From positions 3,564-35,971 of the forward strand of contig MGJI01000022.1 of NCBI GenBank assembly GCA_001794195.1: a stretch of 32,408 nucleotides of DNA, read 5' to 3'. The position numbers and the translations under genes were made by a program. Source of the stretch: Candidatus Yanofskybacteria bacterium RIFCSPHIGHO2_01_FULL_44_17. GTDB lineage: Bacteria; Patescibacteriota; Minisyncoccia; 2-02-FULL-40-12; IGHO2-01-FULL-4-A. Below, one piece after another: positions 1 to 32,408 of this stretch (the first letter of the stretch is position 1; every line of letters begins with the position of its first letter). The notes beneath the pieces were generated by a model. The model saw nothing but the letters and a program-made list of their open reading frames with translations. It had not been told where the DNA came from and searched no databases.

Positions 1-653
1 GCCGACAACAATAATGGAAAAACAACGTCGCCTGAACCAAGAATCATAAACCCTTGGCCCGGCGCAACGCCGGAAATCTTATGTCTAACGGACTTACCAG
101 GCTCGGGAATAACAAATCCGAAGATCGCCCGAGATTCGATCATGGCTTGAGCCATTTTTATCATGTGACCGGTCTTGTAAACGGAAATAATGTCATAAAA
201 AGAAAACGCTACGAGAACATAGACAACGGTAATCGGCAAAAGTGAGATGCCGATAGCCGCACCAATACCGGCAATAGTCAAAATCATGGCTAGATTTTGC
301 ATGAGAATGCTCTGATGAAACCAGAAAATCACAACCAAAGCGATGGCAAGGGCCGTCGCGACTAGCGGCATAAACAAAGCTCCCAACACTGCCTGAGAAC
401 CTGAAAAAATTATAAGAGACAAAAAAACCTTATAAAAAACCGAGCCCGCCCGCTTGAATTTAACCGCAAAAACAAAAAATACGGCGATAAATATTGCCAG
501 CACGACAAGGTCAACCCAAGAAAAACTTCCCCAATCCGCGGTCTTAGCCACAACCGCTTCAGGCAAAAACCGCCAAGCGGCGTAAAGCCCCAGCGCCTGC
601 GTCAACCCAAAAGGCACCAGCACTCTCCAAAAATTGTTTAGTTTAAAAATCAT
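1..653 (-). CDS. Presenilin-like (A22/GxGD) intramembrane aspartyl protease, C-terminus truncated by window edge
   Basis: Not in the ORF track because it runs off the edge. Manual translation from ATG at 653: MIFKLNNFWRVLVPFGLTQALGLYAAWRF... multi-TM, with ...VAFSFYDIISVYKTGHMIKMA... (YD motif) and ...GFMILGSGDVVFPLLL... (GxGD motif). Confidence 0.8.
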   Translation of the reverse strand, partial: MIFKLNNFWRVLVPFGLTQALGLYAAWRFLPEAVVAKTADWGSFSWVDLVVLAIFIAVFFVFAVKFKRAGSVFYKVFLSLIIFSGSQAVLGALFMPLVATALAIALVVIFWFHQSILMQNLAMILTIAGIGAAIGISLLPITVVYVLVAFSFYDIISVYKTGHMIKMAQAMIESRAIFGFVIPEPGKSVRHKISGVAPGQGFMILGSGDVVFPLLLS

Positions 654-698
654 AAACTAGCCGCACAATTTCACGCACACTTAAAAAATCGCTGCTCC

Positions 699-917
699 CT
701 TGCCATTTTTCTTACAACATCATGTCTTCCTACAAATATATGCAAAGCTCGCTAAATTGTCGGACACAGACCAGTTCTCCGTTTGCCGCTAGAAAACTTC
801 GTCATTTCATTCCTCGTTTTCTACGCGTTTTCCGACTAGTCCTAGTGTTGCCCGACAATTCTTAACGCTTGCTTTGCTAATTTGTCAGTCGACAGATGAA
901 TGACGAAAAACGGCAAG
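699..917 (-). ncRNA. Copy 1 of a repeated, highly structured ~210-nt element (candidate structured RNA; strand tentative)
   Basis: About 200-nt similarity to 10829-11037. Nested helices 699-704/912-917, 706-711/905-910, 718-726/891-898, 732-737/880-885, 742-748/871-877, 755-763/852-860, 769-775/835-841, 790-797/816-823, with compensatory changes relative to copy 2. Confidence 0.75.
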
Positions 918-1124
918 TTAGCATTGATTTTTGTTCTAGTAGAAAATTATAAAAATGGCACAACTCGATTCATGCTTAAATGATTGACTTGGCTGGGGGT
1001 TACACTCAGCACCAACGAGACAAATTATCATCCCAAAATTAATAATGACCTGGAACCGAAGGTGATTTTTATCGTTTACGGATTGCCAAGAAGAGTGTTA
1101 GCCCAGGCTGGTCACCCGGCGGAG

Positions 1125-1166
1125 ACGAAGGCTTTTTGTGAGCTCCGTCGAACAAAAAGACTTCGT
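1125..1166. repeat. Strong stem-loop (15-nt arms, one internal mismatch)
   Basis: acgaaggctttttgt (1125-1139) pairs with acaaaaagacttcgt (1152-1166), 12-nt loop; lies just downstream of the minus-strand gene ending at 1217. Confidence 0.7.
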
Positions 1167-1216
1167 GTAGCCGGACAGCAAGCCGCCCTTTGATTCAGGA
1201 GTTTTGCAATGATCGG

Positions 1217-1507
1217 CTACCTCTCCGCCCAGGGTTTGTCCGGATATTTTTTAATTATATAGCGGTAGCCGACGTCTTCGACTGAAACGCCGACGTTGCT
1301 CTTAGTTAACCAGTCGTCAATCAGAGTTTTTTCTTCATCAGAAAAAGTTCTCAGTTTAACCCCATTATCAGAAGAAGCCAGTATCTCGGTATCTGAACTG
1401 AAATTCTTAACGGCCAGCATAAAAATGCCAACCAAAAAAACCGCGAACACTAAAACTATTACCGACCCGACCCAAGATTCTACATGAAGTGATAATGGAT
1501 TTCTCAT
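1217..1507 (-). CDS. Hypothetical single-TM protein
   Basis: 96-aa ORF with N-terminal hydrophobic helix, overlapping the upstream cupredoxin-like ORF by 4 nt. Confidence 0.65.
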   Translation of the reverse strand: MRNPLSLHVESWVGSVIVLVFAVFLVGIFMLAVKNFSSDTEILASSDNGVKLRTFSDEEKTLIDDWLTKSNVGVSVEDVGYRYIIKKYPDKPWAER

Positions 1508-1944
1508 GGTCTTACTATAATTGTCCCGCTTTCTTCGGGATTTTTGGCGTTGTGATAGCCAAAAGTTCCGACACTACTAAAAGTATACGTGAAAACGCCT
1601 TCGGATTGAATATCCCCGATACTATCAAAACCTGGAAGATCCGGCACTGCTCCCGTAGAATCAGAAACTATTCTTATCGTAACCTTACTGTCATTTTGGA
1701 ATCTTATGCTATCACCCACGTGTATCCTTATGTTTGTCGGACTAAAAACCTTAAGACCGTAGAAAACCGTGTAAACTCTCGGCTGCCTACTGGTGATAGG
1801 CCTTCCTATGGGCAGCGTACCACCGGTAAGATCAGGATTATTCCTGCTGAAATATATCACCGACAAAGCAAAGGCAACCAAAACTAATATAATTAAAAAC
1901 CAGATCGCCCCTTTTGGCTGGAATTCTACTTCGGACATAATCAA
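1504..1944 (-). CDS. Membrane-anchored cupredoxin-like protein with degenerate copper site
   Basis: N-terminal TM then KVFSPTNIRIHVGDSIRFQNDSKVTIRIVSD...DLPGFDSIG...FTYTFSSVGTFGYHNAKNPEESGTIIV, plastocyanin-like pattern. Confidence 0.75.
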   Translation of the reverse strand: MIMSEVEFQPKGAIWFLIILVLVAFALSVIYFSRNNPDLTGGTLPIGRPITSRQPRVYTVFYGLKVFSPTNIRIHVGDSIRFQNDSKVTIRIVSDSTGAVPDLPGFDSIGDIQSEGVFTYTFSSVGTFGYHNAKNPEESGTIIVRP

Positions 1945-2005
1945 ATTCTAACATAACCGAGAAATCACGTAAAATTGCACGGCCAGGAGTGACACCTAAT
2001 AAAAA

Positions 2006-2032
2006 AGGGCCCACCGCTAAGAGCCCCCAAAA
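2006..2032 (-). terminator. Putative intrinsic terminator
   Basis: Minus strand GGGCTC-TTAGCGGT-GGGCCC followed by TTTTTT. Confidence 0.55.
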
Positions 2033-2457
2033 AACGAAATAAATTTGTTAAACCGCTGAATAGGACAAGACGTTTTGCTGACTCTGCACACGTGTATACT
2101 AATGTTGTTTTGGCGAATACATTCCTTTTCAGAATCCGCCTTGAGTCCATGATGTCGACTTTTAGTGGCACGCTCCTCCCTGCCAACAGCTAAGATAAAC
2201 CGCTTATCTTTTGTTAAAAAAACGAATTTTGTAACCACCCCCGGCGTTTTTGGAATCCCCCCGCGTCTTATCATGCGAAAGAAAAAAAGTATGACTTGTC
2301 GGTCAGAAAGACCTCTTGGGGCCTTCTCTGCAATAACCTGCGCCCTGTCATCAATCTTATGGCCATCCGGACAGGAACACAGATGCCGCCCGCCCACACA
2401 TTCATCTAGAAAAACCACAAAGCTAAACGGTCCGAGATTAGGTTCAGCCACTCTCAC
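2017..2457 (-). CDS. Hypothetical protein
   Basis: 146-aa ORF on the dominant strand ending in a terminator-like hairpin; no recognised family. Competing ORFs overlap it. Confidence 0.4.
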   Translation of the reverse strand: MRVAEPNLGPFSFVVFLDECVGGRHLCSCPDGHKIDDRAQVIAEKAPRGLSDRQVILFFFRMIRRGGIPKTPGVVTKFVFLTKDKRFILAVGREERATKSRHHGLKADSEKECIRQNNISIHVCRVSKTSCPIQRFNKFISFFGGS

Positions 2458-2531
2458 CCCTCAGCTTTCGCTGCTAACGGACTATTAGATCTTACTTTGA
2501 AGATACGCTTCGACAAAATTTTAGTCAAATT

Positions 2532-2550
2532 AAAAGCGGACTCGCGTCCG
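2532..2550 (-). terminator. Putative terminator
   Basis: agcggac/gtccgct stem followed on the minus strand by TTTTAATTT, just after the CDS ending at 2558. Confidence 0.55.
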
Positions 2551-2557
2551 CTGCTAA

Positions 2558-2989
2558 CTATTCCAGCCTGAGCTTCTTGAACGTTCCGGTTTCTATTACG
2601 ACTAGATTCTTAGCATCATTCTTTATCTCACCCTCAAAGGCATCTTTCTTGAACTGGTAGAGTCTTAATCTGCGCTCCATATTTGCTCCAGTAGTCTCTT
2701 CGTTAATCATGCTCAGGCCAAGACTAATATCGACTCCGTCTTGATAAATAAACGCCACCGCAAATTCGCCGGCGCTTATCTCTGTTCTGGGCAAACCGTT
2801 TCTGACGCGATCCGGCCCCACGACCCCGATGGCTGTCACAAAAAATAAAGCTGTAAGGAAAAGACCTACTATCGAAGATAGTATCGCTTCACGAAACGAA
2901 GCTTTATTAGTCACGAGATTGGTAATACCAGCAGTGGCCAGAACGCATGAGCATACAATACTAAGTATCACTAACGTTAAAGGTTCCAT
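2558..2989 (-). CDS. Hypothetical two-TM membrane protein
   Basis: 143-aa ORF, two hydrophobic N-terminal segments; aaggagaaaa ribosome-binding-like sequence upstream. Confidence 0.7.
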   Translation of the reverse strand: MEPLTLVILSIVCSCVLATAGITNLVTNKASFREAILSSIVGLFLTALFFVTAIGVVGPDRVRNGLPRTEISAGEFAVAFIYQDGVDISLGLSMINEETTGANMERRLRLYQFKKDAFEGEIKNDAKNLVVIETGTFKKLRLE

Positions 2990-3002
2990 TTTTTCTCCTT
3001 GT

Positions 3003-4280
3003 TTATTTTAAAAGTTCTTCTACGACTTCCTTGTCAGACCAAGAAATCTTGCGGTCTCCGGCAATTGCCATTGAGGTCTCAGATCCCTTGCCTGTTATAA
3101 CCATATTATCACCTTCTTTTGCTAACGTCAAGGCATGTTTAATCGCCTCGCGACGGTCAAGAATCTTTTCATGTTTTTGTGCCTCCGGGAATCCTTTTTC
3201 AATTTGTTCTAAAATCAAAAGCGGATTCTCTTCATATGGGTCCTCATTGGTCAAAATAATTTCATCACAATATTTCGCGGCGATTTTGCCGAATTCTGGT
3301 CTTTTCCATTTATCTCTGCCGCCACCGGCAGCGCCGAGTACGCAAATCAGCTTAGGTTTTAGGTTATAGATGTTAGGTTTTAGACTATTTTTCAATGTTT
3401 CATAAACAAGCCTTAGCGAGTCAGGCGTATGCGCATAGTCGACTACCACGCTGAAACCCATGTTTGAACTAATTACTTCCATTCTACCGGGAATTAGCTC
3501 TATTGAGTTGAGCGTCTCTACTGCCCTGTCCATATCCAGATTATAGGCATGCGCCACTGCCAAAGCCGCCAAGGCGTTAAATTTATTAAACTCTCCCAGA
3601 AGTTTTAAATTGAGATCTGTAACTGGTGATTGGCTATTGGCCAAAGATATAACTCCCCATTTCTGACCGTAAGTAATTTTATGCTTAGCCGGAAAATTGG
3701 CAAACTTCTCAAAATATTGATCGTCAATATTTAATACGTGGATCCCGCGCGTTTTCAAAAAAAGCTTCTGTTTGGCCGCCATATAATTCTCAAACGAGCC
3801 GTGGCTCTCCAGGTGCTCGCGATGTAAATTAGTATAAACCGCGCAATCAATTTTTACTCCGGCAAGCCTCTGCTGAGTAATGCCTTCCGATGTGGCCTCG
3901 AGCACAATAAACCTAACGCCCGCCTTTTTAGCCCGCCACAAGAATTTCTGTAGTTTCATCCTCCCGGGCAAGGTCATTTTCAAGGTGTTGGGCCAAGTTT
4001 TATCTTTTATCTTATAGCCCAACGAGCCCACTGCCGCTATCGGTAATCCCTGATCTTCAAAAATCTTACTTATCATGTAAACCGTAGTTGATTTTCCCTT
4101 GGTGCCGGTAACGGCAATCACTCGCATTCCACGTGATGGTAAAGCAAAAATCACCGCCCCAAATATTCCCAACCCCCAATGATAAATCGGCTGAGCAGCC
4201 CGGAAAATTCGCCGAGGTATTATTTTGCGGCCTAAATTAAGTAATGCGCTTAACGCTTTATTTTCTATAAACATTAACAT
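3003..4280 (-). CDS. murE: Mur ligase family protein, MurE-like
   Basis: VIAVTGTKGKSTT P-loop, EATSEGITQQRL, TNLHREHLESHGSFENY, VVDYAHTPDSL, GKGSE motifs. Substrate specificity uncertain. Confidence 0.85.
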   Translation of the reverse strand: MLMFIENKALSALLNLGRKIIPRRIFRAAQPIYHWGLGIFGAVIFALPSRGMRVIAVTGTKGKSTTVYMISKIFEDQGLPIAAVGSLGYKIKDKTWPNTLKMTLPGRMKLQKFLWRAKKAGVRFIVLEATSEGITQQRLAGVKIDCAVYTNLHREHLESHGSFENYMAAKQKLFLKTRGIHVLNIDDQYFEKFANFPAKHKITYGQKWGVISLANSQSPVTDLNLKLLGEFNKFNALAALAVAHAYNLDMDRAVETLNSIELIPGRMEVISSNMGFSVVVDYAHTPDSLRLVYETLKNSLKPNIYNLKPKLICVLGAAGGGRDKWKRPEFGKIAAKYCDEIILTNEDPYEENPLLILEQIEKGFPEAQKHEKILDRREAIKHALTLAKEGDNMVITGKGSETSMAIAGDRKISWSDKEVVEELLK

Positions 4281-4309
4281 CTATAATAACATCATGTTCA
4301 AAAAACAAA

Positions 4310-4330
4310 AGCCCAAGTTTTAATTGGGCT
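4310..4330 (-). terminator. Intrinsic terminator downstream of the Fic gene
   Basis: AGCCCAA/TTGGGCT stem followed on the minus strand by TTTTGTTTTTT. Confidence 0.7.
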
Positions 4331-4360
4331 AGATATCCGAAGAGCGTTTAGCTTAATTAC

Positions 4361-5041
4361 TTATGTCCTGGCTATTTCCGGGCAACCCATCTTAGTAAAA
4401 AAATACTCTTCCATCGGACGAACATTGGCTGGATCAATAAAACAGGGATAGTAAAGCTCGGATTTATCCATACTAGTAAAAATAAACGGCTTCAGCATCG
4501 CCCAGCGCATTAGATAATAAACCAAGGCGCGACCAGTACGGCCGTTGCCGTCAGCAAAAGGATGTACCGCCTCAAAATCAAGATGGAAACGCGCTATAGC
4601 TCTGACATTTTGGTCCCAGGCCTGAAAACGAGAATTGTCTTGCCACCAAACTATGCGATCAATCAAACTATTCATCAAAGCTGGTACCACCTCAGGATCA
4701 GGAAAAAAATATTTGCCTCCTTTGACGCCTACCCAACAGTCACGATACTGACCTACGTGTTTCGGCAATAACCTGGGCACATTGCGCTTCCTTTGCTGCT
4801 CGGCTGTTATTAGGCCTTGTATTTTGCAAATTACTTCTTTGGTCACATAACCGGGGACGTTGCATGATAGACGCACAAGACCTTCCAGCATTAACATAGC
4901 CCCGACATGGCCGTCTTTTTTTCTAGATTCGATCTGTTTAATTAATACTCTGGGCTCATCGTATATATTCTCAATCCAGTCAGATTCACAAATAAATTCT
5001 GCAAGATTGATAGCTGATTCGCTGGCAGTAATCTCCGGCAT
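4361..5041 (-). CDS. Fic family protein (putative AMP-transferase)
   Basis: Core motif HPFADGNGRTGR; N-terminal SDWIEN fits the (S/T)xxxE(G/N) inhibitory motif. Confidence 0.9.
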   Translation of the reverse strand: MPEITASESAINLAEFICESDWIENIYDEPRVLIKQIESRKKDGHVGAMLMLEGLVRLSCNVPGYVTKEVICKIQGLITAEQQRKRNVPRLLPKHVGQYRDCWVGVKGGKYFFPDPEVVPALMNSLIDRIVWWQDNSRFQAWDQNVRAIARFHLDFEAVHPFADGNGRTGRALVYYLMRWAMLKPFIFTSMDKSELYYPCFIDPANVRPMEEYFFTKMGCPEIART

Positions 5042-5113
5042 TGAACTTCCCCATCCATTGTCAATAAACTGAAGTTAGTGTACTACGTTAGACTTGAAAG
5101 TCCAACAATAAAA

Positions 5114-5132
5114 ACCGGCCTTATCCGCCGGT
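5114..5132 (-). terminator. Putative terminator
   Basis: ACCGGC/GCCGGT stem followed on the minus strand by TTTTTATTG. Confidence 0.6.
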
Positions 5133-5672
5133 AATTTTTATAAGAGGGCCAATCGGCCTAGGTACGTTTATAAGAAATTTTTCTTCGTGTAAATGCCAGT
5201 TGAGATAGGCTAACAAATTCTGCCAAGCCCTAAAATTTTTTCCCATTTCGACAAGGACTTTTTTCCTTCGGCCCACCGCCGATTTCATAAAAAGACTTCG
5301 GCCAGTTTTTTCGATATCGGCTAAGTTGTAACTAGCCGCAGTGTCATGGAAATAAAATCCCCCTAAAAGCAGCGCACTGCATGCTGCTATTTCCATCTTT
5401 TTTGGATTGCTAGCGAAATCTACATCGCTCATTAAGCTCCTATAAGCTATCATGAGCCTAGGCAAAGTCGGGAAATAAACCCCTAGTGGCGCAGATTTCA
5501 AAGAAAATGCGGTTAAAAATCTGGCAACATAATGAATCTGCCCCCCGATTTTAACATCATTTGGAACTACAAAACATACTTGATCATACCAAAACTTAAA
5601 AGTTTTTCTTTTGTTACAGCTTAGAAAGTCTAGGACTTCTTCATGGCTCATCCTGCTAAAATTGAACGGCAT
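5121..5672 (-). CDS. Hypothetical protein
   Basis: 183-aa ORF between FemAB-like and Fic genes on the coding strand; no recognised family. Confidence 0.65.
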   Translation of the reverse strand: MPFNFSRMSHEEVLDFLSCNKRKTFKFWYDQVCFVVPNDVKIGGQIHYVARFLTAFSLKSAPLGVYFPTLPRLMIAYRSLMSDVDFASNPKKMEIAACSALLLGGFYFHDTAASYNLADIEKTGRSLFMKSAVGRRKKVLVEMGKNFRAWQNLLAYLNWHLHEEKFLINVPRPIGPLIKITGG

Positions 5673-5733
5673 ATTTCACCACGCACCTGATATTAAAGAT
5701 CTACGTATATACTATTACTAACTTGGAAATTAT

Positions 5734-6663
5734 TCAAAATTTCCTAACAATCCTATAGGCCAAATACCAGAATCTTGAAACCGGCAGATCAAAAGCGCCC
5801 GGAAGTTCGACTGTCCGACCGCCCCAGCCAAGTTTGAAGCGGGTAACACCCGGCCATTTGCGTGAATCAATCCCCCACATGTCATAATGTTTTAAGTTTT
5901 TGGCTTTAAGTTGTTTTATTATGTGCCAGTGAAGTGCCTGGGGCGCCATTATGGCTCGGTGGTCATAATCCGAAGCGCCGTGAAGATAGTATCCTGTATC
6001 GCCATATATTAATATAATCGCTGCAGCGATTGGCTTGTTGTCGTATTTAGCCAAGTATAGTTTGGTCTGGAGCCCATTGTTACTTAGAAGTTTTTTGTAA
6101 TAATCACCGGCATGCGGACTGAACCTGTCCCGCTTAGCTGTTTTTTTAATTAGCTTAAGAAATACCTCCGAATCATTGCTTTCCCCTACAACTACACCGT
6201 GCTTATCAGCTACACCAATATTATAACGAGTTTTATGGTGCATGCGGCCAAGCAGCTCGTTTTCGCTTTGTTCTAGGTCAATTATAACGGTCTTGCTCGG
6301 CTGGATCTCTTTTTTTGATTTTCTCCAGCCAGAGGCTGGTCCGCCTCCGGCGGAAAATTTACCGCCACTCGCCAGCACTTGCGCCACGCTATCAATCAAT
6401 GGTTCGACTTTTATAAAAATAGATTTACGTTTTTTTCCTTCCTCGCGCAACCACTTAACAAAATTAGCCACAGGATTCTTAAGACCGCCGGTCATTTGAT
6501 TAAAATCCATCGCCGGGCCGTGCGGAATATAAAGATAATTCTTACCAAACGGCAAGTCGTACTTGATTGCCTTGGCGGATATCCCCTCCTTGTCATATTC
6601 TAAAACCTCCCGCCCCAGCGATCGTTGAAACTCCATCCATTCTTTAGATTGTAGAAAAGCCAT
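5734..6663 (-). CDS. FemAB/FemX-like peptidoglycan bridge aminoacyltransferase (GNAT-type)
   Basis: MAFLQSKEWMEFQRSLG..., MHHKTRYNIGVADKHGV, IAAAIILIYGDTGYYLHGAS, HYDMWGID. Confidence 0.88.
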   Translation of the reverse strand: MAFLQSKEWMEFQRSLGREVLEYDKEGISAKAIKYDLPFGKNYLYIPHGPAMDFNQMTGGLKNPVANFVKWLREEGKKRKSIFIKVEPLIDSVAQVLASGGKFSAGGGPASGWRKSKKEIQPSKTVIIDLEQSENELLGRMHHKTRYNIGVADKHGVVVGESNDSEVFLKLIKKTAKRDRFSPHAGDYYKKLLSNNGLQTKLYLAKYDNKPIAAAIILIYGDTGYYLHGASDYDHRAIMAPQALHWHIIKQLKAKNLKHYDMWGIDSRKWPGVTRFKLGWGGRTVELPGAFDLPVSRFWYLAYRIVRKF

Positions 6664-7253
6664 TATTTTTTAGTTCCTAAAATTTTAAGCGCCTCCTTAA
6701 TCTTTTCTTCTGACGTCTTGGCGGCTCCGCTCACCTGCTTCAAGACATCCCTGGCCTGATACTGGGAATATCCGAGCGTTACTAGCGCATCTATGGTTTC
6801 ACCGTCCGTACCCGCGTCCGAACCCGCCTTAACGCCAAGATCGGCGCTCATGATTTTGGTTTTAAGCTCCAGTACCAGCCGATGGGCCGTCTTCTCGCCT
6901 AGGCCCGTCACCTTGCGTAAATAATCACCGTCTCCCCTTACAATTCCTATTTGTAACGTCTGTAAGTCGGCTGAAGCAAGTATTGCTTGTGCTGACTTCG
7001 GACCGATTCCAGACACCGTAGTTAATAATTCAAAGAAGTTCAATTCTTCTGGAGTCGTAAAACCATAAAGCTCAACTGAACCGTCGCGCGGGTTGGTTTG
7101 ATAGTGCGTAAATAACTTGACTTGCTCCCCTATTTTTGCTATACTATTCAGACTCTTAGCTGGCATAGTGACACGATAACCCACCCCGTTAACATCAACG
7201 ATAGCGTATTTACCAGATATGGCCTGAATTGTACCGCTTATATAACCAATCAT
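6663..7253 (-). CDS. ruvA: Holliday junction DNA helicase subunit RuvA
   Basis: MIGYISGTIQAISGKYAIVDVNGVGYRV; FFELLTTVSGIGPKSAQAIL; GLGEKTAHRLVLELK; ALVTLGYSQYQA. Confidence 0.95.
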   Translation of the reverse strand: MIGYISGTIQAISGKYAIVDVNGVGYRVTMPAKSLNSIAKIGEQVKLFTHYQTNPRDGSVELYGFTTPEELNFFELLTTVSGIGPKSAQAILASADLQTLQIGIVRGDGDYLRKVTGLGEKTAHRLVLELKTKIMSADLGVKAGSDAGTDGETIDALVTLGYSQYQARDVLKQVSGAAKTSEEKIKEALKILGTKK

Positions 7254-7268
7254 ACCAATATAATAACA

Positions 7269-9272
7269 ATGTTTACTCTTTCATCCAAATTTAAACCAGC
7301 TGGAGACCAGCCAGAAGCCATTGAGAAGCTCACTCGCAGCCTAAAAGCTGGCATGAAACACCAAACGCTTTTGGGCGTTACGGGATCAGGCAAGACTTTT
7401 ACTATCGCCAATGTCATCGCTAACATCAAGAAGCCGACGCTTGTAATCTCGCATAACAAAACCCTCGCCGCCCAACTTTACCAGGAATTTCGCGAATTTT
7501 TTCCAAATAACTCTGTGCATTATTTTGTTAGTTATTACGACTACTATCAGCCGGAAGCCTATATGCCTCAAAGTGATACATATATCGAAAAGGACGCCCA
7601 GATCAACCAGGAGATTGACCGCTTACGCCATGCCGCCACCCAAGCAGTAATGACTAGAGACGACGTTATAGTCATAGCTTCGGTTTCATGCATCTATAAT
7701 CTGGGCTCACCGGAAAACTACCAAAAACTTTCGCTTAGTCTTTTTGAGAAGCAAAAAATTAATCCGAAACAATTAATGGACTCGCTCAGTAAACTACAGT
7801 ACACCCACGACCTGGAGTTAAAGCGTGGCACTTTCCGCAAATCAACGGATGAGCTCGAAATCGTTTCCGCCACCGGCGATCGTATTACAAAAATCAAATT
7901 CAAAGGTTCAAAAATTGAAAAAATATCAACTGCCGAAGGCGTGGACCTGGATTCACTAATTTATAACGTTCCGGTTTATGAAAAAATAATTGAAACCAGA
8001 ATCTTCCCAGCTAAATACTGGATAGCGGCCGATGATAAAGTTGATTTGGCGATACAAAACATAAAGGCTGAGATGCAACAGCATGTTAAAAAATTAGAGA
8101 AGGATGGGCTTCGTCTTGAGGCCGCAAGGCTTAAAGAACGAACGGAATACGATATGCAAATGATCAAACAGGCTGGCTATTGCCATGGCATTGAGAACTA
8201 TTCCAGACATCTGGACTTCCGTGAATCTGGCGCCCCGCCCTTTACGCTTATTGATTTCTTCAAGACCAAGGGCGATTTCCTGACGGTCATAGATGAATCG
8301 CACATGACGATTCCCCAGATTAACGGCATGCATGGCGGCGACCACTCACGCAAATCAACTCTAGTAGAATATGGATTCCGCTTGCCCTCAGCGCTGGATA
8401 ACAGGCCGCTTCGTTTCGATGAATTCGAAAAAAACATTAATCAGAGGGTATATATATCAGCCACCCCAAAACCATATGAAATAAAAAAGTCCACTAAAAA
8501 AGGCGTGGCCGAACAGTTAGTCAGGCCTACGGGATTGCTGGATCCAATTATAGAGATCCAACCAACCGAAAATCAGATTCAGCATCTTCTTGAAGAAATA
8601 CGCAAGCGAGCGGCCAATGGCCAAAGAGTTTTGGTTACAACTCTTACCAAGAGAATGGCCGAAGACTTGTCCGAACACTTAGCTGACAACGGCGTAAAGG
8701 TAAATTACATACACTCTGAGATTAAGACTCTCCAGCGCCTTGAGATTATACATGATCTGCGGCTTGGCAATTACGATGTTATCGTGGGGGTTAACTTGCT
8801 CCGCGAAGGCTTGGACCTGCCTGAGGTTTCACTTGTGGCAATACTGGATGCTGATAAGGAAGGATTCCTGCGTAATACCACAACCTTGATCCAAACCATG
8901 GGCCGAGCTGCACGGCACGTAGACGGTCACGTTATTATGTACGCCGACAAAATCACGCGCTCAATGGCGAACGCAATTAAGGAGACTGCGCGCAGACGCA
9001 AGGCGCAAGAAGAATTTAATATAAAGAACGGCATTACGCCAACAACGATTATAAAAGCGGTTAAACGCTCTGATTTGCCATCATCCAAAAAAGCACGCAT
9101 CAGCAAATGGTATAGTTATGACCCAAGCGACAAAGAAGAGCTGGAGCACCTCACACCAATAAAACAACTAGATCGCCTGCAAAAAGATATGGAGCGTGCG
9201 GTCAAAGAACTCAAGTTTGAGCGGGCCATGATACTCCGCGAACAAATACTTAAGATTAGGAAATCATTGTAG
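7269..9272 (+). CDS. uvrB: Excinuclease ABC subunit B
   Basis: MFTLSSKFKPAGDQPEAIEKL...LLGVTGSGKTFT...; C-terminal UVR motif. The track ORF starts at 7122, but homology begins at the internal Met codon at 7269. Confidence 0.97.
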   Translation: MFTLSSKFKPAGDQPEAIEKLTRSLKAGMKHQTLLGVTGSGKTFTIANVIANIKKPTLVISHNKTLAAQLYQEFREFFPNNSVHYFVSYYDYYQPEAYMPQSDTYIEKDAQINQEIDRLRHAATQAVMTRDDVIVIASVSCIYNLGSPENYQKLSLSLFEKQKINPKQLMDSLSKLQYTHDLELKRGTFRKSTDELEIVSATGDRITKIKFKGSKIEKISTAEGVDLDSLIYNVPVYEKIIETRIFPAKYWIAADDKVDLAIQNIKAEMQQHVKKLEKDGLRLEAARLKERTEYDMQMIKQAGYCHGIENYSRHLDFRESGAPPFTLIDFFKTKGDFLTVIDESHMTIPQINGMHGGDHSRKSTLVEYGFRLPSALDNRPLRFDEFEKNINQRVYISATPKPYEIKKSTKKGVAEQLVRPTGLLDPIIEIQPTENQIQHLLEEIRKRAANGQRVLVTTLTKRMAEDLSEHLADNGVKVNYIHSEIKTLQRLEIIHDLRLGNYDVIVGVNLLREGLDLPEVSLVAILDADKEGFLRNTTTLIQTMGRAARHVDGHVIMYADKITRSMANAIKETARRRKAQEEFNIKNGITPTTIIKAVKRSDLPSSKKARISKWYSYDPSDKEELEHLTPIKQLDRLQKDMERAVKELKFERAMILREQILKIRKSL

Positions 9273-9326
9273 GCTCGACTATCGGCTTATTATATAGTTT
9301 TAAATATAGCTCGGAAAATTAGCTTC

Positions 9327-9344
9327 AACCCGCTACGGCGGGTT
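9327..9344 (+). terminator. Intrinsic terminator after uvrB
   Basis: AACCCGC-TACG-GCGGGTT followed by TTAATTAATTT. Confidence 0.65.
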
Positions 9345-9403
9345 TTAATTAATTTGCAAAAAAATCATACCCATGTTAGTCTGTGTTTTAATAATTGAAC
9401 TTT

Positions 9404-9679
9404 ATGCCAATAACACAATCGGCCAAAAAGGCCTTAAGACAATCAAAAAAGAAGCATGCTCATAACGTCAGACGGAAAACTAAATTCCGTGTTTTTGTTA
9501 AGGAATTCCGTAAGGCCGTTATCGCTAAGAATTTTGATAAAGCCAAGGAAATACTGCCCAGCGTTTATAAGGCGCTCGACAAGGCCGCCAAGAGCAAAAC
9601 TATCAAGAAAAACACTTCGAGTCGGCTCAAATCAAGGCTGACTCGGCTGATCAATAAAAACACTCAGCCAAAGCAATAA
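9404..9679 (+). CDS. rpsT: 30S ribosomal protein S20
   Basis: MPITQSAKKALRQSKKKHAHNVRRKTKFR...SRLKSRLTRLIN; start taken at the internal Met (9404) rather than 9395. Confidence 0.93.
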   Translation: MPITQSAKKALRQSKKKHAHNVRRKTKFRVFVKEFRKAVIAKNFDKAKEILPSVYKALDKAAKSKTIKKNTSSRLKSRLTRLINKNTQPKQ

Positions 9680-9715
9680 AAAACACCCACGATGTAAGAT
9701 CGGGGGTGTTTTTTA
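9677..9715 (+). terminator. Intrinsic terminator after rpsT
   Basis: AAAACACCC...GGGTGTTTTTT stem and U tract. Confidence 0.85.
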
Positions 9716-9734
9716 TTAAAGTGCGTAAGTTACG

Positions 9735-10820
9735 TCAGGAGCGTTCGGCGACATTTACCGCAATGCCCAGTCCAGCAAGTATTGATACCAGCGAAGAACT
9801 TCCAAAACTTATAAACGGTAGCGGCAAACCCGTAAGAGGAATTAAGCCTGAGATGGCGGCAATATTAATAATGGCCTGCCCAGATATCCAAACCGCTATA
9901 CCCAAGACTACCATGCGACCAAAGGGATTGACGGCCTTAGCAATCCCGGCCAATGTCAGTGAAAGTGCCAAAAACAAACCAAGCAAGAAAATCGCACCGA
10001 TGAAGCCAAGCTCTTCAACTACAATCGCAAAAATAGAGTCCCCCACCGGTTCCGGCAAATAGTTAAATTTCTGACGGCTCTGACCAAACCCCAATCCAAA
10101 TAGTCCGCCCGAACCAATACCCAACATGGCCTGATTGACATGGTATGATATGCCCTGCTTATCTACATTCGGATTCAAATAAGCCTTCAATCTATCAAAT
10201 CGATACGGCTCTATAACTGCTAACGCTCCCAATAAAATACCGAGCACTAAAATCAGTACCAAAAAGTGGCTTAGTTTAACTCCGGCGAAGAAATACATTG
10301 AAAGAGCAATAATACTTACCAGCACCAATGTACCCATATCTGGCTGTAACAAAAGCAGGCCTCCGATAAAAGTCATGACTACAAAAAACGGAATTGCCGA
10401 GCCGGGACCGACATCAATATGGCCGTCGCGCCGGCTAAACCAAGCAGCCAAATAAATTATCAATGTTAACTTCAAAATTTCTGACGGCTGAAAAGTAAAC
10501 AACCCGAAATCCACCCAACGCTGCGCCCCTCTGAGCCCATAGCCTACACCAGGCACAAAAACGAGAACCAATAGCCCGACCACCGCAACCAGCAGGGGCA
10601 AAGCCATTTTTTTCCAAAATTTATAATTTATTTTTGAAAAAAGAAAAAAGAGGGCAAGGCCTGGCAAAACTCCATAGAGAAGCTGGTGTATAAAATAATA
10701 ATAGGACGAGCCGAAACGCTTCTGGCCATCCACGATACCGGCAGACGAAAGTATAACCAAGCCAAAAACAATTAGAATAAAAACTAATATGCTTAGGGTT
10801 TTGCCGGATTTAGACATCAC
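9735..10820 (-). CDS. ftsW: FtsW/RodA/SpoVE (SEDS) family protein, probably FtsW
   Basis: LVILSSAG...; GYGLRGAQRWVDFGLFTFQPSEILKL; LLLQPDMGT; PEPVGDSIFAIVVEELGFIGA; TGLPLPFISFGSSS. Confidence 0.93.
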   Translation of the reverse strand: MMSKSGKTLSILVFILIVFGLVILSSAGIVDGQKRFGSSYYYFIHQLLYGVLPGLALFFLFSKINYKFWKKMALPLLVAVVGLLVLVFVPGVGYGLRGAQRWVDFGLFTFQPSEILKLTLIIYLAAWFSRRDGHIDVGPGSAIPFFVVMTFIGGLLLLQPDMGTLVLVSIIALSMYFFAGVKLSHFLVLILVLGILLGALAVIEPYRFDRLKAYLNPNVDKQGISYHVNQAMLGIGSGGLFGLGFGQSRQKFNYLPEPVGDSIFAIVVEELGFIGAIFLLGLFLALSLTLAGIAKAVNPFGRMVVLGIAVWISGQAIINIAAISGLIPLTGLPLPFISFGSSSLVSILAGLGIAVNVAERS

Positions 10821-10828
10821 ATCGCCCC

Positions 10829-11037
10829 TTAATTTTTCTTACAACATCATGCCTTCCTACAAATTACGCAGAATTCGCTAAATTGTTGGACACAGACCAG
10901 TTCTCCGTTTACCGCTAGAAAGCTTCGCTTAACCGCTCGCTTTCTGCGCGTTTTCCGACTAGTCTTAGTGTTACCCAACAATTCTAAACGCTCATTCTGC
11001 TAATTTGTTAGTCGGCAGATGAATGACGAAAAATTAA
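10829..11037 (-). ncRNA. Copy 2 of the repeated structured element (candidate structured RNA; strand tentative)
   Basis: Same nested helices as 699-917: 10829-10838/11028-11037, 10845-10853/11014-11021, 10859-10874/10994-11008, 10881-10889/10975-10983, 10917-10923/10939-10945. Confidence 0.75.
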
Positions 11038-11241
11038 AGATCTCAGTATGGCCGTTTCAAGAGATTGACCCTTACTATCTTAAATTTTACGCCAAAACTC
11101 ATGTTTATGAAAATGGCTGAAATAAAAAATTGCCTTGCGACAATTAAAAAAAGCTTCCTAAAGAGCCAGGCTTAATTTTAGTAATCAATCTGCCCACTAA
11201 GTCCAGAGTGTTATTCACAAGCTTCCTTCGATAAAAACTAA

Positions 11242-12315
11242 TTACCCAAGTAACGGTGGCAGTTTACTATCTACTAGAAATATAATCAACCCAATAATAG
11301 CTCCTATGGCGGAAATCATCCAGAAACGCATGGTCACTTGCGTCTCATGCCAGCCCCTGGCTTCAAAGTGGTGATGAATTGGCGTAGAAAGAAAAATTTT
11401 CTTGTGGCGTAGTTTTTTGGAGACTAGTTGTAAGATAACAGACCCGGATTCAATTATAAAAATCACTCCGATTGGTATCAGTAAAAATGGTGTGTTGGTT
11501 AGCATCGCAATAATACCGAGCACCACGCCAAGCGACATTGAGCCGGTATCACCCATAAAAAATTTGGCTGGAAAAATATTAAACCACAAAAACGCAATCA
11601 AGGCACCGATAATGGCAGCGATAAACGTAACCAAGTCCATTCTACCTTGGTCAAAAGCAATCGCACCATAAGCTGCAAACATTGTAAGGAATACTCCGGC
11701 CGCTAAACCATCCAACCCGTCTGTTTCATTCGCCGAAAAAGCCGATGCGACAATTACAAAAATAAAGAATGGGATATACCACCAACCGACAGCAAAATCA
11801 CCGAGAAATGGCACGTTTATTGAATTAAAATCCAGCTTGAAATAAAACCACCAGGCACCACCGGCAGCAACGACAATATAGAGCAACAGCCTATCGCGCA
11901 TACGCAGGCCGCCACCGCGAGGCCCCTTACGGAACACGCCCATTAAGTCATCGGCTAGACCAAAAATCGCCGCCACAATCAAAGCCCCAAGGGGCAGCCA
12001 CGTCTGGCCACGAGAGAAAAAGTTAACCCGCGACCAAAATCCGTCTGCAGTGCTGTGCAAATACCAAAAGACAAGGGCCAGCAGAGTAACCGTGATCCAG
12101 ATTATGACGCCGCCCATTGTCGGAGTGCCTTCTTTCTTTTTGTGAAGCTCATGAAAAATTGGCGCACTCTCGATGGAGCGAAGCTGCTTACCTAGCTTAT
12201 ATTTATGCAAAATCTTATTCCAAATTGGCGTCAACACAATGGCCACAAAAAAACCCAGTGCTGCCAGCACGAATATGCGAACCACGTTGAATACCGTGAA
12301 AAGACTTTCGGCCAT
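11242..12315 (-). CDS. mraY: Phospho-N-acetylmuramoyl-pentapeptide-transferase
   Basis: HKKKEGTPTMGGVIIW; NETDGLDGLAAG; FMGDTGSMSLG; STPIHHHFEARGWHETQV. Confidence 0.95.
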   Translation of the reverse strand: MAESLFTVFNVVRIFVLAALGFFVAIVLTPIWNKILHKYKLGKQLRSIESAPIFHELHKKKEGTPTMGGVIIWITVTLLALVFWYLHSTADGFWSRVNFFSRGQTWLPLGALIVAAIFGLADDLMGVFRKGPRGGGLRMRDRLLLYIVVAAGGAWWFYFKLDFNSINVPFLGDFAVGWWYIPFFIFVIVASAFSANETDGLDGLAAGVFLTMFAAYGAIAFDQGRMDLVTFIAAIIGALIAFLWFNIFPAKFFMGDTGSMSLGVVLGIIAMLTNTPFLLIPIGVIFIIESGSVILQLVSKKLRHKKIFLSTPIHHHFEARGWHETQVTMRFWMISAIGAIIGLIIFLVDSKLPPLLG

Positions 12316-12321
12316 AAAGTT

Positions 12322-13260
12322 TTACTGCCAAGAATAGGCCTTCTTAGCCCACACTATTAATTTTGTCGTCTCACCGAATCTATCATTTGAACCAAGTACT
12401 ACGCTTATGACTTGATCAATTCCATTGTCAAGATTAACTTCAAGTACCATGGTTCCCAATGCAATGTCAGTATATCCTGTTTTCCCAAGCACGATGTCGG
12501 TGATTTTGCCTAGTAGGTTGTTGGTATTTATAATGCCATGTTTTATCTTACCGTCGGCAGAACTGACTTCCTCGGCCACAGTTGTAAGAACTTCCGAAAT
12601 TTGTTTTCTCCCTGCAGTGTGCCTAACCAATTTTATCAGATCAGCGGCGGTTGAAAAGGTGTCGGCATCAGAAAGGCCGGCGGGATCAGAAAAACGCGTG
12701 TCAGCCATACCTAACTCTTGGGCCTTCAGGTTCATTTCCTGAACCAAATTTATCCCTCGTCTCTCAGCCTCGGTAGCAAATGTTAGAGCGGCATCGTTAG
12801 AGGATTTGATGAGCATAATTTTAAAAAGATCAAGGCCCAAAAAACGCTCATCTTTATAAAGATCGGCCCCAAGCCCATCCACATTTACATTTTCAGCAGA
12901 CACGACATAGATGTCATCAAGACTTAGACGATCCAAAACGATTATAGCCGTCATTAACTTAGTAATAGAGGCGATGGGTAACCTTTTATTTATGTTTTTG
13001 GAAAAAAGAAGCCGCCCCGACTGAACATCAAACAACACTGCTGCCTCAGCCTCAATTATAGGTTCAGTAATATTAAAATCACGCACCGGACGGTAATTCG
13101 TCTCCGTTACCGGCAGTAGGAAGGCTTGAGCCCCCCCACTTAGTGGTTCGGCCGCTAAGTTAGCGCCTGGAACCTCAACCGGATATCCAAAAATAAAAAA
13201 AACCCCACCGCAAACGATCCCTCCCAGAACAATAGTAAATAAAATGATACTTGGCCTCAT
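12322..13260 (-). CDS. D-alanyl-D-alanine carboxypeptidase (S11, PBP5/DacA-like)
   Basis: SITK (SxxK), SSND (SxN) and GKTGYTD (KTG) motifs; N-terminal TM. Confidence 0.92.
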   Translation of the reverse strand: MRPSIILFTIVLGGIVCGGVFFIFGYPVEVPGANLAAEPLSGGAQAFLLPVTETNYRPVRDFNITEPIIEAEAAVLFDVQSGRLLFSKNINKRLPIASITKLMTAIIVLDRLSLDDIYVVSAENVNVDGLGADLYKDERFLGLDLFKIMLIKSSNDAALTFATEAERRGINLVQEMNLKAQELGMADTRFSDPAGLSDADTFSTAADLIKLVRHTAGRKQISEVLTTVAEEVSSADGKIKHGIINTNNLLGKITDIVLGKTGYTDIALGTMVLEVNLDNGIDQVISVVLGSNDRFGETTKLIVWAKKAYSWQ

Positions 13261-14642
13261 TACTTTTTTACCTGCAAGTGCAATTCTTTCAATTGTTTTT
13301 CTTCCAGCTCGCTGGGCGCATCCATAACTGAAGTGCGGCCAGAACTAGTTTGAGGAAAAGCTACAACCTCACGCAAATAATCTTCGCCGAGCAGCGTCAT
13401 AAGGTTTCGCTCTACACCGTGGGCTATTCCCCCATGAGGAGGAGTGCCAAATTTAAATGCCTCTAGCATGTGGCCAAACTGCCTATCGATAGATTCTTTG
13501 GAATAACCCATAATTCGAAAGACCGCCTCTAGCATGTCCGGCTTGTGAGCTCTAATACTGCCGCCTCCGACCTCGACACCATTACAAATAAGGTCATATT
13601 GCGTAGTTAAAATATCTCCGACATTATCGCCCTTCAGCAACCAGTCGGCATGCTCTGGCTTAGCCATAGAAAAAGGATTGTGAGTAAACGTCCATTTGCC
13701 CTCTTTGTCTTTTTCGAAAAACGGGAAATCCTTTACCCACGCATAGGCCAACACGCCAGACTTCTTGTCTTCTTCTGTTCGCAAATCAAATTTGTCTGCA
13801 CCAATTTTTTCCATTGCTTCCTTGTACGTAAAAACGGGAAATGGCTTCTCTTTAATTTTATACCCCAACGACTCAACAACGCTCACAGTAAACTCCTCGT
13901 CCAGAGCCGTTACATCTTCCTGCCCAACAAAGCTCATTTCAATATCTATCTGCGTATGCTCAAATCCTCTGTCAGCACGAAGATCTTCGTCGCGGAAGCA
14001 TCTAGCAATCTGAAAATACTTTTCAAAACCAGCAACCATTAAAAGTTGTTTATACTGCTGAGGCGACTGCGGTAAAGCAAAAAACTTGCCTGGATTCAAG
14101 CGCGACGGAACTACAAAATCTCTAGAGCCTTCGGGGGTCGGCGCGCTTAAAATAGGCGTCTCTATTTCTAAGAAGCCTTTTTTGAATAAAAACTGCCTTG
14201 CCGCATCAACAAATTTAGACCTGAGCGCAATATTTTTCTGCAGGCGTTCGCGACGAAGATCAAGGTAGCGGTATTTCAAGCGGACTTCCTCACCTATCTC
14301 GCGGCCATCGGTATCTAATGGAAACGGCGGAGTTTCTGCCTGCGCCAAAACCTCAAGCGATTCCGGCTGGATTTCTATTTTACCGGTCTCAATCTCAGAG
14401 TTAATCATCTTCTCCGGCCTCTCCGCTACTTTACCGGTAATTTTCAAAACCCATTCTGAGCGAAGCGAGCTGGCAAGCTCATAATCTTTTTGCTGGGGAA
14501 CAAAAACAATCTGTACCGTGCCTGAGCGATCACGTAGGTCAATAAAAATTAACTTGCCATGATCCCGCCGGCTATGCACCCAACCAAAAAGTTCCACCGT
14601 CTCCCCTGCTTTGTTTTTGGTATCGGCAACGTGAGTTCTCAT
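13260..14642 (-). CDS. aspS: Aspartyl-tRNA synthetase lacking the GAD insertion domain
   Basis: MRTHVADTKNKAGETVELFGWVHSRRDHGKLIFIDLRDRSG; RCFRDEDLRADRGFEHTQIDIEMSFV; FGTPPHGGIAHGVERN. Start taken at the internal Met (14642); the longer ORF crosses a terminator-like hairpin. Confidence 0.95.
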   Translation of the reverse strand: MRTHVADTKNKAGETVELFGWVHSRRDHGKLIFIDLRDRSGTVQIVFVPQQKDYELASSLRSEWVLKITGKVAERPEKMINSEIETGKIEIQPESLEVLAQAETPPFPLDTDGREIGEEVRLKYRYLDLRRERLQKNIALRSKFVDAARQFLFKKGFLEIETPILSAPTPEGSRDFVVPSRLNPGKFFALPQSPQQYKQLLMVAGFEKYFQIARCFRDEDLRADRGFEHTQIDIEMSFVGQEDVTALDEEFTVSVVESLGYKIKEKPFPVFTYKEAMEKIGADKFDLRTEEDKKSGVLAYAWVKDFPFFEKDKEGKWTFTHNPFSMAKPEHADWLLKGDNVGDILTTQYDLICNGVEVGGGSIRAHKPDMLEAVFRIMGYSKESIDRQFGHMLEAFKFGTPPHGGIAHGVERNLMTLLGEDYLREVVAFPQTSSGRTSVMDAPSELEEKQLKELHLQVKK

Positions 14643-14673
14643 ATACGGATTAATCTTATTATAAAAACAAAAA

Positions 14674-14689
14674 GCCCGCAAACGCGAGC
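14674..14689 (-). terminator. Putative terminator upstream of aspS
   Basis: Minus strand GCTCGC-GTTT-GCGGGC-TTTTTGTTTTT. Confidence 0.55.
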
Positions 14690-14714
14690 TCAATGTCTTA
14701 ATTCTGAGAGATGG

Positions 14715-15080
14715 CTACTCTCGCTTATCCTTCAAGAGGTAATAAAGCGCCAGCGGTGCGGCCCAATTAGCAGCACGCTCGATAAAGTCGAGCCAGCCAA
14801 TACCCACCAAAGGTCGAACTAAGGCCGTCCAGAAACCCCAGGCGGCCGCCCAGAGTAAGACAGGACGCATAGGCCTGATCAATATTATCGCGGCAACGAT
14901 TAAATCACTGACGCCAACAAGCGTTAGAAGGCTAGTCGCCGTTAGATCGTTTACATTAACCATCTGGGCAATCCACTTGATCCAATCTGCTTTGCCGCCT
15001 ATGGCCAACAAACCATGGCCGGCGAACTCGCCAGCGACACCGACACGCAATAACCACTCTATTTTTTTATTTGTAGTCAT
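14715..15080 (-). CDS. Hypothetical multi-TM protein (possibly DoxX-like)
   Basis: MTTNKKIEWLLRVGVAGEFAGHGLLAIGGKADWIKW... four hydrophobic segments; start at 15080, because the longer form reads into the tRNA region. Confidence 0.65.
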   Translation of the reverse strand: MTTNKKIEWLLRVGVAGEFAGHGLLAIGGKADWIKWIAQMVNVNDLTATSLLTLVGVSDLIVAAIILIRPMRPVLLWAAAWGFWTALVRPLVGIGWLDFIERAANWAAPLALYYLLKDKRE

Positions 15081-15115
15081 ACTCTTATTATATTGTTTAA
15101 TATATTTAATACGAT

Positions 15116-15155
15116 GTCCGCCCTGTTGGAGTCGCACCAACGACCATCTCCTTAA
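15116..15155 (-). pseudogene. 3' half of a second tRNA-Lys-like gene
   Basis: Minus strand TTTTAAGGAGA-TGGTC-GTTGG-TGCGACT-CCAAC-AGGGCGG-A: 3' anticodon arm, T arm and 3' acceptor strand, without its 5' half. Confidence 0.65.
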
Positions 15156-15170
15156 AATTTGGTTACGAAG

Positions 15171-15243
15171 TCCACCCTGCTGGATTCGAACCAGCGACCT
15201 TCTCCTTAAAAGGGAGCAGCTCTACCAACTGAGCTAAGGGTGG
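15171..15243 (-). tRNA. tRNA-Lys (UUU)
   Basis: CCACCCT-TA-GCTC-AGTTGGTA-GAGC-T-GCTCC-CTTTTAA-GGAGA-AGGTC-GCTGG-TTCGAAT-CCAGC-AGGGTGG-A, 73 nt cloverleaf, anticodon TTT, CCA not encoded. Confidence 0.95.
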
Positions 15244-15276
15244 ACTTCGTAACCAAAAATTGTTTGCTCTTCCTGG

Positions 15277-15342
15277 GAAATTTGATTTGTTACCCACGAC
15301 TTCGTCGTGGACAAATACATTTCACTTCGTTCATTAAATTTC
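15277..15342. repeat. Long imperfect hairpin between tRNA fragments
   Basis: GAAATTT...ATTTGT...CCACGAC-TTC-GTCGTGG-ACAAAT...AAATTTC nested complementarity. Confidence 0.6.
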
Positions 15343-15344
15343 GC

Positions 15345-15370
15345 GTTAAAGTGCCGCCAGGCACTTTAAC
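15345..15370. repeat. Perfect 11-bp hairpin
   Basis: GTTAAAGTGCC-GCCA-GGCACTTTAAC, directly abutting the broken tRNA 5' half. Confidence 0.85.
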
Positions 15371-15389
15371 CCAACTGAGCTAAGGGCGG
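15371..15389 (-). pseudogene. 5' fragment of the second tRNA-Lys-like gene
   Basis: Minus strand CCGCCCT-TA-GCTC-AGTTGG. The 7-nt acceptor strand is exactly complementary to AGGGCGG of the 15116-15155 fragment. Confidence 0.65.
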
Positions 15390-15430
15390 AAATTAAAAAA
15401 TCTTATTTTGACTTTACCATAAAAAACAAA

Positions 15431-15449
15431 AACCGGCAATTAAGCCGGC
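15431..15449 (-). terminator. Intrinsic terminator after the NUDIX gene
   Basis: Minus strand GCCGGCTTAATTGCCGGTTTTTGTTTTTT. Confidence 0.75.
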
Positions 15450-15469
15450 GGGAGCTAAAAATTGGTTAT

Positions 15470-15994
15470 TTAAACCAACCTCAATTCTTTCAGAATCAGA
15501 TACCAAACCGGCTCAAGGCCGGGTTCATTCTGCCATTCAACATCTTCGCAAAGTCTTCTTGTTAATGAGGTCAGATCACCCGCCGGATCAAGTTCATACT
15601 TTCTGGCAAAACTTTCAGTTCTAGCGACAGCCTGCCTCAACCCTTCTGCGGAAGTCCAACTTATTCGTCGGACTTTTTCTTTTTCTTCTTCTCTTATGGA
15701 CGTCTCACCGCTCCATTCCTGGGCCCCATAAACAGACCAGTGATGGTGGTCACCGCCTTCTCTCTTGCATGGGTTGGCAAAATCTTTTTCCAAAACCAAG
15801 CTCTGCTTAACAATGGTCAGTCCGACTTCTTCTGCTATTTCCCGCACCGCACCGTCCTCTGCTCTGTCGCCATCCAGATGTCCAGCCGGGGCCGCCATAC
15901 CATACGGCCAGCTCTTCCTCTCTATCAAAAGCAGGTCGCCAGTGCTATTTCTAATTATCACGCCGACAGAAGTATTATCGCAGATCTTTGCCAT
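15470..15994 (-). CDS. NUDIX hydrolase
   Basis: MAKICDNTSVGVIIRNSTGDLLLIERK...PAGHLDGDRAEDGAVREIAEEVGL, Nudix box (slightly divergent). Confidence 0.85.
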   Translation of the reverse strand: MAKICDNTSVGVIIRNSTGDLLLIERKSWPYGMAAPAGHLDGDRAEDGAVREIAEEVGLTIVKQSLVLEKDFANPCKREGGDHHHWSVYGAQEWSGETSIREEEKEKVRRISWTSAEGLRQAVARTESFARKYELDPAGDLTSLTRRLCEDVEWQNEPGLEPVWYLILKELRLV

Positions 15995-16005
15995 AAGCCT
16001 CCTTT

Positions 16006-16431
16006 TTATGTAAGTCTTTTCATTAATTCTTCGGGCGTATTTATAATCTCGGTAAATAATATGTCCCTGCAAATCTCACCACCGAAATTTGGAGGTTTTT
16101 CAGGCTCAAAGGCGTAAATTATCATGTTCTTGCCGTGAGCAAAACCAACTTCCAGTGTCGTGTTAACTCCAAGATAGCCCTCTTTGTTATAAACAAAACA
16201 AACATCGGCCTTCCTTATCCTGTCAAAATGCTCATGAACCATGGCCGGAACCCTGATACGGTAACTTTTTGACAGCAATCTGTCCTTCTCTTTTTTTTTG
16301 AGCATTCTGGTCCGCTGTCTTTGAAAATTAGGCTCAAAAACTACCCCGACTCCGAGAGCCTTGAGTTTATCTACAAAAGACCTGATCTCGCCTTTATATC
16401 TTTGGGAGCCGCAGATGACAACACTCTTCAT
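16006..16431 (-). CDS. Nucleoside 2-deoxyribosyltransferase-like Rossmann protein
   Basis: MKSVVICGSQRYKGEI...KADVCFVYNKEGYLGVNTTLEVGFAHGKNMIIYAF; NxxGYxGxxxxxE motif shared with 16475-16933 and 29795-30733. Confidence 0.7.
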   Translation of the reverse strand: MKSVVICGSQRYKGEIRSFVDKLKALGVGVVFEPNFQRQRTRMLKKKEKDRLLSKSYRIRVPAMVHEHFDRIRKADVCFVYNKEGYLGVNTTLEVGFAHGKNMIIYAFEPEKPPNFGGEICRDILFTEIINTPEELMKRLT

Positions 16432-16474
16432 ATTTAACAAGCCCGCTAACCATCCCTCCCGATGATTAAAGAGG

Positions 16475-16933
16475 CTACTTAATTTTTTCAAATAATTCCT
16501 TAGGTGTCTTCACAATATCGTGTATCAGATAGCTTGCCGATGGCTCATCATACAGATCATTTGGATAATTACCCATGAGGAATCTGTGATCAAGGGCGAA
16601 TATGAGCTTGGAATCAATGGCGGCGGCAAAAAGTTCACCATACGTATTGGCTCCTACATAGCCATCCTTATTGAATATAAATACGACATCCGCCTGTTTA
16701 ACTTTACGAAAAAGATGATTATAAACAAGACCGGGAATTGATTTCCTGTAGGCTATGTTTTCTAGCCGCACCTTCTCGCTACTGAGTTCGAAGTCGCGCT
16801 CTTTTTTTTCAAATTCAGGATGTAATATTATAAAACTGCGCATATTCTTTTTGCTGATATTTTGAAAATTTTTTATGAATTTTTCAAGCTCTGGCCTAAA
16901 CTTCTGCGAAGAGCAAAAACAAATCTTTACCAT
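16475..16933 (-). CDS. Nucleoside 2-deoxyribosyltransferase-like Rossmann protein (paralog)
   Basis: MVKICFCSSQKFRPELEKF...QADVVFIFNKDGYVGANTYGELFAAAIDSKLIFAL. Confidence 0.7.
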   Translation of the reverse strand: MVKICFCSSQKFRPELEKFIKNFQNISKKNMRSFIILHPEFEKKERDFELSSEKVRLENIAYRKSIPGLVYNHLFRKVKQADVVFIFNKDGYVGANTYGELFAAAIDSKLIFALDHRFLMGNYPNDLYDEPSASYLIHDIVKTPKELFEKIK

Positions 16934-16968
16934 GACAGAATGATAACAACCTGCCAGAAAAGAATCAA

Positions 16969-18678
16969 CTATTCTTCTTTTTTACCTAAAGTTTCATCCA
17001 ATATCCTGCGCAACCCCTCAACATCTGCTTCAACTTTAGCTCTGGGTGGCTTGGCTTGCCCTGAACCTGTTGAATGGGACTTAAGCGGACGACCGCGAAA
17101 ATCAACCGGTCCGCGTCCAGCAGCCTCAGAAAAAGACAGCGGCTTACTTGCGTAACTGGTAGACTGAGTGATACCTGATCTTACGGGCGCCGGCGATTCG
17201 TATCTAATAGGAGCTGCCCCTTGATTGCTATTCTGAGTAGGCGGCCTACCGGAGGGCCTGTCAAACCTTGACCCATCCCTACCCGTCGATCTGTCAAAAC
17301 GCTCTTCGAACCCATAGCCTCCGCCTTGATCCTGTCTGGACTGGCCAAAACCACCCCGACGAGGCGAAAAAGAATCATCAGCGCCAGAAGCAGCGACAGT
17401 AAGCTCTCGCCATTTTAAAATCGCGTCTTCTATATCTTTACGAGCCTTGGCATAGGTAGCTCGAGAGAACTCTATAACTTGCTCTCTGGGGCTTATCGGC
17501 GGCGGCGCAATGGTATCCATTGTTGTGGCCGAAAAAGACCTGGAAGAAACACCGTCAATCATTAATTTCAAGTATATTTGTCGTTTACCAAGATTAACGA
17601 TGTCGGTCGCCATAAACTCCGGCGACATTTCCTTTTCAAGCAGTTCCGCATCTTCGGCACCGACACGGAAGGACACAATTGTTCCAACATTACCAAAAAC
17701 TGCATCCCTTACACCCTCTTCCATCTGAGTAACATATTGATGGGCAATGACCAGGCTTAAATTGAATTTTCTAGCCTCTGACAAAATATTAGCGAAAGAA
17801 GCTGTCGCAAAATTTTGAAACTCGTCAACAATAAGAACAAAATCCTTCCTTTCTGCCCTGGGAATATCAACACGAGACATGGCGGCTATTTGAATCTTGG
17901 TAATCAATAAGCCGCCGAGCAGTCTTGAGGCATCTTCTCCGACTCTGCCCTTAGAAATATTAATAAGCAATATCTTTTGTTCGTCCATTGCTTGTCTTAT
18001 GTCAAAACTGGACTTCTTCTGACCGACTATATTCCTAATAACCACGTTAGAAACAAACTGTCCGATCTTATTTTGAATGGCGGCAGTAGCGTCCATGCGA
18101 TACTTAGGATCCCATTTTTCAAATTCTTGCGTCCAAAAAGCCTTACACTCCGGATCTTTGATTTGTCCAACCACCCATTTCCGATACTCCTTCTCCGCCA
18201 TCATGCGGTTAATTCCAAGCAAGGTTGAATCCGGCACCTCTAAAAGGGCCAAGATAGTATAGTTGAGAATATACTCCATTCTGGCCGACCAAAGATCTAT
18301 CCAAAGCTTCTTAAAAACTGCCATGATACCATCGGCCACAAGGTGCCTCTTGTCTGGGTCGACGGACTCTAAAACATTAAACGCTATCGGATATTCCAAG
18401 TCGGCAGGGTTAACGTAAATAACGTCCTTAATTCTTTCCGGCGGAATATAGTCAAGCAGATCCTCCACCGGATCTCCATGCGGATCAACAAAGGCTAACC
18501 CACGACCATCTCGAATATCCTGAATGGCAATGTTTTTAAGAAGCTCTGATTTGCCCATGCCGGTCTTACCGATGATATACATATGGCGCCGACGATCATC
18601 CATCTTGATGCCAAAAGTCACCTTCTTGTTTCGAAAGTTGGTTTCACCAAATAAAACTACTGGGTTTTCTGCAGACAT
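16969..18678 (-). CDS. VirD4/TraG/HerA-like P-loop ATPase with disordered C-terminal tail
   Basis: YIIGKTGMGKSELLKNIAIQDI; FVDPHGDPVEDLLDYIP; VLIVDEFQNFATASFANILSEARKFNLSLVIAHQY; G/R/S/P-rich C-terminus. Confidence 0.9.
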   Translation of the reverse strand: MSAENPVVLFGETNFRNKKVTFGIKMDDRRRHMYIIGKTGMGKSELLKNIAIQDIRDGRGLAFVDPHGDPVEDLLDYIPPERIKDVIYVNPADLEYPIAFNVLESVDPDKRHLVADGIMAVFKKLWIDLWSARMEYILNYTILALLEVPDSTLLGINRMMAEKEYRKWVVGQIKDPECKAFWTQEFEKWDPKYRMDATAAIQNKIGQFVSNVVIRNIVGQKKSSFDIRQAMDEQKILLINISKGRVGEDASRLLGGLLITKIQIAAMSRVDIPRAERKDFVLIVDEFQNFATASFANILSEARKFNLSLVIAHQYVTQMEEGVRDAVFGNVGTIVSFRVGAEDAELLEKEMSPEFMATDIVNLGKRQIYLKLMIDGVSSRSFSATTMDTIAPPPISPREQVIEFSRATYAKARKDIEDAILKWRELTVAASGADDSFSPRRGGFGQSRQDQGGGYGFEERFDRSTGRDGSRFDRPSGRPPTQNSNQGAAPIRYESPAPVRSGITQSTSYASKPLSFSEAAGRGPVDFRGRPLKSHSTGSGQAKPPRAKVEADVEGLRRILDETLGKKEE

Positions 18679-18679
18679 A

Positions 18680-18748
18680 GGTTTTAGGTTTTAGGTTTTA
18701 GGTTTTAGGACTTTAATCTAACACCTAAAACCCAACACCTATCACCTA
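18680..18748. repeat. Heptamer tandem repeat (GGTTTTA)x4 followed by inverted heptamers (ACACCTA/AAACCCA/ACACCTA/TCACCTA)
   Basis: Directly visible in the intergenic region between the ATPase and its upstream gene. Confidence 0.9.
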
Positions 18749-20023
18749 TCTTATTGGTAGTCCAGCCGGCGGTTGGCCTTTCTTCGATTCTACGCGCGGA
18801 AAGGCTGGCGCCTTAACCCCAATTCCCGGCAAGTGAAAAAGGGTCGCCAATTCTTCAACGCCAAGAATAACGAATTGATCTACAAACTTTCGCTGCCTGT
18901 AGTTTCTGTAAAGATACCACTTCCTTAAAAATTCCTGCTTCTTGTAGCCAAATCCCTTGTCGGATGGAAAAAGCCAGGGGAACCATCCCTTGGCTAGGGT
19001 CCAGGTCCTTTTATTGGGTCTGAATGAATTTAAATTATTTAGATAGAACTGCTTGAAGTAGCCGGTTACAGCCGCAACGCGCGACATACGAAAGCGGTCC
19101 TTGCGTGCAAGATAAATAAACCTATAGCCTGACTTGAATCCAAGCTGAGCAATTTTATTCTCAACTTGCTCCAAGACAAATTTCTGACCACCAGTCAGCT
19201 TCATTAAAGAAAACTCCTCCCTCTTTTTTTCTTCAGGAGCTGGTACGCCCCCCGGCAATAACTGATCTATAAAATCAACAGCCTTGCCCAAAGCATCGCG
19301 TTCAATTTTAGGCTCCCTACCGGTCAGCTTATCTACTTCGGCTTGTGCTTCTTTGGCCCAGGCGCCACCCGTTGCCCTGATAACTAGTTGGACCCATATA
19401 TGCTCGCCGGGCTCAAGAGAGCTCATGGTTTCGGCTAGTGGAGCAAGGGGGTCAGTACGTTTGAATTCATCTTTGCCAGATTCCTCTTCGAAGAAAGGAT
19501 AGGTTTTTATTGGATAGGCATCTGGCTTGGAAAATATCAACTCTGTGCCCCAAAGTTCATACTCGTCGTTAGGCAAATATTCCGGTAAAGAATTAACGTA
19601 ATCTTCAGCAACCTTGATCTCGGCATCCGGGTATTGCGCAAAAACTTGTGCCTCTACCAGATCGCGCAAGCGTTCTGGGGTTCGAATATAAAAACCCGTC
19701 TCACCGCCATTGCCCACTATTTCAAATGAGAACCAAGGCTGAACTTGGCCTTCAAAAAATCTCTCTTTCCAAGTTTTTGAAGTGATATACCCAGCGTGTA
19801 GACCGGAAAAGATATTTTCAGCTATTTTAGGGCTTTTTTGAACGTCCGGAGGTGGTTTGATCTCAAGCAAAACCCACTTCAGAGAAAGAAGGTATTGTTG
19901 TTGTTTATACGAGAGCCATGATTCATAGGCACTAAAAAACAGCAAAAACGGGACGAATGTCCACCAGTATTGCTCCAGGTAATAAAAAGCGGTTTTTAGT
20001 GGACTGAGAATGTCGAGAAACAA
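18746..20023 (-). CDS. Conserved membrane protein adjacent to the VirD4/HerA-like ATPase
   Basis: 425-aa ORF with N-terminal TM (YYLEQYWWTFVPFLLFFSAYESWLSYKQQQYLLSLKWVLLEIKPP). Confidence 0.8.
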   Translation of the reverse strand: MFLDILSPLKTAFYYLEQYWWTFVPFLLFFSAYESWLSYKQQQYLLSLKWVLLEIKPPPDVQKSPKIAENIFSGLHAGYITSKTWKERFFEGQVQPWFSFEIVGNGGETGFYIRTPERLRDLVEAQVFAQYPDAEIKVAEDYVNSLPEYLPNDEYELWGTELIFSKPDAYPIKTYPFFEEESGKDEFKRTDPLAPLAETMSSLEPGEHIWVQLVIRATGGAWAKEAQAEVDKLTGREPKIERDALGKAVDFIDQLLPGGVPAPEEKKREEFSLMKLTGGQKFVLEQVENKIAQLGFKSGYRFIYLARKDRFRMSRVAAVTGYFKQFYLNNLNSFRPNKRTWTLAKGWFPWLFPSDKGFGYKKQEFLRKWYLYRNYRQRKFVDQFVILGVEELATLFHLPGIGVKAPAFPRVESKKGQPPAGLPIR

Positions 20024-20030
20024 CGAGAAT

Positions 20031-20062
20031 CAGTTGGTAGTTGGCAGTTGGCAGTGAGCAGT
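20031..20062. repeat. Heptamer tandem repeat (GTTGGYA)n
   Basis: ca gttggta gttggca gttggca gtgagca gtc. Confidence 0.85.
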
Positions 20063-20116
20063 CTAATCAGAGAACATAAATCTTGCTCACCCAGTTTTAT
20101 TTTTAATTTTATACTT

Positions 20117-20148
20117 CTACTCACTACTCACTACTCACTACTCACTTA
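20117..20148. repeat. Heptamer tandem repeat (TACTCAC)x4
   Basis: c tactcac tactcac tactcac tactcac ttat, immediately 3' of the sigma-like gene. Confidence 0.9.
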
Positions 20149-21207
20149 TTAGGCTTCACGGAGAACGTATACACCATCTCCCTTTTTTTCAAAGGTTTTG
20201 GGATCCTGCAGATTCAGCAATATAGTATTTTCTTTTACTAAGCGATGCGATAAAACTTGGGCCACTATGTCTTTTTTATGAAGTGGCTTGTTGGATAAGC
20301 GCATCAAATCTATTATAACATCTTTTACTGTCCCCGCCTTATAGCCCCAGTCAACCAAACCATATAAACCACGTCCTACCAAGACAAATCTCTTGTCTTT
20401 TATGAGCTCATTATGAACTGTCTGAACATTGGCTCTCCTGCCATCATTAAAGGACGCTGAATTTATAAGCTGCGCAATCTCTCTGAAATGTTTGGGCTTA
20501 CCATCGCGCTTAAGCACTAAGAAGGCCTTGTCTCTGACTCCGCGCGGCTTAATATCCGGCCAACTAGTCAAACCAACCTGGCCGAAATTATTTTTAGCTA
20601 TGTTTTTAGAAATTGAAAGATAAGAATCAACCACAGCCGAAGTAACGTCCTTAAAAGAGGCTCCGGACTTTTTATAAAATTCTACTAAGGCCGCCTCTGC
20701 TATCGGTGTCTTTTCTTTATTTAAAGAAGCGATGAAAGAAGACATTGAATCTCCGAACGATTCGGCGTGCTGTTTAGAAAGAGACCAAAAAGTATTAAAA
20801 TCATCGTCCTCGGCAAAACGCTGGAACTTGCTATCAAGAGAAAGAAAGAAAACTAAAGCGGCATTCGCCGGACTTTCCTTAGCAATGCCCGAAAACTTAG
20901 CAAAAAGATGCTCTTCTCTGACAGATCCACCGCCCTGTTCCAAGATGTTCTCGGCAAGGTTAACAAAGGGCTTGATCTTGGCTACTGATCCGGAATCAAA
21001 GCCCTCTCTTATTTGTCGCAGAGAAACCTCTTCAATCTGCCTGACTCGCTCGCGCGTAATGCCGTAGCTCTTACCTATTGATTCAAGGGTTTCTTTCTTG
21101 CCGGTCTTCAAACCAAAACGGCGAGAAATAACATCCTTATTTCTAGTATTTAAAACCGAAAGTAACTGTCCGACCACTCCCCTGATTGAATTATTTAAAT
21201 TTGGCAC
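20149..21207 (-). CDS. Sigma-70 region 4-like HTH protein fused to HARE-HTH-like domain(s)
   Basis: N-term VISRRFGLKTGKKETLESIGKSYGITRERVRQIEEVSLRQIRE (sigma region 4); C-term DGKPKHFREIAQLINSASFNDGRRANVQTVHNELIKDKRFVLVGRGLYGLVDWGY (HARE-HTH-like). Confidence 0.82.
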   Translation of the reverse strand: MPNLNNSIRGVVGQLLSVLNTRNKDVISRRFGLKTGKKETLESIGKSYGITRERVRQIEEVSLRQIREGFDSGSVAKIKPFVNLAENILEQGGGSVREEHLFAKFSGIAKESPANAALVFFLSLDSKFQRFAEDDDFNTFWSLSKQHAESFGDSMSSFIASLNKEKTPIAEAALVEFYKKSGASFKDVTSAVVDSYLSISKNIAKNNFGQVGLTSWPDIKPRGVRDKAFLVLKRDGKPKHFREIAQLINSASFNDGRRANVQTVHNELIKDKRFVLVGRGLYGLVDWGYKAGTVKDVIIDLMRLSNKPLHKKDIVAQVLSHRLVKENTILLNLQDPKTFEKKGDGVYVLREA

Positions 21208-21332
21208 CAGTAATTGAGATCAAGCGGATATGCCTTAGCAATGGGCCCGTAAGCTAGTGCTAATTGCCACACCCTACTTAATCTAGTCAAATATACCATA
21301 TAGCAATACGACAATCAAGTGTCAACCCCATG

Positions 21333-22235
21333 TTAAGATTTCTTCTTTCTGCTTAGCCATACAAGTATGGGTGCGGCCACAAAAAATGATGAGTACGCCC
21401 CGCAAAATATTCCTAGAATTAAAGCTAGCGCGAAGTACTTAATAGACTCTCCACCGAAGAAATAAATTGAAACCAGCGACAACAGGGTGGCGAATGTCGT
21501 ATTAAGAGAGCGCACCAACGTTTGCATAATGCTCTTATGCACAAGTTCACCGAAATTATCTTTATGGCCAAGCCTCAGTACGTTCTCTCTTACTCTGTCA
21601 AAAACAACTACTGAATCAGATAACGAATAGCCCAGTATAGTAAGCGCCGCAGCTACAAAAACCGCGGTTACTTCTATGCCATAGTAATGCCCAAGCCAAG
21701 CAAAAATACCGGTCGGTATAAGAATATCATGAATCAACGCGGCAATCGCTGATAAACTTACCGCCCATGGCGAAAGGACTCTTGATAGTTTCCTGAAAAC
21801 AAAAGCAATATAAAAAGTTACAGCCAAAAGTAAAATAATTATTGAGGTTATACTCTTACGACGTAACTCACTGCCGATTGTCGGCCCGATAGAATCAAAA
21901 CGTTTTTCTATCACCTGGCCAAACTTTTCCGCTACTTGCTGAAGAATAGCTTGGTGTGCAGGCTCACTGATATCGTTGAGCCTGACGATAGCATCCTTGT
22001 CCCCAGCCAAGTTAACGCTCACATTTGTAACCTCGCTAACTGCGCTTACGGCATGCTCTAATTCAGTGGCAGTGGGCCTGGCAGCCTCAAAAACAAGTTC
22101 AATTACTGAGCCTCCCTTAAAATCAATGCCATATTGTAGACCAAAAATAGCAATAAATATTATCGCCAGAACAGTCAGCGCCACTGAAATCCAAAACATA
22201 ATTTTATAAAAATTGCGCATATTTAGAATAGCCAC
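21333..22235 (-). CDS. secF: Protein translocase subunit SecF
   Basis: GLQYGIDFKGGSVIELVF; ALTILGYSLSDSVVVFDRVREN; QTLVRSLNTTFATLLSLVSIYFFGG. Confidence 0.95.
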   Translation of the reverse strand: MAILNMRNFYKIMFWISVALTVLAIIFIAIFGLQYGIDFKGGSVIELVFEAARPTATELEHAVSAVSEVTNVSVNLAGDKDAIVRLNDISEPAHQAILQQVAEKFGQVIEKRFDSIGPTIGSELRRKSITSIIILLLAVTFYIAFVFRKLSRVLSPWAVSLSAIAALIHDILIPTGIFAWLGHYYGIEVTAVFVAAALTILGYSLSDSVVVFDRVRENVLRLGHKDNFGELVHKSIMQTLVRSLNTTFATLLSLVSIYFFGGESIKYFALALILGIFCGAYSSFFVAAPILVWLSRKKKS

Positions 22236-23575
22236 TTCTTATTTTCAAACTTACGTCCTGTAAATAAATTTAAGAATGTTCTGGCGATAACCGTGGCCGT
22301 GAAAAGACTCATAAGTACTCCGATACCCAGTGTCAACGCAAAACCCTTAACAACTGACGTTGAAAATATATACAAAACCAAGGCGCCTAGAATCGTTGTT
22401 ATATGACTATCCCTGATTGAAAACCAAGCGCGCTCAAATCCCTCATGAACGGCCTGCCGCAAAGGTTTACCAGCCTTCAACTCTTCGCGCAAGCGGGCAA
22501 AAATTAAAACATTAGCATCAACAGCAATGCCTAAGGACAATATGAATCCGGCGATACCGGCCAGCGTAATGGTAACGGGAATTACTTTATAGATAGACAA
22601 AACTACCGCCATATAAATCAAAAGTGCAAAAACCGAAATTGCGCCCGGCAAACGGTAATAAATTATCATAAAAGCCGCCACTAAGAACAGGCCGTAAAGA
22701 CCCGCCTTGAGAGAACTACTCAAAGAGTCTTGGCCCAGAGACGGACCTATGGTCTGCTGTGATACCAAAGTAATCGGCACTGGCAAGGCTCCGGCATTAA
22801 GTCGGTTAGCAAGATCTTTGGCTTCTTTAATACTGAACCCGCCCGATATAACCGCACGTCCATCAGGAATTTCGCTTTGTACCACAGGTGCACTTATCGC
22901 AACACCATCGAGATAAATCGCCACCAGCTTGCCAAGATTGCGCTTGGTTATATCGCCAAAAAGTTTCGCACCCTCATCGTTCAACTCAAGAGAGACCTGG
23001 GGCTGAGAAGTATTCTGGTCAAAAATCAGCTGTGAACGCTTGAGATAACGACCGGTTAGGCCGGTAGACATGAAATATGGATCCTCGATTAACTGCTGAT
23101 CCTTGGCCTGTGCGTCAAGTATTTTTTTTGACTCATCTTCTGGGCGCTGTTCTTTAAATTCTAGGAAAGGAGTTTGGCCAATCAGTTGTATCGCCTGATT
23201 AACGTCGCTTACGCCAGCTAACTCAACGACTAGACGATCCTTACCCTCTATCTGTACCAACGGCTCAGCTACGCCGAAAAGATTAACCCTGCGCTCAATA
23301 ACATCCCTCACTCCTGACATGGCTTCATCAGAACTCTGATCACCGCTACCGGACAGATCAGCCTGGTAGACCAGGTGAGTACCGCCGAGAAGATCCAGGC
23401 CAAGCCTGAACGGTGGAACATTGAAAAAATGAGGAATCCTAAACTTTGAGTTTTGAATTTTGAGTTTTGAATTTACGATATCGGCTCCCCTGTCCCACCC
23501 CTGCGGGTAAACAAAAATCGCCAGGAACAAAGCGACGATTAAAATAATTAAGGGAGTGAATTTGTTGTTACGCAT
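22223..23575 (-). CDS. secD: Protein translocase subunit SecD
   Basis: FRLGLDLLGGTHLVYQAD; VVELAGVSDVNQA; LGIAVDANVLIFARLREEL. Start at internal Met 23575 (MRNNKFTPLIILIVALFLAIFVYPQG). Confidence 0.95.
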   Translation of the reverse strand: MRNNKFTPLIILIVALFLAIFVYPQGWDRGADIVNSKLKIQNSKFRIPHFFNVPPFRLGLDLLGGTHLVYQADLSGSGDQSSDEAMSGVRDVIERRVNLFGVAEPLVQIEGKDRLVVELAGVSDVNQAIQLIGQTPFLEFKEQRPEDESKKILDAQAKDQQLIEDPYFMSTGLTGRYLKRSQLIFDQNTSQPQVSLELNDEGAKLFGDITKRNLGKLVAIYLDGVAISAPVVQSEIPDGRAVISGGFSIKEAKDLANRLNAGALPVPITLVSQQTIGPSLGQDSLSSSLKAGLYGLFLVAAFMIIYYRLPGAISVFALLIYMAVVLSIYKVIPVTITLAGIAGFILSLGIAVDANVLIFARLREELKAGKPLRQAVHEGFERAWFSIRDSHITTILGALVLYIFSTSVVKGFALTLGIGVLMSLFTATVIARTFLNLFTGRKFENKKWLF

Positions 23576-23736
23576 TAAAAAGTATAATAAAATAACACAC
23601 CTATAAAAGCAAGGCCATATGTGCCCGCCTAGGACAATATTACCTTTTTGAGAACTTCGCCTCGCCCCAGATTTTACAATTTTGTGATAAAAAAACAGCG
23701 AGGGGTTTCGCTGCATGAGATCATCGAACTAATTTT

Positions 23737-24222
23737 TTACCAAAGCATAGTAACCGTAAGAACAGCGTGTGTAATCTCATTTGTAGCGCCGGCAGAGCTA
23801 AGTGATAAAACAAATGTATTATTGTTTGAAGGATTTAGTAGAGCTATTAGATAGCCTCCGGTCGACCATGCTACCCGATCCCAGCTGTCGCGTGGTTCAT
23901 TAGGATAGGCGGTACCGTGTGTAGTATTCGTAGCAGAATCATATACGAATGTATCGTGCGCGACCAAACCGGTTGAAGTTACCCTTCCTCCTGGTCCGGA
24001 TATATTAGAAAAACTAGCCATAACAAACACTGGCTCGTTACTTACAGGTAACGGTATGACTGTATCTACCGCAGAGTTCAATATGAAGGTCCGTTTTTGG
24101 CGATGGCTTCCAACATTATCAGAATTTCCTTGGGCAAAGGCAACGTTTTTGTTGGAAAATTGAAGTAATCCTATTAATAGTACCGCTAGAAAAAACAAGA
24201 TAATTGAAAGTTTTTTTCTCAT
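23737..24222 (-). CDS. Secreted hypothetical protein
   Basis: 161 aa with clear N-terminal signal sequence MRKKLSIILFFLAVLLIGLLQF...AFAQ. Confidence 0.65.
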   Translation of the reverse strand: MRKKLSIILFFLAVLLIGLLQFSNKNVAFAQGNSDNVGSHRQKRTFILNSAVDTVIPLPVSNEPVFVMASFSNISGPGGRVTSTGLVAHDTFVYDSATNTTHGTAYPNEPRDSWDRVAWSTGGYLIALLNPSNNNTFVLSLSSAGATNEITHAVLTVTMLW

Positions 24223-24358
24223 TTCTTCTCCTTGTTCTTATTTTAAATGACCAGCAAATCTGAAAGACCTTGTAATATAAAGCCTTCCAGCGTTAATATC
24301 CTAGCAAATCTTCGTAAATTGATCAGGCCCTACTTTATATGATTCCACCAAAATCGCG

Positions 24359-25720
24359 TTACTTATTACACCTTAATTCTTCTTCGGCCTTTTTAATTAA
24401 TTCGTTGGATTCAGTTATAAGTTGTATGCCTTCGCTCCGTCTACTGTTAACAAGATAGTATAAGCCCAAATTATAATTAGCATTTATGCTTTTTGGAGAA
24501 TCTTTGGCCATGCTAGTAACTAATACTTCCTCGTTTAACCAAATGCGATTACGCTTTACGATCGTTGTTCCATAAATCAATAATAGTGCCGCTAACAAAA
24601 TATAAATTAATGGCCTGTATCTTTTTGATAATAAATAATTAATCCCAAAAGCTACTATAATAACAAGCCCAGCTGATGCGGCGTAAACCAGTCGATCGGC
24701 CATAATTGTCCCGATCGGGAAAATTAAGTTTGAAATCGGAAAATATACTGCCACAAAAAAGGCTGCGCCAAATGCCAGCGGTCCTCCACAGCTTTTGCGT
24801 CTAAAAATTAGGCAAATCATGGCTAATATTAACATCAAGCCCACCAACATCACCAAATCTAATGGGGAAGTAATGGGTACTGTCTGGGCATAGGCGTAAT
24901 CGGCCGATAAGTGAAGTGGAAAAAATATTTTCCATATATACACTGCCGCCAACTTAAGCGAAGTAAGTATTCGAGTTGACTGACAAACCGTGATAAGGGG
25001 GTTAGCAATGAGTCCGTTATCATTGGCCAGAAAGTTATTGCCCAGAGCAGCCCACCTTAAAACTATGTAGGCGACTCCGGAAACCATGAAAGGAACTATT
25101 TTTTTAAACCAACTCGCAAAATTATATTTTTCCGTAGCGAATAGCCAAAAGATAATAAACGGGAATATTCCTATCGCAACCTCTTTAGATAAAACCGCCA
25201 AAAGGAAAGCAAGCCCGGAAAGCCAATACTTTTTCAAATAAAAAGCCAATAAGATTAGCAGGCCAAAGAAAAGGGCTAACAAATCAGAACGGCCAGAGAT
25301 GTAAGTTACTGCCTCGACATGAATTGGCAAAAACAAAAACAAGCCATATGAAATATAAGCCAGCCGCCTAGATTTAAAAACTCGGATTACGAGAATAAAC
25401 AAAAGCCAGGTATTTAGGGAGTGGATCAATATATTTACAACGTGAAACAGGGTCGGCTTATCGCTTACGGCAAGATTGAGAACATAAGATATCTGGGTCA
25501 GCGGTCGATATAGCCCGGTAGTAGATTGCCACAGATAATACGGTCTTAAAAATTCCATGGGTATGGTCCCCATGCTTCTCTCCTGTGGGCTTGGGAAAAT
25601 TGCCCGACCATCATCCAATATAAAACTTCCTCCGATGCCGTTGCCGAATAATAAAAAAGTTAGGGCAACGGTAGCTAAAAGAGTGGGTATTTCAAACTTT
25701 TTTAGTTTTGCTGACCACAT
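24359..25720 (-). CDS. Multi-TM GT-C glycosyltransferase, TMTC/O-mannosyltransferase-like, with TPR-like C-terminus
   Basis: FILDDGRAIF; TGLYRPLTQISYVLN; HVVNILIHSLNTWLLF; PIHVEAVTYISGRSDLLALFF; LSKEVAIGIFPF; C-term SINANYNLGLYYLVNSRRSEGIQ. Confidence 0.78.
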   Translation of the reverse strand: MWSAKLKKFEIPTLLATVALTFLLFGNGIGGSFILDDGRAIFPSPQERSMGTIPMEFLRPYYLWQSTTGLYRPLTQISYVLNLAVSDKPTLFHVVNILIHSLNTWLLFILVIRVFKSRRLAYISYGLFLFLPIHVEAVTYISGRSDLLALFFGLLILLAFYLKKYWLSGLAFLLAVLSKEVAIGIFPFIIFWLFATEKYNFASWFKKIVPFMVSGVAYIVLRWAALGNNFLANDNGLIANPLITVCQSTRILTSLKLAAVYIWKIFFPLHLSADYAYAQTVPITSPLDLVMLVGLMLILAMICLIFRRKSCGGPLAFGAAFFVAVYFPISNLIFPIGTIMADRLVYAASAGLVIIVAFGINYLLSKRYRPLIYILLAALLLIYGTTIVKRNRIWLNEEVLVTSMAKDSPKSINANYNLGLYYLVNSRRSEGIQLITESNELIKKAEEELRCNK

Positions 25721-25752
25721 AAACTTATTGCCCGAACAACTGTCTTTCGTTA

Positions 25753-27207
25753 TTATTCTGGCAGTTTCTCCCTCGAAACCCTGGGCTTCTGCTTATCCAA
25801 CCACTCCTTTATGAAAAGCGTGGCGCGGACGTCGTCTTCGTTGTATTTGACGATTTTGTTCATGATTTTTTGATCGCCGGTTTTGAGCCAGTCGTTATAC
25901 CAAACAACAGACTCGGCTCCGCCGGCGTCCTCCGCCTCCCACTTGAATCCAAGATATTTAGCCACATCTTTGAGACTGTAGAAATATATGGGCAAAACCG
26001 CAGCCTCAATGAATTTCCAATGCAAATCAATGGTATTATTCTTGAACTTATCGTCAAGTGCTATCGAAATGCCGTATTTGTTGCCCAGCCGCCTGAAAAC
26101 CTCTCTTTCATAATATGAGTAGTGATAAATTACAAAATTTTCCAAAGACTCAAGGAAATCCAAAAACTCCCGCCAAACCCTGGCTTCATCTTCTTTATCT
26201 TTGGCCCAAAAATACTTATATTCCGCTTCTTTCCCCGGCTTCTTAATAATCATCCCCAGTAAGTAATCAATGCCATCGGTAGGATCAGACTCAATATCAA
26301 AATATATTTCATTCTTAACTTCAGGAAATTCGCTTTTCTTGAGAATCCTCGGCTCATTAGAAATCAAAACTTGCGCCTGATTATAAAAACGTAAAATCTT
26401 ATCAAACGGCCAATCCTCAAGTCGGTAGCGCAGATTATCAAGATCGGCAGACGCAAGATCCTTAACCGTATGAATGCCCAGATCGTAAAATCTACGCTGA
26501 TCATTCTGGCTCAGTTTATAGACGAGCGAAATATCATCACATTCTTTAGCCTCTTCGGTACAAAGCGAATACCACGGGGACTGCTTGCAGCCGCTCTTGA
26601 GAAACGGGGGCGGCTTTTCGCCAGCCAACACCTGTTCAATCCTATCTTTTGTAAGATGGAAATAGTCAAGAAAGTCATCCACCATAAAAGATCTTTCCTC
26701 GCCATCGGAATTGATTATATAAGCATCTCGCGGCAAAACGCCCTGTAACCGTTCAAGAATTAAACTATAAAAAACTAACTGAAACTTATATTCATCCCTT
26801 ATTTCTTTACCAGTTTTTATGTCGTAGACAACGTAGTAGTGATCGCCGAAGTTAGACTTCATTCCCTTCTCAACCGGTCTTGCCTCAAGCAGGTCGGGAA
26901 TACCAACCCAATTTTGGTCCATTAAAACGCCATGATAGATATTCTTGCCCTGTTTCATCATTTCCATCGTTGTCAGGAAGGCTTCATCGAGATCGCGCAT
27001 AAGTTCCGGCTTAATCTCCTCAAACTTGCGGCCCTTGATCATTTCACGCTCATGCTTGAGTCCACCCTTATGTATCATCTGGATCAACGGCGGTATCTCG
27101 CCCTTCTTTGTCTGGTCGCCATAGATGTCATACCAAATCCAATGTGGACACTGGAAAAATTTATAAAAATGCTCCCCTGTTAATTTTGGTTTTTTATTTT
27201 CTGGCAT
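25753..27207 (-). CDS. TM0106-type RecB-like nuclease with C-terminal RNase H-like domain
   Basis: YYVVYDIKTGKEIRDEYKFQLVFYSLIL (PD-(D/E)XK and QxxxY); NEIYFDIESDPTDGIDYLLGMII; VIYHYSYYEREVFRRLG; KYNEDDVRAT. Confidence 0.85.
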   Translation of the reverse strand: MPENKKPKLTGEHFYKFFQCPHWIWYDIYGDQTKKGEIPPLIQMIHKGGLKHEREMIKGRKFEEIKPELMRDLDEAFLTTMEMMKQGKNIYHGVLMDQNWVGIPDLLEARPVEKGMKSNFGDHYYVVYDIKTGKEIRDEYKFQLVFYSLILERLQGVLPRDAYIINSDGEERSFMVDDFLDYFHLTKDRIEQVLAGEKPPPFLKSGCKQSPWYSLCTEEAKECDDISLVYKLSQNDQRRFYDLGIHTVKDLASADLDNLRYRLEDWPFDKILRFYNQAQVLISNEPRILKKSEFPEVKNEIYFDIESDPTDGIDYLLGMIIKKPGKEAEYKYFWAKDKEDEARVWREFLDFLESLENFVIYHYSYYEREVFRRLGNKYGISIALDDKFKNNTIDLHWKFIEAAVLPIYFYSLKDVAKYLGFKWEAEDAGGAESVVWYNDWLKTGDQKIMNKIVKYNEDDVRATLFIKEWLDKQKPRVSREKLPE

Positions 27208-27270
27208 AAGCAATAGTTGATATGACCTCAGTATATAATTAATTCTGCCGAAAAGCTAATAACTAATTTT

Positions 27271-27306
27271 TGTCGCTCCTAGATACGATCGTATTTAAAA
27301 GCGACA
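27271..27306. repeat. Imperfect palindrome 3' of the Cas2/PaaX-like gene
   Basis: TGTCGCTCCTAGATACGATCGTATTTAAAAGCGACA; shares ATACGATCGTAT core and GTCG/CGAC ends with 27837-27878. Confidence 0.9.
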
Positions 27307-27825
27307 TTAGCTAAAATATCTTTTGACAGCTGCCTCTCTCCCGCCCAAAGACTCCGCGACAACAACACAGACGTACTTACTAATCGCCAATAACCTTACC
27401 AACTCTTCAATGTCTTTCTCACAGGCATAACAAGTTACATAAACACTCTTTTGCAGTTGGTAGCATTCCCACTCATTCAGTTTGCTGCGAAGTAAGTCTC
27501 TGGCAGCCCTCTTTTCTTCCGGAATATCAAAAATAATTACGCGCCACCGACCGTCACGTTTTTTATTTTCTATTTTAAGTTCCTCCAGTTTGGCAAAATT
27601 GATATATTTATATCCCTTCTCCGTAATAACTGCTTCGACCCCATTTGAATACTTGATAAAACCACGTCGCTTTAGTGCGTAAAGTTTGCGACTAAGAACA
27701 GTTTTATTCGGAAAAAGTTTAGATCTTATTAGGTTTTGCTTAAATGTACTTTTAGGCAAACCACCATAAAGTCGGCGTTCAATGGCATCAAGAATACCGT
27801 AATTTGGATATTTGCTGTACCTCAT
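27307..27825 (-). CDS. HTH protein with Cas2/PaaX C-terminal-like ferredoxin-fold domain
   Basis: N-term winged-helix-like (TVLSRKLYALKRRGFIKYSNGVEAVITEKGYKYI); C-term GRWRVIIFDIPEEKRAARDLLRSKLNEWECYQLQKSVYVTCYACEKDIEELVRLL, Cas2-like pattern. Confidence 0.8.
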   Translation of the reverse strand: MRYSKYPNYGILDAIERRLYGGLPKSTFKQNLIRSKLFPNKTVLSRKLYALKRRGFIKYSNGVEAVITEKGYKYINFAKLEELKIENKKRDGRWRVIIFDIPEEKRAARDLLRSKLNEWECYQLQKSVYVTCYACEKDIEELVRLLAISKYVCVVVAESLGGREAAVKRYFS

Positions 27826-27836
27826 TAAATCTCACG

Positions 27837-27878
27837 ATTTGTCGTCTTTAAATACGATCGTATTTAAAGACGACAAAT
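27837..27878. promoter_or_regulatory. Perfect 42-nt palindrome 5' of the Cas2/PaaX-like gene (candidate operator)
   Basis: ATTTGTCGTCTTTAAATACGATCGTATTTAAAGACGACAAAT is its own reverse complement. Confidence 0.9.
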
Positions 27879-27913
27879 AATTTAAATTATCCCACACCGC
27901 CTAACCCAAATCG

Positions 27914-28612
27914 TCACTCATTACGATGGCTGGCCCAAGCACAATGCTGGCACTCTGCGCCTGACTGTGGTGGGGTATCTGAACGGGCTAATTGAACGGC
28001 ATTGGCAAATAGATCGTGAATATAAGTCGGGTCGGTTGTTACCTCGCGAATTATACCTCGAAATGGCAAACGACCCCTAAAACCATCGGTTTTATCTACC
28101 TGATAAAAAACAAAAAAGGCCTTGCCTGCAATTTTATAACCGGACTTATCCAGTATGTGAGTATAGGTATCCATCTGCATTTGATAATCATCATAAACTG
28201 AAATTTCTTTGGCACCAGATGACTTATAATCAATCACCGCAAGCGAGCCATCATTGAACTCCAGCATATCATCAACCGCACCGAACAATGTCGCGTCGAG
28301 TTCTTCGTCGTGATATTTAAGGCCTTCGAAATTATTGCGCCATTTCTGAAGTTGGACGTGATCAGGATAAAGATGCGCCTCAGACATGCCATCGTGATCA
28401 ACTAAGACAGGATGCATCTCTCCCCTTTCACGGTACCCATCAAACTCCGCCTTCAGCAATTGGTCTACTGCGATTGATAATGTATAAGGATAGCCCTGGG
28501 GACGGCCAATACCTTGGTGCTTATACATCCAAAAACAACGAGGGCATTCCTTCATAAGCTGAATATTCGCGCGCGATATTTTTAACGGTTTTGAGGTACG
28601 TACTATTGACAT
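27914..28612 (-). CDS. Cas4/RecB-like PD-(D/E)XK nuclease
   Basis: CPRCFWMYK; ATLFGAVDDMLEFNDGSLAVIDYKSSG; YDDYQMQMDTYTHIL; C-terminal CQHCAWA cysteines. Confidence 0.82.
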   Translation of the reverse strand: MSIVRTSKPLKISRANIQLMKECPRCFWMYKHQGIGRPQGYPYTLSIAVDQLLKAEFDGYRERGEMHPVLVDHDGMSEAHLYPDHVQLQKWRNNFEGLKYHDEELDATLFGAVDDMLEFNDGSLAVIDYKSSGAKEISVYDDYQMQMDTYTHILDKSGYKIAGKAFFVFYQVDKTDGFRGRLPFRGIIREVTTDPTYIHDLFANAVQLARSDTPPQSGAECQHCAWASHRNE

Positions 28613-28634
28613 TGGTTATATAATTTGCTATAAT
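28606..28634 (+). promoter_or_regulatory. Perfect-consensus sigma-70 type promoter
   Basis: TTGACA (28606-28611), 17-nt spacer, TATAAT (28629-28634) on the + strand, divergent from the Cas4-like gene. Confidence 0.65.
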
Positions 28635-28640
28635 TAATAG

Positions 28641-28732
28641 TACGTTGAGAGCAACCATCGGGCTAGCCGAAATGGCCGAAGTGGTTGGGGAGGGCAATCG
28701 AGCAATCGGCACCCCTCCGCCTCAGCGTTTTT
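28641..28732 (+). ncRNA. Putative small RNA with tRNA-Ser-like D-arm sequence
   Basis: Non-coding interval after the consensus promoter; CAACC/GGTTG and GGAGGG(28689-28694)/CCCTCC(28713-28718) helices; ends in CGCCTCAGCGTTTTT. Confidence 0.4.
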
Positions 28733-28757
28733 ATTTCCTTAAAACTAATTCTATTTT

Positions 28758-29435
28758 CTATTTACTAATTTCTATTTTATTTACTGCATCCCCTTGTTTA
28801 ATTTTCAACACCACATCCATACCCTTCACCACCTTGCCGAAAACCGTGTGCTTGCCGTAGAGATGCTGCTGCGGCTTGGTGGTAACAATGAAGAACTGGC
28901 TGCCGTTGGTATTCGGTCCAGCATTGGCCATGGCTATATAGCCCGGATCCACCGGTAGCGACTTGAGGGAACTACTGTACTTGTAACCCTGCGCTTCATA
29001 TTGGGCGATGAGTTCGTCTGTGGCACCAAGTGATTTTAAATTAATCTCATCTTCAAACTGATAACCGGGTCCGCCAGTACCTACGCGAGGATCGTCGGTT
29101 TTAGATAATGGGTCACCGCCCTGGATCATGAAATCATCAATAACTCGATGAAATTTAGTTCCATCATAAAAACCAGCCTCAGCCAGCTTAACAAAGTTAG
29201 CTACGGTCTTAGGGGCAACCTCTGAATAAAGCTCCAGTTCAATATCACCGCGAGCAGTTTCCATCGTGACCTTAACTATATCCGGCATAGTTTCTTGAGA
29301 ATTAACGGTGGCCACAGGAGTCGGAGATGATTCAGGAGTTTTATCTAAAGCAGAATTATTTCTCTGCTGAAAATAAAAATAACCGCCGAAACCTATAACC
29401 AACGCAATAAAAGTTAGAATTAAAATCTTAAGCAT
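28758..29435 (-). CDS. Cyclophilin-type peptidyl-prolyl cis-trans isomerase, membrane-anchored
   Basis: [73 protein letters not shown]. Confidence 0.95.
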
Positions 29436-29439
29436 AAAA

Positions 29440-29814
29440 CTACTCTAGCAAATTATCTAGTTCTTGCAAAACATCATCGGGTATTTGAATCGGCCTACCT
29501 GCCGGGCTGATCCCAGGATAACGCCAAGCAGAAATTATTCTTACTGCCGGGATCTGGAATTTAGAATTTATGGTTTGGCTGCGTAAATTTTGATCTATCT
29601 GCTGATACATAACCCAGACCTCCTGGGGTTTTTTCTTATTGCTGGTCGGCTGCATAACGGCAACTGTTCTCTCGGCCACGCCGTCTTCTTTACGCTTGGG
29701 AAACCTGACTATTCTTTTAATCAAGCCCTCCGATATTCCATAATAAACCATCTTGCCTTTCACGTGATTAGTCCAGCGATACTTGTCATCATTTTTAGGA
29801 GGCTTGAACTGCAT
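29440..29814 (-). CDS. Hypothetical protein, possibly DUF4258-like
   Basis: 124-aa ORF overlapping the upstream NDT-NUDIX gene by 20 nt; [23 protein letters not shown] pattern. Confidence 0.6.
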
Positions 29815-30733
29815 GTTTGTTTTTTAGATAAAGCTCCAATGTGTGTCTAGCGTTTGGCTCTATGTCTAGGTCGCGCAAGGCTGCATCAGCCGGCATCCAG
29901 TCATAGCCTTCGGCTTCATCGTTTAGCTTGGCCCTCTTGCTACCGACACGAACAATTTTATCAACAAAAATATGATTGGTGCCGGATATATAGTAGCCGG
30001 ATTTTTTTATTTGATCAAAAGTACAAATATGGTCGCCCACCCTGGCGGCCAAACCAGTCTCTTCTTTTATCTCTCTGAGCAGGGCATGATCAAGACGTTC
30101 GTTGCGCCTTAACTTACCACCAATTATTGAATATCGCCCGCCCCACTTGTGGGTTTTTACAAGTAAAACCTGTTTCTCATGACCGCGCCTGGGAACATAT
30201 TCTATAATCCCGCCCACGGCAATAACCGAGCCCGGAACCATCAGGCTTTCCCACAGCCGGTGTATGGCTGACTCGCTGCGCTTAACCTGCGGCAATGGCA
30301 AGCACCCTTTAGCCTTAATAAACTCAATTAGAAGTTCAGGTTTCCATATAGAATTTTGGTGAACGTATGCCGGATGGTCTTGCGGTTTCTCCATAAAGAA
30401 GCATCTCGTATTTGAAATTTGAGCAATACCCAGTTCGTAAGAGACGCTTCTGCCAATGTAGCCTTCCGGATTAACAAAATAGCTAAAGCCATTTTCGCCA
30501 AGACGCTTGAGATTTCTCAAATACAAAAGCTCAATCATCCTCGGATCTTTTTCGGTGTCGCTTTCCAACATAGCAAACCCTCCATTACTGTTGGTTATAT
30601 CGGAAAACTCAGGCGCTATAACCTCAATTCCGGCAGCACTAAAAAGCCTGTGTGTTTTCTTTATTTCTTCAAAGTGTTTGCCAAAACTTCCATGCAAAAC
30701 ACATCTGAATTTTGGGTTTAATTCGGTACGCAT
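29795..30733 (-). CDS. Nucleoside 2-deoxyribosyltransferase-like domain fused to NUDIX hydrolase
   Basis: N-term RCVLHGSFGKHFEEI...SYFVNPEGYIGRSVSYELGIAQ; C-term GGKLRRNERLDHALLREIKEETGL (Nudix box). Confidence 0.82.
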   Translation of the reverse strand: MRTELNPKFRCVLHGSFGKHFEEIKKTHRLFSAAGIEVIAPEFSDITNSNGGFAMLESDTEKDPRMIELLYLRNLKRLGENGFSYFVNPEGYIGRSVSYELGIAQISNTRCFFMEKPQDHPAYVHQNSIWKPELLIEFIKAKGCLPLPQVKRSESAIHRLWESLMVPGSVIAVGGIIEYVPRRGHEKQVLLVKTHKWGGRYSIIGGKLRRNERLDHALLREIKEETGLAARVGDHICTFDQIKKSGYYISGTNHIFVDKIVRVGSKRAKLNDEAEGYDWMPADAALRDLDIEPNARHTLELYLKNKHAVQAS

Positions 30734-30737
30734 ATGG

Positions 30738-31295
30738 CTACCCGAGAGAATACACTATTCTGCCGTTTTCGAAAACATGGAAGGAGTTGGTCTCTTCGGA
30801 AACCGTAAAAACGGTCGTGTCTTTAAAAACATGCGAAGATGTGATGGCAAAAAGGTGTCGAGAATGAACCTTCTGTGAAAAACCGAATTGTTCAGACAGA
30901 TCAGCGAATTTGCCGGGGTTAACCCGTTCTGCCACAGATCGCGGCCTTAAGCCCTCCAGGATTACACCAGAGTGCACCACTTCACCATTGCCATCTATTA
31001 ATATCGCGCCGTCGAAGCCAACCGTGGACTCAACCTCGCGGTACCAATCGGCGTGGTTTTCGATATCGGCGACATTGATATGATGCTTAACAAAAATATC
31101 CTGAGTGCTGTCAGAAATATCGGTATAATCCTGCCATTGATCATGCCAACCCAGCACAATAAAAAGACCAAAGTTTTTCTGATTTTTCATCAAATTTAAA
31201 ACCAACTCAGCGGTTTTCATTTTCAAAGAAATTGGCAAATTAACCGCCGACTTCTTAAAAATTTCTATTAATTCAAAAATTGCTTTTTCCGTCAT
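30738..31295 (-). CDS. DisA_N / diadenylate cyclase (DAC)-like protein, divergent active site
   Basis: FDGAILIDGNGEVVHSGVILEGL...SRHLFAITSSHVFKDTTVFTVSEETNSFHVFENGRIVYS matches the DGA...(T/S)RHR...VSEETG...xNG layout of DAC domains. Confidence 0.75.
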   Translation of the reverse strand: MTEKAIFELIEIFKKSAVNLPISLKMKTAELVLNLMKNQKNFGLFIVLGWHDQWQDYTDISDSTQDIFVKHHINVADIENHADWYREVESTVGFDGAILIDGNGEVVHSGVILEGLRPRSVAERVNPGKFADLSEQFGFSQKVHSRHLFAITSSHVFKDTTVFTVSEETNSFHVFENGRIVYSLG

Positions 31296-31747
31296 TACCT
31301 TTTAGAACGACCAGAAACCAACCAAGAGCTGGATTGGATTTTACCTCCATGGCCGACGTTGAATACCATTTTGCATCTTAGGCCGTTACAAACGGCAACT
31401 TCTGGAATATTATCGGCAGTACGGTCTCCGCCGTTGGCAAAAATACTAGGTTTAAGTTTTTTTAGCTCAGCGCAAACACTCATATCGTCGCTGTTCGGAC
31501 CATGGCCGGTAATGATAACGTGGTCAACCACCGCCAGTCCCGCTATCACTTCTTTGCGCTCGTCTTCACGCATAAAAACATAGCCCTTTTTCTTTTTGAG
31601 CCAGTTGTCATTATTGAGAATTACTACCAGCTTATCGCCCAATTTCTTAGCCTCCTTAAAAAGCCTGACGTGACCAGCATGAAGCGGATCCATTCCGCCT
31701 GATACCGCTACGACGATTTCCTTTTTCTTTTTTATTCGTTTTTTCAT
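31295..31747 (-). CDS. Cytidylyltransferase-like nucleotidyltransferase (HxGH superfamily; RfaE/TagD-like)
   Basis: VVAVSGGMDPLHAGHVRLFKEAKKLGDKLVVILNNDNW; FANGGDRT. Confidence 0.85.
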   Translation of the reverse strand: MKKRIKKKKEIVVAVSGGMDPLHAGHVRLFKEAKKLGDKLVVILNNDNWLKKKKGYVFMREDERKEVIAGLAVVDHVIITGHGPNSDDMSVCAELKKLKPSIFANGGDRTADNIPEVAVCNGLRCKMVFNVGHGGKIQSSSWLVSGRSKR

Positions 31748-31831
31748 TTACTTCTCTAATTCTAGCGCAATTAGACCGCACTTTCTAATTTTTTCCTTAT
31801 AGCCAGGGAAGGTATGGCAGAGCTTGCGCAG

Positions 31832-32098
31832 TTAGCTTTCTGATTTTACGTTTGGATTGATTTCTTTAACTTTGTACTTTTTTAGTAATGCCTCTATAGT
31901 TTTAAAGATTTTCGCCTTAGCTATGAGCTTAGTAAACTTGTTTTTACTGCAAACTAATATGACGAGATCTCCAGCCTTAATGTTTCGGTATTTAGCCGTT
32001 GCCGCCCGAGTCTCTACTTTCTTTTTGCCACCGCGAATGGCATCAAAAATATCCCGATTTACCGCCTTGAATCTTAATGTATATAATTTATTTTTCAT
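31832..32098 (-). CDS. Small ASCH-like domain protein
   Basis: YTLRFKAVNRDIFDAIRGGKKKVETRAATAKYRNIKAGDLVILVCSKNKF. Confidence 0.65.
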   Translation of the reverse strand: MKNKLYTLRFKAVNRDIFDAIRGGKKKVETRAATAKYRNIKAGDLVILVCSKNKFTKLIAKAKIFKTIEALLKKYKVKEINPNVKSES

Positions 32099-32101
32099 AT
32101 C

Positions 32102-32308
32102 TTAACGCTGCTTTTTGTTTTTCTTTAAAAGTTTAAAAATAGCTCCTAGTACTATCATCAGCATGCCCAGACCTGCCGCGATTCCGAAAAGGTTAGCAAT
32201 ATTGCGTAACTCTCCGAACGTAATAACTGACGGTATCACAGCCACAAACCAGCCGATCCCACCGACCATAAAAATTATTACACCCCATAAAAGAATTTTA
32301 TTTCCCAT
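32102..32308 (-). CDS. Hypothetical two-TM protein
   Basis: 68-aa ORF, two hydrophobic helices, basic C-terminus. Confidence 0.55.
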   Translation of the reverse strand: MGNKILLWGVIIFMVGGIGWFVAVIPSVITFGELRNIANLFGIAAGLGMLMIVLGAIFKLLKKNKKQR

Positions 32309-32350
32309 GGCATTTTTACTTTTTATTCACTATCCCGCACAGACCTTCCT

Positions 32351-32407
32351 TTATTTTTCAGCCATAGCTTCTTGAAGAATGGCATTGTCAGTGTTGATAG
32401 CATAAAT
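32351..32407 (-). CDS. C-terminal end of an unidentified CDS entering from the right edge
   Basis: Open minus frame ...IYAINTDNAILQEAMAEK-stop. Confidence 0.35.
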   Translation of the reverse strand: MYAINTDNAILQEAMAEK

Positions 32408-32408
32408 G

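What the first reader, a model, noticed from the sequence alone, without database searches (positions are those of the whole stretch)
699..917. Repeated ~210-nt structured element with covarying helices (copy 1)
699-917 and 10829-11037 are diverged copies of one element that folds end to end. Differences in stems are compensated: 742-748 GCAAAGC/871-877 GCTTTGC becomes GCAGAAT/ATTCTGC (three covarying pairs); U725-A892 becomes C-G; C761-G854 becomes U-A; A796-U817 becomes G-C. The outermost stem is CTTGCC/GGCAAG in one copy and TTAA/TTAA in the other. Internal-loop segments TTCTCCGTTTRCCG and CGCGTTTTCCG are nearly invariant. Conserved loops with covarying stems are the signature of a selected RNA structure rather than a decaying repeat. 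I do not recognise the fold as a known class. The strand is probably minus: two C/A oppositions on + (772/838 in both copies, 705/911 in copy 1) become G-U on minus.
Basis: partly seen in the sequence, partly recalled or inferred. Interest (0 to 1): 0.9.

Follow-up and report, generated by a model that had tools for sequence, protein, structure and literature searches.

The report
Mobile hairpin repeats with conserved loops
A family of roughly 200-300-base hairpin-shaped repeats, dispersed within the genomes of one order of tiny, mostly uncultured bacteria (Patescibacteria), keeps the same folded shape and the same unpaired loop sequences while its stem sequences change, which shows that the fold itself is being preserved by evolution.

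Summary
The two window copies (706-910, 10833-11033) belong to a multi-copy family: 4 copies in this genome, 7-12 places in three congeners. A covariance model built from them found 63 core copies in 17 genomes, 16 of one Patescibacteria order plus one weak hit outside it. Stems are fully re-sequenced between families with pairing kept (96% of pairs standard; 16 of 26 testable pairs covary above a phylogeny-aware null), while internal loops CGGAAAAC / GGYAAACGG stay nearly fixed. No Rfam family matches. The minus strand is the better-folding one (31 of 33 copies; wobble test p about 0.015).

Copies cluster by genome and not by locus, orthologous sites are empty or hold other palindromes, there is no target-site duplication, and copies sit at the centre of locus-specific inverted repeats. 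Core copies lie preferentially just downstream of gene stop codons (46 of 63). At ileS and rplU, related species keep the same outer stem and have swapped the interior. Best reading: a nested, non-autonomous mobile palindrome family whose folded single strand is the selected form. The mobilising enzyme and expression are unknown.

The parts
706..910 (-). Copy 1 of the rod element, subfamily A with ring version R2a; folded strand is minus
699..705 (.). Left arm of the flanking inverted repeat of copy 1 (CTTGCC + A)
911..917 (.). Right arm of the flanking inverted repeat of copy 1 (CGGCAAG)
752..864 (-). Core A of copy 1, the part conserved between families (covariance-model match, 104 bits)
779..787 (+). 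Conserved internal-loop half CCGTTTGCC (GGCAAACGG on the folded minus strand)
827..834 (+). Conserved internal-loop half GTTTTCCG (CGGAAAAC on the folded minus strand)
10833..11033 (-). Copy 2 of the rod element, between mraY (11242-12315, minus) and ftsW/rodA (9735-10820, minus); its 3' end on minus abuts the Shine-Dalgarno-like AAGGGG before the ftsW start
10824..10832 (.). Left flank of copy 2, arm of the flanking inverted repeat (CCCTTAA)
11034..11042 (.). Right flank of copy 2, arm of the flanking inverted repeat (TTAAAG)
10878..10987 (-). Core A of copy 2 (covariance-model match, 112 bits)
10905..10913 (+). Conserved loop half CCGTTTACC of copy 2
10950..10957 (+). Conserved loop half GTTTTCCG of copy 2

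Best explanation
A non-autonomous, mobile, nested palindromic element family of one Patescibacteria order. Shown: each copy is a roughly 200-300 nt rod with nearly fixed internal loops and freely changing but paired stems; copies multiply within lineages; they sit at the centre of inverted repeats without target-site duplication, preferentially just after gene stop codons; interiors (types A, B, C) are exchanged inside a kept outer stem. Inferred: the single strand of the minus orientation (ssDNA or RNA) folds into the rod, and the paired rod with its loops is what a trans-acting enzyme recognises to insert it into the tip of another hairpin. A RAYT-like Y1 (HUH) transposase acting on ssDNA hairpins is the most likely class of enzyme, because it leaves no target-site duplication and recognises a strand-specific hairpin, but no direct link was found. 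Selection for recognisable folding then keeps the stems paired while their sequence drifts.
For: Structure: z -9 to -10; 27 of 34 pairs with two-sided changes, covariation score 0.619 versus 0.219 +/- 0.016 shuffled and at most 0.13 slid; phylogeny-aware G-test 16 of 26 pairs; 86% of cells paired even in an alignment made without structure. Mobility: 4 to about 12 places per congener at unrelated loci; orthologous sites without it; tree clusters by genome and not by gene, for example the three ileS copies and two lon copies fall apart. Insertion mode: flank inverted complementarity 8.55 of 12 versus 4.12 for mismatched flanks, direct repeats no more than chance; same outer stem with swapped interior at ileS (G003 versus G001) and rplU (G001 versus G003), and three element types at the pfkB-like gene. 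Strand: favourable mismatches 40 versus 16 in other genera. Position: left gene co-directional in 46 of 63, p 3e-4. RAYT-like genes in 8 of 10 carrier genera versus 7 of 18 non-carriers, p 0.04.
Against: No element lies within 1.5 kb of a RAYT gene that was fetched; the RAYT genes have their own short hairpins of unrelated sequence. Two carrier genera (G007, G020) have no RAYT hit. No autonomous element with the same ends was found. Mobility is inferred from comparison, not seen happening.
Confidence: 0.5

Rival explanations
1. A host non-coding or 3'-end structural RNA family that spread by recombination: the rod acts in the transcript (mRNA 3' end protection, termination, or an antisense RNA facing the upstream gene) and is kept because it is useful at ends of housekeeping genes.
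For: Preferred place just after stop codons (46 of 63); the same genes are used in different families or genera (ileS in three genomes, rpoC, lon, recA in two each; names checked); fold and loops conserved across families.
Against: The better-folding strand is antisense to the upstream gene; copies cluster by genome and not by locus; sites are often empty or truncated in sister species (L013 has lost most of one arm; empty sites); in the window genus orientation to genes is mixed.
Confidence: 0.25
2. Palindrome upkeep without selection: template switching during replication corrects one arm from the other, so stems stay complementary automatically.
For: Explains locus-specific perfect outer stems, hairpins grown inside hairpins and the swapped tips.
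Against: Such correction would erase the internal loops, yet CGGAAAAC/GGYAAACGG is nearly invariant over 63 copies from several families; it predicts no strand asymmetry of mismatches.
Confidence: 0.15
3. An RNA-guided or RNA-containing transposon derivative (IS110 bridge RNA, IscB/TnpB omega RNA, group II intron remnant).
For: Structured element, no target-site duplication, palindromic target: all typical of such systems from general knowledge.
Against: No IS110 transposase in any of 16 carrier genomes tested; no Rfam match even at E up to 1; the loops are constant whereas guide loops should vary with target.
Confidence: 0.05

Closest known systems
ERIC/IRU and other bacterial MITE-like palindromes (Correia/NEMIS, RUP, RPE), review PMC2229807
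   Same: 100-200 bp, intergenic, dispersed, whole-length hairpin, possible effect on neighbouring mRNA
   Different: Here no target-site duplication, insertion at the centre of another palindrome, stems replaced by compensatory change while loops stay fixed, shared across families of an order
GTAG-tagged REP/REPIN elements with RAYT transposases (PMC3733652)
   Same: Palindromic, mostly extragenic, frequent downstream of genes, strand-specific hairpin; RAYT-like genes occur in most carrier genera
   Different: Rod of 200-300 nt and not 20-40 nt; no GTAG-tagged short stem; not flanking the RAYT genes found here
Integron attC sites
   Same: Works-like resemblance: site lies after a gene, bottom strand folds, structure conserved more than sequence
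   Different: No complementary RYYYAAC/GTTRRRY boxes in any of 63 copies; single sites at housekeeping genes, no cassette arrays
Rfam structured RNA families
   Same: Covariation of stems with conserved loops
   Different: No match to any of 4227 families at gathering score, and no relevant one at E up to 1

Membership tests
MITE (miniature inverted-repeat transposable element) | Terminal inverted repeats | tested here: met
   Whole element is an imperfect inverted repeat; ends WTTTTC/GAAAAW
MITE (miniature inverted-repeat transposable element) | Target-site duplication | tested here: not met
   Direct repeats at borders 1.32 versus 1.07 for mismatched flanks, p 0.19
MITE (miniature inverted-repeat transposable element) | Autonomous partner with the same ends | tested here: inconclusive
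MITE (miniature inverted-repeat transposable element) | Dispersed copies at unrelated loci | tested here: met
REP/REPIN of RAYT transposases | Short GTAG- or CGTC-tagged hairpin flanking a RAYT gene | tested here: not met
   RAYT genes of this genus carry unrelated hairpins; a profile of the element finds none near them
REP/REPIN of RAYT transposases | RAYT present in the genome | tested here: inconclusive
   8 of 10 carrier genera versus 7 of 18 others, p 0.04
Integron attC | Complementary R boxes RYYYAAC/GTTRRRY | tested here: not met
   0 of 63
IS110 bridge-RNA element | DEDD transposase in the genome | tested here: not met
   0 of 16 carrier genomes
Known structured RNA (Rfam) | Score above gathering threshold of a family | tested here: not met
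Structured RNA in general | Covariation beyond phylogeny | tested here: met
   16 of 26 pairs; 27 of 34 pairs with two-sided changes
Structured RNA in general | It is transcribed | not testable with these tools
   No expression data held

The most novel reading that the evidence does not exclude
A new class of mobile element that propagates as a folded single strand (RNA or ssDNA) and inserts into the tips of existing hairpins, building nested rods at gene 3' ends; its identity is carried by loops and shape, not by sequence of the ends.
Probability: 0.3. Interest if true: 0.88.

Novelty: new variant of a known kind. Interest (0 to 1): 0.72.

Why it matters
Dispersed palindromes in bacteria are usually judged by sequence similarity and treated as decaying debris. 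Here a repeat family is kept by structure over family-level divergence, with loops fixed and stems free, so sequence searches see it only within a genus. It offers a natural test of whether mobile palindromes are selected as folded molecules, and insertion at palindrome centres without target-site duplication points to a little-known insertion route in Patescibacteria, whose small genomes are otherwise thought to be poor in such elements (general knowledge).

Tried and rejected
Rfam at gathering and permissive thresholds: nothing relevant. Phage and viral collections: nothing. Riboswitch or leader RNA: rejected, no constant relation to a downstream gene. Insertion into intrinsic terminators: the rod ends are only mildly T-rich (0.32), so not supported as a rule. 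IS110 bridge RNA: no transposase. attC: no boxes. RAYT as proven mobiliser: only a weak genus-level association. Target-site duplication: none. A covariation test on the genus-only alignment was weak (4 of 34 pairs); the strength comes from the family-level set. Literature searches found no earlier description; only open-licence papers were searched.

Full report
WHAT IS THERE. Window 706-910 and 10833-11033 are two copies of one element. Both fold end to end, the minus strand better than plus (-87.6 and -86.7 versus -66.1 and -68.0 kcal/mol; z -10.0 and -9.3 on minus). Rfam has nothing for it in the window or, at E up to 1, in twelve loci, eleven of them with copies.

IT IS A FAMILY. The window's own genome (674 kb) holds four full copies; three congeneric genomes hold 7, 11 and 12 matching places each; other families gave no convincing DNA match. 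An exact-pattern scan of GTDB genomes found the left end in only two Candidatus Yanofskybacteria genomes that are clearly related; the other hits are scattered chance-like matches. Of 28 copies or fragments in the genus there are two cores with shared ends: A (about 200 nt, loops TTCTCCGTTTRCCG and CGCGTTTTCCG) and B (about 160-190 nt, loop GGTTATCCATTCC). The rings around the core come in versions that change on both arms together, for example CATCATGYC/GRCAGATG against CATATCCC/GGGATATG, while the internal loop TTACAA/AATGAC is kept.

DISTANT HOMOLOGS. A covariance model from 14 genus copies of core A, minus strand, found homologs in two other families of the order; the second and third models raised this to 63 core copies in 17 genomes, up to 10 each. 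All but one weak hit (G524, E 2e-6) belong to one order of about 45 held genomes. In the distant copies the stems have quite different sequences (ACAAAATTTTAGT/ACTAAAATTTTGT; TTTTGGTC/GACCAAA) and the loop CGGAAAAC...GGYAAACGG is retained.

COVARIATION. On 19 sequences, 96.0% of cells are standard pairs and 27 of 34 pairs change on both sides; score 0.619 against 0.219 +/- 0.016 for shuffles and at most 0.13 for slid structures. A phylogeny-aware G-test that I wrote after the R-scape idea finds 16 of 26 testable pairs significant in the 63-copy alignment, and 9 of the 11 significant column pairs in an all-pairs test are annotated pairs. That alignment was fitted to the model; a MAFFT alignment made without structure still gives 85.9% paired cells against at most 58.5% slid. 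The genus-only alignment alone is weak (4 of 34).

STRAND. On the minus strand isolated mismatches are more often G.U than A.C: 31 to 6 in the first set (15 to 4 distinct contexts), 16 to 4 in ten distant copies, 32 to 16 distinct contexts in the 63-copy set (p 0.015). Adding G.A and G.G gives 40 to 16 in other genera (p 9e-4). 31 of 33 copies fold better on minus. This supports a folded minus strand but cannot tell RNA from single-stranded DNA.

PLACES. In 46 of 63 copies the gene to the left runs towards the element and ends just before it (p 3e-4), counted on automatic ORF calls; the folded strand is thus usually antisense to that gene. The same genes recur in different families or genera: ileS (G003, G007, G013), rpoC (G001, G011), lon (G002, G023), recA (G021, G023), yifB (names of the ileS, rpoC, lon and recA neighbours and of one yifB neighbour checked). 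Yet the tree of copies follows genomes, not genes: the recurrent places look re-occupied, not inherited.

INSERTION. In the genus the flanks of each copy are complementary to each other (8.55 of 12 positions against 4.12 for mismatched flanks) although they differ from locus to locus, and there is no target-site duplication. The orthologous site upstream of ftsW holds a different palindrome in G002 and G003 and no recognisable one in G001. At ileS, G003 and G001 share the outer stem CAAAAATTACAAACC/GGTTTGTAATTTTTG with wholly different interiors; rplU shows the same in G001 and G003; the pfkB-like gene is followed by type A, B or C in the four species. So interiors are exchanged, or inserted, inside kept hairpins.

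MECHANISM. I judge a mobile, non-autonomous, nested palindrome whose folded strand is recognised by a trans-acting enzyme most likely (0.5). RAYT-like Y1 transposase genes are in all four congeners and in 8 of 10 carrier genera against 7 of 18 others (p 0.04), but they are bordered by unrelated short hairpins and no copy lies beside them. IS110 is absent from 16 carriers. Template switching may help to shape the arms but does not explain conserved loops or strand bias. A host RNA role at gene 3' ends remains possible (0.25).

LIMITS. Genomes are metagenome assemblies; covariance E-values are rough; no expression data; gene neighbours rest on open reading frames; relatives are too distant (70-89% in genes) to align most intergenic empty sites; only open-licence papers were searched for earlier reports.

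Noticed in passing
L080, L081, L082, L083, L085 (RAYT-like genes): RAYT-like genes are flanked on both sides by a perfect short hairpin (e.g. ACTTAGAGGTTGAGCCTCTAAGT) and several carry similar hairpins in frame inside the ORF, giving repeated peptides such as QLSGSTTKL ... QLSGSTTKL.
   Followed up: partly
L079: Two different genes next to a RAYT gene both encode CTTSQVVH, a second in-frame dispersed hairpin repeat.
   Followed up: no
window 1080-1195: A different palindromic module (type C, CCGGCGGAGACGAAGGCTTTTTGT...ACAAAAAGACTTCGTGTAGCCGG) lies close to copy 1; relatives occur at several 3' gene ends in the genus.
   Followed up: partly
window 27269-27306 and 27838-27877: Near-identical palindromes TACGATCGTATTTAAA flank a 172-aa PaaX/Cas2-like protein gene (27307-27825, minus), perhaps its own operators.
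   Followed up: no
window 3353-3383 and 18678-18722: Short arrays of TAGGTTT(T) units.
   Followed up: no
L137 (G524): Single weak core match outside the order (E 2e-6), possibly transfer or chance.
   Followed up: no

What the first reader, a model, noticed from the sequence alone, without database searches (positions are those of the whole stretch)
27271..27878. Cas2/PaaX-like gene bracketed by two related palindromes
A perfect 42-nt palindrome (27837-27878) lies just upstream of the start, and a related 36-nt imperfect palindrome (27271-27306) begins at the base after the stop. They share GTCGYY...ATACGATCGTAT TTAAA...CGAC. Symmetric sites at both ends could be autoregulatory operators, or the termini of a minimal mobile unit encoding a Cas2-like protein.
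Basis: partly seen in the sequence, partly recalled or inferred. Interest (0 to 1): 0.72.

Follow-up and report, generated by a model that had tools for sequence, protein, structure and literature searches.

The report
Palindrome-bracketed Cas2-like mobile gene family
The small Cas2-like gene with a DNA palindrome at each end is one copy of a large, apparently undescribed family of about 650-base mobile units scattered through the tiny genomes of Patescibacteria, each unit carrying its own matched pair of palindromes.

Summary
The gene (27307-27825, minus) encodes a winged-helix plus Cas2/PaaX_M-like protein; a perfect 42-nt palindrome and a related 36-nt one bracket it. It belongs to a patchy, multi-copy family in Patescibacteria (68 of 192 sampled genomes, 1-11 copies). 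Of 124 distinct copies with both flanks, 71 have a strong palindrome on at least one side, and 61 of those 71 carry a matching copy in the opposite flank (2% for mismatched elements); an independent set gave 11 of 12. The palindrome sequence is private to each element, but the centre is nearly always CNNNNG and its type tracks the protein tree. The two ends of one element differ by paired changes that keep perfect symmetry (63 versus 20 expected).

The unit is absent at the same spot in four relatives, as is the genome's second copy; related copies sit in unrelated neighbourhoods. Solitary matching palindromes lie elsewhere in the genome. Best reading: a minimal mobile unit whose protein recognises its palindromic ends, probably passing through a hairpin state. 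Mobility is well supported; that this protein catalyses it, and how, is inferred. An autoregulator with two operators remains the main rival. I found no description of such a system.

The parts
27271..27306 (.). Downstream (3') terminal palindrome, imperfect, core CGATCG; outer arm degenerate
27307..27825 (-). Cas2-like gene, 172 aa: N-terminal winged helix (about 1-86), C-terminal PaaX_M/Cas2-like ferredoxin domain (about 88-172)
27837..27878 (.). Upstream (5') terminal palindrome, perfect, 42 nt, core CGATCG
27208..27913 (.). DNA absent from the same slot in four relatives (there only about 20-45 bp between the flanking genes); the exact junctions could not be fixed
25753..27213 (-). Flanking host gene: TM0106-family RecB-like nuclease plus RNase_H_2; not part of the unit
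27914..28612 (-). Flanking host gene: PD-(D/E)XK (RecB/Cas4-like) nuclease; not part of the unit

Best explanation
The palindrome-gene-palindrome block is a minimal selfish mobile unit of about 650 bp. Its only protein, a winged helix joined to a Cas2-like domain, recognises the unit's own two palindromic ends: a core CNNNNG at the centre plus boxes 10-16 nt out. Shown: the anatomy across the family, the element-specific matching of the two ends, co-inheritance of core type with protein, empty sites, scattered related copies, and paired (compensatory) changes within palindromes. Inferred: the protein, as a dimer, binds or cuts at the symmetric ends; during movement each end passes through a folded hairpin (single strand or cruciform), so that one arm is copied from the other. 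That would explain why each end is perfectly symmetric even where the two ends differ. Solitary palindromes would be scars or targets.
For: Empty slot in G001, G002, G003 (same genus) and G006. Second element of this genome (C21, between gatC and ligA) with its own pair of palindromes and an empty site in the same four relatives. A third (G003) has an empty site in G002. Patchy multi-copy distribution: 52 of 95 relatives, up to 13 copies; 68 of 192 genomes of the phylum, 1-11 copies. Neighbours are varied genes, many of them housekeeping (such as recR, proS, gatC, ligA, map; named by eye): 375 clusters. Same-genome paralogues 75% identical without flank homology, and cross-species pairs whose similarity ends at the palindromes. 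Cognate ends 61/71 versus 2% control, replicated 11/12 versus 1.8%. Compensatory changes 63 versus shuffled mean 20, maximum 33 of 1000. Core type on protein tree: 15 changes versus mean 24.9, minimum 21. Invariant D91, F99, D100, Q125, S127 in 116 rows; D100 and the QKS motif align with Cas2. Copies of one genome are scattered over the tree.
Against: No recent identical copies were seen, so no movement is caught in the act and no target duplication or exact junction could be read; the inserted DNA reaches 20-60 bp beyond the palindromes. 53 of 124 copies have no strong palindrome on either side (some show weaker ones). Some copies sit in the same slot in several genomes, which suggests inheritance or site preference. 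Catalysis by the Cas2-like domain is untested; the closest full-length fold is PaaX, a transcription factor.
Confidence: 0.62

Rival explanations
1. An autoregulated transcription factor of PaaX/PadR type: the protein binds both palindromes as operators (perhaps looping DNA) and solitary palindromes are its regulon; the gene spreads only by ordinary horizontal transfer and loss.
For: Winged helix fold and PaaX as nearest full-length fold. Solitary copies of the window palindrome at C7:13740 and C29:2217. TATAAT lies in 10 of 64 upstream palindromes against 4 of 64 downstream.
Against: A second matched palindrome just after the stop is general; neighbours share no function; the 5-9 nt spacer changes between the two ends yet stays symmetric, which an operator spacer does not need; related units in unrelated places end at the palindromes.
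Confidence: 0.22
2. A homing-type gene: the protein cuts solitary palindromes and repair from the occupied locus copies the gene into them, so that the target ends up on both sides.
For: Solitary cognate palindromes exist and the unit is flanked by two copies of one site; Cas2-like domains can be nucleases (general knowledge of the family).
Against: The empty sites in relatives hold no palindrome; 20-nt arms are short for recombination.
Confidence: 0.1
3. The palindromes act as RNA hairpins, as two-way transcription terminators that insulate the gene.
For: Compensatory changes fit a paired stem; the strand folds well (z -10 for the perfect one, computed as DNA).
Against: Arms are A+T-rich; the core CNNNNG is conserved as sequence and its type tracks the protein; no Rfam family matches; terminators would not be matched pairs private to each gene.
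Confidence: 0.06

Closest known systems
REP/RAYT systems (REP-associated tyrosine transposases) and IS200/IS605
   Same: A small single gene flanked by palindromes, with solitary palindromes elsewhere in the genome
   Different: The protein is Cas2/PaaX-like; none of 116 members showed an HUH (Y1) family among its matches; palindromes are zero-loop, perfect and few, not hundreds with loops
PaaX (phenylacetate repressor, E. coli, PDB 8a39)
   Same: Winged helix followed by Cas2-like PaaX_M domain; nearest full-length fold
   Different: 172 aa instead of about 305, no PaaX C-terminal domain found, no paa operon, mobile and multi-copy, carries the Cas2-like D100 and QxS
Cas2 of CRISPR-Cas
   Same: Ferredoxin-like domain; the Asp at the end of the first strand and the QxS motif align
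   Different: Fused winged helix; no Cas1 or CRISPR array nearby; the gene sits alone between palindromes

Membership tests
PaaX transcription regulators | PaaX_M (Cas2-like) central domain | tested here: met
   116 of 116 members match PF20803
PaaX transcription regulators | Full PaaX architecture with its own N- and C-terminal domains; equivalog TIGR02277 | tested here: not met
   TIGR02277 21.5 bits against a cut-off of 264.55; PaaX N- or C-terminal domains not among matched Pfam families
Cas2 (CRISPR adaptation) | Cas2 domain above curated cut-off | tested here: inconclusive
   PF09827 22.0 bits against 23.8; 97 of 116 members at E 0.01 or better
Cas2 (CRISPR adaptation) | Next to Cas1 and a CRISPR array | tested here: not met
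   No Cas1 among ten neighbours and no repeat array within 22000-32408; the rest of the genome was not searched for Cas1
IS200/IS605 and RAYT | HUH Y1 transposase domain | tested here: not met
   No Y1 transposase among the Pfam families matched by 116 members; model shows winged helix plus Cas2-like fold
IS200/IS605 and RAYT | Gene flanked by palindromes with solitary copies elsewhere | tested here: met
Autonomous mobile element | Occupied versus empty sites in close relatives | tested here: met
Autonomous mobile element | Own protein catalyses movement | not testable with these tools
   needs biochemistry

The most novel reading that the evidence does not exclude
A new class of minimal mobile element whose only enzyme is a winged-helix Cas2-like protein and whose ends are perfect palindromes regenerated through hairpins; possibly pointing to a role for the Cas2 fold as a stand-alone DNA-mobilising enzyme outside CRISPR.
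Probability: 0.4. Interest if true: 0.93.

Novelty: categorically new. Interest (0 to 1): 0.85.

Why it matters
Transposing enzymes known to me belong to a few folds (DDE, HUH, tyrosine and serine recombinases, Cas1 integrases). A widespread mobile family relying on a Cas2-like protein would add another, would give Cas2 a life outside CRISPR, and would identify a mobile unit in Patescibacteria, where this gene would be labelled a PaaX-type regulator or Cas2. The compensatory evolution of the ends gives a direct, testable hint that a hairpin is part of the cycle.

Tried and rejected
First viral scan with one protein found no relative; the profile scan found one. Relatives on plasmids or deposited phages: none with one query. 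Exact junctions and target duplication: tried with congeners at about 70-85% DNA identity, not resolvable; the best pair (G001 versus G003) has other DNA in the slot. A site-specific association with the two Cas4-like neighbours was considered and dropped: they are adjacent without the element in four relatives. Site preference: the same RecB-like/TM0106 slot carries an element also in L050, L048 and L071, so hot spot or inheritance is possible there. Short dispersed matches turned out to be low-complexity AGTTTCT repeats. Papers: no hit linking PaaX with Patescibacteria, Parcubacteria or Cas2 and mobile elements; only open-access papers were searched.

Full report
What is there. The window lies in a 674-kb Patescibacteria genome, close to Candidatus Yanofskybacteria judging by a congener's contig (same length, 39640 bases). 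The gene at 27307-27825 (minus) encodes 172 aa. It has a C-terminal PaaX_M/Cas2-like domain, and an AlphaFold model with mean pLDDT 89 shows a winged helix followed by that domain. The nearest solved structures are E. coli PaaX and Cas2 proteins.

It is a family. The same genome holds a second, 29% identical copy (C21) bracketed by its own, different palindromes. Of 95 relatives, 52 have copies, up to 13 in one genome; in a sample of the whole phylum 68 of 192 do, with 1-11 copies. A scan of 84,980 genomes gave at least 552 relatives; 78 of the 80 kept are from Patescibacteria or unnamed bacterial bins, and two carry other labels and may be misbinned. One relative lies on a viral contig beside a replication protein, a helicase and an HNH gene (functions read by eye).

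The palindromes belong to the gene. In 124 distinct copies with 300 bp on each side, 71 have a strong zero-loop palindrome on at least one side. Of these, 61 have a copy at 65% identity or more in the other flank, against 2% when flanks of other elements are used. In a fresh set of 20 copies from other lineages the figures were 12 and 11, control 1.8%. Palindrome density next to the gene is about 44 times that elsewhere in the loci. Centre-to-centre distance has a median of 644 bp. Symmetry holds out to 21 nt from the centre and then falls to background, and position 3 from the centre is C/G in about 95%. The core is CGATCG, CTATAG, CGTACG, CATATG, CGGCCG and so on, usually the same at both ends (49 of 64), and its type follows the protein tree.

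Paired changes. Comparing the two ends of one element, positions 1-4 and 10-15 are conserved and 5-9 vary. Where the ends differ, both arms have changed together far more often than chance so that the palindrome stays symmetric: 63 symmetric double changes against a shuffled mean of 20, maximum 33 in 1000; single-arm changes (187) also occur. This is the signature of a base-paired stem, or of one arm being copied from the other. An operator read only as a double helix would not need a symmetric spacer.

It moves. In three congeners and one family member the two flanking nuclease genes are adjacent, about 20-45 bp apart, with neither gene nor palindromes between them. The C21 copy is absent at the same spot in the same four genomes. 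A copy in G003 is absent in G002. Copies that are 74-75% identical sit in unrelated surroundings, within one genome (L200/L202) and between species (L059/L060), and their similarity stops at the outer edges of the palindromes. In several shared gene neighbourhoods the unit is at different sites or in different orientation. Copies within a genome are spread over the whole tree. Neighbours are varied, with many housekeeping genes. Lone palindromes of these types occur elsewhere: C7:13740 and C29:2217 for the window element, and others resembling elements of a congener.

How it may work. Shown: matched ends, symmetric evolution, gain or loss as a unit, co-inheritance of end and protein. Inferred: a protein dimer reads the boxes through its winged helices and holds or cuts the core with the Cas2-like dimer. 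D91, F99, D100, Q125 and S127 are invariant in 116 sequences, and D100 with the QKS motif aligns with Cas2. A hairpin-ended intermediate would regenerate perfect palindromes at each cycle and could leave a single palindrome as a scar. I cannot show cutting, and exact junctions stayed unresolved, so the regulator model keeps about one chance in five.

Known kinds. It works like REP/RAYT systems in anatomy, but is not a member: no HUH domain was found. It is not PaaX proper (equivalog score far below cut-off) and not a CRISPR Cas2 (no Cas1 or array nearby). No paper in the open library connects these; subscription papers and preprints outside it were not searched.

Noticed in passing
L116 (IMG/VR contig), 2982-3432: A relative of the gene lies in a viral contig beside apparent replication, helicase and HNH genes, a possible vehicle for transfer.
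   Followed up: partly
L181:2731 (G003): A perfect 46-nt palindrome of another core type stands at the position orthologous to the solitary palindrome C7:13740 of the window genome.
   Followed up: no
L174:1738 (G003) versus L004:1488 (window genome C29): Downstream of what reads as a phosphoglycerate kinase gene, two congeners hold solitary palindromes at the same spot with different but symmetric sequences.
   Followed up: partly
L262:1720, L267:13408, L267:17718: A different dispersed hairpin, CCCAGCACCACTT...AAGTGGTGCTGGG, with conserved stem and changing loop, occurs three times in sampled stretches of the window genome.
   Followed up: no
window 18677-18749: Degenerate tandem TAGGTTTTAGG repeats forming an inverted pair; similar AGTTTCT-type repeats are scattered in the genus.
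   Followed up: no
L038 4919-5345 (G014): A copy with an in-frame stop between palindromes, with a third cognate palindrome 1 kb away (6372); L056 also has a third copy at 4415.
   Followed up: partly
L247 / G001:C13:2191-2967: The slot that holds an element in G003 holds a small pilin-like gene and other hairpins in G001: a variable site.
   Followed up: no
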